From Gemmatimonadota bacterium (GTDB lineage Bacteria > Latescibacterota > UBA2968 > UBA8231): 64,000 nucleotides of DNA. The number at the start of each line of letters is the position of its first letter. Positions within the stretch are counted from its first letter, which is position 1. The notes under the pieces were generated by a model. That model was given only the letters and a program-made list of their open reading frames with translations. It was not told the origin of the DNA and ran no database searches. The stretch is taken from positions 1 to 64,000 of the forward strand of contig JABJJN010000005.1 of NCBI GenBank assembly GCA_018660835.1, given 5' to 3'. The translations under genes and the position numbers were made by a program. Shown here piece after piece: positions 1-64,000 of this stretch.

Positions 1-1
1 C

Positions 2-508
2 TTTTTCCAGGGCTCCGCGGACCGACCCATGTTCTTCAAGATCTACTGGGAGGATCTCGACTATACCGGTGACGGCCGCGACGACGATCTCGATGGCCTG
101 ATAGATGAAGAGTATCTGAATCAGAAAGACGATGATGGCGATGGTGCCATTGATGAGGACATTCACCATCCCCTCAAGGGCCGGAAGTGGCCGATCATGG
201 CCTTTGGCCTCGGGTTTGCCATCATGCTCTATACGGTGCTCAGCTTCTTCGGTATGCCCATGTTCTTCGTTTGGGGCTATATCGGGGGTGTCGCTCAGGT
301 TGGGGTGGCGACATTCTTCAATCTGTTTACGGAATTCATCGGCGCCCTGATCGCACGACGTTATTTCTGGAAGAAATACGGAAAACAGGAATGGCGACGA
401 TATGCCATGGTCCTGGCCGTCGGCTACGGCGTAGGACTGGCCCTTGTCGGCATGTTCTGTGCCGCCATTCTGATGATCAGGAAGGCAGTGTCAGCGACCG
501 TTTTCTAA
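2..508 (+). CDS. OPT-like (DUF6785-type) transporter, C-terminal part
   Basis: The frame is open to the left edge, so only the C-terminus is present; the ATG at 29 is probably internal. After a short stretch the protein has two acidic motifs, DDDLDGLIDEE and DDDGDGAIDED, that resemble calcium-binding Asp loops. About three hydrophobic segments follow, with the sequence WRRYAMVLAVGYGVGLALVGM and a short tail. I recall this ending from oligopeptide-transporter-like membrane proteins of the DUF6785 type, which are usually about 600 residues or more. The acidic loop before the last membrane block is unusual. The substrate cannot be told from this fragment. Family call moderate, membrane protein certain. 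Confidence 0.55.
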   Translation, partial: FFQGSADRPMFFKIYWEDLDYTGDGRDDDLDGLIDEEYLNQKDDDGDGAIDEDIHHPLKGRKWPIMAFGLGFAIMLYTVLSFFGMPMFFVWGYIGGVAQVGVATFFNLFTEFIGALIARRYFWKKYGKQEWRRYAMVLAVGYGVGLALVGMFCAAILMIRKAVSATVF

Positions 509-554
509 ACGCCAGCCGACCTCACTGGTATGTGACCTGCCGGCAGGCGCGTGT

Positions 555-1835
555 CTAGCGCCCTGCCTCACGGATTCCGTCTGCCTCGTTCACAAGTTGT
601 AGTACCAATCCACCCGCCAGCAGTAACACGACGACGACCGCCATTCCCACGCGCTGCGAGTCGAAGGCGCTTGTGAGTATGCCCAGTAGCAGGGGCCCGA
701 TGAAGGCCGTCGCCTTTCCCGAAAACGCGTAGAGTCCGAAGAACTCGCTTTCTTTCGAAGGCGGTACGAAGCGTGCCATCAATGATCGACTTGCTGCCTG
801 AACCGGGCCGGAAAGCAAGCCGATCAACACAGCGCCTGCCCAGAAGACGCGAAGATCCTGTGCCACGACGGTCGTGATGGCAGCGATGATCAGCCCTGCA
901 ATGCTCACCTCGATCGTACGCTTGCCACCATATCGATCGTCGAAGAATCCAAAGGCAAAGGCGCCGATGCCGGCAGCGACATTGATCACCAATCCGAAGA
1001 TCATCAGATCGTCGAAGCTGAATCCCCACGTGCCTGTGGCATAGAGTCCGCCGAAGGCGAAGACCGTGATCAACCCATCGTTGTAGAGCAGACGTGCCAG
1101 CAGCAGGCGGGCAATTTGTCGATAGCGACGGATCTGGGACAGTGTCCGGCGTAGTTCGCGAAAGGCTCCTCTCGCCGCTGACCATGTGCTGGTTGTGCGC
1201 TCGCCTTCCGGTTCCTTGACCCAGAGAAAGAAGGGAACGCTGAACAAGGCGAACCAAACTGCCACAAGAAGATTGACGGCTCGCACATGTTCGCCATTCG
1301 TAGCGAAGCCAAACCAGGGGGTGTCCGTGCTGACAAATCCGACCATGGCAACGGCCATACATAGCAGTCCACCAACATAACCGACGGCCCAGCCAATACC
1401 TGACAACCGGCCGATGCGTTCGACGGGCACCAGATGTGGCAGGAAGGCGTTGTAGAAAACACTGCCTAACTCGAAAGCAACATTGGCGATGACAAACCAT
1501 GTCAGGGCCAGCAGGATCTGTCCCTGCTCTGGAAAGTAGAGACCCGTTGTGGCTACAACACACAACGCCGTCGTCGCCGCAAGAAAACCACGACGGCAGC
1601 GACAACTGTCAGCGATGGCCCCCAGGGCGGGAGAGAGCAGAGCAACGCAGAGACTGCTTATGGCGACGGCACGCGACCAATACATGGTCCCCGACACGAC
1701 GTCGGCAGCAATGGCCCGCGTGAAGTAGGAGGAATAGATAAAGGTGACGACAAGCGTGGTGAATGAGCTGTTGGCGAAGTCGTATAAGGACCATCCCCAC
1801 AGCGCCCGACGTTGGACGCCGGCCTGAATGCTCAT
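555..1835 (-). CDS. MFS transporter, UMF1/Atg22-like
   Basis: This is a 12-helix major facilitator protein of about 426 residues. The opening WGWSLYDFANSSFTTLVVTFIY is typical of the UMF1 family, which is related to the fungal vacuolar amino-acid effluxer Atg22. A charged central loop (around KEPEGERTTSTW) separates the two six-helix halves. The frame stays open to 1946, but the start at 1835 is preferred: GGGAG lies just upstream, and the extra 37 residues are Arg-rich and unlike the family. It is divergent from the dehydrogenase at 1987, with about 150 bp between them. Likely an inner-membrane exporter; the substrate is unknown. Confidence 0.82.
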   Translation of the reverse strand: MSIQAGVQRRALWGWSLYDFANSSFTTLVVTFIYSSYFTRAIAADVVSGTMYWSRAVAISSLCVALLSPALGAIADSCRCRRGFLAATTALCVVATTGLYFPEQGQILLALTWFVIANVAFELGSVFYNAFLPHLVPVERIGRLSGIGWAVGYVGGLLCMAVAMVGFVSTDTPWFGFATNGEHVRAVNLLVAVWFALFSVPFFLWVKEPEGERTTSTWSAARGAFRELRRTLSQIRRYRQIARLLLARLLYNDGLITVFAFGGLYATGTWGFSFDDLMIFGLVINVAAGIGAFAFGFFDDRYGGKRTIEVSIAGLIIAAITTVVAQDLRVFWAGAVLIGLLSGPVQAASRSLMARFVPPSKESEFFGLYAFSGKATAFIGPLLLGILTSAFDSQRVGMAVVVVLLLAGGLVLQLVNEADGIREAGR

Positions 1836-1986
1836 GCGGATATCACTCCCGTGTGTATCCAAGGGTAGCGATCTGCGTCGCGATCTGTCTACTCGTGTCA
1901 GCTTGCGGGGGAAGGGGGGAGCAGATTGATTGCCCAGATCTGACAAGGGGTAAGTCTACTCTTCAATCAGCGCAGAAAGGGAAAAT

Positions 1987-2781
1987 GTGTCCGCATCAGA
2001 CTCGACGACGCCAGAGCTAGAAGGCAACGTGGCCATCGTCACCGGCGCCACCGGTGGAATCGGCCAGGCGATCTGTCACGAACTCACCCAAGCTGGTGCG
2101 TCAGTTCTCGTTCACGGGAATCGGCAGCAGGCAGCAGCTGACAGACTGGCGAACGAACTCACAGTCAGCGGTGGGAGTGCGCACGCCTTCTGCAGTGACC
2201 TAACGGACCCGGCAGCAGCCATTCAGGTGATGAACATCGCCACCGAGACCTTTGGCGGGGTTGATCTGGTCGTCAATAATGCCGGTGTGACCCTCGGTGG
2301 ACTTGGTGTCGAACAGCTCGATGTCAAAGACTGGTTACAGGTAACGGACATCAATCTGCACAGCGTCTTCGACATGTGTCAGGCGGCGATCCCGAGACTA
2401 CGCGCTCGTGGCGGTGGCGCGATCGTCAACATCGCTTCAAACATCGTCAACAGCTTACCTGGAGGCAGCGCTGCCTATGCGACGACGAAAGCCGGGGTCG
2501 TGGCTCTGACGAAGGTTCTGTCTAAGGAAGTCGCGCACGAAGGCATTCGGGTGAATGCTCTGTCTCCTGGGCTCATCGCGGCGGGGATGGGCCAGGGCGC
2601 CATCGATCGACGCACACAGGAACAGATGACGCGTTTTCTTGAGTCGATCCCCAGTCGGCGCCCTGGAGACGCACAGGAAATCGCGGCGGTTGTACGCTTT
2701 CTGTGCTCACCCGGTGCCAGCTATCTCACAGGTCAGAATCTGACCGTGAATGGTGGCGATCGAACCGAATCATATCAGTAG
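1987..2781 (+). CDS. SDR-family oxidoreductase, FabG-like
   Basis: This is a classical short-chain dehydrogenase of 264 residues. It has the cofactor motif TGATGGIG near residue 19, NNAG near residue 97, and the catalytic Ser with Y-A-T-T-K near residue 167. The C-terminal TGQNLTVNGG is the standard end of FabG-like enzymes. The fold predicts NAD(P)-dependent oxidation or reduction of a hydroxyl or keto group. The absence of fatty-acid genes nearby argues against a committed fatty-acid role. The start is a GTG at 1987 with AGAAAGGG just upstream. Substrate unknown. Confidence 0.85.
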   Translation: MSASDSTTPELEGNVAIVTGATGGIGQAICHELTQAGASVLVHGNRQQAAADRLANELTVSGGSAHAFCSDLTDPAAAIQVMNIATETFGGVDLVVNNAGVTLGGLGVEQLDVKDWLQVTDINLHSVFDMCQAAIPRLRARGGGAIVNIASNIVNSLPGGSAAYATTKAGVVALTKVLSKEVAHEGIRVNALSPGLIAAGMGQGAIDRRTQEQMTRFLESIPSRRPGDAQEIAAVVRFLCSPGASYLTGQNLTVNGGDRTESYQ

Positions 2782-2797
2782 GGGGCAGGCCAACCCG

Positions 2798-3094
2798 TCA
2801 TACGACGACGTCGATGTCGCGTGAATTGGGGGACACACCTGGAGAGGCGGTGTCGTCGTCGGCAGCCTCTTGCTCAGATTGACTGCTGCGCTTGTGTGAT
2901 TGCTGCTGCGGACGCCCCTCATCTGTCTCACGATCAACGCGATTTTCGGGGCCATCGCTCTGCTCGGTAGGTACCGGTCTCGTCTGATCGCGAGCGTGCT
3001 CTTCGTCGAGGCGCATTGCCGCCAGACGCTGCCCTTGATCAGAATTCGACTGCTGGATCTGCTGTTCGCGAGATGCGAGCGGCGCTTTCGACAT
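2798..3094 (-). CDS. hypothetical hydrophilic protein
   Basis: This small protein of about 98 residues is very polar and rich in Gln, Glu, Asp, Ser and Arg, with no membrane segment or cysteine. It begins MSKAPLASREQQIQQ and ends DIDVVV. The start at 3094 has AGGA five to six bases upstream; a longer start at 3121 has a weaker site. It lies downstream of the glycosidase-like gene and the tiny membrane gene on the same strand, so it could be the last gene of that unit. I do not recognise a family. Composition suggests a disordered cytoplasmic protein, and it may not be expressed. Confidence 0.4.
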   Translation of the reverse strand: MSKAPLASREQQIQQSNSDQGQRLAAMRLDEEHARDQTRPVPTEQSDGPENRVDRETDEGRPQQQSHKRSSQSEQEAADDDTASPGVSPNSRDIDVVV

Positions 3095-3215
3095 GTTGTC
3101 CTGTAAGTCGATAGAACGCATAGGTTACCACGCCTGTGACGGTCAGTCGAAAGAAGAGTTCTGTGCTATGTACCCATTCGCAACGTGCCTCGTCAAGAGC
3201 GACGCATTGGCGAGG

Positions 3216-3347
3216 TTATCTTCTATTACCCAGGATCCAATAGATGATTCCCGCAATGCCAAACAGGATGAGCGCATTCCAGCCGAAAATGTAGAGTGCG
3301 GCGATGGCGCCAATGACGGCCATCACCCGTTGTTCGCGTGGGTTCAT
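3216..3347 (-). CDS. small membrane protein (43 aa)
   Basis: A 43-residue open frame starts at ATG 3347. It begins MNPREQRVMAVIGAIAAL and ends YWILGNRR. Most of its length forms two short hydrophobic stretches or one long one, with positive charges at both ends. Its ATG overlaps the TGA of the upstream glycosidase-like gene as ATGA, and GGAGA lies seven bases before it, so translational coupling is likely. No family recognised. The overlap, ribosome site and membrane-like composition support a real gene that length-filtered gene finding would miss. Confidence 0.6.
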   Translation of the reverse strand: MNPREQRVMAVIGAIAALYIFGWNALILFGIAGIIYWILGNRR

Positions 3348-4462
3348 TGTCCGTCTCCGGTGGTCGCTGAGAGCTGAAGGTAGACACGTCGCATGGCTTC
3401 CAATTTTCCTGGATCCTTGGTGACACTGTCGAGAGTGAACATCATGACGCCGCTACTGCCGCCACTGCTGCCGTCTTTCAGGACACGGGCGAATTCCTCT
3501 GGCTCAACGCGGGGCTCGTCGTGGGCCTGAACGATCGGCCACAGTCGGGGAAATCCATCAGCTGGTAAGTCAAAGTGTGCAGCAAAATAGTCGACGTACT
3601 CGCGCACGTATTCCGGCGTCTTACCTGATCTGCCGTGATAGATCATTGGACTGAAGACATCCACATAGGGTGACAGGGCAGAGAAGTCGAGTCCAAGACA
3701 GCGTCGCCGGACGCCGGCCAGATCCTCGTCCTTCCAGGCTACCTGGTAGTTACCAACCAGCGCTTGCGGATTGTGCTGCTTGACGATCTGATGTATTTCC
3801 CGCGCCCAATCTGCGAGGACCGATACTCGCCAGTCTTCCCACTCCCGCGCGGCATGCATGAAGATCCAGCTAGACTGTTCCTCAATCGTGCCCTCTGGCA
3901 AGGTGATACCCGAGTGCTGCTGGAAAGTGGCCCGGCAACTTTCATTGAAGCAGGTTTTGACGAAAATGGGGTATGGGTCCTCGAACTGCGCATGCCAATG
4001 GAGGTAGTCCATCCAGACACCATCCAGTGAAGGCAATTCGGCAAGCAAGTCTCGTAAGGCCTGCATGCGGAAAGCACGAAATCCAGGATCCGTCGGGCAC
4101 GCACCGAGGAACCATGTAGCAGGTTCAACCTCTTTGCCCATGTCGTCGACGGGATGGGCCTCCGGGTGCCTGGCAACGTAGTCGCCGTATTGGCCATTGA
4201 GGGTGGCGAATTCGGCAAATACCAGGCAGCCCTCGGCGCGCGCGCGTTCCACGGTTTGAGTATCGAGGCTTGCCCCATGTATGAAAACCGCATTGACCCC
4301 ATAGTCGTCCAGTTTCAGTCCTTGCTTCCAGAAAGAAGCTGGATGACCATACGTACCCCGAATCATCGGTGGCAGATCAGGAGCCATGGAAGTTGCTTCC
4401 GGCTGAGCGGAACCGGATTGACTCAGAGTCAGTCCGGCCAGCAGGGCGAGGTGCCAACGCAT
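3344..4462 (-). CDS. secreted glycoside-hydrolase-like TIM-barrel protein
   Basis: The 372-residue protein begins with a signal peptide (MRWHLALLAGLTLSQSGSAQ). The body has the pattern of hypothetical glycosyl hydrolases with a TIM-barrel fold: NAVFIHGASL near the start, LDGVWMDYLHWH in the middle, then DFSALSPYVDVFSPMIYHG and a late MMFTLDS strand. In such families acidic residues at the ends of these strands are catalytic, but I cannot assign them safely here. It is expected to be exported to the periplasm. It is coupled to the tiny membrane gene at 3347 and divergent from the enolase-family gene at 4566, with which it may share a catabolic role. Confidence 0.65.
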   Translation of the reverse strand: MRWHLALLAGLTLSQSGSAQPEATSMAPDLPPMIRGTYGHPASFWKQGLKLDDYGVNAVFIHGASLDTQTVERARAEGCLVFAEFATLNGQYGDYVARHPEAHPVDDMGKEVEPATWFLGACPTDPGFRAFRMQALRDLLAELPSLDGVWMDYLHWHAQFEDPYPIFVKTCFNESCRATFQQHSGITLPEGTIEEQSSWIFMHAAREWEDWRVSVLADWAREIHQIVKQHNPQALVGNYQVAWKDEDLAGVRRRCLGLDFSALSPYVDVFSPMIYHGRSGKTPEYVREYVDYFAAHFDLPADGFPRLWPIVQAHDEPRVEPEEFARVLKDGSSGGSSGVMMFTLDSVTKDPGKLEAMRRVYLQLSATTGDGQ

Positions 4463-4565
4463 GTCGCTATCTCAAGTCCGATCAAGTCAGGTCGAAATGC
4501 GGACGGGAACCTATGTTGGAATGCCGGCAAGTATGGTACCGGCAACACAAAGGGGCAAGCGATGA

Positions 4566-5870
4566 ATGAGAATGGATGCCATGAGGATTGATCAGACGGA
4601 TCTCGAGATACAGAGAGAGCCCTTTGCACGTCCCTTTGCTTTCAAGGGATCCGCCTTTCATGAGAAGTGGAACCTGATTGCTCGGCTCCGTGATGATACG
4701 GCAGGCACCCAGGCCTTCGGTGTGGGAGGACTGGCCGTCCTGTGGTCAGATTCGCGGGTGTTTGCACGCCACTCGGAAATGGGCGGCAATGCGCTGATGG
4801 TTGCTATCCTCGAACGGGGCTTGGCACTTGCCAAGGACGTGGGGGAAGTCGAGAGCCCGCCCCAACTCCTGAGCTCTATTCTCCCCGCCGTCGAAGACTA
4901 TGCACGCGTCGTGACGGGTGTCAGGGATCTGTCGAGGACTTTCATTCTCAATGCTCTCGTTGCTCTCGACAATGCTGCCTGGATTCTCTGGAGTAAGAAC
5001 CATGGAGTCACGGCCTTCGAATCCCTTGTTCCCTTGCAAGCCCGTGACAGCCTTGCTGTACGACAGCAACAGCTGGCACTGGCGCCGGCAGTGGGCTACA
5101 ACATGCCCGATGCGCAGGTCAGGTCACTGCTGCAGGAAGGGGCGGGCATATTGAAGGTGAAAATCGGCCACCCCGGAGACGAAAAAGCGATGGTCGCAGG
5201 TGACATTGCCGGCTTGACTCGTCTGCATCGCCTCGTCGGGGATGCCCCGACACCCCTCACGACCGACGGACGAGTCGCATACTATCTCGACGCCAATGGT
5301 CGTTATACCCATCGGGAACCGTTGGAAAGGGTCCTGGATGCGGCGCTTCATATCGGTCTTGGTGACCGCATCTTACTGCTTGAAGAGCCCTTCGCTGCAG
5401 ATGTCGTAGAGGACACCGACGTGCACGGATTGCCGGTTCAGATTGCCGCGGACGAGTCGCTGCACGACCCGGAAGACGTCGAGCGGCGTCGTCAACTCGG
5501 CTATGGGGCGATCGCCATCAAACCAGCGGGGAAGACGATGAGCATCGCCTTTGACATGGTCGCCGCTGCCCAGAAGGCTCAATTGACGGCCTTCGTCGCG
5601 GACAATGCATGCGTCCCCTGGCTGGTGGAATGGAACAAGAACATTTCCGCCCGCCTACCGTGCTTTCCCGGAGTCCAAGGCGGATTGATCGAGTCCAATG
5701 GTGCCGAAAACTACGGTCGTTGGTCACAGATGCTTGAACAGCACCCATGTGCCGGCGCAGGTTGGCTGGCGGCCAGAGACGGTGCTTTTCATCTCGACGA
5801 CGACTATTGGCACAGATCCGGCGGTATCCTACTTGACCCTCGGCCCTATTCTGATCTGTTGCGGACCTGA
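4566..5870 (+). CDS. enolase-superfamily enzyme (mandelate racemase/muconate lactonizing-like)
   Basis: This is a 434-residue member of the enolase superfamily. The C-terminal barrel has KVKIGH near residue 195 (candidate catalytic lysine pair), YYLDANGRY near 248, LLEEPF near 277 and IAADES near 302 (metal ligands), and AIKPAGK near 326. These enzymes remove a proton alpha to a carboxylate using Mg2+. Substrates are usually acid sugars or dipeptides; which applies here is not visible. Several ATGs cluster at 4566-4581, so the exact start is uncertain, with AAGGGGC upstream. It is divergent from the glycosidase-like gene, which suggests carbohydrate-derived substrates. Confidence 0.8.
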   Translation: MRMDAMRIDQTDLEIQREPFARPFAFKGSAFHEKWNLIARLRDDTAGTQAFGVGGLAVLWSDSRVFARHSEMGGNALMVAILERGLALAKDVGEVESPPQLLSSILPAVEDYARVVTGVRDLSRTFILNALVALDNAAWILWSKNHGVTAFESLVPLQARDSLAVRQQQLALAPAVGYNMPDAQVRSLLQEGAGILKVKIGHPGDEKAMVAGDIAGLTRLHRLVGDAPTPLTTDGRVAYYLDANGRYTHREPLERVLDAALHIGLGDRILLLEEPFAADVVEDTDVHGLPVQIAADESLHDPEDVERRRQLGYGAIAIKPAGKTMSIAFDMVAAAQKAQLTAFVADNACVPWLVEWNKNISARLPCFPGVQGGLIESNGAENYGRWSQMLEQHPCAGAGWLAARDGAFHLDDDYWHRSGGILLDPRPYSDLLRT

Positions 5871-5877
5871 CGGATCT

Positions 5878-6609
5878 CTATTCGGCCGGCGTCAAGTCCT
5901 GCAGATCGCCTCGGTACACCCACGTATCCTCGCGGACATAGTGAGTTGCAAAGGCGAGACGGGGGAGGTCCGTCGTCTGATTGGCATACGAACCGTGAAC
6001 GGTGAGACTCGAGAAGAACACGCCACCTCCCGGGCCGACTTCCAGATACTCCACATCGTCAGGGCCAATCGTGTGGATGTCATGTGAGGTCATGGTCTGC
6101 GTCCACTGCTCGCCGTCGGGACCACGCATTTCGTAGTCCTGTTTCCAATCGGCGTGCTGATCTGACTCGCGAACCCTGCCCGCTGACTGTAGCCCATCAT
6201 GGTGACTACCTGGGACGACGACGAGCCCTCCATTGGTCGGCCCCGTGTCACTGAGGGCGATCCAACAGGCCATCAACGTATTTGGTTCATTACGGATGTA
6301 GTGGGTATCCTGATGCAGGGCCACGCCGGTGCCTCCCGCAGGTGCCTTGGCCATATACATGGTCTGCACAATTCGTGGACTGCCGCCGATCATCTGGCGA
6401 ATTTTACCAACCACATTTGGGTGACGCGCAATGGCCGTATAGGGTGCTTCGGACTGGTGATTCTGCAGCCCTGAGGGGCGCTGGTCACCGTACTGTCGAT
6501 CACATTCGAGGAACGCGTCGACCTCTTCCTTGGACAGAAGATCAGGAAGTACGAGATAGCCGTGTTCGCGGTAGTGGAGCAGCTGGGCATCTGTAAGCTG
6601 CACACTCAT
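5878..6609 (-). CDS. phytanoyl-CoA dioxygenase (PhyH) family protein
   Basis: A 243-residue Fe(II)/2-oxoglutarate oxygenase of the PhyH type. HQDTHY near residue 100 supplies the first His and Asp iron ligands, and VHGSYAN near 205 supplies the distal His. A nearby Arg probably binds 2-oxoglutarate. N-terminal HYREHGYLVLPDLLSKEEVD is typical. The start at 6609 has GGAG eight bases upstream; the longer frame to 6657 adds unlikely sequence. It ends eight bases from the enolase-family gene in convergent orientation. Bacterial homologues hydroxylate diverse small molecules, so the substrate is open. Confidence 0.85.
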   Translation of the reverse strand: MSVQLTDAQLLHYREHGYLVLPDLLSKEEVDAFLECDRQYGDQRPSGLQNHQSEAPYTAIARHPNVVGKIRQMIGGSPRIVQTMYMAKAPAGGTGVALHQDTHYIRNEPNTLMACWIALSDTGPTNGGLVVVPGSHHDGLQSAGRVRESDQHADWKQDYEMRGPDGEQWTQTMTSHDIHTIGPDDVEYLEVGPGGGVFFSSLTVHGSYANQTTDLPRLAFATHYVREDTWVYRGDLQDLTPAE

Positions 6610-6694
6610 TGATAGACTCCACCTGTGATTGGCGAATAGATTTCGACATTGCACCATAGCATAACTTGACGAATCAGAATATCATCGAGATCGC

Positions 6695-7261
6695 ATGCCG
6701 GCAAGACGGCTGGCAGCAAAACAGGAGATTGCATTGCCTGATCAGAGACAGCGTCCCGATTGGGATGAGTACTACATGCGAATTGCCATGGCGGCAAGAT
6801 CACGGGCCGATTGTCTTGGAAATCGTGTCGGCGCGGTCCTCGTCCTCGACGATCGCATCATCTCTACCGGCTACAATGGCACGCCCGCCAATATGACCAA
6901 CTGCACCGATGGTGGATGCCTGCGTTGTTCGCAGCGGGACAGATTCGCCTCCGGAAAGGCGTATGATCTGTGCATCTGTGTGCATGCCGAACAGAATGCG
7001 CTGCTCGCGGCGGCACGATTCGGTATCGCCACAGAGGGATCTCGAATCTTCTCGACCATGCAGCCCTGTTTTGGATGTACGAAGGAGTTGCTACAGGCGG
7101 GGATAGAGAAGGTTCACTACCTGCATCCCTGGGTCTATCCCGACGAACAGATGCAACAGACTTATCAGCAGCTTCAGCAGCAGTTTGGTGGCGGCATGGT
7201 TGCCGTGGAAATCGAAGACGAAGAGGCAAACTGGGCCGTTTCAAAGGGGCGGACAGAATAG
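6695..7261 (+). CDS. deoxycytidylate (dCMP) deaminase family protein
   Basis: A 188-residue zinc deaminase. The active site is HAEQNA (His ligand plus catalytic Glu) and PCFGC (two Cys ligands) about 35 residues later. The insertion with CTDGGCLRC before it is typical of ComEB/dCMP deaminases, where extra Cys and His residues bind a second zinc. The enzyme would make dUMP for dTMP synthesis. The first about 20 residues are poorly family-like, so translation could start slightly later. It is divergent from the PhyH gene, and the kinase at 7330 follows with a T-rich gap of about 70 bp. Confidence 0.85.
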   Translation: MPARRLAAKQEIALPDQRQRPDWDEYYMRIAMAARSRADCLGNRVGAVLVLDDRIISTGYNGTPANMTNCTDGGCLRCSQRDRFASGKAYDLCICVHAEQNALLAAARFGIATEGSRIFSTMQPCFGCTKELLQAGIEKVHYLHPWVYPDEQMQQTYQQLQQQFGGGMVAVEIEDEEANWAVSKGRTE

Positions 7262-7329
7262 CATAAATCTCTTTGGTTTTGGCGTTTTTGTGGTATTTTT
7301 GTGCGAATGTCCACACTGCTGCCAAGCCT

Positions 7330-9471
7330 ATGACCAATACACCTTCTGACACGCCATTGCCTGGAACGTCATTGACCGCCGGGTCCTTCGGACCGCTTCC
7401 CGATCCACAGGGGGAGTTGGGTTTGCGGGGGATGCTTCTGAGTCTAGAGGAGATCTGTCGAGATGTCGTCGACCATGTTCCTGACATTGTCTACCGCCTC
7501 GATGGCGAGGGCAATATCGTCTACATCAGCGAGGCGGTTCGGAAATATGGCTATGATCCGATTGCTCTGATCGGCAGCAGTATCTTTGAACTGGTTCATC
7601 CGCAGGACCGCGACCGAGCTCGGTTTCGGATCAACGAGCGACGCACGGGTGATCGGAGCACCAAATCCCTCCAGCTGCGTCTCGTAACATCAGACGATGA
7701 TGCGGTTCCCTTTGAACTGCGAGACAGCGCCGCCGAACTACTCGTCGATGCTCAGGGCGTCTACGATGGCGACCAGATACGGGCAGAAGCATTCCTGTAT
7801 ACACAGGGTGTCGCCCGTGATATCAGCGAGCGCTTCCGTCTCGAGGCCACTCTCGCCCAGGCACGGGCGCGCTTCGAGGAGCGCCTGGATGCCTATGCAA
7901 CGCAGCTGAATCAGGCGCATCAGCAACTACAGATTCAGGCCCACGAACGCGAGCAGGCTGTCGAACGTCTCGAGCGTTCCCAGCAGAGTTATCACGGTCT
8001 CGTAGAGGATCTGCCCGTTGGTATTCTGCACAGCACACCCGCAGGGCGGTTGTTGTATGCCAATCCGCAGGTGCGAACCATGTTTGGCTACGACGAAGAC
8101 GGCTGGCGCCAACTGCAGGTGGGTGATCTCTACGAAAACCAGAAGGATCTCACCGACCTGAACACGGCGTTGCGACGAGATGGCGTCACGACCTTCGAAG
8201 TATCCATGTGTCGTCGTGATGGTCAGCGAATCTGGGTACGGGGTACGACCCGTCTGGTCCACGATCCGACCACGTCAGAAGACGAGTATCACGGCGTCCT
8301 GGAGGATATCACCGAGCGTCGTCAAATGGAAGATGAACGTCGCCGCCTGGAAGACCAATTGCGCCAGGCACAACGAATGGAGGCGGTGGGCCAACTGACA
8401 GCAGGGATTTCTCACAATTTCAACAACATGCTGCAGGGCATCTCAGGGAATCTACAGTTGGCTCTGCTCGATGCGCCTGAACCACTTCAAGGAATGCTGC
8501 GTGACGCCGATCGCGTGACCCATCGGGCGGCGGAGATGGTTCAGCAGATGGTCGTGTTCTCGCGACACGGATCACGTGGAGATTTTCACCAGCAGCGGCT
8601 GCAGCCGATCCTGATCAGCGCACTCGAGATCTGTCGGGAGACATTCGACCGCAAAATTGTGCTGGATGAATCCATCTCCCACGATTTAGAGGTGGTGGGG
8701 GACGCCACTCTGTTGCAGCAGGCGATGGTCAATTTGCTGATCAACGCCAGGGATGCTGTCGCCGATATGCAGTCGAAGGCTCCACAGATTGTGCTGCAGG
8801 CACGATCCCACGCGATGATGGTAGAGCCGACGGATGCAATGGGTCGACCTGGCGTCTATGCCTGCATCGAGGTCCGCGACAATGGCGTCGGCATGGACAC
8901 CAACACACAGCGACGAATCTTCGAGCCTTTCTTCTCGACCAAGCCAGTTGGCCAAGGCACCGGCCTTGGGTTGGCCACCGTCTATGGGATCGTTTCTCAA
9001 CATGGCGGTTGGATTGAGTGCGACAGCAGCCCGGGCCAGGGGACGACATTCCGTGTCTTTGTTCCAAGCGAGCAGTCTCCCGTGAAGCAGACGCTGGTGT
9101 CGTCTCCAACCAGCACCGACCCGGGCCTTGGGACCTTGCTCATTATCGATGACGAAGATCTTGTCCGCGACTCGACAGCTCGTTTGCTCGAGCGTTCAGG
9201 ATATCGGATCCTCACAGCCGCCAACGGTGAACGTGGACTCGCACTGTTTGAGGAGCACGGTGCGAAGATAGATCTTGTTCTGCTCGATCTGTCGATGCCG
9301 ACCATGTCCGGTCATGAAGTGTTGGTGCGACTACGGAGGATGCAACCGAGCGTGCGCGTGATGATCCTTACCGGATATGCGATCGGTGATGTTGATTTCG
9401 ACGCCGCCGTCCTGCGCAAGCCCTTTACGATTGCCGAACTCGAGTCGATGATCACCGAGGTTCTGCGCTGA
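7330..9471 (+). CDS. PAS-PAS hybrid sensor histidine kinase with receiver
   Basis: A soluble sensor of about 713 residues without membrane segments. PAS domains lie at about 47-160 and 220-340, separated by a coiled coil rich in Gln and Glu. The HisKA box (GISHNFNNMLQG) follows at about 358, the N box (NLLINARDAV) near 467, and the G boxes GVGMD and GTGLGLATVYG near 520-550. A receiver domain fills the last 115 residues, with phosphoacceptor Asp in VLLDLSMP near 651 and the conserved Lys in LRKPF. The frame extends to a TTG at 7273; ATG 7330 is preferred, though neither has a strong ribosome site. No dedicated output regulator is adjacent. Confidence 0.85.
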   Translation: MTNTPSDTPLPGTSLTAGSFGPLPDPQGELGLRGMLLSLEEICRDVVDHVPDIVYRLDGEGNIVYISEAVRKYGYDPIALIGSSIFELVHPQDRDRARFRINERRTGDRSTKSLQLRLVTSDDDAVPFELRDSAAELLVDAQGVYDGDQIRAEAFLYTQGVARDISERFRLEATLAQARARFEERLDAYATQLNQAHQQLQIQAHEREQAVERLERSQQSYHGLVEDLPVGILHSTPAGRLLYANPQVRTMFGYDEDGWRQLQVGDLYENQKDLTDLNTALRRDGVTTFEVSMCRRDGQRIWVRGTTRLVHDPTTSEDEYHGVLEDITERRQMEDERRRLEDQLRQAQRMEAVGQLTAGISHNFNNMLQGISGNLQLALLDAPEPLQGMLRDADRVTHRAAEMVQQMVVFSRHGSRGDFHQQRLQPILISALEICRETFDRKIVLDESISHDLEVVGDATLLQQAMVNLLINARDAVADMQSKAPQIVLQARSHAMMVEPTDAMGRPGVYACIEVRDNGVGMDTNTQRRIFEPFFSTKPVGQGTGLGLATVYGIVSQHGGWIECDSSPGQGTTFRVFVPSEQSPVKQTLVSSPTSTDPGLGTLLIIDDEDLVRDSTARLLERSGYRILTAANGERGLALFEEHGAKIDLVLLDLSMPTMSGHEVLVRLRRMQPSVRVMILTGYAIGDVDFDAAVLRKPFTIAELESMITEVLR

Positions 9472-9495
9472 CACCGATCGCTCTGCGTCGCCCTC

Positions 9496-10599
9496 ATGGC
9501 TGAGTTGGGGCGCCTCTGTTCTCTGCTGCAAACAGCGATCGACGTTGGATCCTTCCGCGGCGTACAGTTGGCGATGAACCTGCAGGGTCAAGACATCGAT
9601 CTGTGTCTTGGCGAAGCCAGTCCCGGTGTAGAGATGACGAGTCAGCATCTTCTGCCCTGGCTCTCAGCTGGAAAGCCATTGACCGCCATCGCCTGGGCGC
9701 AGTTGTGGGAAGCAGGCCGAATCGGCCTCGACGATCCTGTGATCGAATATGTGCCGGAATTTGGGCTGCGTGGCAAGGAGGCGATTACCTTCCGCCACTT
9801 ACTGACGCACACTGCCGGTTTTCGTTCTCTCGTGGATGTTAATGCTGGCTCTGACTGGTCGCAGCAGCTACAACGTGTCTATCATGCGCGACTGGAACGC
9901 GACTGGATTCCTGGGCGGCACGCTGGTTATCAGGCACGTGGCAGCTGGTATGTGTTAGGTGAAACCATCCAGCGCCTGGTTGGTGGGCCCCTGGCACAAT
10001 GGATCCGGGGGCACGTGACCGACCCAGCAGCCATGGATGATACGTGGCTTGAGTTGCCCTCCGACGTATTCGATGAGTATGGTTTGCGCATGGCTCGGTT
10101 GTACGATACGAGCGAGCCTGAGGCTGCCGTGGAGGAGGTCTTCTCGGGGCGAGTGGCGGCAGCGGTCTGCGTACCCGGGACGAGTGCTCGCGGACCGATG
10201 CGAGACCTGTGTCGGTTGTATCAGTTGTTGTCGAAAAGTGATGGGACGCTGCTGGCACCGACGACGATTGCCGCGATGACTGCACGACAACGTTCGGGTC
10301 TGTATGACAGGACGTTTCGCCATCGATTGGACTGGGGGCTCGGTTTCGTCCTGGAATCAAACCAACACGGTGCAGACACGGTGCCGTATGGTTACGGGCG
10401 ACACGCCTCGCAACGGACGTTTGGCCACGCTGGGGCACGGTGCGTGACCGGTTTTTCAGACCCGGAAAATGGCCTGGTTGTCGCCCTTGGCGTCAACGGT
10501 CGATTGGCGCAATCGGCTCACGTTGACCAATTTCGAGAGTTCTTGACCGCAATCTATGAGGATCTTGACCTGGCCAGGTCAGATCTCCACGACGAATGA
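9496..10599 (+). CDS. serine beta-lactamase-like hydrolase
   Basis: A 367-residue protein of the class C beta-lactamase / penicillin-binding fold (PF00144). The nucleophile motif is SAGK near residue 56 (S-x-x-K), followed by HLLTHTAGF, a strong family marker. The second motif, normally Y-x-N, here reads YQARGSW, with Ala at the Asn position. GHAG near 314 takes the place of the K-T-G or H-x-G motif. No signal peptide is seen, so it is probably a cytoplasmic esterase or peptidase rather than an antibiotic-resistance enzyme. It begins 24 bases after the hybrid kinase and ends 19 bases before the acetolactate-synthase-like gene. Confidence 0.8.
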   Translation: MAELGRLCSLLQTAIDVGSFRGVQLAMNLQGQDIDLCLGEASPGVEMTSQHLLPWLSAGKPLTAIAWAQLWEAGRIGLDDPVIEYVPEFGLRGKEAITFRHLLTHTAGFRSLVDVNAGSDWSQQLQRVYHARLERDWIPGRHAGYQARGSWYVLGETIQRLVGGPLAQWIRGHVTDPAAMDDTWLELPSDVFDEYGLRMARLYDTSEPEAAVEEVFSGRVAAAVCVPGTSARGPMRDLCRLYQLLSKSDGTLLAPTTIAAMTARQRSGLYDRTFRHRLDWGLGFVLESNQHGADTVPYGYGRHASQRTFGHAGARCVTGFSDPENGLVVALGVNGRLAQSAHVDQFREFLTAIYEDLDLARSDLHDE

Positions 10600-10618
10600 C
10601 GAATCCGATGGAGAGTGA

Positions 10619-12250
10619 ATGAAGGCTTCAGATCTATTCATCAGGGCTCTCGAGGCCGAGGGCGTGGAGCACATCTTCGGAATCCCCGGCGAGGAGAATC
10701 TCGATTTTCTCGACTCGTTGCGGGACTCCCCGATTCAACTCATCCTCACCCGCCATGAACAGGCGGCGGGATTCATGGCAGCGACCTATGGCCGTCTGAC
10801 TGGCAAGGCAGGGGTGTGTCTGTCGACCCTGGGACCTGGAGCAACAAATTTCGTCACCGCTGCCGGCTATGCCCAGTTGGGTGCCATGCCGATGATGATG
10901 ATCACCGGTCAGAAGCCGATCAAGACGAGTAAGCAGGGCAGATTTCAGATCGTAGATATCGTCGAAATGATGAAGCCCCTGACGAAGTACACGCACCAGA
11001 TTGTCAGTGGTGAGAATATTCCTTCACGAGTTCGTGAGGCATTCCGACTGGCCGAGGAGGAGCGCCCCGGCGCTGTTCATCTGGAACTACCTGAAGATAT
11101 CGCCGCAGAGGATGTGGTTGAAACGCGACTGTTTCCAAAGGATCGCGTGCGACGTCCGATTGCAGAGGAGAAGGCGATCCTTCGCGCTGTAGAGATGATC
11201 CAAGCCGCCGAGCGTCCGTTGCTCGTTGTGGGTGCCGGCGCCAATCGGAAACGCTCGAGCCGAATCTTGAGCCAGTTCGTAGACCAGTGTGGAATTCCCT
11301 TCATCAGTACGCAGATGGGCAAAGGCGTGGTCGACGAGCGGCACGATCTCTACCTGGGCAATGCGGCACTGTCGGCAAATGACCCGCTCCATTTTGCCGT
11401 GGATCGAGCCGATCTGATCATCAATGTTGGTCATGATGTGGTAGAGAAACCACCATTCTTCATGGACCACGATGGCTTCAAGGTCATCCACGTCAATTTC
11501 AACTCCGCCGAAGTAGACCCCGTCTACTTTCCGCAGTTGGAAGTCATCGGTGATGTCGGAAATTCGATGTGGCAGATTATGCAACATCTGGAAACACAGA
11601 CGCATTGGGACTTTACATACTTCCTGCGTGTAAAGGAATGGGTCGCTCAACGTTCAAGAGAGAACGAGGATTCCAACAGCTTCCCAGTTCTGCCGCAGCG
11701 ACTCGTGCGATCCGTACGCAACGTCATGCCAGGTGATGGCATCATCGCCCTCGACAATGGCGTCTACAAGATCTGGTTCGCCCTCAACTACGAGGCATAT
11801 GAACCCAATACAGTCCTGCTCGACAATGCCCTGGCCACGATGGGTGCCGGCCTGCCCTCGGCCATGGGGGCTCGCATGTGCACAGATGCTAAAGTCGTGG
11901 CCATCTGTGGTGACGGCGGATTCATGATGAATTCTCAGGAATTGGAAACGGCGGTACGACTCAAGATGAATCTCGTCGTCCTCGTCCTGCGCGATAATGC
12001 CTATGGCATGATCAAGTGGAAACAGGCCGGTATGGGCCTGCAGAACTTCGGTCTGGATCTCGGCAATCCCGACTTCGTGCTCTACGCCGAAAGCTACGGA
12101 GCACATGGATACCGTCTGGAGAAAACGGAAGATCTCGAACCTCTGTTGACTCGCTGTCTTGATGCGAAGGGGGTTCATCTGATCGAGATTCCCGTGGACT
12201 ATGCTGGCAATGGCAAGTTGCTGGAAGAGAACCTGGAGATCCCTGAATGA
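10619..12250 (+). CDS. acetolactate synthase large-subunit-like ThDP enzyme
   Basis: A 543-residue thiamine-diphosphate enzyme. The N-terminal FGIPGEENLDFLDSL and the catalytic Glu in TRHEQAAGFMA belong to the acetolactate synthase family, of the type that often lacks a regulatory subunit. The ThDP-binding motif is GDGGFMMNSQE, with DNAYGMIKWKQ a little later. It would condense two pyruvates to acetolactate. No small subunit or other branched-chain genes lie nearby, so a catabolic or specialised carboligase is equally possible. GGAGAGTG precedes the ATG. Its stop overlaps the MOSC gene start (ATGA). Confidence 0.82.
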   Translation: MKASDLFIRALEAEGVEHIFGIPGEENLDFLDSLRDSPIQLILTRHEQAAGFMAATYGRLTGKAGVCLSTLGPGATNFVTAAGYAQLGAMPMMMITGQKPIKTSKQGRFQIVDIVEMMKPLTKYTHQIVSGENIPSRVREAFRLAEEERPGAVHLELPEDIAAEDVVETRLFPKDRVRRPIAEEKAILRAVEMIQAAERPLLVVGAGANRKRSSRILSQFVDQCGIPFISTQMGKGVVDERHDLYLGNAALSANDPLHFAVDRADLIINVGHDVVEKPPFFMDHDGFKVIHVNFNSAEVDPVYFPQLEVIGDVGNSMWQIMQHLETQTHWDFTYFLRVKEWVAQRSRENEDSNSFPVLPQRLVRSVRNVMPGDGIIALDNGVYKIWFALNYEAYEPNTVLLDNALATMGAGLPSAMGARMCTDAKVVAICGDGGFMMNSQELETAVRLKMNLVVLVLRDNAYGMIKWKQAGMGLQNFGLDLGNPDFVLYAESYGAHGYRLEKTEDLEPLLTRCLDAKGVHLIEIPVDYAGNGKLLEENLEIPE

Positions 12251-12699
12251 GCGAGTCGGGTCAGGCGGGCGAGGTGCTGGAAATTCTCGTATACCCAGCA
12301 CGGCGGGCCCCAGGGGAGCAAGTGCAGCAAGTTGAAGCACTTCAGGACAAGGGGCTGGATGGCGACCATCCACGAGGCGGCAAGCGCCAGGTCACGCTAT
12401 TGTCCGTTGAAGCCTGGCAAGAGACGATGCAGGAACTCGGAGGTGACCTGCCACCGAGTGCTCGTCGAGCGAATCTCGTTGTGCGTGGCATCGATCTGGA
12501 AGCTAGCATGGGGCGCCGAATCCGCATAGGGTCGGTTGAGCTGCAGATCGAAGGGGAGACCACTCCGTGTGATCTCATGGAACTGCAGCGTGCGGGGCTC
12601 CGACAGGCGCTGGAACCCAAGATGCGAGGTGGAGTGTTCGGCTGCGTGATCGCAGGGGGGCAACTGACGCCAGGCATGTCCGTCGTCGTGCTCGACTGA
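12247..12699 (+). CDS. MOSC domain protein
   Basis: A 150-residue single-domain MOSC protein. Visible family features are GLDGDHPRGGKRQVTLLS near the N-terminus, ARRANLVVRGIDL in the middle, and the conserved Cys in TPCDLMEL, then GGVFGCVIAGG. MOSC domains handle molybdenum or sulfur transfer in molybdenum-cofactor sulfurases and YiiM-like reductases. The ATG overlaps the TGA of the preceding gene, implying coupled translation. The link to an acetolactate-synthase-like enzyme and a PfkB kinase is not explained by known pathways. No other molybdenum genes are in the window. Confidence 0.8.
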   Translation: MSESGQAGEVLEILVYPARRAPGEQVQQVEALQDKGLDGDHPRGGKRQVTLLSVEAWQETMQELGGDLPPSARRANLVVRGIDLEASMGRRIRIGSVELQIEGETTPCDLMELQRAGLRQALEPKMRGGVFGCVIAGGQLTPGMSVVVLD

Positions 12700-12701
12700 C
12701 C

Positions 12702-13661
12702 GTGGCCCAGCGTTTTCACGTAGCTGGCAACACGGTATTCGACTTGCGCCTCGAGCAGTGGCCGGATCGCGCGAATCACGGTGCCGCGGCGCCCGATCCG
12801 GACCGTTGGACCCAGACCAATGTCGTACTCGCCGAAAACCCACCGATACCCATGTTGGGCGGTTGCGGAGCTGCGACTGCATACGCCCTGGGGCGCTTGT
12901 CCCACGGGCTACACCGAATCGACCTGAACACACGCCTGGGCGCTGATCTGTTCGGCGGACTTGCTCATCACTGGCTCCTGCATGCCGGTGTTGAGACGCT
13001 GACCCCTCCGGAGCCGGCCGTAGCGACGTCGACCCACGTCATCCATGCTGAAGGCGCTGGCAGGCGTAGTGCTTTCTATCGAGGGCAGCGAGTCGATTGG
13101 CATCGCTCTCTGCAAGGGTTAGCCCCCGACTGGTTTGTCGCGGCGGGATACGGTCTTGTCGAAGCGGCCGACGCAGAGCAACTGGCTGACGTGTGTGCGC
13201 AACTGGCGAAGAAGGGGGCCCGAATCGTTGTCGATCCGGGGCCTTGGTTTGCTCAAGCCGCGACTGCAGATCAAATGGCTCCTCTGTGGCCACATGTCGA
13301 CCTTCTCATTGGCACGGACGCTGAGCTGGCACCCTACGCCGATGGTTCTGCTACGCCAAGAGATCTGCTGCAGCTAGGTGTCGGCGCGGTAGTTGTGAAG
13401 CAAGGAGCCGACGGTGCCAGTTGGGCCAATGCTCAGCAGGACGGCCACACGCAAGCGAATCGGGTAGACGCTGCCTACAGCGTCGGAGCAGGAGATACTT
13501 TCAATGCGCGACTCGTGTTTGGTCTGGCCCGCGGGGATGAACTCTCTGACGCTGTCCGGGCCGCTGTGGGCCTGGCAACCAGAGTCGTGGCAGAGGAACG
13601 CGGTGTATTTGGCGCCTTCGGCGATCAGCCGGCAGTTGAGGGCCTCGATTCGCAGTTCTGA
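12702..13661 (+). CDS. PfkB-family carbohydrate/nucleoside kinase
   Basis: A 319-residue ribokinase-like protein. The C-terminal signature YSVGAGDTFNARLVFGLARG carries the catalytic Asp and anion hole. The N-terminal PMLGGCGAATAYALGRL matches the substrate-binding region of PfkB kinases. These enzymes phosphorylate sugars or nucleosides with ATP; the substrate is not evident. It starts with GTG two bases after the MOSC stop, without a clear ribosome site, so coupling is likely. It is the last gene before the thrS leader region. Confidence 0.82.
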   Translation: MAQRFHVAGNTVFDLRLEQWPDRANHGAAAPDPDRWTQTNVVLAENPPIPMLGGCGAATAYALGRLSHGLHRIDLNTRLGADLFGGLAHHWLLHAGVETLTPPEPAVATSTHVIHAEGAGRRSAFYRGQRVDWHRSLQGLAPDWFVAAGYGLVEAADAEQLADVCAQLAKKGARIVVDPGPWFAQAATADQMAPLWPHVDLLIGTDAELAPYADGSATPRDLLQLGVGAVVVKQGADGASWANAQQDGHTQANRVDAAYSVGAGDTFNARLVFGLARGDELSDAVRAAVGLATRVVAEERGVFGAFGDQPAVEGLDSQF

Positions 13662-13702
13662 AAGAGCTTGGCAGTTCTGCGAGATCTCCTGTCCCACACG
13701 CC

Positions 13703-13723
13703 GTCAAGGTGCGTCACCTTGAC
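13703..13723. repeat. perfect inverted repeat overlapping the -35 element
   Basis: Two perfect 9-bp arms (GTCAAGGTG and CACCTTGAC) are separated by three bases. The right arm contains the first five bases of the TTGACA box of the thrS promoter. There is no T-run after it, so it is not an intrinsic terminator for the kinase gene. Position and symmetry suit an operator for a dimeric repressor, but no regulator is identified. Confidence 0.5.
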
Positions 13724-13748
13724 ACAAAGCGAGAGCCCCGGTTATACT
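13719..13748 (+). promoter_or_regulatory. sigma-70-type promoter of the thrS unit
   Basis: A perfect -35 box TTGACA (13719-13724) and a -10 box TATACT (13743-13748, five of six) are 18 bp apart. The predicted start is near 13755, giving a leader of about 360 nt before thrS. Confidence 0.65.
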
Positions 13749-13900
13749 TCGACGAGTGCTTAGGGATTCTCCCAACTTCTTCCGCGAGTGTTGTTTGGAT
13801 GCGACAAGGCCAGAAAATCTCGGTCTCCTTCCGGCGAATTGATTCGCTGGCGGCACGCGTAACGTTGTCACAACAATGCGCAGTATTGTCGGAACAGTGC

Positions 13901-13975
13901 TTGCCACTGTCGCTCACTACAACACCTGCTACTACGCTGCCTGCAAGAGCAGGCGAGACGATGGTGGGAGGCTGA
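13901..13975 (+). CDS. Thr/Pro-rich leader peptide of the thrS-proS attenuator
   Basis: A short frame ends with TGA at 13973-13975 and encodes LTTTPATTLP followed by ARAGETMVGG. Five Thr codons fall within seven positions (13916-13936), a sixth is at 13958, and Pro codons are at 13925 and 13940. If translation starts at TTG 13901 the peptide is 24 residues with a third Pro as residue 2, and GGAA lies six bases upstream. A longer start at ATG 13799 is possible. Length, codon bias and position just before a terminator match leader peptides of amino-acid attenuators. The start codon is the weak point. Confidence 0.55.
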   Translation: MPLSLTTTPATTLPARAGETMVGG

Positions 13976-14072
13976 GTGTCGCTCAGATAACGCGACACTC
14001 GCTAAGCCGGTCGGGCACGGGCCCGAGCGCAGCAACTGACACCCATCGTCGATCGATCGACGGTGGGTTTTT
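13939..14072 (+). promoter_or_regulatory. transcription attenuator before thrS
   Basis: Four elements are visible. A six-pair hairpin (13939-13944 with 13949-13954) lies right after the Thr codons. GACGATGG (13957-13964) can pair with CCATCGTC (14043-14050), the 5' arm of the terminator. Between them are two stable hairpins: nine pairs at 13974-13982/13992-14000, and six pairs at 14011-14016/14021-14026. A ribosome stalled on Thr or Pro codons would leave GACGATGG free to disrupt the terminator. One that reaches the stop at 13975 would cover it. This is an inferred mechanism from visible pairings. Confidence 0.55.
14042..14072 (+). terminator. intrinsic terminator in the thrS leader
   Basis: A near-perfect hairpin of about 13 pairs (arms 14042-14054 and 14055-14067, with a perfect 16-bp palindromic core and one G-T pair) is followed directly by five Ts. 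It sits 43 bp before the thrS start, so it can only stop transcription of the genes downstream of the leader. That position is diagnostic of attenuation. Confidence 0.8.
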
Positions 14073-14114
14073 CATTACAGGAAACAGACGCCAACCAAGG
14101 CTGGAGCAAAGACC

Positions 14115-16046
14115 GTGAAGATCTGTATCAGAGAAGGTGAAGTCCTCGAGCACGCGGGGCCGGCGACGTTGAAGGAAGTCTTCGTCGAGCATGACAAGAG
14201 TCTGCTGAAGGAATTCATCGCTGCCCGCACAGCGGATGAGGAGCGAGTCGACTTCCATACTGAACTGGCAGATGATGCCCAGGTTGAACTGATCGCCTGG
14301 GATTCAGATGAAGCAGCCTGGATTTATCGCCACAGTATGTCCCATGTGATGGCACAAGCAGTTCGTCGGCTGTTTCCAGAAGTGAAGCTCGCCATTGGTC
14401 CGGCCATCGATGATGGCTTCTACTACGACTTCGACGCGCCCGAGCCATTTACGAACGAAGATCTGAAGAAGATCGAGAAGGAGATGAAGCGTGTGGGCAA
14501 GCAAAACCACCGCTTCGAGCGTGAAGATGTGAGCCGTGAGCAGGCGCGTGAGCTACTTGCCGATGAGCCATATAAGCTGGAAATCATCGACGATCTCGAG
14601 GAGGATCAATCTCTCACTTTCTACACAGATGGTGACTTCGTCGATCTGTGTCGTGGTCCGCATATGCTAAGCACAGGTCAGGTGAAGCATTACAAGCTTC
14701 TCAGTGTGGCTGGAGCCTATTGGCGTGGTGACGAGAGCCGCAAGATGTTGCAGCGGATCTACGGTACAGCCTTCGCGACTCGTGAGGCCCTCGACCAGCA
14801 CACGAAGATGCTGGAAGAGGCTAAGAAGCGAGATCATCGACGACTCGGGCAGGAACTCGACCTGTTTTTCTTTGACGACGAGGTCGGCCCTGGGTTGCCC
14901 ATGTGGCAGCCAAAAGGTGCGGTGCTGATCGAGGAACTAGAGTCTCTGGCGAAGGAGACGGAAACAGCCGCAGGCTACGATCGTGTGCGGACGCCGCATA
15001 TCTGCAAGGAGTCGATGTATCAAAAGAGTGGTCATCTTCCATACTACAAAGAATCCATGTTTCCACCGATGGAGTTGGATGGTACGACGTACTATCTGAA
15101 ACCGATGAATTGCCCTCATCACCACAAGATTTTTGGCTCACTGCCGAGATCATATCGGGACATGCCGCTGCGTCTGGCTGAGTATGGAACATGCTACCGA
15201 TACGAGCAGTCGGGCGAACTCTTCGGTCTGATGCGGGTCCGATCCATGCAGATGAATGACGCCCACATTTATTGTCGTCTCGATCAATTCGAGGAAGAAT
15301 TCCTCGCCGTGTGCCAGATGTATCTGGATTATTTCGAATTGTTCGGCATTGAGAAATACGTCATGCGATTCAGCACGCACGACGAAGAAGGGCTGGGCAA
15401 GAAGTTCGTCGATGCGCCGGAAATGTGGAAGAAGACGGAGGACATGGTGCGTCGGACGTTGGTCAGTGGCGGCATCAACTACGAAGAGGTGTCTGGAGAG
15501 GCTGCCTTCTACGGTCCGAAGATCGATGTAGAAATCTGGAGCGCCATCGGTCGGGAATTCACAATCGCTACAAATCAGGTCGATTTTGCCGTGCCTGAAC
15601 GATTTGGCCTGTCCTATGTAAATAGTGAGGGCAATGACGAAGTGCCCTTGTGCATCCATCGCGCGCCACTGGGCACGCATGAACGCACTGTCGGTTTCCT
15701 CATCGAGCACTACGCCGGTGCTTTTCCTCTGTGGTTGGCACCTGTCCAGGCTGTGGTGCTCCCTATTGCAGAGCGACACGCTGAATATGGCGCCAAGATC
15801 CTTGCCGCGCTCAAGGCGCGAGGCGTGCGAGCAGAGATACACGCAGATCAGACATTGAATTATCGGATCCGTGCGGCGCAGAAGAAAAAGGTCCCGTACA
15901 TGATGATCCTCGGAGATCGTGAGGTTGAGGAAGAGCAGATTTCGATTCGCGAGCGCAGTGGCGAGAATCTCGATCCCATGTCCCTGGCGGCGGTATTGGA
16001 TATGGTGACCGGCAAGATCAGTTCACGCAGCGGTCAGTTGCAGTAG
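14115..16046 (+). CDS. thrS: threonine--tRNA ligase
   Basis: A 643-residue class II synthetase of normal length. It has an N-terminal TGS-like domain (1-65), then the editing domain with HSMSH near 73 and the Cys in DFVDLCRGPH near 184. The catalytic core has the zinc-binding Cys in MNCPHHH near 335, motif 2 around RYEQSGELFGLMRVRSM and motif 3 around IHRAPLGTHERTVG. A C-terminal anticodon-binding domain follows. It charges tRNA-Thr and clears Ser-tRNA-Thr. The GTG start has GGAG eight bases upstream. Leader attenuation is likely, and two further genes follow on the same strand with short gaps. Confidence 0.97.
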   Translation: MKICIREGEVLEHAGPATLKEVFVEHDKSLLKEFIAARTADEERVDFHTELADDAQVELIAWDSDEAAWIYRHSMSHVMAQAVRRLFPEVKLAIGPAIDDGFYYDFDAPEPFTNEDLKKIEKEMKRVGKQNHRFEREDVSREQARELLADEPYKLEIIDDLEEDQSLTFYTDGDFVDLCRGPHMLSTGQVKHYKLLSVAGAYWRGDESRKMLQRIYGTAFATREALDQHTKMLEEAKKRDHRRLGQELDLFFFDDEVGPGLPMWQPKGAVLIEELESLAKETETAAGYDRVRTPHICKESMYQKSGHLPYYKESMFPPMELDGTTYYLKPMNCPHHHKIFGSLPRSYRDMPLRLAEYGTCYRYEQSGELFGLMRVRSMQMNDAHIYCRLDQFEEEFLAVCQMYLDYFELFGIEKYVMRFSTHDEEGLGKKFVDAPEMWKKTEDMVRRTLVSGGINYEEVSGEAAFYGPKIDVEIWSAIGREFTIATNQVDFAVPERFGLSYVNSEGNDEVPLCIHRAPLGTHERTVGFLIEHYAGAFPLWLAPVQAVVLPIAERHAEYGAKILAALKARGVRAEIHADQTLNYRIRAAQKKKVPYMMILGDREVEEEQISIRERSGENLDPMSLAAVLDMVTGKISSRSGQLQ

Positions 16047-16088
16047 TTAAGCCCAAAGCGACCACAGAGCAACGGGCAGAGTAGATCA

Positions 16089-16805
16089 GTGGCGAAGGGG
16101 CGCAGTCGCGATGGGTGGTGGGCTCGACTGTGCCACGGCGCCAGGGTGGTCTGGCGTTTTCGCTACCACCTGCTGTGTGCTGCCGTGGCCCTCGGCTTGT
16201 GGGAATCTGCCCTGATCAAGCCATTTCGCGTTTTCGTCGTCATGGTGCACGAGGTGTGCCATGCTGCGGCGGCGTTGCTTACGGGCGGCGAGGTTATCGA
16301 GATGCGGACCGCCTGGAATGAGTCAGGGCATACCATCAGTTCGGGCGGGATTGTGCCCATCATCTGTTCTGCCGGGTATCTGGGGTCCGCCTTGCTGGGG
16401 GCCCTGTTGATCTGGTCTGGTGCGTTGCCACAATTACAGCGAATCTCCCTGTTGGTCGTCGGTGCCACGACCATGGGTATGACCATGTCCTACACACCAG
16501 TCGGTGAAGGGGATTTCTATCTGGGAATCTTTGGCGGGTTGGCACTGATGGCTCTGGCCATGCATTCGCGGCGCACGGGTGAGGCAGGTTCTGTCTGGCT
16601 TGGCGTGATGCTTTGTATCTATAGTCTGTTCGATTTTCTTACCGATCTCTGGTCCTATGCAGAGTTCACCGATGCAGGAATTCTCGCTCGCCACTGGGGC
16701 ATCCCGTGGCTGGCGTATCCGATTGCCATCACCTGGTCTGTTGTGTCGATCTGGGTGATGATCCGAGCCATGTCCGCTCTCGTACGACACGAGGCAGCCA
16801 GCTGA
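16089..16805 (+). CDS. M50B-like integral membrane metallopeptidase
   Basis: A 238-residue membrane protein with about six hydrophobic segments. HEVCH within the first or second helix (near residue 54) is a zinc-protease H-E-x-x-H motif, and the pattern VHEVCHAAAALLTGG matches the peptidase M50B-like family. Such proteins are site-2-type intramembrane proteases or their relatives; targets are unknown. The start is a GTG 42 bases after thrS, and the stop is about 40 bases before proS, so all three are probably co-transcribed. A protease between two tRNA synthetases has no obvious functional explanation. Confidence 0.7.
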   Translation: MAKGRSRDGWWARLCHGARVVWRFRYHLLCAAVALGLWESALIKPFRVFVVMVHEVCHAAAALLTGGEVIEMRTAWNESGHTISSGGIVPIICSAGYLGSALLGALLIWSGALPQLQRISLLVVGATTMGMTMSYTPVGEGDFYLGIFGGLALMALAMHSRRTGEAGSVWLGVMLCIYSLFDFLTDLWSYAEFTDAGILARHWGIPWLAYPIAITWSVVSIWVMIRAMSALVRHEAAS

Positions 16806-16845
16806 TGTATCGCTGGCGACTACTACACCAGGAGAGATGTCCATC

Positions 16846-18618
16846 ATGCGGATGAGTAGGCTTTTCAGCCAGACTCTGCGCGAAGCCCCGGCAGATGCCG
16901 AGGTAGCCAGCCACATTTTCCTCCTGCGGGCAGGTTTTCTGCGGCAGCTGGCGAGCGGGATTTTCAGCTATCTACCACTAGCTCAGCGCACGGCCCGTAA
17001 GATTGAACAGATCATCCGTGAAGAGATGGATGCCCTCGGTGCGCAGGAGATCACCATGCCTGTTGTGCATCCCGCTGATCTATGGAAGAAGACGGGACGC
17101 TACGGGATCGACGAACTGAGTCGTTTCGCCGACCGCTCCGATCGAGAAATGGTCCTGGCCATGACCCACGAGGAAGTGGTCGCTGATCTGGTCCTCAAGG
17201 AGATCAAGTCGTATCGCCAACTGCCACAGCTTGTCTACCAGATGCAGACCAAGTGGCGAGATGATCCTCGTCCGCGTTCCGGTCTGATTCGAGTGCGTGA
17301 ATTCATCATGAAGGACTCCTATTCCCTCGATGCAACGGAGGAGGGATTGGAGACCCAATACAGAGCGCACTATCAGGCATACTTCAACATTTTCAATCGC
17401 TGCGGTATCCCGACAGTCGCTGTTGCAGCTGATTCTGGCATGATGGGCGGCAAGGTCTCCCATGAATACATGTATCTGACACCCATCGGCGAGGACACGA
17501 TCGTATCGTGTGCCGGATGTGGCTATTCAGCGAACCGCCAGGTTGCTGGTTTTGCGAAACCTGCAGCGGTTGATGGTGAGCCAGCGGCGACTCAGAAAGT
17601 GCAAACACCTGACACGAAGACAATCGAAGCACTCGCGCAGTTGCTCTCGATCGAGGCGAGCCAGACGGCAAAGGCCGTGTTCTTCATGGGGACCTTCGAG
17701 AGCGAGCAGGCCGATGTGACGAGCGAGGAGAGACTCATTTTCGCGGTCATTCGTGGCGATCTGGACGTGAACGAAACCAAGATCGCTAATGCTGTGAAGG
17801 CATCGAGACTGCGACCGGCGACGGATGCGGAGATCACCGCCGTTGGTTGTGTCGCAGGCTACGCTTCTCCCGTCGGCATCACAGGAGCACTGGTTGTGGC
17901 CGATGATTCGATTCCGGCTTCACCGAATCTTGTGGCAGGCGCCAATGAAGAAGGTGTTCACCTGCTGAATGTGAACTATGGGCGCGACTGGGAGGCAACG
18001 GTCGTCGCCGATATCGGTGCTGCTGGCGAGGCGAATGAATGCATACAGTGTGGTCAATCGCTGACCTTGTCTCGCGGCGTGGAGGTTGGCAACATCTTCC
18101 AGCTTGGCACACGTTTTACTGATGCCATGGGAGCTACATTTCTAGACGAAAATGGCAAGGCACAGTCAGTGATCATGGGTTCCTATGGAATTGGCGTTGG
18201 CCGTCTGTTGGCCTGTGTCGCGGAAGAGCACAACGATGAAGCAGGACTACGCTGGCCGATCACGATTGCGCCATTCGAAGTCCATATCGTGTCCCTCGCC
18301 AAAGGCGATTCCGAAGCGGCGACTGTGGCCCAGAAACTCTATGATGAGTTGCTGGGACGCGACGTCGATGTATTGCTGGATGACCGACGCGAGAATCCAG
18401 GCGTGAAGTTCAAGGATGCGGATCTGATCGGCTGCCCCGTCCGCGTAACTGTGGGGGATCGTGGGCTGAAGAAGGGAATCGTTGAAGTGAAGCGGCGCGA
18501 TGCTGAAGAGCCAGAGGAGGTCGCCGTGGATCAGGCTGTCGAACAGGTCAGCGCGACCCTGGCAGCTTTGTACGAGGCGATTCAACAGACCGTCGTGGAA
18601 GTGCCTTACGAGAACTGA
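16846..18618 (+). CDS. proS: proline--tRNA ligase (bacterial type with INS domain)
   Basis: About 590 residues, the usual length for the bacterial type carrying an editing insertion. MRMSRLFSQTLREAPADAE is the standard N-terminus. TRED-like motif 2 lies around MQTKWRDDPRPRSGLIRVREF, the INS editing domain spans about 225-400, and motif 3 is GSYGIGVGRLLA. A C-terminal anticodon-binding domain ends the protein. It charges tRNA-Pro and deacylates Ala-tRNA-Pro. The ATG at 16846 is preferred over 16837 because AGGAGAG is too close to the latter. It is the last gene of the thrS unit, convergent with the epimerase at 18622. Confidence 0.96.
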   Translation: MRMSRLFSQTLREAPADAEVASHIFLLRAGFLRQLASGIFSYLPLAQRTARKIEQIIREEMDALGAQEITMPVVHPADLWKKTGRYGIDELSRFADRSDREMVLAMTHEEVVADLVLKEIKSYRQLPQLVYQMQTKWRDDPRPRSGLIRVREFIMKDSYSLDATEEGLETQYRAHYQAYFNIFNRCGIPTVAVAADSGMMGGKVSHEYMYLTPIGEDTIVSCAGCGYSANRQVAGFAKPAAVDGEPAATQKVQTPDTKTIEALAQLLSIEASQTAKAVFFMGTFESEQADVTSEERLIFAVIRGDLDVNETKIANAVKASRLRPATDAEITAVGCVAGYASPVGITGALVVADDSIPASPNLVAGANEEGVHLLNVNYGRDWEATVVADIGAAGEANECIQCGQSLTLSRGVEVGNIFQLGTRFTDAMGATFLDENGKAQSVIMGSYGIGVGRLLACVAEEHNDEAGLRWPITIAPFEVHIVSLAKGDSEAATVAQKLYDELLGRDVDVLLDDRRENPGVKFKDADLIGCPVRVTVGDRGLKKGIVEVKRRDAEEPEEVAVDQAVEQVSATLAALYEAIQQTVVEVPYEN

Positions 18619-18621
18619 CGT

Positions 18622-20061
18622 CTATTCTCGGTTGGCCTCAGCGACGTGCGAGACCTGCTGTGGCTCGTAACCGATCGCCTGCCGCGCCTGGTCCATATCA
18701 TACAGGGGCCAATCGCTCGCTGAGACGCCGAAGACGACTTCGTAGCGCACGTCGGGTTGCAGAATGGCGCGCTCGAAAAGGTGCACGGCATCTGCATGAC
18801 CCAATTGATGCGGGTGTTCGGGGGTGGGTCGGTCAGGCTTGAAGTTGCCAATGCGGGCCGAGACGAAGGACATGTTGTGGCGGTTTGCATACATGTGGCC
18901 AAGTCCTTCGCCAAAGACTTTGCTGATCGAGTAATAACTGTCCGGCAGGGGATACATCGCATTCGTGCGCTGATTCTTGCGACCGTAGGGCCCCAGCAGA
19001 CCGGCGCGACTGGCAAAGACGAAGCGGCAGACACCGGCACGGCTGGCGGCATCCATCATCTGAAAGGTGCCATCGAAGTTGCACGCCATCACCTCCTCAA
19101 AAGGAGATCCTCCTGAGGGCACGCCGGCCAGGTGAATGACGGCATCCACACCCTCCATCGCTCTGGCGCACAGGCCAGGGTCGGCAACGTCACCGACGAT
19201 GTGATCCGGTAGGTCAGGCATGGCTACCCGGTCGACACCGCGAATCTGATAGCGCTCTGACAGCCCCGCCGCCACGACCCGCCCGATGTTGCCACCGGCG
19301 CCAGTGATCAGGATGCGCTCAGGTGGTCTCCACGGCAGAGCGGGCAGGTCGTCCTCTACGTCCGTCTTACGATCAGCGACCGCTACGTGAGAGACATCCT
19401 GAGGTTCGTAGCCGATCTCTCGCCGTCCGTGGTCCAGATCGTACATGGCCCAATCCGAGTCAGAGACGCCAAAGACAGCCTCATACTTCACACCTGGATG
19501 CGTGATCGCTGCAGTGAAGACTCGAACGCAATCACCATGGCTCAGTTGGTGCGGATGCTCGGGCAGGTCTCGATCGGGGTTGAAGTTTCCGATGCGAACG
19601 GACACGGCCTCCATGTCAAATCTCGATGAATACATGTATCCGAGCGCTTCACCGAAGGTCTTGCTGATGTCATAGAGGCTGTTTGGGCGCGGTAGCATAT
19701 CGATCGTTCGCTGCAGACCACCAGGGTAGCTGCTCAACAGGCCGGCGCGGCTGGAGAATGCGATACGACGAATACCCAGTTCACGGGCAGCTTCAAAGAC
19801 ATTGTAGCAACCGACGTAGTTGTTGTTGCGAATCTCCGGCCAGGGTCTGGTTCCTGGATTGCCACCAAGATGGACGATGGCGTCAACGCCCTCCGCTGCG
19901 CGTCGCACGAGATCGAAATCTCCAAGATCTCCCACGATCGTTTCCTGCAGGTCGGGCATCTCGACGATATCACTGCCGCGGACGCGGTGGCCCTGACTTT
20001 CAAGGCCTGCGGCGACAAATCGACCAACCTTGCCAGCGGCACCGGTTACTAGAACGTGCAT
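18622..20061 (-). CDS. tandem-duplicated NAD(P)-dependent epimerase/dehydratase fusion
   Basis: One 479-residue frame contains two complete extended-SDR domains. Copy 1 (1-235) has VTGAAGKVG, SSRAGLL and YDISKTFGE; copy 2 (about 248-479) has ITGAGGNIG, ASRAGLL and YYSISKVFGE. Matching blocks include RIGNFNPDR / RIGNFKPDR, EHPHQLSHGD / EHPHQLGHAD and EAVFGVSDSDW / EVVFGVSASDW. Each copy resembles uronate dehydrogenase-like enzymes, normally single-domain proteins of about 250-270 residues. Both copies keep the nucleotide loop and the Y-x-x-x-K pair, so both may be active. Substrate unknown; probably a sugar acid or nucleotide sugar. Confidence 0.85.
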   Translation of the reverse strand: MHVLVTGAAGKVGRFVAAGLESQGHRVRGSDIVEMPDLQETIVGDLGDFDLVRRAAEGVDAIVHLGGNPGTRPWPEIRNNNYVGCYNVFEAARELGIRRIAFSSRAGLLSSYPGGLQRTIDMLPRPNSLYDISKTFGEALGYMYSSRFDMEAVSVRIGNFNPDRDLPEHPHQLSHGDCVRVFTAAITHPGVKYEAVFGVSDSDWAMYDLDHGRREIGYEPQDVSHVAVADRKTDVEDDLPALPWRPPERILITGAGGNIGRVVAAGLSERYQIRGVDRVAMPDLPDHIVGDVADPGLCARAMEGVDAVIHLAGVPSGGSPFEEVMACNFDGTFQMMDAASRAGVCRFVFASRAGLLGPYGRKNQRTNAMYPLPDSYYSISKVFGEGLGHMYANRHNMSFVSARIGNFKPDRPTPEHPHQLGHADAVHLFERAILQPDVRYEVVFGVSASDWPLYDMDQARQAIGYEPQQVSHVAEANRE

Positions 20062-20079
20062 GAAAGAAGATCCTTCGGA

Positions 20080-23000
20080 TCAAGTAGGATGATGTTTTTC
20101 TGGTGCTCTGGTCCAGAACCACAGCGCGCCGATGAGGAGCAAGGCAATGAAGATCCAGCCGCCGCCCTGCCACTGCAGCGACTGACTGCTTTGCTGTAGC
20201 AACTGTCCTGCCCCCTTGGCTGTTGCTGTGACAAAAGCTGCCAGGCAGTAGGCCAGCAGATTGTCACGGAAGAAAAGGGCAAGGGTGATGGCATACACCG
20301 CAGCCAACAGCGCCGAGCGCCCAAGGGCAATGAAGAATTCTACTGCTGTATACGCGTCTGCTCCCGCGCTTGCGCCAAAGAATATGAGCAGTGCCACCAC
20401 AATCAGCGATGGCCTCTGTATCACGCGGCAAGCGTAAAAGACAATGACGGCAATCGTCAGTGGTGCCTGCAAGCCACTGCTGAATGCGCCGATCACACCG
20501 GATAGGACTGGTACAAAGTCACTAAGGTGACCCGGGATCGTCGGTCCATGAATAGGGACACTATCAGGGAGGACACCCACGAGCCACGTCGCCCAGCGAT
20601 CGGCGCTGAAGCCAGCAACAGCAGCCAGCAGGGACAGCCCCAGGGCGTCTGGTAACCAGGCTCGAAGAGAGCCTCGACTCAAAGTGTCGAGGGTTCCCTG
20701 GAAGAGAGAGGCACACAATCCCGCTGTTGCGGCAAGCACCAATCCCATGAAGAGGGTGGCGATGATCGTCACGACCCCCTGAATGATGGAAAAAATCCCC
20801 ATAGGGATCTGCGTTGGATAGAAGACGAGGAAGGCGGGCAGTCCGTTGAGGAATACCACGAGGAAACAACCTGCACCCACGGCACCAAACAAGATTGGCC
20901 GTTGCCACCGGATGGTTCCGGTGCGGATCGTGCCGATCAGAAGCCACAGCATGTGCAGGACAACGATGGCAATACTGGCTCGGGGAATCCAGCTCAGGGC
21001 GGTGCGCCACAAGGTGCTCTCGCGGCGTTCGCGCAACCACTCTTCAGGAAGTTTGATCGAGCGATGAATATCCGCGACAGCGTCTCCAGCGATATGTACG
21101 TCGTACCGTAGTCGCGATTCCTCGATTCTGAGACGGTTGCCTTCCGGCGTCTCCCAGGCAAACCAGTGGTCGCGGCGATTTTCCAGCTTCTCGGAAGAGA
21201 CATCCTTACGTTCCAAGAATGAGGGGTCGATGCCTAGATCGATCAGCGCTTGATGTGCAATCGCCTGGGCTTCCTGCTCTGTGAGATCGGCGCCGGCAGC
21301 GTCCTCCGGAAGTACGTGTTGCACTCGATAAAGAGACGTGTCCTGTGGCAACCAGGAGAGGGTCCATTCCTCCTTTTCACCAGGCTCAAAGAAGCGAACG
21401 GACCAAACAGCCGTTGCCAACTCGGCGCCAAAGGGAGCCAGGGCGTCGGTCAGGTCGGCCCGCTCCGCCCGATAGTCGACGGCTTGCAGATCCCATTGTG
21501 CCTTTGCATAGGCGACGGTGGAGTAGCGCTTGACCTCCACCCCCTGATCCTGCATCCAGGCAACGGCGACAGACTCTGCTTCATCAGCCGTGAAGGTGAT
21601 GTCCAATTCTGGCAAGGCTGGATGGCGATCGGTAAAGAAGACAACACAGCCAATGGCCACAGCCGCTGTCGCCCACATCCAGCGCTGTCGGGTCAGAGGG
21701 TGGTAGACCGGCGTTGGATCGTTGACTTCCAGGATCTGCGCCTCAGGACTCATCGGTGCAGCAAGTCCGGACGGAATCGGCTCCGCCGACCGTGCGGCGT
21801 CCTCGCTGTTGAGCAGCGATCCTGGATCAATGAAGTAGTGGCGCCTCGCATACAGCACGATGGCAACGACCAGCGGCAACAGCATGAGGCCAACCGACAG
21901 GGCCGCCGAAGTCACGTAGTATGCATTGCTCGAGCGCAGCAGAATCAGCGCGGTATAGAGCGCGTCGATCGTATAGTGCCAGACCAGGGCGGGCAGCAGA
22001 CCCCAGCGGAGCACGACATAACCGACGACGATGCCCGCCAGGCTGACCTCAAGCCCGCGAATCCAAAATGGCTGCTGCGGATAGCCGGCATGAGCAAAAC
22101 CCCATATCACTGCAGACAGGACGACGGCGATCCAACGATGTTTGACCAGTCCCTGCAGGAAGGGAATCGAGAAAGCCCGTGAAGTAAATTCCTCGGAGAC
22201 GGCTGGCAGCCAGCCAATGAGCAGCACCACGACCCATGGTACATGGGTATTGATCATCTCCCGATAGGGGATGTCCGCCGGTCCCCAGGCGCCGAAGCGT
22301 TCTGCGACGAGGTAGAAAATGACCTGATACGCGACGAAACCGGCGGTCATGGTCAGGCCGATCACTGTACCGATCAGAAATCGCTTTGTCCGTATACCAT
22401 CGGGTAGAAATTGCTCTGAAAGGCTGATCTGATCCTTGAAATGCTGCCGGTAGACAGGTTCTGCACCTGCTGTGAGGAAGGCGATGAACAGGGCCTGCGC
22501 CAGGGCTCCGGCCAAGGCCAGCATGACATGCTCTGTGAAGAAACTCGACAGGGTTCCCGTCGTATCGAAGCCAAACGTCGCGACGGGCAGATTGTTGAGT
22601 TCGGCGAGAAAGGCCAGAACGAAGGTCACGGCGCCAAAGACCAACACCAATTGCCAGCGGACGTCTCGCAGGCGGATCCGCTTGACGACGAGAATGGCCA
22701 TCGCCGCCCACGTAAACACGAGGAAGAGGGCGGCAACGATACCCGTCGCCTGATTGTGGGAGCGCAACTGGTCGTAGTCGTCCTGCCAGGCCTCCGGCAG
22801 CTTCAGGTATTCGTCATACCCACCGACAAGGTCGCCCTGCACAATAACGCGATAGCGATAGGTGGCGGCGCCGGCGTCGTCGGTGCCAACCTCAAATCCA
22901 GCCAACTTCCAGGTGAAGGTGTGATCGCTGCGCTCAGGCCGCTGGGTCGTTCCTGCTTCGACGAATTCGAGATCGGCCAGATCGTGGCCCATGGCGTGGG

Positions 23001-23472
23001 TGAGGAACTGTTCAGCCTGCGCCCGTGCCTCCTCCTGTTCGAGTTGAGCTCCTGGAGCCTCCTCAGGAAGCTCGTGGCGGAAACCAACCAGATCACCTGC
23101 CGTCGTGATTTCGACACGCAATTCCTCCTTTTCGAGCTCCTGAAACCAGCGGTGCGACCAACGCCACAATCGCACGGGGCGATCGATCAGCTCGCTGGCG
23201 CCCTGGAGTCCCAGCTCAAATTCAAGGAATGTCTTGGTACTGTTGTCGAAGTTGAAGATGGCGGCATGGTGATAGCCATCCAGATCAAAACCGCGATGAT
23301 CAAGGAACGAAGCTGCCTCAGAGCGTGCTTCCTCCCGCGTCAGACGGAAATCGATTGTAGCTTCAGGGAAGGCCTGATAGAAGTAGTGAGTACCGACAGC
23401 CAGGCTGACAATGGTGATTGCCAGGCAGATAAGGATCAGCCGGACATCACCACGCTCGAGTCGTTGTTCCAT
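20080..23472 (-). CDS. large CPBP-family intramembrane protease with duplicated architecture
   Basis: 1130 residues with about 15 or more hydrophobic segments. The first half has an N-terminal helix, an extramembrane region (about 30-245) and a membrane block carrying the CPBP/CAAX protease motifs: EEFTSR near 427, FAHAGY near 460 and HYTIDA near 503. The second half repeats the plan: a helix near 605, an extramembrane region with similar phrases (LPEDAAGADLTEQEAQAIA versus LPEEAPGAQLEQEEARAQA; KLPEEW versus KLPEAW), then a membrane block. That block shows none of the E-E-x-x-x-R or H motifs. Length far exceeds ordinary CPBP proteins. Probably one active and one regulatory half. Confidence 0.8.
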   Translation of the reverse strand: MEQRLERGDVRLILICLAITIVSLAVGTHYFYQAFPEATIDFRLTREEARSEAASFLDHRGFDLDGYHHAAIFNFDNSTKTFLEFELGLQGASELIDRPVRLWRWSHRWFQELEKEELRVEITTAGDLVGFRHELPEEAPGAQLEQEEARAQAEQFLTHAMGHDLADLEFVEAGTTQRPERSDHTFTWKLAGFEVGTDDAGAATYRYRVIVQGDLVGGYDEYLKLPEAWQDDYDQLRSHNQATGIVAALFLVFTWAAMAILVVKRIRLRDVRWQLVLVFGAVTFVLAFLAELNNLPVATFGFDTTGTLSSFFTEHVMLALAGALAQALFIAFLTAGAEPVYRQHFKDQISLSEQFLPDGIRTKRFLIGTVIGLTMTAGFVAYQVIFYLVAERFGAWGPADIPYREMINTHVPWVVVLLIGWLPAVSEEFTSRAFSIPFLQGLVKHRWIAVVLSAVIWGFAHAGYPQQPFWIRGLEVSLAGIVVGYVVLRWGLLPALVWHYTIDALYTALILLRSSNAYYVTSAALSVGLMLLPLVVAIVLYARRHYFIDPGSLLNSEDAARSAEPIPSGLAAPMSPEAQILEVNDPTPVYHPLTRQRWMWATAAVAIGCVVFFTDRHPALPELDITFTADEAESVAVAWMQDQGVEVKRYSTVAYAKAQWDLQAVDYRAERADLTDALAPFGAELATAVWSVRFFEPGEKEEWTLSWLPQDTSLYRVQHVLPEDAAGADLTEQEAQAIAHQALIDLGIDPSFLERKDVSSEKLENRRDHWFAWETPEGNRLRIEESRLRYDVHIAGDAVADIHRSIKLPEEWLRERRESTLWRTALSWIPRASIAIVVLHMLWLLIGTIRTGTIRWQRPILFGAVGAGCFLVVFLNGLPAFLVFYPTQIPMGIFSIIQGVVTIIATLFMGLVLAATAGLCASLFQGTLDTLSRGSLRAWLPDALGLSLLAAVAGFSADRWATWLVGVLPDSVPIHGPTIPGHLSDFVPVLSGVIGAFSSGLQAPLTIAVIVFYACRVIQRPSLIVVALLIFFGASAGADAYTAVEFFIALGRSALLAAVYAITLALFFRDNLLAYCLAAFVTATAKGAGQLLQQSSQSLQWQGGGWIFIALLLIGALWFWTRAPEKHHPT

Positions 23473-23540
23473 GGGATCCAGTCTAGGCGTGCGCAGGAGC
23501 TTGTACGATAGATCCGGTCGGGCCGAGTGGTCAACCTTCT

Positions 23541-23569
23541 TTGTCCGTGGCCGGTCACCTTGTTACAAT
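23541..23569 (+). promoter_or_regulatory. sigma-70-type promoter of the OmpA-domain gene
   Basis: TTGTCC (23541-23546, four of six to the -35 consensus) and TACAAT (23564-23569, five of six to the -10) are separated by 17 bp. The predicted start near 23576 is about 38 bases before the ATG at 23614. The opposite gene diverges from 23472. Confidence 0.5.
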
Positions 23570-23613
23570 AGAACAACCCTTACGGGATCAGAACCCTCCA
23601 AACGGTCGACTCT

Positions 23614-24357
23614 ATGAATCGGTATTTCCTCCGGGCTTCTGGCCTGGGTCTTGTCATTGCCATGTCCCTTGGTTGGGTCGATCCCGTTGCGGCTCAGTTT
23701 CAGCCCCCACGGATCCTCTACGTACTGAATCCACCCGACACGGGTGTCGGGCCGAAGGGGACCCTTGATGATCGACGTTACTATATCGACCGTGGTGTCG
23801 AGATGAGCATCAATAAGGGAAACATTCTCAATGTCTATCGTGAGAAGCGGCTGAGCCCGCTGGTTCCTCCCATACGCATGTTCATTGGCACCATGGAAAT
23901 CACTGACTCCAAGCCCGGATCTTCTGTCGGCAAATTCATCCCGAGCCAAGCGGCGATGGCACACCCGATGATTCGTTACAAGACGGCGATGGTGTCCGAT
24001 ATCGTCGTGCCGCGACTGGTCATCGACTCGGGCGTGCTCTTTGATCCTGGAGATGCAGCACTCAAGACGGGTGCGACGGAAGAATTCGACAAAGTCGCCA
24101 ACTTCATCGAACTCTTCACCCCCTCAAAATTGATCATCGAGGGTCATACGGATTCGGATGGTGAGGCGGAGGCGAATCAGGTTTTGTCTGAGCAGCGAGC
24201 ACAGAGGGTCGTCGACTACCTTATCGTCGAGTTCGATTTCATCAGTGCCGGCATGGTGGAAGCCCGTGGTTATGGCGAAGATCAGCCTCTGGTACCCAAT
24301 GACACACCAGAAAACAAACAGCTGAACAGACGAATCGAGGCGTTGATCTGGGAGTAA
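23614..24357 (+). CDS. OmpA-domain envelope protein
   Basis: A 247-residue exported protein with a signal peptide ending near VAAQ (residue 28). The C-terminal 110 residues form an OmpA-like peptidoglycan-binding domain, recognised by FDPGDAALKTGATEEFDKVANFI, IIEGHTDSDGEAEANQVLSEQRAQ and a final NRRIEALI. The middle region (30-130) is not recognised and has no obvious barrel, so this is probably a periplasmic or outer-membrane-anchored protein rather than a classical porin. A sigma-70-like promoter lies just upstream. The methyltransferase frame overlaps its stop. Confidence 0.85.
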   Translation: MNRYFLRASGLGLVIAMSLGWVDPVAAQFQPPRILYVLNPPDTGVGPKGTLDDRRYYIDRGVEMSINKGNILNVYREKRLSPLVPPIRMFIGTMEITDSKPGSSVGKFIPSQAAMAHPMIRYKTAMVSDIVVPRLVIDSGVLFDPGDAALKTGATEEFDKVANFIELFTPSKLIIEGHTDSDGEAEANQVLSEQRAQRVVDYLIVEFDFISAGMVEARGYGEDQPLVPNDTPENKQLNRRIEALIWE

Positions 24358-25184
24358 GAAGAAGTCAGGACGAACCGGCAAGGCAGGCGCCAGCAGAGCC
24401 TCTTGAGGCCTCTGCTGATGGCACGGCGCGACTTGCCCGCGAGGCCGAGTTTCATGACCAGGTTTTTGTCGACGAGTCGCGCGCCGAGGCGAGCCGGTTC
24501 TATGCTGTCGCGCGTCGTAGCAAGGGCCTCTATCGCCAGCGAGTTCTGCGCGATTGCCGTGGGCTGGATGTTCTCGAATATGGTTGTGGTCCGGGTAGCT
24601 GTGCCTTCGATCTGGCACGAGTAGGGGCTCGCGTGACGGGGATCGACATCTCTCCGGGTGCCATCGAGTTGGCGCGCCAGCAGGCGGCCGCCGAGGGCCT
24701 CTCCGAATCACTTCGCCTGGAGGTGATGAATGCTGAGTCTCTGCCGATCGATGCTGGCTCATATGATCGGGTCTGCGGCAGTGGGATTTTGCACCATCTC
24801 GATCTGAACAAGGCCCTGGGAGAGATTCGTCGCGTTTTGCGGCCGACAGGTGACGCCGTCTTCTTCGAACCCCTGGGTCACAATCCCCTGATCAACTGGT
24901 ATCGCCGCCGAACACCATCCATGCGCACAGTGGACGAGCATCCACTGTTGGCAGCAGATCTAGACTTGATGGCCTCGAGCTTTGAAGGCAGCCAGATCAA
25001 CTACTACCATCTCACATCGTTGGCAGCGGCCTTTGTTCAGGGCAGGCGAGGATTCAACGGATTGCATTGGTTGCTGGATGTGATCGATCGTGGGTTGCTG
25101 AGCCTGCCGTGGATCCAACGGCAGGCGTGGATCGTTATCGCCGAGCTTGCCAAGCCCATACAACAAGGGCCCAGATCTCTATAG
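24348..25184 (+). CDS. class I SAM-dependent methyltransferase, start unresolved
   Basis: The frame encodes a clear methyltransferase: RLAREAEFHDQVF, then SAM motif I in LDVLEYGCGPGSC (24568-24606), DISPGAIELARQQ, and later GILHHLDLNKALGEIRRVLRPTG. No ATG, GTG or TTG exists in this frame between the upstream stop at 24300 and GTG 24633, which lies after motif I and would delete the SAM site. The frame overlaps the end of the OmpA-domain gene; CTG 24348 is the best non-standard candidate. Either an unusual start or a base error in the first 100 bases explains this. Methyl acceptor unknown. Confidence 0.7.
   Translation: MGVRRSQDEPARQAPAEPLEASADGTARLAREAEFHDQVFVDESRAEASRFYAVARRSKGLYRQRVLRDCRGLDVLEYGCGPGSCAFDLARVGARVTGIDISPGAIELARQQAAAEGLSESLRLEVMNAESLPIDAGSYDRVCGSGILHHLDLNKALGEIRRVLRPTGDAVFFEPLGHNPLINWYRRRTPSMRTVDEHPLLAADLDLMASSFEGSQINYYHLTSLAAAFVQGRRGFNGLHWLLDVIDRGLLSLPWIQRQAWIVIAELAKPIQQGPRSL
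24391..24417. repeat. long imperfect hairpin at the methyltransferase 5' end
   Basis: The arms CAGCAGAGCCTC and GAGGCCTCTGCTG pair over about 12 bp with a single bulged C and almost no loop. There is no T-run after it. It lies 34 bases beyond the OmpA-domain stop, inside the methyltransferase frame before family similarity begins. It may affect read-through or translation start. Confidence 0.45.
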
Positions 25185-25194
25185 AGACTGGGCC
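25168..25194. terminator. candidate bidirectional terminator hairpin
   Basis: GGCCCAG (25168-25174) pairs with CTGGGCC (25188-25194), and TCTCTA with TAGAGA inside, with one bulged A: 13 pairs in all. It overlaps the methyltransferase stop and lies between two convergent genes. On the minus strand it is followed by a moderately T-rich stretch, so it best serves the YjfB-like gene. Confidence 0.5.
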
Positions 25195-25225
25195 GTTGGT
25201 ATCACGAGAGTGTGAGCGAACTGCG

Positions 25226-25423
25226 TCAGGCGATGACGTCGAGAACCTGGCCGACACCACCTCCAGAAGGAGAGCCGGCGGGCAAGGTCGAGAGCAGACT
25301 GAGTGCCTGCTGCGCAGACGCATCCAACGCCTTGTCGAGGAGACGGACATTCATCTCGCTCGCCAGTTGCTGGGCTTTCATCGCGCTCGCTGTATCGACA
25401 ATGCTGGCTGTCAGTGCGTCCAT
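25226..25423 (-). CDS. YjfB-family putative motility protein
   Basis: A 65-residue protein starting MDALTASIVDTASAMKAQQLASEMNVRLLDKALDAS and ending GGGVGQVLDVIA. The helical N-terminus, the block of the form L-L-D-K-A-L-D then a run ending in L-L-S-T-L-P, and the short Gly-rich tail with final hydrophobics match the YjfB family as I remember it. Members are short and often sit near flagellar genes; their function is not established. No flagellar gene is in this window. It is convergent with the methyltransferase and lies upstream of, and divergent from, the gene at 25542. Confidence 0.6.
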   Translation of the reverse strand: MDALTASIVDTASAMKAQQLASEMNVRLLDKALDASAQQALSLLSTLPAGSPSGGGVGQVLDVIA

Positions 25424-25541
25424 ATCGATTTCAACCGGGAATAGCCGTTTTGATCTGTGCCAAATCGTTCTTCACTTTCACAATACAATTCACGCCGCCA
25501 ATTCGCAACAGCCAGAAACCTCAAACTTCGAAAGGTTGAAG

Positions 25542-26255
25542 ATGACTTCCATGCCCCCCCTCGACTATGGTCGCAGCTTCCTTCTTGGCCGTGCGCCAAA
25601 CAACGAAGTACGATTCTGGGTTGAGTCCCGAACACGCCTCATTGATGAGGAATCAGGGGACGTTGAGGACTATCTGCAGGTTGGTTCCTGCAAGAGCGAG
25701 AACACCTTTGCAGAGCAGGAGCTTTTTCATGAGGACAATTACGACTTTCTGCCCGTATTCGGGCCCCACTGGACTGTCGTGTTCAGACGCAAGTCACGTG
25801 TTACCGAGACGTATCGGGAAACCAAGCCGTCCAGCGCGTGGTGGGATGGCCAGGATCAGCATCTGACGCAGGTCCGTGCGGCAGAGGAGCTCACGAGTCA
25901 CGAGCTGGCACGGGAAGCGACCTATCGCTTTGCACCCCTGGTGGCGCAGGTGGAGATCGCCCGGCCTGAGACCCGAATGCGGGCCATTGTTGAGTTTCCC
26001 GTCAAGACGATGAATACGCATCGTGCCGACAATCTCTACCAGGTTGATAGTGGCCCCGTGGCACTGCCAGACCTACAGCGCCATGGCTGCAGTGCCGATG
26101 GCCTACGTTTGGCCTATGTCGCTTTCAATGTGGAGGATTTTGCCGACTTCGTCGTCGAGGTGCCCACTGTGATCGAAGGCGGAGGGCATGTATATCACTT
26201 CTCGGAGCGCCTGAGTTTGGATTCAGTCAATCGGCTCCTGGCGCTGCCAGTATAG
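25542..26255 (+). CDS. conserved-looking hypothetical protein
   Basis: A 237-residue soluble protein starting MTSMPPLDYGRSF. AAAGG lies six bases before the ATG; the longer open frame to 25212 crosses the YjfB-like gene and is not credible. Features are acidic stretches (LIDEESGDVEDYLQVGSC), several aromatic residues (DNYDFLPVFGPHWTVVFRR) and no signal peptide or membrane segment. The composition suggests a mainly beta fold. I do not recognise a family. It ends six bases before the BlaI-type regulator, so the two probably share a transcript. Confidence 0.6.
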   Translation: MTSMPPLDYGRSFLLGRAPNNEVRFWVESRTRLIDEESGDVEDYLQVGSCKSENTFAEQELFHEDNYDFLPVFGPHWTVVFRRKSRVTETYRETKPSSAWWDGQDQHLTQVRAAEELTSHELAREATYRFAPLVAQVEIARPETRMRAIVEFPVKTMNTHRADNLYQVDSGPVALPDLQRHGCSADGLRLAYVAFNVEDFADFVVEVPTVIEGGGHVYHFSERLSLDSVNRLLALPV

Positions 26256-26261
26256 AGTAAC

Positions 26262-26603
26262 ATGGCACGTGGCAAGACGGATGGGCCTACGCCCCGTGAA
26301 ACACAGATCCTGCGAACACTTTGGGACGAAGGACCACTGACGGTCGCGCAGATCCGCAATGCCTTGCCGAATCCTCCGACGACGAATACGGTGCGGAAAT
26401 TGTTGAGCATCATGCGTACCCGTAGACTGGTGGATGATGATGGTCAAGCCTATGGGAAGCGGTATCGCGCCTGTGCCGAAGAAACACAGACCCGCAAGCA
26501 GGCACTGAAGCTTTTTGTCGAGACGTTCTACAAGGACAGGGTTGAGGATCTGCTTCCGGACCTTCGAACAACAGGTCTGCTACCGCCAAGACCCCACGAT
26601 TAG
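26262..26603 (+). CDS. BlaI/MecI/CopY-type winged-helix regulator
   Basis: 113 residues with a clear BlaI-like N-terminal winged helix: TPRETQILRTLWDEGPLTVAQIRNALPN, then TTNTVRKLLSIMRTRRLVDDDG. The C-terminal half (ETQTRKQALKLFVETFYKDRVEDLL) matches the dimerisation helices. In known systems BlaI is cleaved when the membrane metalloprotease BlaR1 senses a ligand. No BlaR1-like gene is adjacent; instead a 59-residue membrane protein follows at 26719. It is six bases after the unknown gene at 25542. The target operator was not identified. Confidence 0.8.
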   Translation: MARGKTDGPTPRETQILRTLWDEGPLTVAQIRNALPNPPTTNTVRKLLSIMRTRRLVDDDGQAYGKRYRACAEETQTRKQALKLFVETFYKDRVEDLLPDLRTTGLLPPRPHD

Positions 26604-26718
26604 GCTGCTTTTGGAGATCGCCCACCCCGTGGTTGACGTTGTTACACCTGCGTGCCAATTTTCTTTGTCGACGGGATGAGAGCAGAGGTTTTCGACAATC
26701 ACGCTGAGGATCTAGCCT

Positions 26719-26898
26719 GTGAATCTGCCAAGACCGAATCTTCTACGACAAGAACTCACGAACATAGGTGTCGTCTACATCGTTGTACTGGTCCTGCTGG
26801 TTGGTGCATTGATATATGGCCTGATTCCGGGTGGCGAGTATGCAGACCACCTCGAGACGCCGCCACCTGAAGCTTTTGGCCCCGCCGGTTCCGGGTGA
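26719..26898 (+). CDS. small single-pass membrane protein (59 aa)
   Basis: A GTG at 26719 opens a 59-residue frame ending with TGA at 26896. It has a polar N-terminus (VNLPRPNLLRQELTNIG), a strong hydrophobic helix (VVYIVVLVLLVGALIYGLI) and a Pro-rich acidic tail ending AFGPAGSG. GAGG is about nine bases upstream. The amphiphilic layout and clean fit between the BlaI-type regulator and the DUF72 gene support a real gene. No family is recognised; a signalling or accessory role next to the regulator is possible. Confidence 0.5.
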   Translation: MNLPRPNLLRQELTNIGVVYIVVLVLLVGALIYGLIPGGEYADHLETPPPEAFGPAGSG

Positions 26899-26960
26899 TG
26901 TAGGCTAAGTAGTCCGCTGTCGCCAATTCTGGGAGGGAATCCCGTTGCGATCGAAACTCG

Positions 26961-27680
26961 ATGACTGATCTGTACGTTGGCACGAGCGGCTACAACTACA
27001 AGCAGTGGAAGGGGTCATTCTATCCAGAGAAGATCTCGGATAAGCAGATGCTGGATTTCTACGGTGAGCAGTTTCGTTCCGTCGAGATCAACAACTCCTT
27101 CTACAGAGTACCAAAGGCTGAGGTGGTCCAGGGATGGGCAGAGCGGGTGCCGGACTCATTTCGCTTCGTCCTGAAGGCGACACGACGTATCACCCACATC
27201 AAGAGATTGAAGCAGGTAGAGGACGAAGTCGCCTACTTCACCGGGATTGCCAACGAATTGGGAGATCGGTTGGGCGCCGTGCTGTTTCAGTTGCCGCCCA
27301 ATTTCCGCAAGGATATGGAACGCCTGCAGGTATTCGCTGACCTGCTACCTGCCCGACTACCTGCAGCGATGGAGTTTCGTCACGATAGCTGGTTCGACGA
27401 TGAGGTGCTAGCGTGTCTGCGTGCTCGCAACATCGCTTTGTGTTTCGCCCACGAAGACGACGATTCGGATGTCGACGTCGAGCAGCGGTTCCACAGCACC
27501 GCCGATTGGGGTTATCTACGGTTGCGGGGGACTGAGTATGATGGTGAGCAGATGACGGAGTGGGCACGCAGGGTGGAGGCCGAGTCCTGGAAACGAGCCT
27601 TTGTGTTTTTCAAACACGAAGACGAGGGGCTTGGGCCGAAGTTAGCAAGAAACTTCATAGAAGCGACGCAGTGCCCATAA
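26961..27680 (+). CDS. DUF72 family protein (YecE-like)
   Basis: A 239-residue protein with the DUF72 hallmarks: LYVGTSGYNYKQWKGSFYPEK at the start, INNSFYRVPK near 43, VLFQLPPNF near 108, AMEFRHDSWF near 133 and WGYLRLRG near 177. The family has a TIM-barrel-like fold and no established enzymatic function. The ribosome site is weak; a small inverted repeat GGGA-GGGAA-TCCC lies about 20 bases before the ATG. It is convergent with the FapA-like gene, 30 bp away. Confidence 0.85.
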   Translation: MTDLYVGTSGYNYKQWKGSFYPEKISDKQMLDFYGEQFRSVEINNSFYRVPKAEVVQGWAERVPDSFRFVLKATRRITHIKRLKQVEDEVAYFTGIANELGDRLGAVLFQLPPNFRKDMERLQVFADLLPARLPAAMEFRHDSWFDDEVLACLRARNIALCFAHEDDDSDVDVEQRFHSTADWGYLRLRGTEYDGEQMTEWARRVEAESWKRAFVFFKHEDEGLGPKLARNFIEATQCP

Positions 27681-27710
27681 AGCGACACAGTGCCTCTAAA
27701 CGCAGAGCCT

Positions 27711-30152
27711 CTAGGCGGTACGGACGGAGATGGTGCCCTCATCATCGAGTTGGTATACCGGCCGCGGCATGGTTCGGTCCATCGTCAGCAGGCTCTCACC
27801 ATAACGAACGTCCACGCCGGCGACGATCTCGCCACCGATCTCAATCTCCGCCGACTTCAACCGTCGCTGGCGTTCCTGCAGCAACTCGGAACGCAGCTTC
27901 ACGGACTTCTCGCGTGTGTCTGCCAGTTGCTGCAACTGTCCCAGCAACTGACGCAGGCCCTTCTGGCGCTCCTCGGGTTGCGAATCGATCATCTTGCGGA
28001 TGCTCACTGCGTCGATCTCATCGATCCCCAGGGTTCTGAAGATGCGTAGAATGTTGGAGCGACAGAACTCGATGCCCTTGTCCAACTTCCGCAGTCGCGC
28101 CGCAATCCGTGGGTCTGGAGCGATTCCGATCTCCGTCTTACGCCCTGGAACAGCATTTACCAGACGTGCAGTCAATTTCTTAATCGCAAATACCTGCCCG
28201 CCGACGATCGATCCTGCCCGTTCTGCTCCCTCTGCGCCATTGAGATGGACGGTCTCTGCCCGCACCTGGGCATTCATCAGGTGTGAGGTGATGGTCAATG
28301 TACCACCAGCGACGATGGAGCTGGCCTGAACATAGCGTGTCTGCACATTCGCCAGAGACACAACCTTTGTGTCTCTGCCGACCACACCTTTTTCCACGCA
28401 GATGTCCTCACGAGCCTGGACATTTGCGCCGCCTTCAATCATACCGACAACGGAGATGCTGCCACCGGCACGAACGACTGCCCCACGGCGTATTGAGCCC
28501 CGGACGATGAGATCGCGACCTTCCTCGACCTCCAATGGTGTTTCAACACTTCCTGGCAGATCGAGAACAGGCTGCACTCGCAGGACATTGTCCTTCACCG
28601 AGGCACGGCCATCTTCTGCCGCATAGAATCTGAGATTCGGCCCCTCTTCTTCGCGACGAACACTGTCGGCCGATTCCAGATCACCAGGAATGTCGCCATC
28701 GGTGGGTTCTATTCTGGCACCCGTCAGGTCCGTGCCGGGTCTTGGAGCTTTGGCTCGCGTCACCTCGGCGAGCAGGTCGCCGTTACGCACGGTGAGGGCG
28801 TTGTGATGGGCGGAGACATCCAACTGGCCGTCTCGTCGCAGGGCGCCCTCGTCTGCGCTACCGAAAAGCAGTCGGATGCTCGGGGCCGTGCCTTCTTGTG
28901 GTTGATCGCCGACTGCCACGAGCCGCGACGTCACCTCGTCGGCACGGGGAGGACTGTTGGTGAGTTCGCGTAGAGCATCCTCACGCAGACCATAACACAC
29001 GCCCGCACTTTCCAGAGCGCCCATCAGCCAATCCCATGTCATGGCCGCTCCCGGACCGACATCGGGAAAGTGGATGTAGTGGGCTTCCATACGATCCTCG
29101 GACATCCAGACCGGGGGGATCACAGACACCGTTTCATCCTGCAGGCAGAGATAGCCGTATGTCTCTGCGACATAACGTTCGCCTTCCAGCCGCACGTGAG
29201 CACCGGCACGTAGCAGCGTCTCAGGACTGCCGAGTGGGATGTCAGCCCCAAATATCTCGAGATGAGGTGGGGGATTCTCGTCGGCGACAAAAATCGCCAA
29301 CTGCTCTCCGGGCATGACGGAACGAACACGTACAGCGCCATTGAGTACGTCACGCAAGGTGGGTTGACCCAAGGCACTGACAAGGTTCTCAGCATCGAGG
29401 GCGCTCGCATCAGTACTCTCGAATGCTGTCAGTTCAATCCTACCCACATCAGACGGATTTGGCGGATCGATCGTAGCCAGGGCAAACTGACCACGGATGA
29501 CTCGATTGGGACTTGCTGCCGCCTGTTTCGCAAGGCGCGTCACCATTTCCAGATCAAGCCCCGTGCGGATGCCGTAGAGCTCTTCGAGCGCTTCTTGCAC
29601 ATGATCGCTCGTCATCGAACCGTCACCGCCAAAGCTGAGGACCTGGAGGAAGGCGATCAGCGCACCATCTTCGGCGGAGCGTGTGAGTTCGACCTTCATC
29701 CAGCCAAGACCATCGGGGCCGAAGTTCTTGCGTCGATCTGAGCCGGGTACATCAATCGTCTGCTGCTCGGTTTCGTCTTCAGCGGCAGGTCGTGTCGGAT
29801 TAATTGCATCAACGACAAGTGCGTCTGCTTCGTCGGGGCTCTCCGTTATGGCGACGGGCCTCACGTCGTCGGGTACCACATCGGATTTGTCGGTGTCGAT
29901 GATGACGGATGTCACTGAGAGCTCACGCAGGGTCTCGACCTGGCGTGAGGACGTCATCAGCATACCACCTGCATTGGCCACTTGCGAGGATTTGTATTCT
30001 TTGAGGCGCAGTCGTTTCGACGTCGCCTCTTCATATTCAGCGTCCGTCAATTCAAGAAAGTGGCGAATGCTGCGGTCCTTCAGAACAAATCGCACTTCGG
30101 CGACGACGAACATGCCGACAGTGAGCTTGCTCAAGGGGACGCGGGCCTTCAC
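27711..30152 (-). CDS. FapA-like (DUF342) protein with DUF3391-like N-terminus
   Basis: 813 residues. Residues 1-20 (VPLSKLTVGMFVV) match the start of the DUF3391 domain normally fused to HD-GYP phosphodiesterases. The C-terminal half (about 430-690) is a FapA/DUF342 polymer-forming region with repeating G-rich strands (RDLIVRGSIRRGAVVRAGGSISVVGMIEGGANVQAREDI). A coiled coil (about 700-770) and a short tail follow. DUF342 proteins form beta-helical cell-surface or cytoskeletal assemblies. It is the last gene of the four-gene signalling operon, seven bases after the response regulator. Confidence 0.75.
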   Translation of the reverse strand: MKARVPLSKLTVGMFVVAEVRFVLKDRSIRHFLELTDAEYEEATSKRLRLKEYKSSQVANAGGMLMTSSRQVETLRELSVTSVIIDTDKSDVVPDDVRPVAITESPDEADALVVDAINPTRPAAEDETEQQTIDVPGSDRRKNFGPDGLGWMKVELTRSAEDGALIAFLQVLSFGGDGSMTSDHVQEALEELYGIRTGLDLEMVTRLAKQAAASPNRVIRGQFALATIDPPNPSDVGRIELTAFESTDASALDAENLVSALGQPTLRDVLNGAVRVRSVMPGEQLAIFVADENPPPHLEIFGADIPLGSPETLLRAGAHVRLEGERYVAETYGYLCLQDETVSVIPPVWMSEDRMEAHYIHFPDVGPGAAMTWDWLMGALESAGVCYGLREDALRELTNSPPRADEVTSRLVAVGDQPQEGTAPSIRLLFGSADEGALRRDGQLDVSAHHNALTVRNGDLLAEVTRAKAPRPGTDLTGARIEPTDGDIPGDLESADSVRREEEGPNLRFYAAEDGRASVKDNVLRVQPVLDLPGSVETPLEVEEGRDLIVRGSIRRGAVVRAGGSISVVGMIEGGANVQAREDICVEKGVVGRDTKVVSLANVQTRYVQASSIVAGGTLTITSHLMNAQVRAETVHLNGAEGAERAGSIVGGQVFAIKKLTARLVNAVPGRKTEIGIAPDPRIAARLRKLDKGIEFCRSNILRIFRTLGIDEIDAVSIRKMIDSQPEERQKGLRQLLGQLQQLADTREKSVKLRSELLQERQRRLKSAEIEIGGEIVAGVDVRYGESLLTMDRTMPRPVYQLDDEGTISVRTA

Positions 30153-30159
30153 GATACAG

Positions 30160-31206
30160 TTACCTCGAGGAGGGTGGGGAAGACATCAGATCATCGAGAT
30201 CATCGGGATTCTCGATTTCCGCGTCGATTTCAAGCACCTCATCGAGCTGATCCTTCCAGGCGGAGGGATCTTGCCGGATCTGCGCATCATGTATTGCGAT
30301 GGCTGCCTGCAAGGCGAAACTGCTCAACGCGCGCAATGCGGACTTCTCATCGTCGGCAGGAACACCATCGACTTCCAGCACGCCGAGAATATCCTGATTT
30401 CGCAGAATGGGTACCAGGACGAAGGAATCGCTCTCGACCTCTGACTCAACCAACGCACCCGACTCGCGTACCTGTTGAAAGCTGGCCATGCGATCATTGG
30501 GGATCGTCCAACCAGACAGCGCCTCTCCAATAAGGGCTCCACCTGCGGCCTCCGAGTCGATCGCCGCCGCTGGCTGCAACTGGTCGTCCTGCGGTAGGTA
30601 GATTGCTGCACGCGACACTGAAAGCACGTCAGAGACCACTTCCAGGACGAGACTGAGGGTTTCCTCGAGAGAATGAATGGTGAGCATATGCTCGGCGATC
30701 CGATCCTTGCCCTCCAGTTCTGCCACTCGTGACTGCAACTGTTGTGTACGTTCGGCAACCTTCTGTTCCAAGTGGGCATTCAGGTCTGCAAGACGTCGAG
30801 CGAGCAGAGTGCGCTCAAGATGGGTTCGGATCCGTAGAAGGATTTCCTCCTTCTTGAAAGGTTTGGTCACGTAATCGAGACCACCTGCCTGGAACCCTTC
30901 CACGATTCCCTCGATGTCGTCGCGTGCCGTGAGGAAGATGACGGGGATGCGTGATAAGTCACCATTGGCCTTGAGGCGTCTGCAGGTTTCGTAGCCGTCG
31001 ATTCCTGGCATCATGACATCCAGCAGGATGAGATCGGGCCGAGAATGCGCGGCCACTTCGAGGCAGGTAGCCCCATCTGAGGCGACGTGGATATTGTAGC
31101 CTTCCCCATCCAGGGCCTGGAACAATACGTCCAGATTCGCCGGCACATCGTCGGTGACGAGAATCTTGCAGCCCGTCAAGTCCAGATTCACATCGTTCCC
31201 GTTCAT
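30160..31206 (-). CDS. response regulator with C-terminal GAF domain
   Basis: 348 residues: a receiver domain (about 13-130) with ILVTDDVPANLD, phosphoacceptor Asp in LILLDVMMPGIDGYE and Lys in YVTKPFKKEE; a coiled coil (about 135-180); and a GAF domain (about 185-305) with a Pro/Glu-rich acidic tail. There is no DNA-binding or enzymatic output, so it probably works by protein contact within this phosphorelay. AGGAG five bases upstream supports the ATG at 31206 over the frame start at 31245. It lies between the second hybrid kinase and the FapA-like gene. Confidence 0.88.
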   Translation of the reverse strand: MNGNDVNLDLTGCKILVTDDVPANLDVLFQALDGEGYNIHVASDGATCLEVAAHSRPDLILLDVMMPGIDGYETCRRLKANGDLSRIPVIFLTARDDIEGIVEGFQAGGLDYVTKPFKKEEILLRIRTHLERTLLARRLADLNAHLEQKVAERTQQLQSRVAELEGKDRIAEHMLTIHSLEETLSLVLEVVSDVLSVSRAAIYLPQDDQLQPAAAIDSEAAGGALIGEALSGWTIPNDRMASFQQVRESGALVESEVESDSFVLVPILRNQDILGVLEVDGVPADDEKSALRALSSFALQAAIAIHDAQIRQDPSAWKDQLDEVLEIDAEIENPDDLDDLMSSPPSSR

Positions 31207-31267
31207 ACCGTCTCCTGGGAGCAGTCGGTGGGGGAGTGGGTCCATCTCTTATGGCTCTCAGTCTGTG

Positions 31268-33265
31268 TCATTCTGTAGGGATTCCTTCTACCAAATCCCG
31301 GATGGCATTCATGTCGAATCGCGCAATCAACTCACGTAACTTGCCCGCCAGAGCCTCACCTTTTGGGCCCAGTTCAGCAATCTCATCAATCTGGCGACGA
31401 ACGTCGGTGGCACTGTGGTTGCGGGCGGCGTCAATCATGTTACTCGCCAGTTGAGCGGGTAACTTCAGATCACTCCAGTCCGCCGCAGTTGGTTCTGCTC
31501 GAAGGTCGCCATCTTCGCCAACCCGCTCAAGATAGTCGAACTCAACGTCGAGGTGTTCTGCAAGGCAGGCGTATATCTGCTCTGCCCGAAGTGGTTTCCC
31601 GAGGAAGCCGTCAAAGCCAGCCGCCTCATGCTCCTGCCTCTGATGTTCGAGGACGGAGGCCGTCACAGCAACGATTTTCATGCTGTCTTCGCCATGTTCA
31701 TTGAACAGTCTACGCATGGTCTCGACGCCGTCGATTCCTGGCATGCGAATATCCATGAAGACGATATCAGGACGCTGTTCACGCACGTGCTCGAGGGCTG
31801 CCTCGCCGCTTTCGACGGTAACCACATGCGCCGCAATATCGGTCAAAATGTGATGCAGAAGGTCCCGATTTGTCAGCACGTCGTCGACGACGAGAGCACT
31901 CACTCGATGACCTCGGCTCAGTCGCCGTACGCGATGCCAGTTTCCCTGTGCTCTTGTGGCTTTGCCCGGATGGTGGCCCGTTGCGAGGGGAATGCTGAAT
32001 GAGAAACGACTGCCATCACCAGGTGTGCTGTTCAGTGTCAGGTCGCCATCCATCAAGAGCACGTGTCGTCGGGCAATCGCCAGACCCAATCCTGTGCCGC
32101 CTTGACGAACGCCCTCTCGGTCCTGTTGGAAGGGGGTGAATATCTCCTCGTGTTTTTCTGGGTCAATACCGGCCCCCGTGTCGATCACGCTGAACTCGTA
32201 ACACCCATCCTCACGTAGTCGCACATTCAGGGTAACTGCACCTGACTCGGTGAATTTGACGGCGTTGCCAAGAAGATTGATCAAGACCTGGCGCAGTTTG
32301 CCCTCATCACCATGCACCGGTTCGTCCGGGAAGTCACGTTCGACCTTCCAGGCCAGGCTCTTCTGTCGACACCGCAATTCAAACATGGAGGAGAGGCCCT
32401 CGATGACGCGACGCAGATAGAAGTCTGTCGAATTCAGTTCCGCATGACCTGCTTCGATCTTGGAGATATCAAGAACATCGTTGATCAGCGACAGCAGATG
32501 TTCTCCGGCCTGACCGACGGTCTCCACCAATTTCCTGCGGGGGGCGGGCAAGTCATCCGCACTGCTAAGAATCTGGGTATATCCGAGAATCGCATTCATC
32601 GGTGTGCGAAGTTCATGGCTCATGTGGGCAAGAAAGTCACTCTTCGCCCGACTCGCCGCCTCTGCGGCCTCCTTGGCCAAATGCAGTTCACTCTCGGCAC
32701 GCTTGCGTTCGGTCACGTCGCGGCCATAAGCGTTCACATAGTTGTTTTCCGCTACAGGCGTGAAGATCAATGACAGCGTACGATCACCCCAAGCCAATTC
32801 CAATTCGCGCGATGTGAGTCCTCGAAGTACCTCCTCGAGCACGGATTTCCAGGCGAGTGGCAAGGTGCCATTATCACGGATCGTGTCGAGGAATTCCTGT
32901 CCCGCTCGATTCGCATAGAGGATCTCGCCTGATCGGCTGAGGCGCAGGACGGGATTTGGGTTTTCATCGGGGAACTTGGCCAATTCGCTCGCACGGCGTC
33001 GTTCGGTCTCTGCCTCAACACTGGCGGCGATGAGGCGATCTTGTTGTTGACCGGCAATGGCCGAGAAGAAACCAAGCACCACGGGGGCTGTGTTGATGAT
33101 CCAGTGCAGGGGCTGAATCTTCTGTGCATGCAAGATGACGGCCCAGGTGAGGCTCCAATCATGGATCACGTACACGTCCATCAGCGTCGCGCCGATGGGA
33201 AAGCAGCAACCGAACAAGGCGCCCAACAGGGCATAACGACGCGATTGGTTTGTCAGTAACGGCAA
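31268..33265 (-). CDS. membrane-anchored PAS hybrid histidine kinase
   Basis: 665 residues. Two hydrophobic helices at the N-terminus (about 10-70) anchor it, followed by a PAS-like domain (about 95-190). HisKA (FLAHMSHELRTPMNAILGYTQIL near 215), the N box (LINLLGNAVKFT near 330) and G boxes (DTGAGI; GTGLGLAIARRHV) follow. A receiver domain has VVDDVLTNRD and VFMDIRMPGIDG (Asp near 503). The last 75 residues (LKLPAQLASNMIDAARNHSATD onward) match the end of the upstream large kinase. It starts seven bases after that kinase, so the two are co-transcribed. Confidence 0.9.
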   Translation of the reverse strand: MPLLTNQSRRYALLGALFGCCFPIGATLMDVYVIHDWSLTWAVILHAQKIQPLHWIINTAPVVLGFFSAIAGQQQDRLIAASVEAETERRRASELAKFPDENPNPVLRLSRSGEILYANRAGQEFLDTIRDNGTLPLAWKSVLEEVLRGLTSRELELAWGDRTLSLIFTPVAENNYVNAYGRDVTERKRAESELHLAKEAAEAASRAKSDFLAHMSHELRTPMNAILGYTQILSSADDLPAPRRKLVETVGQAGEHLLSLINDVLDISKIEAGHAELNSTDFYLRRVIEGLSSMFELRCRQKSLAWKVERDFPDEPVHGDEGKLRQVLINLLGNAVKFTESGAVTLNVRLREDGCYEFSVIDTGAGIDPEKHEEIFTPFQQDREGVRQGGTGLGLAIARRHVLLMDGDLTLNSTPGDGSRFSFSIPLATGHHPGKATRAQGNWHRVRRLSRGHRVSALVVDDVLTNRDLLHHILTDIAAHVVTVESGEAALEHVREQRPDIVFMDIRMPGIDGVETMRRLFNEHGEDSMKIVAVTASVLEHQRQEHEAAGFDGFLGKPLRAEQIYACLAEHLDVEFDYLERVGEDGDLRAEPTAADWSDLKLPAQLASNMIDAARNHSATDVRRQIDEIAELGPKGEALAGKLRELIARFDMNAIRDLVEGIPTE

Positions 33266-33272
33266 ATGTTGC

Positions 33273-36200
33273 TCAGCGATCTGCAGGCGTGGGCGTGGTC
33301 GGGGAAGGGAGGGCGTCTATGATCTTCTCGATAGCAGGTAGGTCGTATTGTCGCGTCAAATCATTCAGATGCGCCGCCAAAAGACGACCTTGTTCACCAA
33401 GACCTTCGAGCCCTTCTACTTGACGACGAAGTTCCGTGATGCTGTGATTTGCAATGGCGCTACGCAGACCCTCGGTGATCTGTGTTGGCAATTGCAGGTG
33501 TGCCCAGGAAACGTCGATCTCTTCCTGCGTGGCAGCGATATCGGAAAAATCGAAGAGAGCTCCAGTGTGCTGGTTCAGTGCCGCATAGACGCGTCCGGCT
33601 TTCAAGGGTTTGTCGACGAAGCCATCAAATCCCTCGCGAAGATACTCCTCCTGCTGATGTTCCAAAACGGATGCTGTCACAGCAACAATTTTCATCGATA
33701 CGGGGCCGTGTTGCCGTAAAAGACGGCGACGGGTTTCAGCGCCATCCATCTCGGGCATGCGCATATCCATGAAGACGATGTCTGGTTTCTCAGCCTCTGC
33801 GTGGTATAGCGCCTCCTGTCCCGAGGCAGCAAGACGCACGTCAACACCGATTCTCGACAGGATCTGTCCTAAAACGTCTCGATTCGTCTCAATATCGTCG
33901 ACGACGAGAGCCCTTATGTGTTGACCAGGTGAAAGACGCAGTGCGCGTTCCCAGTCAAGATCATCCGCATCAGTAGGTCCTTGGGCAAGAGGTAAACTGG
34001 CCTCAAAATGAAAGCGCGCCCCGGCACCCTCATCCGAATCGAGAGAGAGTGTGCCACCCAACATCATCACGTAGCGCCGAGAGATGGCCAAACCAAGGCC
34101 GGTGCCCCCCTCCATCACTCCCGCACTTTCCTGATGGAATGCCTCGAATATCGCTTCATGTTGATCGGGACGAATTCCCCGTCCTGTGTCCGATACCTCG
34201 AATCGAAAGGAGTCAGGCTCTAACCCATGCTGGACCCGTAGCAAGACCTGTCCTTGTGTGGTGAACTTCACCGCATTGGCCAGCAGATTGATCAGCACCT
34301 GCCGCAGTTTTCGCTCGTCACCCCTGACGCGATTCGCGGGAAGTCCTTCGGACTCGAGCATCCAGCGCAGCCCCTTCTGCTGGCAGCGAACCTCGAACAT
34401 ACCGGACATCGTCTCGATGAGTGCAGTCAGGTCAAAGGTCACCACGTTCATCTCTTCGTGACCTGCCTCAATCTTTGAGATATCGAGGACATCATTGATC
34501 AGACCCAGAAGATGATTGCCACTCTGCTCGATGGTTACCAATGCAGAGCGTTGGTCGGGGGCGAGGCCTTCATCACCTTGCAGAATCTGCGCGTAACCGA
34601 GAATTGCATTCATCGGAGTACGGATCTCGTGGCTCATGTTCGCGAGAAACACGCTCTTGGCTCGACTCGCCTGTTCAGCAGCAAGTCGAGCTTCCTTTTC
34701 TGCTGCGGACTGGGCCTCCAGAGCATGGAGGTCCGCAATCCGTCGAAATCCGTCCGAGAGCAGGCTCGCTAGCAGCTCAACATTCTCTCGGTCCTGAATG
34801 GAGAAAGCATCCATCTGCTGACTGTTGACGGCCAGTGTTCCGTGCGAGAAAGGAATGTCGAGAATGCATCGTGGCAGCTGCGATACGCCAGCTTCCTCAA
34901 GTACGATGAGTTCTCCATGGGGGTCATCGTGATGGAGGTCTGCTCGGTACACGGTAGCCTGGCGACGCCAGAAATCAATGATGGCCCGAGCTGCCGGTGT
35001 GCCGTCCTCGACTTTCGGCTCAACGGCCTCACCCCATCTGGTCTCGTACGTGCGAACCCGCGGAGGTAACTGCGATTCGACGACATTGACACCGCACACG
35101 TCCAATTCTACGCCCAGATCCTCGAGGCAGTCGTTGATTACGGCAACGAGTCCTGCAGGAGCATGAGCGTCTTCGAGTCCCCAGATCACCTCACGTACTC
35201 GCTCCAACGACGTGAGACGCTTCTCTGCTTCACCCACCTCGAGGCGTCGTTGTTCGATCGATCGCAAGTCGCCCAGTCTGTGGAAACCTTCCTCCAAAAC
35301 GCGCGCCAGTTGCTCCAACGTCGTCAGATCCGAGGCGGAGAACGCATTGGGCAGGGAGGAGCTTACGGCAAGTGTGCCTGCCGAGAACGGGATGTCCACG
35401 ACACAGCGAAGGCCGCTGTGAAGCATCTGCCCTTCGCCATATAGATCTTCCCGTTCAAGATCACGTCGATAGACGGTCGTGCCCCCCCTCCAAAAGCGAA
35501 GGATATTGGGCCCGGACATCGATGTTCTGCGGTGCCAGGCACCCGTCGCAGCCATGGTGTACACGTCGACAGATTCCGGTGTGTCACTGGTAAGCACATT
35601 CACCCCAAAGAAATCGAAGGGGATGTCCAATTCCTGCATCCCCGTGGCCACACTTCTGAGGACCTCTTCGATATCATCGGCGCTCTGCATTTTCCAGACC
35701 GCTTCACGGACTCGGACTCTTGCCAATTGTCGCCGTCGTAGCGCGGCTGCTTCCACCCGCTGTACGATACCGCGACGTATCACAAACGCAGCACCGCCCC
35801 CGAGGGTCAGGAGGAGAAAAAGAAATGGGACGAAGCGGGAAGAATCTGAATACCACGCAGGCATTGCCTCAACCTGCACACGTACGATCGAAGATCTGTT
35901 GAAGTCGCGATCGATCGCTTCCACCTCGAAGGTGAATGAGCCAGACCACAGATCACGATACTCGATGCGCGTCTCCCGCGTCTGTCGCCAGCCGGGGTCA
36001 TGACCCGTGAGTCGATAGCGATATACGATGGCGCGTGAACGGTGAGCGAGTCGATCTGTGCTCAGTTCGAAGGCGAGGAAACGCTGTTCTGGAGGTAGAG
36101 ACAGGTGATCAACGGGCCCGTAGCCTCGATCCGCAATCACATCGCTCAGGTGTAGTGTGAGAGGAGATGTCCTGGGCCGATACCGTGCAACACCTGCCTT

Positions 36201-38954
36201 GGTTGCGATCCAGACTGTTCCCTGGCGATCGACCAGGAGATCTCGCGCCTCGTGGTGGGGGAGGCCATCACGTCGATGCAAAGACTGGAAGATCTGTCCG
36301 TCGAAGCGACTCACGCCTGTCGATGTCGCGAGCCACAGTTCGTTCTCAGATCCTGCCTCGAGTGCCAGAATCTCAGCGCTTGCCAGACCGTCCGTCGCCG
36401 TAAAGTGACGAAATTCGGACTCGTCGAGGCGACTCAGACTCCCACTACCTCCAAACCACTTGCGCCCAGCACCGTCCAATACCGAGGGAAACCAGTATTC
36501 CACGGGTAGGCCGTCGGCGACAGTGAATGTTGTGAATCTGTCGTCGCGAAATCTGGTGATTCCTTGGCCCGTTACCCAGATATCATCTTCGTCGATCAAC
36601 AGTCCACTCAAACGATTCTGTGGCAGACCGTGCTCGGTAGTGAATGTCGTCGTCTCGTCGTCGTGAATTCTTGTCAGACCTGCTGCTGTGGCGAGCCAGA
36701 TATCTCCTGCAGCGTCTTGAGCAATGCCGGCGACGAAATCATGGCCCAGTCCGTCGGCGACGGTCCACGTTTTCGCCCCTTCACGGTCTATACGGACAAG
36801 CCCCAGCCCTGAGCCTGTGAGCGCATAGTCTCCCGTGGCCAACCACAGCGAGCCGTCCCGGGCCTCAAGCATATGTCGAATTTCGTTCGTCGGCAGACCA
36901 TCCTGCGTTGTGAGGATGGTCTCGAATCGGCTGCCGTCAAATCGCCCGACCCCCGCCGCAGTGGCGACCCACACGCGGCCGTCAGCATCTTCGAGCAGGT
37001 GCCGTGTATCATTGCTGGGAAGTCCATCAGCCGTCGTGAAGACGGACATGCGCGTGCCGTCGTATCGCGTGACACCGCCGTCACGTGTGCCAAACCAGAG
37101 GGCTCCCTCGAGATCAACGAATGAACACAGCACGCGGTCTGCACCCAGGCCATTGCGGGCATCGAAGTGCCGGATCTCATCACCATCAAAGCGCGCGACA
37201 CCGCTCCCCTCATCACTGACGCCCCCCGTGGCAAACCACAGATTTTGGTCAGCGTCTTCCATGATGGAAGAGATCTGCTGCCGGCGCAGATCTACGTCCC
37301 CCTCAATGACAGGTTTGCCATTGACGATTCTTGCGATCCCTGCACTGGTCCCAATCCACAGTCCCGTCTCACCGTCCCCATACAGATCCAGAATGCTGGC
37401 GTGCGGCAAGCCGTCGGCAACACCCAGGTTGGTGAAGTGCTGGCCGTCAAAGCGACTGAGACCACCGCCGCGCAGTCCCGTGAGTCGTCCCGTGCCGATC
37501 CACAGATTGCCCTCCTTATCTTCAAACAGATCACTGACATCATTGTCGACGAGGCCATCTTCTGTCGTATAACTGGTGAAATGATGGCCATCGTATTTGC
37601 TCAAGCCGGCCCCCGTGCCAAACCACAGGTCGCCGCGACGATCTTGGAGGATGGTGCGGACGCGATTGCTGACGAGACCGTCGCGAGTTGAAAACGTGGT
37701 GAAGGAGTCGCCATCAAAGCGACTGACTCCATGGTGCTCCATGCCGATCCACAACGCTCCGTCGTGGTCCTGAACGATCGCTAACGTGGCACCGTCTGGC
37801 AGGCCGTGCCGCTCGTCGTAGGCGAAGAATTCTTCGCCGTCAAACCGGACGATCCCACGATCGGTGCCTAGCCATATATCGCCGTCGTGGTCCTGCGTGA
37901 TGCAGTGCACGACGTCGGACCCAAGACCATCTACAAGTCCGTATGTTTGCCAGAAACCCTGTCGCACGCCTTGCCCCGCTTGGACCGGATCTGGCGCGAT
38001 GGCTGACATCGTGGTACCACTGGGAGGGGAGACGGTCAGCGCGAGAGGCCCCCGAAGCTGTGTCAATTGCACGCGAGTCTGGTCGTCGACGTGGCCAAGG
38101 GGGGTCAGATCATAGCTGCCAGCAGGCAACCTCAGGTCAAAACGGCCTTGACGATCGGTCAGCAGATCGATGTTGACGGCAGGTTCCTGTCGGACATTGA
38201 TCAATGCGTCCGCAACGGGTGTATTCAGATCCTGCCAACGCAGATCTCCTGATAGCTCAACCAGCTCCTCTTCCGGATCGAGAAAAAGCAGGTCTCCAAG
38301 ACGCTCAGGAAAGGCTGCTTTGATCGTTCCCTGACCCCAGGACACCCAGCTGGAGCTGCCGTCTTTGTCGACGTCGTTGACGGCAATGTCAAAGCCGATG
38401 GTCGTATGCGGCAGGAGATCCAGACCATTGTCACCCAGGTCGATGGCGAATTCGTAGTCTCGTCCGACGGCTGTCGTGCGAGCCTGAACCTCAAGGTGGC
38501 GGATCGATTCTCCCGTTTTCAGGGCACCGAACATGTTGCTGTGATGACCCCACAGCACATACTGACTAACCGGTTCTCCGGCCCGCTGATGATCGATGTG
38601 AAGGTAGATGTCACACCCATCTTGATTCTGCCACCCTTGATCCTGCTCAAGGAGTATGATGGATTCGTCTTCGACGTGGACGGCGACAAATAACCGGTTA
38701 GTCGCCGGGTCGTAGGAGACACGCGCCTCTACCTCAAGATCTGTTTCACCGGCGGCCTCGGACAGAGGGTCGCCGAGTCCAAGGTAGGTGACGTGCAGAA
38801 TCGGCATGTCCCGTGGCCACTCTCCCAGATCGCCATCGATGCGTACATCCGGCAGGACTCGAGCCACGGCGACGGCGCCGTTGTCGGCACCCGATGGCTG
38901 GAGACAGAAAATGTTGAAAATCGCAACGAGGAGGGCGGTGGCAGGCAAGCGCAT
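33273..38954 (-). CDS. giant CBM9-like/two-component-propeller hybrid histidine kinase
   Basis: 1893 residues. A signal peptide (1-23) is followed by a CBM9-like domain (about 30-235; DVRIDGDLGEWP, LFVAVHVEDE, DGCDIYLHID), a carboxypeptidase-regulatory-like domain (about 240-315) and about 14 propeller repeats of the type D-I-W-L-G-T-x-x-G-I-x-R-F-D-G (about 335-925), enough for two seven-bladed propellers. A Y_Y_Y-like domain (about 950-1035) and one membrane helix (about 1041-1060) follow. Inside are two GAF-like domains, HisKA (MSHEIRTPMN near 1448), HATPase (near 1558) and a receiver (Asp near 1728). It resembles Bacteroides-type hybrid two-component sensors of polysaccharide breakdown, but has no DNA-binding output. 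Confidence 0.9.
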   Translation of the reverse strand: MRLPATALLVAIFNIFCLQPSGADNGAVAVARVLPDVRIDGDLGEWPRDMPILHVTYLGLGDPLSEAAGETDLEVEARVSYDPATNRLFVAVHVEDESIILLEQDQGWQNQDGCDIYLHIDHQRAGEPVSQYVLWGHHSNMFGALKTGESIRHLEVQARTTAVGRDYEFAIDLGDNGLDLLPHTTIGFDIAVNDVDKDGSSSWVSWGQGTIKAAFPERLGDLLFLDPEEELVELSGDLRWQDLNTPVADALINVRQEPAVNIDLLTDRQGRFDLRLPAGSYDLTPLGHVDDQTRVQLTQLRGPLALTVSPPSGTTMSAIAPDPVQAGQGVRQGFWQTYGLVDGLGSDVVHCITQDHDGDIWLGTDRGIVRFDGEEFFAYDERHGLPDGATLAIVQDHDGALWIGMEHHGVSRFDGDSFTTFSTRDGLVSNRVRTILQDRRGDLWFGTGAGLSKYDGHHFTSYTTEDGLVDNDVSDLFEDKEGNLWIGTGRLTGLRGGGLSRFDGQHFTNLGVADGLPHASILDLYGDGETGLWIGTSAGIARIVNGKPVIEGDVDLRRQQISSIMEDADQNLWFATGGVSDEGSGVARFDGDEIRHFDARNGLGADRVLCSFVDLEGALWFGTRDGGVTRYDGTRMSVFTTADGLPSNDTRHLLEDADGRVWVATAAGVGRFDGSRFETILTTQDGLPTNEIRHMLEARDGSLWLATGDYALTGSGLGLVRIDREGAKTWTVADGLGHDFVAGIAQDAAGDIWLATAAGLTRIHDDETTTFTTEHGLPQNRLSGLLIDEDDIWVTGQGITRFRDDRFTTFTVADGLPVEYWFPSVLDGAGRKWFGGSGSLSRLDESEFRHFTATDGLASAEILALEAGSENELWLATSTGVSRFDGQIFQSLHRRDGLPHHEARDLLVDRQGTVWIATKAGVARYRPRTSPLTLHLSDVIADRGYGPVDHLSLPPEQRFLAFELSTDRLAHRSRAIVYRYRLTGHDPGWRQTRETRIEYRDLWSGSFTFEVEAIDRDFNRSSIVRVQVEAMPAWYSDSSRFVPFLFLLLTLGGGAAFVIRRGIVQRVEAAALRRRQLARVRVREAVWKMQSADDIEEVLRSVATGMQELDIPFDFFGVNVLTSDTPESVDVYTMAATGAWHRRTSMSGPNILRFWRGGTTVYRRDLEREDLYGEGQMLHSGLRCVVDIPFSAGTLAVSSSLPNAFSASDLTTLEQLARVLEEGFHRLGDLRSIEQRRLEVGEAEKRLTSLERVREVIWGLEDAHAPAGLVAVINDCLEDLGVELDVCGVNVVESQLPPRVRTYETRWGEAVEPKVEDGTPAARAIIDFWRRQATVYRADLHHDDPHGELIVLEEAGVSQLPRCILDIPFSHGTLAVNSQQMDAFSIQDRENVELLASLLSDGFRRIADLHALEAQSAAEKEARLAAEQASRAKSVFLANMSHEIRTPMNAILGYAQILQGDEGLAPDQRSALVTIEQSGNHLLGLINDVLDISKIEAGHEEMNVVTFDLTALIETMSGMFEVRCQQKGLRWMLESEGLPANRVRGDERKLRQVLINLLANAVKFTTQGQVLLRVQHGLEPDSFRFEVSDTGRGIRPDQHEAIFEAFHQESAGVMEGGTGLGLAISRRYVMMLGGTLSLDSDEGAGARFHFEASLPLAQGPTDADDLDWERALRLSPGQHIRALVVDDIETNRDVLGQILSRIGVDVRLAASGQEALYHAEAEKPDIVFMDMRMPEMDGAETRRRLLRQHGPVSMKIVAVTASVLEHQQEEYLREGFDGFVDKPLKAGRVYAALNQHTGALFDFSDIAATQEEIDVSWAHLQLPTQITEGLRSAIANHSITELRRQVEGLEGLGEQGRLLAAHLNDLTRQYDLPAIEKIIDALPSPTTPTPADR

Positions 38955-39002
38955 AGCCCATTAGTAAAGCGGGGACAGCGGGTCGGCGCCACCGCCTGCG
39001 CC

Positions 39003-40424
39003 TCAGCCTAGGTGCAATTCGTCCGCCTTGCCAAAACGCCAGGCATTCACGGGACCGGGACAGAGCTGCTGGCCGTCACTGAGCCCGTCATCACGGCCCT
39101 GAAGTTGGCTGATCATGCGCCGGCGCCAGCGCTCTAGCTCTTGTGGGGCTTCGGCGACGAGATTTCGACACTCATGGGGGTCAGCGTCGAGATGGAACAG
39201 CTGCTGCTGTCCATTGATTGGATTCCAGATGTATTTCCAGTGACCGTCGGTCAAATACTGATTCGCATTCTCCGGGTCGTAACAGGGCGAATGTTCGCCA
39301 TGGTAGTAAGGGCGCCAATCGTCAACATCCCCTCGCACCAAGGGCATAACGCTGCGACCCTCAACAGTTTCAGGAATGGGCACGCCCGCAATATCCAGGA
39401 AGGTCGGCATGATATCCTCCCAGCCCACGGTGAGGGGTGCATCCACCTCAACATTCCGAATGGCATCGCTCATCGATGTGGGAGGGCGCACGATGAATGG
39501 CACACGGGCAGATGCTTCATAGGCATATGTCTTACGCCAAAGATGGTGGTCACCCAGCATCTCGCCATGATCAGAAGTGAACAATGTCATCGTGTCGCCG
39601 AGCAGTCCTGAGCGATTCAGGTGTTCGATCAGGCGACCAATCTGCGCATCGAGAAAGGCGAGATAGGCGAAGTAGGCAGCGCGCGCTCGATGCATCACGT
39701 GATCGGGCACCACACCACGCCACTGATTCACATCCATCGGCATGCTGGCCTCGTCAGCATGAACCTGGGCCCAATCGCCAACAGCCGGTTCAGGCATCGA
39801 TCGGTCGATGAACTGGTCGTAGAAGACCTGTGGTGGACACCAGGGGGGATGCGGCCCGTTGAAGGAGAGACACAGGAAGAATGGGCGCGTGGGATCCCGG
39901 TGGTTGAGAAAGTCGAGGGCCTGTGTGGTAAACCAGGTTTCCTCGATCTGGTGTTCGGGGAGATGATTGGGACGTGCGAGCCACGAGTTGGCCGGCACCC
40001 CATGGGCGAATTTCTCCACTCCATCGAGCCCCTGCTGACGTGCGAGCCACTCACCATAGTCCTGGCTGGTCGTGAGTTGCTCGAAACCGAGATGCAATCG
40101 CGGGGGATCAAAATGCGTCTTGCCCACATTGACAGTCTGGTAGCCGCTGTCACGCAGCGTACCTGCCAGGGTGTGTTCGTAGTCCCACGGTTTGCCATCC
40201 TGGTAGCCGATCATGCCTTGGCTGTAAGGAGTCATCCCCGTCATCAGTGAGCGGCGGGCGGCAATACAGGATGGGCAGGGCGTATAGGCTCGTGTAAATG
40301 TGGTGCCGCCCCTGGATAGCGAGTCCAGGTGCGGGGTGTCAGCGACGGGGTGGCCCAGTCTGCTCAGACTGTCGCCGCGCCAATGATCGGTAAGGATCAG
40401 TAGCAGATTGGGGCTTTCGTTCAC
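39003..40424 (-). CDS. sulfatase family hydrolase
   Basis: 473 residues with the sulfatase fold: LLLILTDHWRGD near the start (metal Asp), then TPCPSCIAARRSLMTGM near 50. The formylglycine site reads C-I-A-A-R, fitting the minimal C-x-(P/A)-x-R rule but not the common C-x-P-S-R. GKTHFDP, FTSDHGEMLGDH near 285 and the C-terminal RPYYHGEH support the call. No signal peptide is seen. No formylglycine-generating enzyme is in the window. It lies downstream of recQ and upstream of the large sensor on the same strand, but with separate gaps, so co-regulation is uncertain. Confidence 0.88.
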   Translation of the reverse strand: MNESPNLLLILTDHWRGDSLSRLGHPVADTPHLDSLSRGGTTFTRAYTPCPSCIAARRSLMTGMTPYSQGMIGYQDGKPWDYEHTLAGTLRDSGYQTVNVGKTHFDPPRLHLGFEQLTTSQDYGEWLARQQGLDGVEKFAHGVPANSWLARPNHLPEHQIEETWFTTQALDFLNHRDPTRPFFLCLSFNGPHPPWCPPQVFYDQFIDRSMPEPAVGDWAQVHADEASMPMDVNQWRGVVPDHVMHRARAAYFAYLAFLDAQIGRLIEHLNRSGLLGDTMTLFTSDHGEMLGDHHLWRKTYAYEASARVPFIVRPPTSMSDAIRNVEVDAPLTVGWEDIMPTFLDIAGVPIPETVEGRSVMPLVRGDVDDWRPYYHGEHSPCYDPENANQYLTDGHWKYIWNPINGQQQLFHLDADPHECRNLVAEAPQELERWRRRMISQLQGRDDGLSDGQQLCPGPVNAWRFGKADELHLG

Positions 40425-40512
40425 GTCTTCTCCTTGCCGGCAGTATTGAAGCGAATCACGGTCTGGGCACGTTACCCATATATAGTTGGTTTTTGGTCAT
40501 GGTCGCCACGTT

Positions 40513-40557
40513 CATGGGCGAGGGCATCGCGTGGGGCATGGGCGAGGGCATCGCGTG
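40513..40557. repeat. two exact 21-bp direct repeats
   Basis: The same 21 bases occur at 40513-40533 and 40537-40557, separated by three bases, in the gap between the sulfatase start and the recQ stop. The second copy ends just before recQ's stop. They could be a local slippage product or paired binding sites before the sulfatase gene. Confidence 0.8.
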
Positions 40558-40561
40558 AGGA

Positions 40562-42469
40562 TCATGCCGGGCCAGAAGTTGCCTCGGTGATGATACGGAG
40601 TATCGCCGTGCCGTATTTCTCCATCTTCGAAGGACCGATCCCGTGACATAAGAGCAACTCCTGTTCACTGGCTGGTCGTAGTGTCGCTATATCACGCAAT
40701 GTCCGGTCACTTGCCACCACGTAGGGAGGCTTGCCGTCGGCCGAGGCCGTTTGTAAGCGCCATGCACGGAGCGCCTCGAACAGATCACGGCCGACGGCAT
40801 CCAGGTCGGCTGCTGCTGCGGCAGGACGGGAACGACGTGATGATGAACCAGAGCGTTGCGGCGTTGGTTCTTGTTTTGAGGGCAGCAGCAATCTCACAGG
40901 GCGCCTGGCATGGATCACATCATAGCCCTCGCCCGTCACAAGGATGACTCGATGTTCACCAAAGGCGAGCCAGCCGGCAGTGACACATCGAGACAGGAGG
41001 CGGACGAGCCAATCCTCATCACGATCAGAGAGGATGCCAAAGGTTGGCGTGTCGGCGAGTCCGGCACGCTGCAAGCGGAGGTCTTCACCGCCTCGTAGAA
41101 GGCGAGCCGCTGCACCCAGGCCGAAGCGTCCGTGGATCCGCGCTGCCCCACAGAGGGCCTTACGTACGATATCCGTGATCTGCTCCGTGTCTGTCTCGTC
41201 GTCCTGATCAAGTCGCTGACAGTTGTCGCATCGACCGCACCCTGACAGGGTCTCATCTTCGTCGCCGAAGTAGCGCAGGATGGAGTCATGTCGACAAGCG
41301 CCGCCCTCAGCATATCGCATCAACTCAAGGAACATATTCCAGCGATGTTCTACCGTCTCCGGGTCGGGAACTCGTCCTTCTATGTCGCGCTCGATGAGAC
41401 GACGGCGCAAGGGCATATCCCCGGGAGAAACCAGCAGCAGACAGGAGGCGGGAGCTGAGTCACGCCCTGCCCGTCCCGCTTCCTGATAATATGCCTCGAC
41501 AGAGCCGGGTGGGCCGAGGTGGCCTATGCATCGCACGTCGGAGCGGTCGATGCCCATGCCAAAGGCATTGGTGGCCACAACGATCTCCTGTTTGCCTGCG
41601 GCAAAGGCGGACTGCACTTGCGCTCGCCGCTCGCCATCCATTCCAGCGTGATAGGCTGCCGCTCCCCAACCATCGTCGGTCAGACGCAGCGCTTCTTCTT
41701 CTGTGGCCTTCCGTGTGGATGCGTAGATGATCGCTGTGCCACGACCGCTTCCGGCTTCCCCCAGACCGTCTCGCAGCAGGCCGTCGATCGCCTGTGTGCG
41801 TTGTGCCTTGGACTGCGTCTCGAGCACGCGGAAGGCTAGATTGGGGCGCGCGAAACCACGCAACAACTGCGGTGTTGATGCGGGCAATCCCAGGCGTTCG
41901 AGAATCTCATCGCGGACCACAGGCGTTGCCGTTGCGGTACAAGCCAGGACATGTGCATTGGGCAACTGCTGCAGGATCTGCCCAATCTGCATGTACTCAG
42001 GGCGGAAATCGTGCCCCCATTCGCTGATACAGTGCGCCTCGTCGATGGCGACGAGCGGACATTCCAGTCGCGAGAGTAGGTCGCGGAATCCATCAAAGAC
42101 CAGTCGTTCGGGGGCGACATAGACCAGTTTGTGCTCGCCGCGAGCGATCTGGCCCAACCGTGATCGGACCTCGGTGGCATCGAGTGTGCCCGCCAGATAT
42201 GTCGCCGACAGGCCGCGATCATTCAGGGCAGCCACCTGATCGTGCATCAAGGCAATCAGCGGGGATACGACGAGGGTTGTGCCCGGAAGGATCGCCGCTG
42301 GAAGTTGATAGGTGAGACTCTTGCCGCCCCCCGTGGGTGCTACAAGCAGCAGGCGACCTGTCTGTAGAAGTGTCTCAATCGCTTCCCGCTGGCCGGGACG
42401 AAACCCCTCGTAGCCAAGACGGCGCAGGCCACCTTCGAGGTCGTCGGCGGCAGATTCACTCAAGATCAC
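40562..42469 (-). CDS. recQ: ATP-dependent DNA helicase RecQ
   Basis: About 635 residues from a GTG at 42469. Helicase motifs are visible: GFRPGQREAIETLL, Walker A APTGGGKSLTYQLPA, DEAH in AIDEAHCISEWGHDFRPEY, TATATP, and motif VI YYQEAGRAGRD. The RecQ zinc-binding domain has CRHDSILRYFGDEDETLSGCGRCDNC. An RQC-like winged helix and a C-terminal HRDC domain (about 555-635) complete it. The GTG overlaps the upstream stop (GTGA) and has GGGAG upstream; the longer frame to 42592 adds Arg-rich non-family residues. It unwinds DNA with 3'-5' polarity in recombination repair. Last gene of the purA operon. Confidence 0.93.
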   Translation of the reverse strand: MILSESAADDLEGGLRRLGYEGFRPGQREAIETLLQTGRLLLVAPTGGGKSLTYQLPAAILPGTTLVVSPLIALMHDQVAALNDRGLSATYLAGTLDATEVRSRLGQIARGEHKLVYVAPERLVFDGFRDLLSRLECPLVAIDEAHCISEWGHDFRPEYMQIGQILQQLPNAHVLACTATATPVVRDEILERLGLPASTPQLLRGFARPNLAFRVLETQSKAQRTQAIDGLLRDGLGEAGSGRGTAIIYASTRKATEEEALRLTDDGWGAAAYHAGMDGERRAQVQSAFAAGKQEIVVATNAFGMGIDRSDVRCIGHLGPPGSVEAYYQEAGRAGRDSAPASCLLLVSPGDMPLRRRLIERDIEGRVPDPETVEHRWNMFLELMRYAEGGACRHDSILRYFGDEDETLSGCGRCDNCQRLDQDDETDTEQITDIVRKALCGAARIHGRFGLGAAARLLRGGEDLRLQRAGLADTPTFGILSDRDEDWLVRLLSRCVTAGWLAFGEHRVILVTGEGYDVIHARRPVRLLLPSKQEPTPQRSGSSSRRSRPAAAAADLDAVGRDLFEALRAWRLQTASADGKPPYVVASDRTLRDIATLRPASEQELLLCHGIGPSKMEKYGTAILRIITEATSGPA

Positions 42470-43677
42470 ACCGGCTCCCGCCAGGGCAACAACAGATCGG
42501 GTGCGTCGCGATCGAGGCAGGCGCCGGAGGGGCGTTCGCCCAGCGGGCGTGCCGGCATCTGAGCATAAGACTCGTAACTGATATCCAGCCACGGTGTCGC
42601 CAGTCGCTGGTGCCCTTGGTGCCTCGAGTTCATCGCCGCATCAATGACACCTGTCGTGAGCAGAGTACGAGCAGGTGGATAGGGAGCAATACCAGTCGCG
42701 AAGAAGTGCTGAATGTTTCGACTCAGATAGCCAAAACTGGCACCTGGTCCATCGGGCTGAAGAAAGAACTCAGTCGCCACAATCTCATCTTCGCCGGCGA
42801 TTCTTGCGGCATACGCCCAGTCATTCAGATACCCATTGAGCATCAGTGCGCAGCTGCGCAGACCATCCGCGTGGTCAATAAGAAAGACGACTGGCTTGTC
42901 GCAGACATCTTCCATGGCACCCTCTCGTCTCGTCCCCACGGTTGCGCACGCCGCATCTGCCAAATCGCCGTCAAAGTCGCCTCGATCACGCGCTCGCCAC
43001 ACATCATCACCTTCCAGGCACTGTACTGCGACAACGCCGGTCTCACCGCCGCGACGACGTTCAATCATACACTGCAAAGTCTCGAGGGTGTGATAGCCAT
43101 AGGCCTCAATGCCGCCATAGCCGACAGCGAGGGCGGCCTCGATCGCTGTCTCCTTCGTGTGTTCGAGCCAGGGTCGGCGCCAGGACAAGGGCAGACAGGA
43201 GCCGGCCATCAGCGGAATATCAAGCTCGGCAGCCCGCTCCCAGACCCAGCGGGCGTCGCCGAAGTCATAGGCAAAGTGTTTGTCATTGAAAACCGGCACA
43301 CTGCGACTGCTCTCAGCGAAGACACCTGCAATCTGCTCGAAGAAGTAACGGCGTGGATACATATGCCGTCCTCTTTCGTTCCACGGATAGTCGCCATGCT
43401 CGCCGATGAGCAGAACGGCGTCGACGTCAAGTTGTTTGCCTCCCACATGTAAAGCCTGACGAATACTGGGATAGATCGGGACGGCACATGCGGAAGCCAA
43501 ATCAACACCCATGTCATTGTCGAGAATGTGGTCGATATACATCGACACCACATCGACTTCGGGAGGGAAGAAGCCCTCATCTGTCGACATTCCCTTCAGG
43601 AACTTGGTGACAATCGCGTCCGCATGGGACCACTCGTGGTAAATGGTGCAGATGGCGGCGACACGGAGACGGCTCAT
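42466..43677 (-). CDS. conserved protein of unknown function
   Basis: 403 residues, no membrane segment or signal. Distinct blocks are RVAAICTIYHEWSHADAIVTKFLKG at the start, DEGFFPPEVDVVSMYIDHI, VDAVLLIGEHGDYPWNERGRHMYPRRYFFEQI, VPVFNDKHFAYDF, YGGIEAYGYHTLETLQCMIERR and FLIDHADGLRSCALMLNGYL. I have the impression of related proteins in planctomycete-like genomes but know of no function. The His/Asp-rich blocks suggest a metal-dependent or sugar-phosphate enzyme. It overlaps the HAD gene by four bases upstream and recQ by four downstream, so translation of the three is probably coupled. Confidence 0.7.
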   Translation of the reverse strand: MSRLRVAAICTIYHEWSHADAIVTKFLKGMSTDEGFFPPEVDVVSMYIDHILDNDMGVDLASACAVPIYPSIRQALHVGGKQLDVDAVLLIGEHGDYPWNERGRHMYPRRYFFEQIAGVFAESSRSVPVFNDKHFAYDFGDARWVWERAAELDIPLMAGSCLPLSWRRPWLEHTKETAIEAALAVGYGGIEAYGYHTLETLQCMIERRRGGETGVVAVQCLEGDDVWRARDRGDFDGDLADAACATVGTRREGAMEDVCDKPVVFLIDHADGLRSCALMLNGYLNDWAYAARIAGEDEIVATEFFLQPDGPGASFGYLSRNIQHFFATGIAPYPPARTLLTTGVIDAAMNSRHQGHQRLATPWLDISYESYAQMPARPLGERPSGACLDRDAPDLLLPWREPV

Positions 43678-44432
43678 GTTGATCCGACCTGAGACTTGGG
43701 TGGAAGGGTATCGAGAAGCTCCGAAATCTGACGAATGATGCGGTCTGGGTGGTGACCATCGTGTGCGCTCAGACCCGTGCCGTGGACATCAACCCAGATG
43801 CCCTGCAGGCCGATCCGCTGCGCAGGCGTGATCTCCCAGGAGGGATTGTCTCCTACCATCCATGCGTCACCTGTATCAACGCCCAGCTGGCTCAAGGCAT
43901 ACTTGAAGACACGCTCGTCCGGTTTGCCAACACCGAACTCGCCTTCGATGACAATACAGTCAAAGAACCTGGCCAGATCAAAACGCTCGATCTTGGCTCG
44001 CTGCCCTGCGCCATCGCCATTTGTCACCAGGCCCAGGCGCACGCCAGCTTCGTGGAAATACTCGAGCGTCTTGAGTGCGCCTGGAAACAGGCGCAGGCCT
44101 GCAAACCTTCGCTGTTCGAAGTCCTTGACGATGCGGTCAACCAGATCATCATCGATCAATCCTAGCTCCCGCAAGGCCGTAGATACATTCTGCCGGCGTG
44201 TTCGGGCCAGGTCGAGTCTTCCCAGTCTATGACGCTCCGGGTCTGCCCACCAGGTGACGGAGACGCGATCTATTGCGTCTCTCACCTGGATCGGAGAGAA
44301 TCCCTGAAGTTCGTCTTTGATCCCGGAAATCGCTGCGTCCCAGGCGGGGGCGGCGAGGGCGTGGAATTCAATGATCGTATCGTCGAGATCGAAAAGAATG
44401 GCCCGAGGCAGCTTTGAAGGCAATGATGACAC
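43674..44432 (-). CDS. HAD-family phosphatase
   Basis: About 252 residues from a GTG at 44432, chosen because GGGG precedes it; the frame continues to a GTG at 44507 without a ribosome site. HAD motifs: AILFDLDDTIIEFH (nucleophile Asp), LGLVTNGDG, EFGVGKPDERVF (Lys), and MVGDNPSWEITPAQRIGL (Mg-binding Asp). The cap lies between the first two motifs. Such enzymes dephosphorylate sugar or nucleotide phosphates. It lies between purA and a conserved unknown gene; a nucleotide substrate is a guess from context. Confidence 0.85.
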   Translation of the reverse strand: MSSLPSKLPRAILFDLDDTIIEFHALAAPAWDAAISGIKDELQGFSPIQVRDAIDRVSVTWWADPERHRLGRLDLARTRRQNVSTALRELGLIDDDLVDRIVKDFEQRRFAGLRLFPGALKTLEYFHEAGVRLGLVTNGDGAGQRAKIERFDLARFFDCIVIEGEFGVGKPDERVFKYALSQLGVDTGDAWMVGDNPSWEITPAQRIGLQGIWVDVHGTGLSAHDGHHPDRIIRQISELLDTLPPKSQVGST

Positions 44433-44447
44433 AATATCGACCCCGTT

Positions 44448-44479
44448 CAACTGGTTCGGCAATTGGTTAGGCGATTGGC
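44448..44479. repeat. short 12-bp tandem repeat between purA and the HAD gene
   Basis: Three imperfect 12-bp units (CAACTGGTTCGG, CAATTGGTTAGG, then a partial CGATTGGCAAGA) lie just before the HAD start on its upstream side. Probably replication slippage, or an mRNA element. Confidence 0.5.
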
Positions 44480-44516
44480 AAGACGATGAGTTGAGATGGG
44501 CAGGCACTCATTGAGA

Positions 44517-45794
44517 CTACCGGGAAATCATCGCCTCTCGGTGTGGGCCGACGGACAGCAGGTCGACGGGTACTTCCAGCAGGTCCTCGACGCGCTCAAT
44601 GAAGCAGCGCGCTTGTGCAGGCAGGTCTGTCCAATCTCGCACTGTGCTAATGTCTTGATTCCAGCCAGCGAGCCATTCGTACACGGGCTGACAGCGCTCC
44701 AGTTCGTAGGTCAGTGGGAAGTCCTGTCGCTTTACCGAATCAAGTTCGTAGGCAACACACAGGGGAATGTCGTCTCCCGTGCCCAGCACGTCGAGATTCG
44801 TCAGAGCGAGACGTGTCGCACCCTGTACGCGGCAGCCATATCGTGTTGCGACGGCATCAAAGGGCCCCACGCGACGTGGCCGGCCTGTTGTGGCGCCATA
44901 CTCACCGCGATCTCCGCCACGCTCGCGCAGGGACTGCGCCTGCTCACCATGCCATTCGGTGACAAAGGGGCCCGCACCGACACAGCTGGAGTAGGCCTTC
45001 ACAACAGCGACGATGTCAGTGATGGCCCAGGGAGGCAGCCCGGCACCGACTGCGGCTTGACCCGCCAGGGGAGAGGAGGACGTCGAGTAGGGGTAGATCC
45101 CGTGATCGACATCGCGCAAGGCGCCCAATTGACCCTCCAGCAGAATTCGATCTTGTCTTATTAGAGCCTCGTGCAACAGCTGGGAGGCATCCACCATGAT
45201 GGCTAGAAGGCGCTCACGGAATGATTTCAGTTCAGCGAGGAGCTTATCCACACTGAGTGTCGGCTTGTTGTAGAGTTGGGAGAAAAGGGCGTTTCGTGGT
45301 GTCAGTTGTCTTTCGAGCCGCTGTCGAAGCCAATCGAGATTGCGCAGGTCCCCAACCTGCACGCCGACCTTCATCGTCTTGTCGGCATAGAACGGAGCGA
45401 TTCCCGCCCGGGTCGAGCCAAAGGCCTCACCCGCGAGCCTTTCCTCTTCGTATTGATCGTGCAGAACGTGTGCACTCAAGGTCAACTGCGCTCGATCGGA
45501 GACAAGGACCTGAGGCGCAGGTACGCCTGCGGCCGTCAGCTCATCCAGTTCTCCGAAGAACGCCATGGGATCGAATGCCACACCTGGTCCGATAAGATTC
45601 TTGGTCCGCGGATTGAAGACACCCGAAGGCAACAGGTGCAGGGCGAAGCGACCCAGATCGTTGATGATCGTGTGGCCAGCATTGCGGCCACCTTGAAAAC
45701 GCACGACAAGATCTGCTTCTGCAGCGAGGGCATCTGTGATCTTGCCCTTGCCCTCATCGCCCCAACTGGCGCCTACGATGGCAGTGACAGACAT
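44517..45794 (-). CDS. purA: adenylosuccinate synthetase
   Basis: 425 residues, the usual length. The N-terminal VGASWGDEGKGKITDALAA is the GTP-binding/catalytic signature. FQGGRNAGHTI, GSTRAGIAPFYADKTMKVGVQVGDL, EGQLGALRDVDHGIYPYSTSSS and the C-terminal AYELD follow. It joins IMP and Asp using GTP to make adenylosuccinate, the first step to AMP. AAGGAGATCCC lies directly before the ATG. The HAD gene, unknown protein and recQ follow on the same strand, and LysR is divergent across a 167-bp gap. Confidence 0.97.
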   Translation of the reverse strand: MSVTAIVGASWGDEGKGKITDALAAEADLVVRFQGGRNAGHTIINDLGRFALHLLPSGVFNPRTKNLIGPGVAFDPMAFFGELDELTAAGVPAPQVLVSDRAQLTLSAHVLHDQYEEERLAGEAFGSTRAGIAPFYADKTMKVGVQVGDLRNLDWLRQRLERQLTPRNALFSQLYNKPTLSVDKLLAELKSFRERLLAIMVDASQLLHEALIRQDRILLEGQLGALRDVDHGIYPYSTSSSPLAGQAAVGAGLPPWAITDIVAVVKAYSSCVGAGPFVTEWHGEQAQSLRERGGDRGEYGATTGRPRRVGPFDAVATRYGCRVQGATRLALTNLDVLGTGDDIPLCVAYELDSVKRQDFPLTYELERCQPVYEWLAGWNQDISTVRDWTDLPAQARCFIERVEDLLEVPVDLLSVGPHREAMISR

Positions 45795-45918
45795 GGGATC
45801 TCCTTGGCAATCTATTCACAGGGCCGGGTTGGCCATGCAGGGGGAATGACACGTGTTGATACCTGCACAATAGGAGGAGGGGTTAGATTAGTGAAATACG
45901 ATCTTTTCATTCGTTACA

Positions 45919-45926
45919 TTACGTAA
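45919..45926. promoter_or_regulatory. 8-bp palindrome in the purA-lysR intergenic region
   Basis: TTACGTAA lies 35 bp before the LysR start and about 125 bp before purA, in the most AT-rich part of the gap. LysR proteins often bind such symmetric sites near their own promoter. The evidence is only position and symmetry. Confidence 0.3.
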
Positions 45927-45961
45927 GCTAATATCTGCCGCGAACGTGAGGAATGCATCCT

Positions 45962-46855
45962 ATGGAACTTCAGCAACTGCGAGGGTTGTGCGAGATCGCT
46001 CGCACTGGAAGCTTCACTGGAGCCGCCAGGCAGCTGTTTATCACCCAGTCGGCTGTGAGCCAGCAGATCCGAGCCTTGGAAGAGGAAGTCGGACAGCAAC
46101 TGGTTGAGCGGACCCGCAGCGGCGCCCGACTCACGACTGCAGGGCAGGCCCTGCACCGAAGAGCGCGCAACATCCTTGAAGAGATCCGCCTGGCTCAGGA
46201 CGAGATCAACTCGGAGGCGGCGATCATCGGCGGACGGGTCGTGTTCGCCACCAGTGACACGAACTGCACCTACATTCTGCCCCCGGTGCTACGGTCCTTC
46301 CGCGAACAGTATCCCGGGGTCGACGTAGAAATTCGCAACAAAATGTCGTCAGAGATTGCGCCACTGGTCCTGGACGACGAGATCGATTTTGGGTTGGCGA
46401 CATTGCCTCTGCCACATCCACGTCTGAAGACGGAAGCCCTGTTTGAGCGTCGTGACGTCTGGATTTGTCCCATAGGGCATCCACTTGCCAGTCGCCGACG
46501 TCTACCGGCGGCCGCCGTCGCTCAGGAACCATTGCTGGCACTGGAGCGCGGGAGTCAGAGTCGAGCGCTGTTCGACGATCTGTTTCGGCAGGCAGGAATT
46601 GCTCCGCAGATCGTCATGGAACTCGGCAGTATTGAGGTGCTGAAACGCTTCGTCGAGATCGGTTTTGGCATGGCACTGGTTCCAGCCATCGCTGTGACTC
46701 ACGAGGTGGAAAGTGGGCGCCTCATCGCGATCGCAGCGACTGGCGTCACGAGTCGTAGCGTCGGGTTGGTTCTGCACCGACCGCGCGTGGCTGCCGCTGC
46801 CGCGACGGCGCTGCTGAATCAGATGCGAGGTCAACTTTCTGGTACTGTGTGCTGA
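45962..46855 (+). CDS. LysR-family transcriptional regulator
   Basis: 297 residues. The N-terminal helix-turn-helix reads MELQQLRGLCEIARTGSFTGAARQLFITQSAVSQQIRALEEEVG, the standard LysR start. The effector-binding domain has FATSDTNCTYILPPVL and RRRLPAAAVAQEPLLAL near its hinge. The ATG at 45962 is preferred over 45953, where the ribosome site would be too close. The regulator is divergent from purA, which is unusual for LysR and purine genes. It ends 23 bases from the acetyltransferase end. Effector unknown. Confidence 0.92.
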   Translation: MELQQLRGLCEIARTGSFTGAARQLFITQSAVSQQIRALEEEVGQQLVERTRSGARLTTAGQALHRRARNILEEIRLAQDEINSEAAIIGGRVVFATSDTNCTYILPPVLRSFREQYPGVDVEIRNKMSSEIAPLVLDDEIDFGLATLPLPHPRLKTEALFERRDVWICPIGHPLASRRRLPAAAVAQEPLLALERGSQSRALFDDLFRQAGIAPQIVMELGSIEVLKRFVEIGFGMALVPAIAVTHEVESGRLIAIAATGVTSRSVGLVLHRPRVAAAAATALLNQMRGQLSGTVC

Positions 46856-46878
46856 GTGGCAGAAATGATGCCGCTGTT

Positions 46879-47565
46879 TCAGTTCGCCGTGAGGTCGCGC
46901 AACGACCCGCGTTCACTCTGGGCGGTGCCAAGCCATCTCTGCATGGATCGCTGGATGGCGGGCCAGTCATGATCCATCATGGCAAACCAGGCGGTATCTC
47001 GATTGCGTCCCCGCACGATCCGGTGCTGCTTGAAGATCCCTTCAGGTCGAAAGCCGAGGCGTTCTGCCGCTGCGCGAGAACGGGCATTGAGGGCATCACA
47101 CTTCCACTCGACACGGCGATATCCCAGATCGTCAAAGGCGTGCTGTAGAAGCAGAAAGATGCTCTCGGTATTCACCGCCGTGCGCTGGACCTGTGGCGAA
47201 TACCAGATATGTCCCACCTCAATGGAACGCTGCTCGGCGGCGATACTCAGATAACTCACCAGTCCTACGGGCTTGGCATCGGGTTGCTGGCACACAGTAA
47301 AGAATCGTGGATCAGCTGATCCTGAACTCTCCCGGAGCCACAGCCGCATCTGAGCGTGGTCATCGAAGGGGCCATAGGGCATATACGTCCAGATCCACTT
47401 CCCGTCCGTACCATGACCGGCAGCGAACAGTGGATCGCCGTCGAGGTCGACGTCGATGGGGCGAAGAATCACTTCGCTGCCGGTATGTACTTGTGCCTGA
47501 GGCCTGGCTGCGACGGTAGGACCGGTGACGACGTCGCCCACTGGCAGAACTGGCTTATTGCTCAT
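46879..47565 (-). CDS. GNAT N-acetyltransferase (RimJ-like)
   Basis: 228 residues from an ATG at 47565 with AGGCAA just upstream; the frame is open to 47724, inside the neighbouring gene. GNAT features are VILRPIDVDLDGDPLF, VGLVSYLSIAAEQRSIEVGHIWYSPQVQRTAVNTE (acetyl-CoA region), and WKCDALNARSRAAAERLGFRPEGIFKQH. This fits the RimJ/L-type that acetylates protein N-termini or small amines. It follows the SGNH hydrolase by seven bases, the third gene of its operon. Confidence 0.85.
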   Translation of the reverse strand: MSNKPVLPVGDVVTGPTVAARPQAQVHTGSEVILRPIDVDLDGDPLFAAGHGTDGKWIWTYMPYGPFDDHAQMRLWLRESSGSADPRFFTVCQQPDAKPVGLVSYLSIAAEQRSIEVGHIWYSPQVQRTAVNTESIFLLLQHAFDDLGYRRVEWKCDALNARSRAAAERLGFRPEGIFKQHRIVRGRNRDTAWFAMMDHDWPAIQRSMQRWLGTAQSERGSLRDLTAN

Positions 47566-47572
47566 TTGCCTG

Positions 47573-48604
47573 TCACACCTGGCGAAGAATCGCTCGGATG
47601 GACGTTTCGTAGGCATCTGCATAGGCGACCATACCAAGATCTGTTGGGTGCGAGGAATCCACCGTCGCCTCGCCATCATCGGGCAACAGGAGATCTCCAT
47701 CCAGATAGTGGATTCGGTCGTCACCGGCTGCGGTCAACTCGTGCCATGCAGCTCGCAGCGCCGCGCGACTGGTGCGATGACGTTCCGCCTTTGCCGGGAA
47801 GAAGCGAGTGTTCGCATAGGTTCGATCCTCGACCAAAAGGATCGGTGTCAGTGGCTGTGATTGGCGGATCCGGCGCACCAATGGAATTGTACGCTCGGTG
47901 ATCAGGGGCTCGGTCATGTTCGGCAGACAATCGATGACAAACAGGCACGGGTCCTGTTGTGCCAGCAGATCTGCGATCTCCGGCTCCATGAGACCATTGC
48001 CTGCGAAGCCGAGATTGATCACCCGGCGCCGTAGTCTGCGACCGACGAGAGACGAAATGCACATGCCTGCTCGCGCGGCGCTGGCACCGTGCATGATAGA
48101 TGTGCCATAGAAGAGAATGGGTTTCTCCTGACGTGCAGCCAGAGGCTGCAGACTTGCACTTTCGTCGATACCGATCTCCAGGGTCTCTGGACTGTTGAAC
48201 AGAGGTAGATAGAGGGTGTAGCATCTGGAGCCAGGAGCCAATCCCTCGGCAAGGGCGCCTTCGACTCGCTGGCCCTCAGGTCTGGAAATGCCGACCCAAC
48301 GCTGCATTCCAGACGCGTCCTCTGCATACAGATCGAGACCCGAATGCGAGGTCGCTGGCATGTGAGCCATACTGATCGTGGAATGCAACAGATCATAACG
48401 TGCATGGATCTGCGTTGAATCCGTCACGAAACGCAAGCTCAGTCCGGCCGAACAGCGCGACAGATCCCATACCGGTTCACGCACCACCCCTTCCGCGTCA
48501 GGTGGCAATCTCTCAAAATGCCGGGTCGTGTCATCCCAGCCTTTGCCCTCTATGTCCCAGGCAGTGGCATCATGCCAGGTCAGATCGTGTGTCCTATGCG
48601 TCAT
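47573..48604 (-). CDS. SGNH/GDSL-type hydrolase
   Basis: 343 residues. A beta-rich N-terminal domain (about 1-155) precedes an SGNH hydrolase with nucleophile Ser in ILFYGTSIMHGASAARAG, Gly in NLGFAGNGLM, Asn in CLPNMTEP and the Asp-x-x-His pair in SSHPTDLG. Two-domain esterases of this kind act on acylated sugars or xylan. No signal peptide is seen. The ATG shares one base with the stop of the metallophosphoesterase gene (TAATG), and the GNAT gene follows by seven bases. Confidence 0.85.
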   Translation of the reverse strand: MTHRTHDLTWHDATAWDIEGKGWDDTTRHFERLPPDAEGVVREPVWDLSRCSAGLSLRFVTDSTQIHARYDLLHSTISMAHMPATSHSGLDLYAEDASGMQRWVGISRPEGQRVEGALAEGLAPGSRCYTLYLPLFNSPETLEIGIDESASLQPLAARQEKPILFYGTSIMHGASAARAGMCISSLVGRRLRRRVINLGFAGNGLMEPEIADLLAQQDPCLFVIDCLPNMTEPLITERTIPLVRRIRQSQPLTPILLVEDRTYANTRFFPAKAERHRTSRAALRAAWHELTAAGDDRIHYLDGDLLLPDDGEATVDSSHPTDLGMVAYADAYETSIRAILRQV

Positions 48605-50481
48605 TATTCAGCAGCCCGTTCGAAGGTCCCCGACGCTGGATAGTTCGTCGGGTCTCGCCAGTCCGGTTGCCACCATAACTGTGCCAGGGGGCCCGTTTCT
48701 TCATCGAAATCATCGACGGCGATATTGATTCGTATCTGACGCCAGTCAGGTCCCTGTAGTTCAACGACATAACTGAGAGGGATGGCCATCTCATAGGCAT
48801 GCCCCGTCGGCGTGGGGATGCCTATGGCTCGGACACCCATCTGGTCCATGGTCTCACGGTCGCCGAGAATCATATCATCCAGCGTCTGACCAGGGCTGAT
48901 GGCGACAAAGACTTTGTGTTCGTCCCTGCCGAGGGATCTGGCGGGATCGGGACGTCCATCCACACGGACCTCAATACCATCCTGTGCCCACGCAACGGCG
49001 CCCAGATAGATCTGTCGCTCGTCGGTGACGTCGACGGCGATATAGAGATATTCGTCATCTATCTCGACGCCGAAGCGCCAGGAGCAATCTGCTGGGCCCA
49101 TCCAGGATGAAGCGTCTACGTCGATTTCCGACGGTTCCCGAATGTTGAATGCCAATGGGCCCCAGTCACTGAAGTCGCCGTCAATGATGGCAGGTGTCTC
49201 CCGGCGAGGCAGTGGATAGGTTCGACTCACGACAAAGGGCGAGCGGCCCTCGATAGTCGGAATCTGTACTTCGTCCTGCATATACGTGGCACGCCAATCC
49301 AGTTGCAGGGGCGAAAGCGCATCGATATTTCGAGCTTCGGAGGTGGTGACATCGATCGTGACCAACTCCACAGAGTTGGGTGGAATCTCGATATCAATCG
49401 CGGCTGGCGATGGAATCAGCAAGTCATGAGCGAAGAACTGTGCTGTTAGGTGCAAGGGCACATCTGCATCGTTCTTGAGCTGCACCAAGGCATTGCCACC
49501 ACGAAAATCCTCTCCGTCTCCAAGGATGGGATCGATGACCACGGCGTTGCCATTCAGCAAAGGCTCAACGAGTCGTGCCATTTCGTCAGTACGGATATCC
49601 TCGTCCCAGATCCCATCCAAGAGCAGATTGGCGATTTGCGGACCTGCATCCGTCATGGTTACCCAGACGACGTGATCGAATTGGCCGTAGAGTGGGCCCA
49701 TCAGGCCACTGCCACCCCCGGTGGTTGCCAAAACGAAGTAGCGACTGTCGTTGCGGACATGTTTGGTGTAGGAATGGAAATGGCCGGCGAAGACGGTGTG
49801 CTTGCGTGGACGCAGCAGGCCTTCCACCTGCGGCCATCCTGTGTCCTGTAATTCACCGGTCTCAGCGTCGGTATAAACCCACAGTGGCTTATGCACGAAG
49901 ACGAGGGTCCAACGCACATCCGCGTTGTCTGCCAGAGTCTGCTCCAGCCAGGCCGTCTGTTCGGCGGAGATCTTCGAAGGCTGTGTGTCCTCCGAATTCA
50001 TGCACACAAACAGTACGTCCTGGTAGACGAAGGAGTAGTAGGAGCGCCCAAGTCGATTCTCCCAGACATCTGCCATCACCGGATTTGTGATATCATGGTT
50101 GCCTGGCAGATAAAAGAAGGGCATGTCGAGTGCCTCGAGGAAACCGTCAAAATCATCCCATTCCGCCTCGAGTTGACCACGGTCTTCCGTGTATCCTTCG
50201 ATCAGATCACCAACACTCATCACAAATTCAGGTTGCAGGAGATTCAACCGCCGCATGGCATCAGGGAAGACGCCGGGGCGATGACCACCGGTACGGTCCG
50301 TGACGATGACGAATTGGAAGTCCTGCGGGTCGTTGCGCAGATCCAGGTGGGTCCACGGATTCACCGGTTCCACGTCGATGAGTGGTTTGGCTCGATCAGC
50401 GGTCGTGTGATTGGTATGGGCACAACCGGCGACCATCAGAGTTGGCACAAAGATCAAGAACAGGGCCCTGATGCTTGTCAT
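48604..50481 (-). CDS. lipoprotein metallophosphoesterase with C-terminal CBM9-like domain
   Basis: About 625 residues. The N-terminal MTSIRALFLIFVPTLMVAGCAH is a lipoprotein signal with lipobox Cys near 19. The calcineurin-like domain (about 55-300) shows VIVTDRTGG, VMSVGDLIEGY, LPGNHDITNP, VFVHKPLW and FAGHFHSYTKH, with the phosphoesterase metal ligands. The C-terminal part (about 455-625; IIDGDFSDWGPLAF, LYIAVDVTDE, DGIEVRVDGRPD) is CBM9-like. GGGAG seven bases upstream supports the start; the longer frame to 50574 is rejected. It opens the SGNH-GNAT operon. Confidence 0.85.
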   Translation of the reverse strand: MTSIRALFLIFVPTLMVAGCAHTNHTTADRAKPLIDVEPVNPWTHLDLRNDPQDFQFVIVTDRTGGHRPGVFPDAMRRLNLLQPEFVMSVGDLIEGYTEDRGQLEAEWDDFDGFLEALDMPFFYLPGNHDITNPVMADVWENRLGRSYYSFVYQDVLFVCMNSEDTQPSKISAEQTAWLEQTLADNADVRWTLVFVHKPLWVYTDAETGELQDTGWPQVEGLLRPRKHTVFAGHFHSYTKHVRNDSRYFVLATTGGGSGLMGPLYGQFDHVVWVTMTDAGPQIANLLLDGIWDEDIRTDEMARLVEPLLNGNAVVIDPILGDGEDFRGGNALVQLKNDADVPLHLTAQFFAHDLLIPSPAAIDIEIPPNSVELVTIDVTTSEARNIDALSPLQLDWRATYMQDEVQIPTIEGRSPFVVSRTYPLPRRETPAIIDGDFSDWGPLAFNIREPSEIDVDASSWMGPADCSWRFGVEIDDEYLYIAVDVTDERQIYLGAVAWAQDGIEVRVDGRPDPARSLGRDEHKVFVAISPGQTLDDMILGDRETMDQMGVRAIGIPTPTGHAYEMAIPLSYVVELQGPDWRQIRINIAVDDFDEETGPLAQLWWQPDWRDPTNYPASGTFERAAE

Positions 50482-50570
50482 GAAACGACTCCCTCCATTG
50501 TGGTAGTTCGGCCAGGGCGCGGCCAAGGGGGGTATGCTCGCATGTAACCCCCCTGTAATGCAAATGCAGT

Positions 50571-51029
50571 TCAAAGCCTGAGGCTCATTTCGTTGAGAGG
50601 ATTGAAGCCAATGGCTGAATAGATAGGGCGTCCCATCTCTGACGTATGCAGCGTCAACCAGCCGAGTCCTATGACACGGGCGTGTTCGATGAGGGCGTTC
50701 ATCAGTTGATTTGCAATTCCTCTTTTTCGGTGATCGGGCAATACGTACATGCTTGATACGTAGCCAAACCGCCCATCGGGCTGGATGGGTTTTGGCGGCA
50801 TCTGATAGGGGGAAAGTCCCACGGATCCAACGATCTTGTCATCGTCTGTGACGGCGATGAAGCCGACGAATCCTTCCGTATCAAGAGCTTTTGGGAAATA
50901 GTCAATACTTGCCCTCTGCAGGTCTTCGGTGACCTGAAAACCCACTTCGACAAACATGCGATGGCGCAGATCGATGAAGGGTTCCATATCTGTCACCCTG
51001 GCGCGGCGGATCGTGTAGGCTGTTGTCAA
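50571..51029 (-). CDS. GNAT N-acetyltransferase
   Basis: 152 residues starting at TTG, sharing its first bases with the stop of the gene upstream (TTGA); GGAG lies seven bases before it. GNAT features are IVGSVGLSPYQMPPK, then YVSSMYVLPDHRKRGIANQLMNALIEHARVIGL (the acetyl-CoA loop R-x-x-G-I/A) and LTLHTSEMGRPIYSAIGFNPLNEM near the end. The substrate is unknown. It is coupled to the unknown lipoprotein gene and precedes the metallophosphoesterase with a gap of about 90 bp. Confidence 0.85.
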   Translation of the reverse strand: MTTAYTIRRARVTDMEPFIDLRHRMFVEVGFQVTEDLQRASIDYFPKALDTEGFVGFIAVTDDDKIVGSVGLSPYQMPPKPIQPDGRFGYVSSMYVLPDHRKRGIANQLMNALIEHARVIGLGWLTLHTSEMGRPIYSAIGFNPLNEMSLRL

Positions 51030-51964
51030 AGGTCTGGCTCCGCAAGAGTTCGCAACTGTTGGCCCTTCGGTACGGAAGTCAGCCCGTCTGCTACCTCGTA
51101 TTCCACGAGCAAATCAACGGATTGATTCGGTGGAATTTCATCAAGCCACACATATAGGTGACTGGTCAGGTAGTCCCGCTTGTTTACATGCGCCGCTTCA
51201 ACATGTACGGCCGCAGGGGGCGGCGTGAATGTGCCCACCAGGCGCACGTGTTCATCGCCAAAATGAACAATCGATCGTAGTGGAATTCTCTGCTGTGTGT
51301 GTGTGCCATCCTCGGTGGCCTGCTTCAGGAGAATCTGCTCTACGGGCAGGTTTCGGGCGTGATCTGCAAGGTCTCCTGGGCGCATGCGTATCAACATATG
51401 ATCATTGCCAAGCAATGACGTCTGACGCTGGTTGCCAAAACCTGGGAAACCTAACATGACGTAGGGAGCAAGAACTGCCTGCGTGCCGACGTTGGTCACC
51501 TGATACGTGACGCCGAACCGAAGATTGTCGTAGAAATCCATATCCACATTTACGATGATGTCGTGGTCTTTCATGTGGCGCGTAAAGTGAAGACGAATCC
51601 AGTCCTCGCCGGCCTCGATGAAGGGCTTCCCCCAATCGGTCTGCAGTAGCTTGCGGCGCTGGGTCTGGCCGAGTCTGGTCCACCACAACCATTCCCAATC
51701 TGCCAGGGGGAGTGTACCATCGGCCAGATTCAAGCGGGTGTCGTCCTGTAGTCTCAGTTGCGTGATGCCGAAGGGATCCGTGTGCCGAATTTCCACGAGG
51801 TAGGAGGGAAACTCGAGCAGCGTCGAATCTGATCGACGGGTAAAGCGCATATGCTCGGACAACTCAACAACAGTCGGTGGCTGTGCTGTGCAACTGGATA
51901 GGATCGTGAACAGCAACAGGCAGGCTGTTGCCCATTTCCCTGATGCAAACTCTATTGATGACAT
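51026..51964 (-). CDS. hypothetical lipoprotein
   Basis: About 312 residues from ATG 51964. The start WATACLLLFTILSSC is a lipoprotein signal with Cys at the lipobox. The rest is beta-rich with many Trp, Arg and Asp residues (WEWLWWTRLGQ, DDTRLNLADGTLPL, IIVNVDMDFYDNLRFGVTYQVTNVG). It is not recognised, but resembles secreted beta-sandwich proteins. It is coupled by TTGA to the GNAT gene and divergent from the PhyH gene across a short gap. A carbohydrate role is only a guess from neighbours. Confidence 0.55.
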   Translation of the reverse strand: MSSIEFASGKWATACLLLFTILSSCTAQPPTVVELSEHMRFTRRSDSTLLEFPSYLVEIRHTDPFGITQLRLQDDTRLNLADGTLPLADWEWLWWTRLGQTQRRKLLQTDWGKPFIEAGEDWIRLHFTRHMKDHDIIVNVDMDFYDNLRFGVTYQVTNVGTQAVLAPYVMLGFPGFGNQRQTSLLGNDHMLIRMRPGDLADHARNLPVEQILLKQATEDGTHTQQRIPLRSIVHFGDEHVRLVGTFTPPPAAVHVEAAHVNKRDYLTSHLYVWLDEIPPNQSVDLLVEYEVADGLTSVPKGQQLRTLAEPDL

Positions 51965-52004
51965 CGGTTCATCATGACTGCTGAAACTCAACACAGGGCA
52001 CAGA

Positions 52005-52739
52005 ATGACGGACGAGGATATCTGGTACTTTCGACACAATGGCTTCTATCGGCTGCCGCAACGCTTGCCAGAGGGTCTCGTGGCACGGCTGAATGAAGAG
52101 ACCACCAGGCAAATTGCCTCGATGCAGGAGCCCGTTGTTTGGGAGGATGACGGTCCGCGCGGCAGGCCTGAGCATGTGCGCCGGCTGTCTAAGATCCTGC
52201 AGCGGTCGGGTGTGTTTCTCGAAGCTGCTCAGCACGAGACCCTCCTCGATGCACTTGCAGGGGTTCTGGGACCCAACATCGAATTGATGACGAACAAGCA
52301 CAACCATCTGATGGTTCGTCCACCCGCATCAGCCCCCGTTTTCTGGCACGCCGGTGAGGAGACCTGGGATCCTGTGCTGATCACGGCCCTCGTGTATCTC
52401 GAAGAATCGACCCTCGACAATGGCTGCATCCGACTCGTACCAGGATCGCACCAGCGACCCTTCGCCTGGCCACGCCGCCCGGGAAAAGACTTCTATGGGA
52501 GCCCACTCTATGATCGCTCAGTGCCTATTCCCATGCCGGCGGGCGGGGTGCTGCTGTTCAATGACTGCTGCTTCCATGGTGCCGAAGAGAACCGGACAGA
52601 TGGGTCAAGGCGCAGCATGACCCTCGGCTATCGGGCGCATGATTCGCACGATGTAGGGAAGGAAGATCCCGAGAAAATTCTTGTCAGGGGAGAGCGCGTA
52701 TACACGGGCCACGAATCGCCGTATCCTGGGCCAGCCTAG
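52005..52739 (+). CDS. phytanoyl-CoA dioxygenase (PhyH) family protein, second
   Basis: 244 residues of the Fe(II)/2-oxoglutarate oxygenase type. N-terminal YFRHNGFYRLPQRLP is typical. The first metal motif reads FWHAGEETW (His, with Glu in place of the usual Asp two residues on), and the distal His is in CFHGAEENRTDGSRRSMTLGYR, followed by the 2-oxoglutarate Arg. Its stop overlaps the stop of the VOC gene on the other strand by four bases. Substrate unknown. Confidence 0.82.
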   Translation: MTDEDIWYFRHNGFYRLPQRLPEGLVARLNEETTRQIASMQEPVVWEDDGPRGRPEHVRRLSKILQRSGVFLEAAQHETLLDALAGVLGPNIELMTNKHNHLMVRPPASAPVFWHAGEETWDPVLITALVYLEESTLDNGCIRLVPGSHQRPFAWPRRPGKDFYGSPLYDRSVPIPMPAGGVLLFNDCCFHGAEENRTDGSRRSMTLGYRAHDSHDVGKEDPEKILVRGERVYTGHESPYPGPA

Positions 52740-53128
52740 TCCGTAGGGTCGTCTATCTGGTTGGCGATTTCGATGAGGTTTTTGTCTGGATCACGCAGAT
52801 AGACTGAGCGGATTGGCCCCAAGGCACCCATTCGTTCGACGGGGCCCAACTCGATATCCAGGTCGTGCTGATGCAGATGATCGATGAGCTCAGCAAGGGG
52901 TCTGTTGGTCAGAAAACAAAGATCTGCGCTTCCCGGTGTCGGTAGCCCGGCGTGTGGCGAGACTTCGGCGCCGCAAACATGCAGATTGATCTTCTGTCGA
53001 CCGCAACGCACGGCGCGACGACCTTCATCGAAGCGAATCTCTTCGAGGCCAAGAATATCAACGTAAAAGTGCGTCGTTGTGTCGATATCCGTTATGGTGA
53101 GAACGATATGATCGAGCGTTTCGAGCAC
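52736..53128 (-). CDS. VOC-family (glyoxalase/bleomycin-resistance-like) protein
   Basis: 130 residues of the VOC fold: MLETLDHIVLTITDIDTTTHFYVDILGLE at the start, NLHVCGAEVSPHAG in the middle and VYLRDPDKNLIEIANQ at the end. The candidate metal ligands are His7, His in NLHV and Glu in LIEI. It is likely an isomerase, lyase or dioxygenase-type member with unknown substrate. It follows the P-loop ATPase gene by six bases and ends in a convergent overlap with the PhyH gene. Confidence 0.85.
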   Translation of the reverse strand: MLETLDHIVLTITDIDTTTHFYVDILGLEEIRFDEGRRAVRCGRQKINLHVCGAEVSPHAGLPTPGSADLCFLTNRPLAELIDHLHQHDLDIELGPVERMGALGPIRSVYLRDPDKNLIEIANQIDDPTD

Positions 53129-53134
53129 CTGTGC

Positions 53135-53902
53135 TCAATACTCGATTTCAAAGTCGTGTTGCCATTCCAGAAAACGCTGGCGCAGATCGATGATCGAGCG
53201 TTTTGGGTTTTTCAAAGCGTCATGAAGGAAGTCTGCGCACATCGTTTCATGTGCTTCGTCACCGGAAGCTTCCGGCAACAGCCCGCGTCGGGCGGTATAG
53301 ACACGCTGGTGCCCCATGGCGCCGTCGGTGTAGTAAACCTCTTGTACGTAGCGCTTCTTCCTGCTGCCATCAACACGGCCCTGTCCGGGACCCTGGCCTT
53401 CGAGGCGAAGGAACAGAAACAGATTCGCCGCGCGATATTGCCGCTCCGGAACGCCATTAACATCGACGATCTCTGAGCGCGCCTGATCGAGATGGTCTAC
53501 GTGCATGTTGCCCACCACCTGATGACCGCGACTACCCAATTCGAAAAAGTCGCGCAGGTCCTGATCCCACAGATACGTTGGTGGCGGGTGATCTGATAGT
53601 TCATGTGAAATGAGACAACCACGCTCAAAGCGCAGGTTCAGCACTTTGTTCGGTAGCGCAATGCCCAGGCGCCGATCTGCGGGCACGAAGGGCAGGAGTG
53701 ATCTCATGGTCGTCGTCTTGCCCACACCCCCAGGTCCTGAGCAGACGATCCATGATGCTCCATGGGAGACCTTTGACGCCAGCCAGGCGGCCAGGTCAAG
53801 GGGGATCGTCTTCTTCTGAATCAGGTCCACCAGAGAAAATACCTTCTCTCCCTGGCGAGGTGTGCACAGGTCCTGCAGCAGCTTGATCTCGCGCTGGTTC
53901 AT
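53135..53902 (-). CDS. P-loop ATPase of unknown function
   Basis: 255 residues from ATG 53902 (GAGG upstream); the frame extends to 53977. Walker A is WIVCSGPGGVGKTTTMRSLLPF near 50. The pattern GCLISHELSD, YLWDQDLRDFFEL and HQVVGNMHVDHLDQARSEI recalls secretion ATPases of the VirB11/CpaF kind, but no other secretion genes are present. The C-terminus (RQRFLEWQHDFEIEY) is not recognised. It lies 13 bases after the aminotransferase gene and six before the VOC gene, so an accessory or regulatory role in that operon is possible. Confidence 0.6.
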   Translation of the reverse strand: MNQREIKLLQDLCTPRQGEKVFSLVDLIQKKTIPLDLAAWLASKVSHGASWIVCSGPGGVGKTTTMRSLLPFVPADRRLGIALPNKVLNLRFERGCLISHELSDHPPPTYLWDQDLRDFFELGSRGHQVVGNMHVDHLDQARSEIVDVNGVPERQYRAANLFLFLRLEGQGPGQGRVDGSRKKRYVQEVYYTDGAMGHQRVYTARRGLLPEASGDEAHETMCADFLHDALKNPKRSIIDLRQRFLEWQHDFEIEY

Positions 53903-53915
53903 CGCTCGAGCCTCT

Positions 53916-55253
53916 TCATCTTTGCAGGGCCAGTGTCGCTCCAACCGAGAAACCGTCAGCAACGGCCGCGAAGGCATCGTCCATCACTTGCAGGATCGTA
54001 TCGATGTCTGTGTCGGTGTGAGCAGCACTGAAACCGTGATGGCATGGACCGCCACCGTAGTCGTGGAAATACACGCCACCGGATGCGGCGTGTCGGATAA
54101 AATCGAGCATGATATCTCGGCGATGTAGCAACGCATCGCTGTAGTCGATGGGCGAATCTTCGAGTCCCATCATCAGACCAAAACGCGCCCCATGGCGTGG
54201 CGCCTGCACCGGCAGCCCCCGGCGCTCGATGATTTCATCCAAACCGGCATAAAAATGGTCGAAGCGGCCAAGGAGATTCGGGTAGAATTGAGGGTCAGTC
54301 ACCTGCTCGAGGAAGGCTTGAGCACACAGAATCGAAGGCAGGGGAGCCATGAAGGTCCCACTGTGCTGCACCTCACCGACGGGTTTGTACTGATCCATGA
54401 GTGTTGCAGGACCACAGATTGCCGACAAGGGCATTCCACCGCCCAGGGATTTACCGATTGTGCAGATATCAGGTGTGACACCGAAATCAGCCTGGGCACC
54501 CCCTGTGCTTTTCTTGAAACTCGACTGGATTTCGTCGAAGAATAGTAGAACGTCGTACTGCTGAGTGAGTTTTCGCAGCCCCTCAAGGTATCCAGGCTGT
54601 GGACCGATGCCACCACTGTTAAAGTCCACGGGCTCGAGAATTACCGTGCCAATCTCACTCGCCCTTGAACGCAAGGCTTGTTCAACGGCGTCAAGATCGT
54701 TGTATGGCAGGGAGATGATGAACTGTGCCATCGGTTCGGGAATTCCTGGTGACTCAACGAAGCTGCTGGCGTCCGCAAGGCGGTCCGCCGGCACATGGCC
54801 GCCGATATAGGTCAGTTCGTGGTAGCCATGAAAATGACCCGTGAAGCGAATGATATGGTCCCGGCCGGTCGCTGCTCGACACAGGCGCAGGGCATGTAGG
54901 GTGGCTTCGCTACCAGAGTTCGTGAAGCGGACCCGTTCGGCACATGGAATCAGTTGTACCAGTGTCTCTGCCACCTCGACATGAGGCAGCATATCATGGG
55001 CACAGCAAATACCCAAATCTGCACTGCGTCGCAGGGCATCCTGCACGGCAGGGTGGCCGTGGCCCAGTAGAGCAGCACCGTGGCCACAACTCATATCAAG
55101 CCAGGTTTTGCCGTCGACATCGTGAAGATTTGGTCCCGTAGCGTGGTCAATGTACAGAGGATGTCCAATGGCCTGGTTGAGCCTCGTCGAGGCACAGACG
55201 CCACCTGGCAGGCTCTTCTGGCCCCGCTCGAACAACTCTTGAAGAGCACTCAA
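53916..55253 (-). CDS. class III aminotransferase (glutamate-1-semialdehyde aminomutase-like)
   Basis: 445 residues of the PLP class III group. Early GPNLHDVDGKTWLDMSCGHGAALLGHGHP, RFTNSGSEATLHALRLCRAATGRDHIIRFTGHFHGYHE, LLFFDEIQSS and the PLP lysine in ICTIGKSLGGGMPLSAICG are diagnostic. The best match by pattern is the glutamate-1-semialdehyde aminomutase-like subgroup, but no tetrapyrrole genes are nearby. The start is a TTG with AGGAG eight bases upstream. It opens the operon with the P-loop ATPase and VOC genes. Confidence 0.88.
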   Translation of the reverse strand: MSALQELFERGQKSLPGGVCASTRLNQAIGHPLYIDHATGPNLHDVDGKTWLDMSCGHGAALLGHGHPAVQDALRRSADLGICCAHDMLPHVEVAETLVQLIPCAERVRFTNSGSEATLHALRLCRAATGRDHIIRFTGHFHGYHELTYIGGHVPADRLADASSFVESPGIPEPMAQFIISLPYNDLDAVEQALRSRASEIGTVILEPVDFNSGGIGPQPGYLEGLRKLTQQYDVLLFFDEIQSSFKKSTGGAQADFGVTPDICTIGKSLGGGMPLSAICGPATLMDQYKPVGEVQHSGTFMAPLPSILCAQAFLEQVTDPQFYPNLLGRFDHFYAGLDEIIERRGLPVQAPRHGARFGLMMGLEDSPIDYSDALLHRRDIMLDFIRHAASGGVYFHDYGGGPCHHGFSAAHTDTDIDTILQVMDDAFAAVADGFSVGATLALQR

Positions 55254-55592
55254 GCGGCTAACTCCTGTAATCGACTTGAGCTCGACAATTGCGACATATC
55301 TCCATAGTTAACAATAATTTGTGGTACAGATTTCCAGCCGCATGCAGCGCTGCCTGCCGGCCTTGTAGGCTCTGGGCTCAGAGTGTTCGACTCCAGTAGG
55401 AGCTGGCCGTTGGCGGTTTGCTTCAAGGTGGTCCCCAGGCCCTGACAAACGGGTGGAAAATAGCGTAAGTTGGCAGATCGACGGGGGGCGGGCAAATCGG
55501 CCCGTTCAGGAACTACGGAATCGAGCGGTAAGAACCACCGAATTGAGGGGTGAAATGGCCGAATTGAGCGGCCTTCGAAAAGGGAAGCGGTT
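55254..55592. other. 339-bp intergenic region
   Basis: This gap separates divergent genes. It holds an AT-rich patch (about 55298-55322) that probably contains the minus-strand promoter, and near 55500-55580 repeated GAATTGAG-like words before the dipeptidase. A minus-strand frame to 55495 looks non-coding by composition. I see no RNA gene. Confidence 0.6.
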
Positions 55593-56825
55593 ATGAATGA
55601 ACGGGTTGAGCGGGACTGGCAGACAGCACTATCCGTGCTACAACCAAGTGCCAGGGATCTTGAGCACGGGCTGGAACTTCATCGCGACAGCCTCGTTTTC
55701 GAGTCCTACGGATTTTCGCCGCGCGCTGCGCCCCGAGGTGAGGCTCTGGCCGAGATTCTGGCGGAAGGAGCCTCAGGAGCCGAATTCACCGAGGCTGAGG
55801 AGGATATGTTTCTGGCGCGGATGGCGGATGATGCCGATCTGGCAGCCGAATACCATGCGGCCCTCGACTTTGCCGGTGTCGACTGTATTCTGCAGAATGC
55901 GGGCGAGGAGTGTCAGGCGCCGCTGCAACTGATCAAGCGGCTGGGCAATTTCACCTATCTGACAGACATGTTGGGCGAATTCATGCAGAGAGTGCCTTCG
56001 CCTGCGGCCATCGTCGACGCCCATGCGGCGGGCAAACACAGCCTCTACATGTCGGCCAATGGTGTGCCCCTTGCACAGCAGTGGAAGACCGTGGAAGAGG
56101 AACTGCGCTACGTACGAGTTCTTTTCCAGTTGGGCGTACGCATGACCCATATCACCTACAATCGGCGCAATATGCTCGGTGACGGGTGCGAAGAAAAGAC
56201 CGATGCCGGTCTGAGCGATTTTGGTATGGCCGCCATTGCTGAACTGAATCGCGTCGGCATCATTGCCGATGTCGCCCATTCTGGCTGGCAGACTGGAATC
56301 GATACAGCGCGCGTCTCCAGGGTGCCCATCGTCTCAAGTCACTCCGGTGCCCATGCCCTGAGTGGCCATCCGCGATGCAAGACGGATGAAGTGATGCGAG
56401 CCATCGTCGACAAGGGCGGAACCGTCGGTGTCTGTTGTATCCCCGCTTTCCTCGGGGGAACGGGAGATATCGCCGCATTTCTTGATCATATTGATTACAT
56501 GGCAAAGCTTGTGGGCGCCGAGGCGGTGACGATCGGCACAGACCAGGCGTATCTGTCGAGTCAAAATGCTGCAGAGCGAGAGAAATTCGATGCGCCGCGT
56601 CGCGGCAGACGCCGTTTCGAGGGGTTCTGGCAACCCGATGATCCGCTGCACGATCCGGCTTGGAAGGAACCGCGCATGAAGCAGAGCCTGGCCTGGACGA
56701 ACTGGCCGCTCTTCACCGTAGGACTGGTGCAGCGAGGGTATGGTGACGACGAGATTCGTGGCATTCTCGGTGGCAACATTCTTCGCGTCACGAGAGCGGT
56801 TTTCGATGCTCGTGAACTTCTATGA
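55593..56825 (+). CDS. membrane dipeptidase (peptidase M19) family
   Basis: 410 residues. The metal-binding first motif reads ELHRDSL near 30, where the family usually has D-G-H-x-D. VRMTHITYNRRNMLGDG near 190 and the second motif DVAHSGWQT near 228 with SSHSGAHALSGHPR near 249 are standard. GTVGVCCIPAFLGG follows. Residues near the end (IRGILGGNILRV) match the family tail. M19 enzymes cleave dipeptides or related amides with zinc. There is no signal peptide or anchor, so it is probably cytoplasmic. Confidence 0.85.
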   Translation: MNERVERDWQTALSVLQPSARDLEHGLELHRDSLVFESYGFSPRAAPRGEALAEILAEGASGAEFTEAEEDMFLARMADDADLAAEYHAALDFAGVDCILQNAGEECQAPLQLIKRLGNFTYLTDMLGEFMQRVPSPAAIVDAHAAGKHSLYMSANGVPLAQQWKTVEEELRYVRVLFQLGVRMTHITYNRRNMLGDGCEEKTDAGLSDFGMAAIAELNRVGIIADVAHSGWQTGIDTARVSRVPIVSSHSGAHALSGHPRCKTDEVMRAIVDKGGTVGVCCIPAFLGGTGDIAAFLDHIDYMAKLVGAEAVTIGTDQAYLSSQNAAEREKFDAPRRGRRRFEGFWQPDDPLHDPAWKEPRMKQSLAWTNWPLFTVGLVQRGYGDDEIRGILGGNILRVTRAVFDARELL

Positions 56826-56906
56826 GTGGAGATGGACGTCCTAGGCGCCTACTGGTGCCACTCATCTCGAAGGATGGCGATCAGCCGAGAGTCGCGCCTG
56901 GCTCGC

Positions 56907-58655
56907 TCATACCTTTTCGTATCCCGCGGGAAAGGGGCGCTTTTCGACGATGGCTTCTTTTACGGTCCGCGCGTGCGTGCAGGCACCGCGATAGGTGAAG
57001 CCCTTGCAGTCGCAGGTGACGTCAGCACCCAACACGTCAACGGTATAACGGATCTTGGGATCCCTTGAGGAAGTCACCCGGACTGTGGTTTGGTCGGGTC
57101 CGGAGAGGACGTCGGCCAATGCCTGAATCGCCGCTTCTGAAATGGGCACCAGGGCTCGTTGGGCCTGTTGTGAGAGATTCCCAGCTGCATCCTGCAGATA
57201 ACGGGTCGTCGCTGCACGCAGGGAGGTCATCATTTGTTCCGGCGATGTGTCCTGCGACCGCAAGCGGGCGAAGTCTGTGTCCAGAGCTTGCAGAATCTGC
57301 CGCAATTCATCCATTACATCCGCATCCATTGAACCACCCAGCGAGCGGCCCTCCACCACATCATCGACAATGCGTGATTTGCGGTCGAAAACACCACGAA
57401 CAAATTCCTCTACCGTTCCGCGTGCGATCATATAGGTCACGTTGACACTACCTGTTTGCCCGATCCGGTAGGCACGATCCTCAGCCTGCCAATGATTGGC
57501 AGGTGTCCAGTCGAGATCGTTAAAAACGACCTGTCGTGCCGCTGTGAGGTTCACTCCCGTGCCACCGGCATGGATCTGTCCCAGATACACCCGCACGGAT
57601 TCGTCATTCTGGAAACGATCGACGATGCCCTGTCGCTGCGGAACCGGCACTTCTCCCGTGAGCAGCACCGATGCCGCGCCGAAGTACTTTTCCAGCCGTT
57701 GCAGGACGTTTGGGAAACCCGAGAAGACGAGGACCTTCTCGCCCTGCTCAATCGCACCCTCAACGTATTCCTTGGTGTAGCGGCTCTTGGCGAGTCCAAC
57801 GGTCTTCCTCGTCGACATCAATCGGCCCATGCCCTTACGGAACCCGCGCTCTGTGCGTTGCGGTTCAATGCTTGGATCGAGGAACTGCATGACGTCACGG
57901 TTGAGTGCATCTCGTGTACGTTCGGGTAGCTCGACATCAATCCAGGTCCGCACCTTGGGTGGTAGGTCGAGGACGTCGTCCTTGTGTCGACGCAACATGG
58001 TCCCATGCAGTTGCACAGACAGTTCATCGACATTGCTGGCGCCATCGGCGACCCAATGTCCGTAGTCGTTGCGGCCCCCGTCGCAGTAGCGTTGAGAAAA
58101 GGACATGAAGCTACGGCCCAAAGGATGGTCAACGAGTTGTAGTAGCGGGAACAGATCTCGCGGTCTGTTGGTCAGGGGAGTACCCGTCAACGCGTGAACG
58201 ACAGGATCCCCAGCGGTGCGATCGACGAGGGTTCGTGCAAAACGACTTCGCTGCGAGCGATGATTCTTCAGATAATGCGCCTCGTCGAAGGCAATGCCGA
58301 CCCAGTTGTGGGTGAGAAGGGCTTCGAGGTGTTTTCCAAGGATGTCGTAGTTCAGGATTACCCAACCGTCAAAACCGGGTGCCGGAGGTGGCGCCGGTCC
58401 GACGATGTGTGTCTTCGCTTCTGGCAGGACCATCGCGATCTCACGCTGCCAGTTGAGCTTCACAGACGCGGGGCAGAGCACGAGATAGGGCCCGCCACTG
58501 TCTGCATGAGAGAAGGCCAGGATCGATTGCCGTGTCTTACCCAATCCCATGTCGTCGGCGAGAATGGAACGTTTGCGACCGAGGAGAAATGCGAGCCCCT
58601 CCACCTGGTGCGGATACAGCCCTTCGCTCACCTGCCGCGCCTGTGCAAGGCTCAT
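56907..58655 (-). CDS. SNF2-type helicase with C-terminal SWIM zinc finger
   Basis: 582 residues from ATG 58655 (GAGGAAA upstream). Helicase motifs: LYPHQVEGLAFLL, Walker A ILADDMGLGKTRQSI, DEAH in AFDEAHYLKNH, LTGTPLTNRPRDLFPLL, and the C-terminal QAEDRAYRIGQTGSVNVTYMIARGTVEE. The last 50 residues contain CDCKGFTYRGACTHARTVKEA, a SWIM finger (C-x-C with C-x-H). The layout recalls SMARCAL1-like annealing helicases. It overlaps the glycosylase gene by ATGA, suggesting joint action on damaged DNA. Confidence 0.9.
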   Translation of the reverse strand: MSLAQARQVSEGLYPHQVEGLAFLLGRKRSILADDMGLGKTRQSILAFSHADSGGPYLVLCPASVKLNWQREIAMVLPEAKTHIVGPAPPPAPGFDGWVILNYDILGKHLEALLTHNWVGIAFDEAHYLKNHRSQRSRFARTLVDRTAGDPVVHALTGTPLTNRPRDLFPLLQLVDHPLGRSFMSFSQRYCDGGRNDYGHWVADGASNVDELSVQLHGTMLRRHKDDVLDLPPKVRTWIDVELPERTRDALNRDVMQFLDPSIEPQRTERGFRKGMGRLMSTRKTVGLAKSRYTKEYVEGAIEQGEKVLVFSGFPNVLQRLEKYFGAASVLLTGEVPVPQRQGIVDRFQNDESVRVYLGQIHAGGTGVNLTAARQVVFNDLDWTPANHWQAEDRAYRIGQTGSVNVTYMIARGTVEEFVRGVFDRKSRIVDDVVEGRSLGGSMDADVMDELRQILQALDTDFARLRSQDTSPEQMMTSLRAATTRYLQDAAGNLSQQAQRALVPISEAAIQALADVLSGPDQTTVRVTSSRDPKIRYTVDVLGADVTCDCKGFTYRGACTHARTVKEAIVEKRPFPAGYEKV

Positions 58656-59317
58656 GCTCGTTTCCTCTGAATGGCCAGGTAATCCTGCCACAGCAGGCGT
58701 GCGGCAACCGAACGCCACGGGCGCCATGCTTTTGCCATACGCAGCATGCGGTCATCGGTCGGGCGCTTGCGCAGGCCTTTCACGCGCTGCACGGAGATGG
58801 CGAGCGCGAGATCACCTACAGGCCAGATATCCGGTCGACGCAGCACCATCAGCAGATAGACGTCGCTCGTCCATGGGCCAATGCCACGAAGATTGGTGAG
58901 ACGCGCACGTACCTGGTCGTCGCTTAGATGAGGCAGTTCGGGCAGATCGATGCGCCCTTCCCTCACAGCCTCTGCCAGACCGATGATATAGCTCGACTTG
59001 GATCCTGTAATGCCGGCGGCGCGCAGATCGTCTACATGGCATAGAGCCAATCTGGCTGCTGTTACCCGACCGACCTGCAACTGCAGACGCCGATAGATCG
59101 TGGCAGCAGCTTTCAGTGACACCTGCTGTTCGAGAATGATGCGGACGATCGTCGCAAATCCGGGCGGACGGGCCCACAGCGGCGGTGGCCCGTGTCGGCG
59201 CGCAATCGTCGCTAATTCTTCGTCCACGTCGCTCAGCTCAGACACGGCTTGTCCGATCTGGGAAATGGTGAGTGGTCCTGGGGGGCGGACGGTGATCACT
59301 GTGTCAGACCTCTGCAT
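58652..59317 (-). CDS. DNA-3-methyladenine glycosylase, AlkA-type HhH-GPD
   Basis: 221 residues from ATG 59317. The helix-hairpin-helix is LTNLRGIGPWTSDVYLLMVL, followed by GDLAL with the catalytic Asp, and an N-terminal FATIVRIILEQQVSLKAAATIYRR. There is no iron-sulfur cluster motif. It would excise alkylated bases such as 3-methyladenine. Its start overlaps the deoxyribosyltransferase-like gene by 14 bases (GTG 59299 is an alternative start); its stop overlaps the SNF2 start. Symbol alkA is likely but not certain. Confidence 0.87.
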   Translation of the reverse strand: MQRSDTVITVRPPGPLTISQIGQAVSELSDVDEELATIARRHGPPPLWARPPGFATIVRIILEQQVSLKAAATIYRRLQLQVGRVTAARLALCHVDDLRAAGITGSKSSYIIGLAEAVREGRIDLPELPHLSDDQVRARLTNLRGIGPWTSDVYLLMVLRRPDIWPVGDLALAISVQRVKGLRKRPTDDRMLRMAKAWRPWRSVAARLLWQDYLAIQRKRA

Positions 59318-59924
59318 AGATCGACGCCAGAGTTCGTGCCAATTCCCCCGGATCCGTGGGCGTCTCGGACTCTCTGGATGCAGAAACCGCATCAGCCACA
59401 CGGTGACCCCTGGCGAGGGTCGCTGCGACGTCTGCAGTACGATCTCTGGCGATTTCAGCTGCCACTACCTGCGGAATCGCGTCGACAGAGTCTGTGATCT
59501 GCAGGTTGGTCAGGCAGCTGAGCATCGGATTGTCCTCCCCATCAAAGGGGGCCCGATCATCGGATTTGAAGAGGACCAACGGGCGGCCGGCACCCCAGGT
59601 AAGTGCGGCCTCGACCACAGTGCCCTCATCTGGAACACGACCATTGATGTTGGCAACACATGCGTGTGACCATTGCAGTAGGTGATAGATATCCAGGTCG
59701 AAGATGCTTCGATGCACTAGTCTGTTGGCTTGCGCTGGTGAGACGCCGGATGTCTCGAACTGGCGTTGGACATCGCTCAGCTCGAATCCGTCTCGCTGCG
59801 GCAGAAACGTCTCGTACCCCGCCTTCTCCAGTGCCTGAGCGATCGCGTGCATTTCTGCTCTTTCCGGGTCATTGAACAGGGGACCGGCGCAATAAACACG
59901 GACTGTCGTCATCGTCGTTTCCAT
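59304..59924 (-). CDS. nucleoside 2-deoxyribosyltransferase-like protein
   Basis: 206 residues. VYCAGPLFNDPERAEMHAIAQALEKAGYETFLPQRDG is the family N-terminus, and HACVANINGRVPDEGTVVEAALTWGAGRPLVLFKSD contains the catalytic Glu in D-E-G-T-V-V-E. The C-terminal 60 residues (DAIPQVVAAEIARDRTADVAATL) are an extra, helical extension. Such enzymes swap or hydrolyse the base of deoxynucleosides or nucleotides. A second ATG at 59912 has a better ribosome site. First gene of the glycosylase-SNF2 operon. Confidence 0.82.
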   Translation of the reverse strand: METTMTTVRVYCAGPLFNDPERAEMHAIAQALEKAGYETFLPQRDGFELSDVQRQFETSGVSPAQANRLVHRSIFDLDIYHLLQWSHACVANINGRVPDEGTVVEAALTWGAGRPLVLFKSDDRAPFDGEDNPMLSCLTNLQITDSVDAIPQVVAAEIARDRTADVAATLARGHRVADAVSASRESETPTDPGELARTLASIYAEV

Positions 59925-59973
59925 TGAATATCTTCAGGGCGGTTGGAATTCACAGACATGAATAGAAAGCCAG

Positions 59974-60432
59974 ATGATGAAAGTTGAAGGATTACGAAGC
60001 TGTTGGGAGCGCGTAGGAGGTCTGTTCTACTTCGGTCGTATGCTCGATAAAATTCGACTGCATGCTCGCGGTCAACTGCCGGCAGAGTATCTGGCAGTAA
60101 TGGCAGATGGCTTTGACGGCCGCACCTGTCGCTATCTACACGTCGATCACGATGCGCTCAGCGCCGTCGTGCTGGATGGTGCCTCTGATGAGCAGGCGCT
60201 GGCCTGGTGTCTTGAGAACGGTCGGACCCTCAGCGAAGAGGATATTCTGATCTTCAACTCCTTCATGAGCAAAAGAGGATGGCGTGATGACGAGACACAG
60301 AGCTATATCCCGAAACTGAAAGGCGACTATGGTTTCGCCGAAAATGATAGAATCGTCACCGACTTCGACGTGATTGAAGCGGATGAGGGGCGACCGACCG
60401 ATGTCTGGCGACGTGCCTGGGATCTTGAGTAG
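59974..60432 (+). CDS. DUF5069 family protein
   Basis: 152 residues. YFGRMLDKIRLHARGQLPAEY is the signature of DUF5069, with DIEAD-like acidic phrases and FNSFMSKRGWRDD later. The family is small and cytoplasmic and lacks an assigned function. It is divergent from the deoxyribosyltransferase-like gene across 50 bp and ends 23 bases from the small gene at 60456. I know of nothing tying it to repair. Confidence 0.75.
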   Translation: MMKVEGLRSCWERVGGLFYFGRMLDKIRLHARGQLPAEYLAVMADGFDGRTCRYLHVDHDALSAVVLDGASDEQALAWCLENGRTLSEEDILIFNSFMSKRGWRDDETQSYIPKLKGDYGFAENDRIVTDFDVIEADEGRPTDVWRRAWDLE

Positions 60433-60455
60433 GGCTCGGTCTGCAGAGGAAGAGG

Positions 60456-60650
60456 CTAGCGTTCGTTGCCGCGCTTGAAGTTACCTGTCATGCGCGCCAT
60501 CAGCAGTTGCATACCCTCTGCGTCGAGTCCTTGTGACTGGGTCGAAAAACGCTGCGCCTGTTTGCCCTTGAGGATGACGACCTGCCGTCCCTGCCAGCTG
60601 ATGAAAACACGGCCATCCTTCGTGGTGCGAAAGCTGAAACTGTCTTCCAT
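60456..60650 (-). CDS. conserved-looking small hypothetical protein
   Basis: 64 residues: MEDSFSFRTTKDGRVFISWQGRQVVILKGKQAQRFSTQSQ, then GLDAEGMQLLMARMTGNFKRGNER. The first half is beta-rich with a repeated turn, the second helical and basic. AAGGTGG six bases upstream of the ATG supports a real gene. No family recognised; a nucleic-acid or protein-binding role is possible from its basic tail. It is convergent with the DUF5069 gene, and the 174-bp gap to PhoX above it holds no other gene. Confidence 0.6.
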   Translation of the reverse strand: MEDSFSFRTTKDGRVFISWQGRQVVILKGKQAQRFSTQSQGLDAEGMQLLMARMTGNFKRGNER

Positions 60651-60824
60651 CAGTCCACCTTAAAGGCTGTGATCGCGTAGTGTTGCAAGGGAATTCCTTT
60701 TCCTGCTCTTTGGTGATGAATGTCCTGCTGCTGGTGAGAAATCGAAATCTCCAGATTCCTCACAGGAACGCAAACAGACAGTTCCTCGCCACCCATCGAA
60801 ACTCACTGTAAGAAAGATGTAGTC

Positions 60825-62195
60825 ATGCCTGTTTCCCGACGTCAGTTTCTTAAATCCGCCGCTGCCGTGAGTCTCGGCTTCGGCGGCTTACAACGGCATG
60901 TCGCCAACGCCGAAGGTGATCTGTATCGCGTCGGATTTGGGTCCCTCAGGCCCGATCCTGCGGGTCTTCTGGACCTACCCGCTCATTTCAGCTATCGCGT
61001 GCTGGGACGAACAGGGGAGAGCATGTCCGATGGTCTGCTTGTGCCTGGGGCGCCGGATGCGATGGCTGCCTTTCCGACAGCTGAGGGCCGGACATTGCTG
61101 GTCTGCAACCACGAGTTGACTGCAGGTGCCCTTGCGGCCGGTGCCTTTGGCGAACAGAACGAGGGGCTCGCAGAAGTGCCGCCCAAAAGCTTCTACGACT
61201 ACGGTTATGGCACGTCGCCAAGTCTGGGTGGGACGACGACGATCGTCATCAGTCGCGATGGTCGTGTCGAGCGGCGGTATCTGAGTCTTGCGGGCACCGT
61301 AAGAAACTGTGCCGGTGGTCCCACGCCCTGGGGTAGTTGGATCACCTGCGAAGAGTCGACACAACGGCGCGACAGCAGCTACGAGAAGGATCACGGATAC
61401 AACTTCGAGGTTCCAGCCACCGCTGAGATCCAACGAGCAGAGCCGGTTCCTTTGCGGGCCATGGGGCGCTTCAATCATGAAGCCGTCGCCGTAGATCCAT
61501 CCACGGGCATCGTCTATCAGACAGAAGATACTGGTGATAGCCTCATCTACCGGTTCCTCCCTGAAAAAATCGGGCACTTACAAGCTGGTGGGCGGCTCCA
61601 GGCGTTGGCCGTGCATGATCATCCCAGTTTTGATACGCGCAACTGGGAATCCACGACCATTCGTCCTGGACAAGCTCTTGAGGTGTACTGGATCGACATT
61701 GACCATGTGGAGTCACCAGAAAACGACCTGCGTCTGCAGGGCTACAGCAAAGGGGCGGCTCGTTTCGCGCGTGGTGAGGGGATGTGGTATGGCCAGGACG
61801 CGATCTATTTTGCCTGCACAAGTGGTGGTGTGGCGCAGAAGGGGCAGGTCTGGCGTTATCGCCCCAGTGCCCATGAGGCGCGCAATGGTGAGGCGATGTC
61901 TCCAGGGAAGCTCGAACTGTTCGTCGAACCAAATGACAGCGACGTCGTCGAGAACTGCGACAATCTGACCGTTTCCCCCTGGGGTGATCTGGTCTTGTGC
62001 GAGGATGGACCTGAACAGCAGCATCTGGTGGGTGTCACACCTGACGGGGCGCTCTACAAGCTTGGACGCAATGCGCTCAACAGCTCCGAATTCGCCGGTG
62101 TCGTGTTTTCCCCGGATGGTCAGGAACTCTACGTCAACATTCAGAATCCTGGGATTACGCTGGCCATCAAGGGGCCGTGGGAGCTTGGGGGCTGA
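60825..62195 (+). CDS. PhoX/DUF839-family exported protein
   Basis: 456 residues. The N-terminal SRRQFLKSAAAVSLGFGG is a Tat-type signal. DUF839/PhoX features include LLVCNHELTAGALAAGAFGE, NCAGGPTPWGSWITCEESTQRR and FNHEAVAVDPSTGIVYQTEDTGDSLIYRFLP, then VENCDNLTVSPWGDLVLCEDG and GVVFSPDGQELYVNIQNPG. PhoX phosphatases bind calcium and iron in a propeller, and several of these blocks form its active site. Phosphatase activity is likely but unproven for this subgroup. It overlaps the hydrolase stop by 29 bases. Confidence 0.85.
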   Translation: MPVSRRQFLKSAAAVSLGFGGLQRHVANAEGDLYRVGFGSLRPDPAGLLDLPAHFSYRVLGRTGESMSDGLLVPGAPDAMAAFPTAEGRTLLVCNHELTAGALAAGAFGEQNEGLAEVPPKSFYDYGYGTSPSLGGTTTIVISRDGRVERRYLSLAGTVRNCAGGPTPWGSWITCEESTQRRDSSYEKDHGYNFEVPATAEIQRAEPVPLRAMGRFNHEAVAVDPSTGIVYQTEDTGDSLIYRFLPEKIGHLQAGGRLQALAVHDHPSFDTRNWESTTIRPGQALEVYWIDIDHVESPENDLRLQGYSKGAARFARGEGMWYGQDAIYFACTSGGVAQKGQVWRYRPSAHEARNGEAMSPGKLELFVEPNDSDVVENCDNLTVSPWGDLVLCEDGPEQQHLVGVTPDGALYKLGRNALNSSEFAGVVFSPDGQELYVNIQNPGITLAIKGPWELGG

Positions 62196-63126
62196 AGAAT
62201 TCTGCCATCCGTCGTTCGTATTCCTGCGGATAGACGGCCAGGGCGCCTACATGACCGACCCCTGTCGGTTTCCATACCTCAATCTTGACATCGTGCTGGG
62301 CGGCGACCTGCAGTAGTTGGTCTGTATGACTGGGACGCACGACCTGATCACCCGTGCCGTGGACGACAGCCAATCTGCGTCCTTGGGCGCCCTTGATGGC
62401 ATCGAGTGGGTCGTGCCTCAACAAGGTGTCTCCCGACACGATTCGAGCCGCCCATTCGACGCCGGGGAACAGGGCATCGGGTAGCCCTGTGTATTGGCTA
62501 AACTGGGCACGACCATCGGTCAGCGGACTATCCAGGAAAATCGCCTTGAGGCGCGGTTCTTGAGCAAAGGCGGTCAAGGTTATTGCACCACCCAGAGAAC
62601 TACCGTGCATACCGATCGATTCGTCAGCGAAGCCGCGGCTTCGCAAGAAATCGAAGGCACCCAGGGCGTCGAGATATTCCTCGCTGCCATAGGCCGAGCG
62701 ACCGTCCTCGGTCTGCGAATCCCCACAGTCGCGCTGATCAAAGAGCAACACATTGAAACCTGCTCTGTATAAGGCGCCCGCTTGCGCCAGCGGGTGGTGG
62801 TGGAATTTGCACACCTGGTAGCCGTGTACGACGATGATGGCCGCCGCATCAGGATCTGTTGCGATATACCAGCCGGATAGCTGCAGTCCATCGCGACTCG
62901 GAAAGTGAACTTCCTCATACGTCGGCATGGAATAGGCTTCGAAATCGAAGGCCTGCCATTCATCGCAGTCGGTGACACAACCAAAATGATCGGGTCGATT
63001 GGCCTGGTTGTCGGCACAGGCTGAGCCGATACGACTCAGACCATCATAGACGACGAGACTGAGCCCGACGTAGGCGGCAACCGCTACGGTCAGCACGGCG
63101 GGTAGGATAATGGGTAGCCGAATCAT
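62167..63126 (-). CDS. membrane-anchored alpha/beta hydrolase
   Basis: About 319 residues from ATG 63126. One N-terminal helix (IRLPIILPAVLTVAVAAYVGLSLVVY) anchors it. The hydrolase core has AAIIVVHGYQVCKFHHHPL (oxyanion hole), VLLFDQRDCGDSQ, nucleophile Ser in IGMHGSSLGGAITL, and late GTGDQVVRPSHTD plus VGHVGAL with acid and His. The longer frame to 63288 runs through the tandem repeats and looks non-coding. It resembles bacterial acylaminoacyl-peptidase-like or BAAT-type hydrolases. Convergent with PhoX. Confidence 0.82.
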   Translation of the reverse strand: MIRLPIILPAVLTVAVAAYVGLSLVVYDGLSRIGSACADNQANRPDHFGCVTDCDEWQAFDFEAYSMPTYEEVHFPSRDGLQLSGWYIATDPDAAAIIVVHGYQVCKFHHHPLAQAGALYRAGFNVLLFDQRDCGDSQTEDGRSAYGSEEYLDALGAFDFLRSRGFADESIGMHGSSLGGAITLTAFAQEPRLKAIFLDSPLTDGRAQFSQYTGLPDALFPGVEWAARIVSGDTLLRHDPLDAIKGAQGRRLAVVHGTGDQVVRPSHTDQLLQVAAQHDVKIEVWKPTGVGHVGALAVYPQEYERRMAEFFSPQAPTAP

Positions 63127-63441
63127 GGTCAGACGATCGGCAGCACGAGGAGGCCCGTCAACGACATCGGGCATCCGACAGCGTCCTGCTGTTCCGACAA
63201 GCGTCCTGCTGTTCCGACAGCATCCTGCTGTTTCGACAACGTGCTTGCTGGTTGCCGACTGCCTGGTTACCATTCTGTCAGTGCTCATGGGGGGAGCCTC
63301 CAGTCCGCGGGAAGGACCGCGTCCACCTCCGACTTGTATTGTCGCGCGAGCAATCGCCGGCCCCCTCGATCTGAGGGATACATCTACCTCTTTTCAGCCT
63401 GAGATGCGGAAATCGGGCACTTCCACGGAAAGAGGCCTGCT
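63127..63441. other. divergent intergenic region with tandem repeats
   Basis: Three tandem units of about 20 bp lie at 63181-63238: two identical 19-base copies (63181-63199, 63201-63219) and one with two changes (63220-63238). The rest holds no coding frame that I can support, and probably carries promoters of both neighbours. A weak possibility is that the repeats are binding sites. Confidence 0.6.
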
Positions 63442-64000
63442 ATGCAGCCACTGCCGTCTCCGATCCATTTACGCCAACTCAAGAACCAATCCAAGGACCT
63501 GCGCGACGCCTGTCGTGCGGGGCAAACCGACGCGTTGGCGCGCCTTTATCAGCATCATCCTCAGCACTCGCCCCAGGCGACACGAACGTTAAGCCTGCAG
63601 GACGTTCAGTTGGTCATTGCCCGAGAACAGGGATATGACAGCTGGCCTCGGCTTGTGGCGGCCGCTGAACAAGCGCACAAACCAACCTCGCCCTTCGACG
63701 ACTTTGTGGGCGTCAGTGCCGTCGCCGACGAGACTCGGCGACTGTTGGCCAGTGCGTCTGTCTCGAGTAAACCTGTGCTGTTGATCGGCGAACCGGGCAC
63801 GGGGAAACGAACCTGTGCTCGATTGCTGCACGAAGCTGGATCGCGGTCCAGCCATCTTCTACAGCAACTCACGTGCAGTGGCAATGAAACCCTCGTTGAA
63901 AGCAATCTGTTTGGCCACGAGGTGGATGCGTTTACGGGGGCCCGAGCCAGTCTGGACGGCTTGCTGCAAACGGGGGATGGAGGCAGTCTGCTGCTGGACG
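63442..64000 (+). CDS. sigma-54 activator with ankyrin-like N-terminus (partial)
   Basis: The frame runs off the window, so only about 186 residues are seen. The N-terminal 80 residues (HLRQLKNQSKDLRDACRAGQTDALARL ... DVQLVIAREQGYDSWPRL) match the helical region often found before ankyrin repeats. The AAA+ part has VGVSAVADETRRLL, Walker A GEPGTGKR, and the sigma-54 contact loop, where GAFTGA reads DAFTGA. DGGSLLLD precedes the edge. GAGG is nine bases before the ATG. It would open transcription with sigma-54; targets are not in view. Confidence 0.85.
   Translation, partial: MQPLPSPIHLRQLKNQSKDLRDACRAGQTDALARLYQHHPQHSPQATRTLSLQDVQLVIAREQGYDSWPRLVAAAEQAHKPTSPFDDFVGVSAVADETRRLLASASVSSKPVLLIGEPGTGKRTCARLLHEAGSRSSHLLQQLTCSGNETLVESNLFGHEVDAFTGARASLDGLLQTGDGGSLLLD

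Follow-up and report, generated by a model that had tools for sequence, protein, structure and literature searches.

A probable threonine leader-peptide attenuator upstream of thrS in an uncultured bacterial family deposited as Gemmatimonadetes

The region in front of thrS in the window (the whole stretch of 64,000 nucleotides analysed here) very probably encodes a transcription attenuator that is ribosome-mediated and specific for threonine; it would act on thrS and probably also, through co-transcription, on the genes behind it. In the window we found a Thr-rich frame, a terminator between this frame and thrS, and a segment that could compete for one arm of the terminator (Table 1), an organization whose conservation in related uncultured bacteria suggests that the cell senses its threonine supply via a stalling ribosome. 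Transcription would begin near 13755, with a ribosome trailing the RNA polymerase along the 58-codon leader. With plentiful charged tRNA-Thr the ribosome would reach the stop codon at 13973 and cover 13959-13968, so that the terminator 14041-14068 would form and transcription would end before thrS. If charged tRNA-Thr runs short (low threonine or low ThrRS activity) the ribosome would stall on 13916-13936 and leave 13959-13968 free to pair with 14042-14051 before the 3' arm of the terminator is made. The terminator arm would thus be sequestered and the polymerase would read into thrS.

This kind of mechanism is ordinary, being already known from trp, his, thr, pheST, leuS and hisS. What is new is the finding of a conserved Thr-run leader with a predicted terminator in front of thrS, and its occurrence in a clade deposited as Gemmatimonadetes. 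thrS thereby gains a conserved predicted leader-peptide attenuator and is added to the few tRNA synthetase genes reported to be set in this way, and the mechanism is placed in an uncultured clade. The natural variants (runs of ten Thr codons, leaders at the first bases of the transcript, leader losses, proS linked or not) form a ready collection in which to test the influence of codon number and spacing on attenuation.

Organization of the thrS locus in the window

Because a sigma-70-like promoter is located upstream of the leader frame, a transcript start near 13755 is plausible. This promoter is the sole promoter-like site in a scan of 13400-14400, and none was found between the terminator and thrS in the same scan. 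The preliminary description of this DNA had noted a short frame with five Thr codons in seven positions. The Thr codons (13916, 13919, 13922, 13931 and 13934) can be read directly in the sequence, and the frame exists but is longer than described, extending from ATG 13799 to the TGA stop codon at 13973-13975. Since the ATG at 13799 is supported by relatives, the leader peptide has 58 residues. Its ribosome-binding site is poor or degenerate (GCGAG).

Table 1 Features of the thrS leader region and downstream genes in the window.
Feature	Position	Strand	Basis or remark
Sigma-70-like promoter, TTGACA-18-TATACT	13719..13748	+	11/12 consensus; shuffle mean 0.2 in region
Leader peptide frame, 58 codons, ATG to TGA	13799..13975	+	Reading frame and relatives
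CCACUGUCGCUC, predicted pairing with 13955-13967	13904..13915	+	Minimum-energy fold
Thr cluster ACT ACA ACA CCT GCT ACT ACG (TTTPATT), putative sensor	13916..13936	+	
Local hairpin, -12.6 kcal/mol	13935..13960	+	Between Thr cluster and antiterminator segment
Putative antiterminator segment CGATGGTGGG, partner 14042-14051	13959..13968	+	Pairing and relatives
Spacer hairpin GAGTGTCGC...GCGACACTC, begins inside stop codon	13974..14000	+	Predicted fold
Second spacer hairpin	14001..14033	+	Predicted fold
Intrinsic terminator, 12-bp stem 14041-14068, U tract to 14072	14041..14072	+	Terminator scan, fold
thrS, threonyl-tRNA synthetase	14115..16046	+	GTG start, GGAG 8 nt upstream
M50B-like membrane peptidase gene	16089..16805	+	Between thrS and proS
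proS, prolyl-tRNA synthetase	16837..18618	+	

The strong terminator previously noted in front of thrS was recovered as a stem with a U tract, one of two terminator-like sites in 13400-14400 when both strands are counted (shuffled sequences gave 0.5 on average). The gene order was also as described, thrS (14115) being followed by a single M50B-like gene and then by proS (16837). The M50B-like gene is present in 17 of the 25 genomes of the window's family, and in 16 it lies at most about 2.2 kb from thrS.

The predicted folding energy of the region 13900-14078 is -86 kcal/mol, compared with an average of -59.5 for shuffled sequences (z -6.4; 0 of 200 dinucleotide shuffles as good), and the whole leader folds with a z of -5.6 (0 of 100 shuffles as good). 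The local hairpin at 13935-13960 is a possible pause hairpin. Its stem is identical in the genome G001, and in G012 and G009 stems of other sequence follow in the same order. In the minimum-energy fold of the window CCACUGUCGCUC at 13904-13915 can pair with 13955-13967, a putative protector-like arrangement in which the antiterminator segment would be concealed. A spacer hairpin like that at 13974-14000 was also visible by eye in G001.

Threonine and proline codons of the leader in the family

ThrS was searched in the 25 genomes of the window's family and in 60 relatives. A match was obtained in 22 of the 25 family genomes (none in G010, G011 and G019 in this search) and the region upstream of thrS was readable in 21, G005 being left out as its 5' part is missing; the loci L031 and L109 are those of G020 and G015 and each was counted once. 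Gemmatimonadetes bacterium isolate SB0661_bin_36 (G020) and Gemmatimonadaceae bacterium isolate COS4_bin_9 (G015) are family members deposited under Gemmatimonadetes. A search of the window's own genome for a 16S sequence gave no hit.

In 17 of the 21 readable regions a terminator-like hairpin follows a frame of 24-58 codons. At least four Thr codons in nine were present in 15/21, the window included, and at least five in 14/21. The best nine-codon window of the 17 leaders holds nine Thr in five leaders, eight in one, six in two, five in six, four in one, three in one (G002) and two in one (G003), the last two being Thr-poor. Terminator sequence, leader length and peptide all vary among the 17. 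Five close genomes of the group g7 carry 9 or 10 consecutive Thr codons, and the four pairs of equal-length g7 runs, which are not independent, differ by four synonymous and no non-synonymous changes. As the Thr codons are kept with synonymous changes and the start context is conserved, these data point to translation of the leader.

A promoter-like pair was also seen ahead of the other 16 leader frames, in a search run without shuffle control. The leader start lies 35-72 nt past the -10 box in seven leaders including the window, and six of these (all but the window) have a GGAG-type site and begin with ATG TCN. The distance is 16 nt in G015 and 24 nt in G004. In the seven g7 leaders that begin with MIS and in G009 the start is only 6-7 nt past the -10 box, and these eight leaders are therefore probably translated from leaderless transcripts.

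No recognisable leader was found in four of the 21 regions (G006, G008, G014 and G017), which carry a terminator-like hairpin and no Thr-rich frame. Such a hairpin is present upstream of thrS in all 21 readable regions and with all 17 leaders. In G017, G008 and G014 (loci L114, L115 and L116) it is placed almost at the expected transcript start, which looks like a loss of the leader frame that spared the hairpin.

The preliminary description had also proposed that a single leader counts both Thr and Pro and so sets both synthetases. Such a leader, gauging the charging of the two amino acids and adjusting thrS and proS together, is unlikely. Two to three Pro codons do occur in the 12-codon Thr window, with proS downstream, in G000, G001, G012, G009 and G015 (the window's genus and g5), and, judging from the distances, stalling at Pro 13925 or 13940 would likewise keep 13959-13968 accessible. 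proS is located within about 4 kb downstream in 14 of the 17 leader genomes; it is 1.66 Mb away in G018, in G004 none was seen within about 14 kb, and the linkage in G022 was left out of the comparison. Against the dual reading, Pro in the Thr window of the linked leaders ranges from 0 to 3, with none in the Thr-rich G020, G021 and G007 nor in the Thr-poor G002, whereas the unlinked G018 and G004 have one each, next to 10 and 8 Thr respectively. Hence no association of Pro codons with proS linkage was seen among the leaders compared, a comparison that is weak because only two are unlinked. Moreover, the positions of Pro in the run differ between G000 and G001 with the exception of the Pro before ARAG, which sits in a hairpin common to both, and a Pro codon (CCN) is one base away from a Thr codon (ACN). 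Comparison of the homologous leaders, close to the check advised in the preliminary description, showed dense Thr codons in most of them and a varying number of Pro codons, and counting of Pro by the leader is not supported by these sequences.

Where the Thr window lacks Pro, the rest of the leader peptide contains 2-4 Pro, as it does in the g7 leaders, and in G020, G021, G023, G018 and G022 two Pro codons are found within a few codons ahead of the Thr run. That the leader became a sensor of two amino acids in the window's genus and g5 only, with stalling at either Thr or Pro opening the thrS and proS operon, seems to us a slim prospect. proS could be co-controlled simply by its downstream position.

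Antiterminator pairing and the position of the ribosome

The preliminary description had named an 8-nt segment as a potential partner of the terminator's 5' arm, and GACGATGG (13957-13964) is indeed exactly complementary to CCATCGTC in the terminator arm (14043-14050). This 8-bp register exists and fits G001 best; the strongest register in the window is however a 10-bp one, in which 13959-13968 pairs with CCCATCGTCG at 14042-14051 (two G-U pairs included, -17.3 kcal/mol), and this is the homologous pairing. It is only moderately beyond chance, 5 of 100 shuffles being as good. Since the pairing alone is modest, it is its conservation in relatives that makes the case.

Sixteen of the 17 leaders carry the motif CGAYGG, a potential partner of the terminator arm, at -25 to +9 relative to their stop codon, and the remaining one carries GAYGG. 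The background frequency was 12 in 345 windows, a contrast that is inflated by relatedness. We regard this motif as better evidence than the pairing energies, which were equalled or bettered by 5 to 71 of 100 shuffles depending on the leader (n=17). Together with the frequency of the frame with its terminator (17/21) and of dense Thr codons (15/21), it lends comparative support to the Thr leader-peptide attenuation of thrS put forward in the preliminary description.

In a free search the best partner of the terminator arm was located at the leader stop in 9 of the 17 leaders (G000, G001, G012, G009, G015, G007, G002, G003 and G004) and further upstream in eight (the seven MIS leaders of g7 and G013). 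All 17 leaders contain, inside -25 to +14 of the stop, a 9-mer that can form eight or more of nine pairs. For the g7 leaders this stop-region scan is within chance; for seven lineages combined it gave p = 0.012 against genomic windows and p = 0.001 against shuffles.

We then modelled the folding of each leader from its start onward, omitting the 5' untranslated part and representing the ribosome by a mask of about 32 nt. With the ribosome on the first or the last Thr codon, the predicted probability of the antiterminator before synthesis of the 3' arm was at least 0.5 in 13 of the 17 leaders (0.90-0.94 in the window). Placing the ribosome at the stop gave a value of 0.01 or less in all 17 (0.00 in the window), a result that is partly by construction as the segment was looked for near the stop. 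In the window the model agrees with the proposal that the stop codon at 13973-13975 is placed so that a ribosome masks the antiterminator segment. Four leaders (G015, G023, G024 and G004) remained below 0.5 in both stalled states.

In ribosome-free RNA the antiterminator probability was at least 0.5 in 12 of the 17 leaders (0.66 in the window). Stalling exceeded the ribosome-free value by at least 0.15 in only six of the 17, and in a few (G012, G015 and G023) the stalled value was below that of free RNA. A default-off state without translation was therefore not seen in most of the 17 leaders in this folding model. Folding with and without ribosome masking, as suggested in the preliminary description, agreed with an effect of ribosome position but gave no clear off state for the free RNA of the window, and the contrast that the model supports is that between a stalled ribosome and a ribosome at the stop. 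The probability of the full terminator with the ribosome at the stop was low in G024 (0.11) and G018 (0.56). When the full sequence is folded the terminator dominates at equilibrium in most cases, the exceptions being G003 without ribosome and G024 with the ribosome at the last Thr codon or at the stop. This indicates that the switch would have to act during transcription, as in the classical cases.

Other thrS leaders, known attenuators and the ThrS tree

A Thr-rich frame was absent in all 15 relatives of the same class or phylum that were scanned (L016-L030). Among them, eleven loci of sister families in the same class (L017, L019, L020, L022, L023 and L025-L030) have their own thrS promoter, a leader of about 115-120 nt and a terminator with a GCGCG stem. 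These leaders have neither a Thr-rich frame nor an Rfam match, and in a quick alignment the 11 share little common structure besides the terminator. They are apparently another kind of thrS attenuator.

Such premature terminators without a Thr-rich frame would also be compatible with a T-box or another tRNA- or protein-binding leader in the window's family, in place of a translated sensor. thrS T-boxes are reported in almost all Firmicutes (PMC2494555), and E. coli ThrRS is described as self-regulating (PMC2965389). We nevertheless judge this explanation very unlikely, as the synonymous changes of the Thr codons and the conserved start context point to translation, and as the window and 20 loci of the family gave no Rfam match at gathering score, T-box and Thr_leader models included, hence no recognised T-box. 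Identity with the T-box or with Rfam Thr_leader was rejected on the basis of these scans.

The translated Thr leader that we favour resembles several known systems. The thrABC leader of enterobacteria (thrL; Rfam family Thr_leader, RF00506) controls biosynthesis and reads Thr plus Ile. It has the same Thr-rich leader peptide and terminator/antiterminator switch; here, in contrast, thrS is controlled, and there is no Ile run and no match to Rfam. Firmicutes T-boxes and the autoregulation of E. coli ThrRS, the latter an operator mechanism, likewise make thrS answer to its own charging or product, but their sensor is the tRNA or ThrRS and not a translated leader. The attenuators of pheST, leuS, trpS and hisS are similar in that the synthetase gene is preceded by a leader with many codons for the amino acid that the enzyme loads, although they concern other amino acids and other phyla. 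Leader-peptide attenuators are described for leuS and trpS in Streptomyces in a paper that also cites pheST (PMC1262725), and histidine leaders precede hisS paralogues in bacilli (PMC2965389). The authors of the latter source considered in 2010 that, apart from such cases, only Proteobacteria and Actinobacteria were known to have leader peptides (PMC2965389).

The one earlier thrS leader that we found, in a literature search covering mainly freely available papers, is a proposal for thrL-thrS of Streptomyces lividans TK24. Its authors report a candidate Thr leader of 18 residues with two Thr, transcribed leaderless, for which they found one hairpin and no U-rich stretch and considered termination unclear (PMC8079986). 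It shares the leaderless transcript with, probably, G009 and the seven g7 leaders, whereas the leaders of the window's family show runs of as many as ten Thr, are followed by a clear terminator and are conserved over the family. The accessible parts of PMC4833913, PMC3766115, PMC13410324, PMC8910356 and PMC2330054 mention no thrS leader peptide, and our literature search for leader-peptide attenuation in Gemmatimonadetes returned no paper. One of these papers (PMC13410324) reports that ribosomes halt at Thr codons when ThrRS is inhibited by borrelidin.

As a control, we looked in 95 thrS loci for a frame with four or more Thr in nine codons, and 90 were counted after removal of two loci of the window's family and three with less than 300 nt upstream; the scan relies on estimated gene starts, admits ATG, GTG and TTG as start codons and detects Thr-rich frames only. 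Outside the family 4 of the 90 reached this density (L042, L054, L088 and L095), and a terminator behind the Thr-rich frame was found only in L095. A constitutive terminator accompanied by a chance Thr-rich frame would fit the terminator-like hairpins of the four leader-less genomes and the pairing energies close to chance in several leaders, but is highly implausible given that the promoter is upstream of the terminator, that thrS is directly behind it with no promoter-like site between, and that a Thr-rich frame with terminator is present in 15/21 regions of the family against 1/90 outside. L095 (Verrucomicrobiales) has, about 155-45 nt upstream of thrS, a GTG frame ending in IRTTTTC with a hairpin at the stop and a terminator, and is possibly an independent Thr leader.

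Thr runs elsewhere in five genomes of the family were inspected at 30 of the 39 listed places. Outside the thrS leader they lie in stop-to-stop frames of 410-1005 codons in which the run is read as D/H/N/Y-rich or V repeats, a weak criterion since the thrS leader places also lie in such frames (297-530), which leaves room for a second Thr leader. A pattern search for Phe runs gave totals near the control (121 vs 140, 229 vs 230 and 234 vs 200).

In a ThrS tree of 35 rows (21 from the family and 14 chosen others) the family sequences fall into two lineages, with leaders in 3/7 and 14/14 members. The occurrence of leaders in both lineages indicates that the leader goes with the locus and not with one type of ThrS, and the pattern of presence and absence requires at least two changes. 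At six loci (L112-L117, from G007, G006, G017, G008, G014 and G004 respectively) the ThrS matches are split at residue 319/320, the first half being 63-69% and the second half 50-54% identical to ThrS of the window, so that thrS is perhaps mosaic at these loci.
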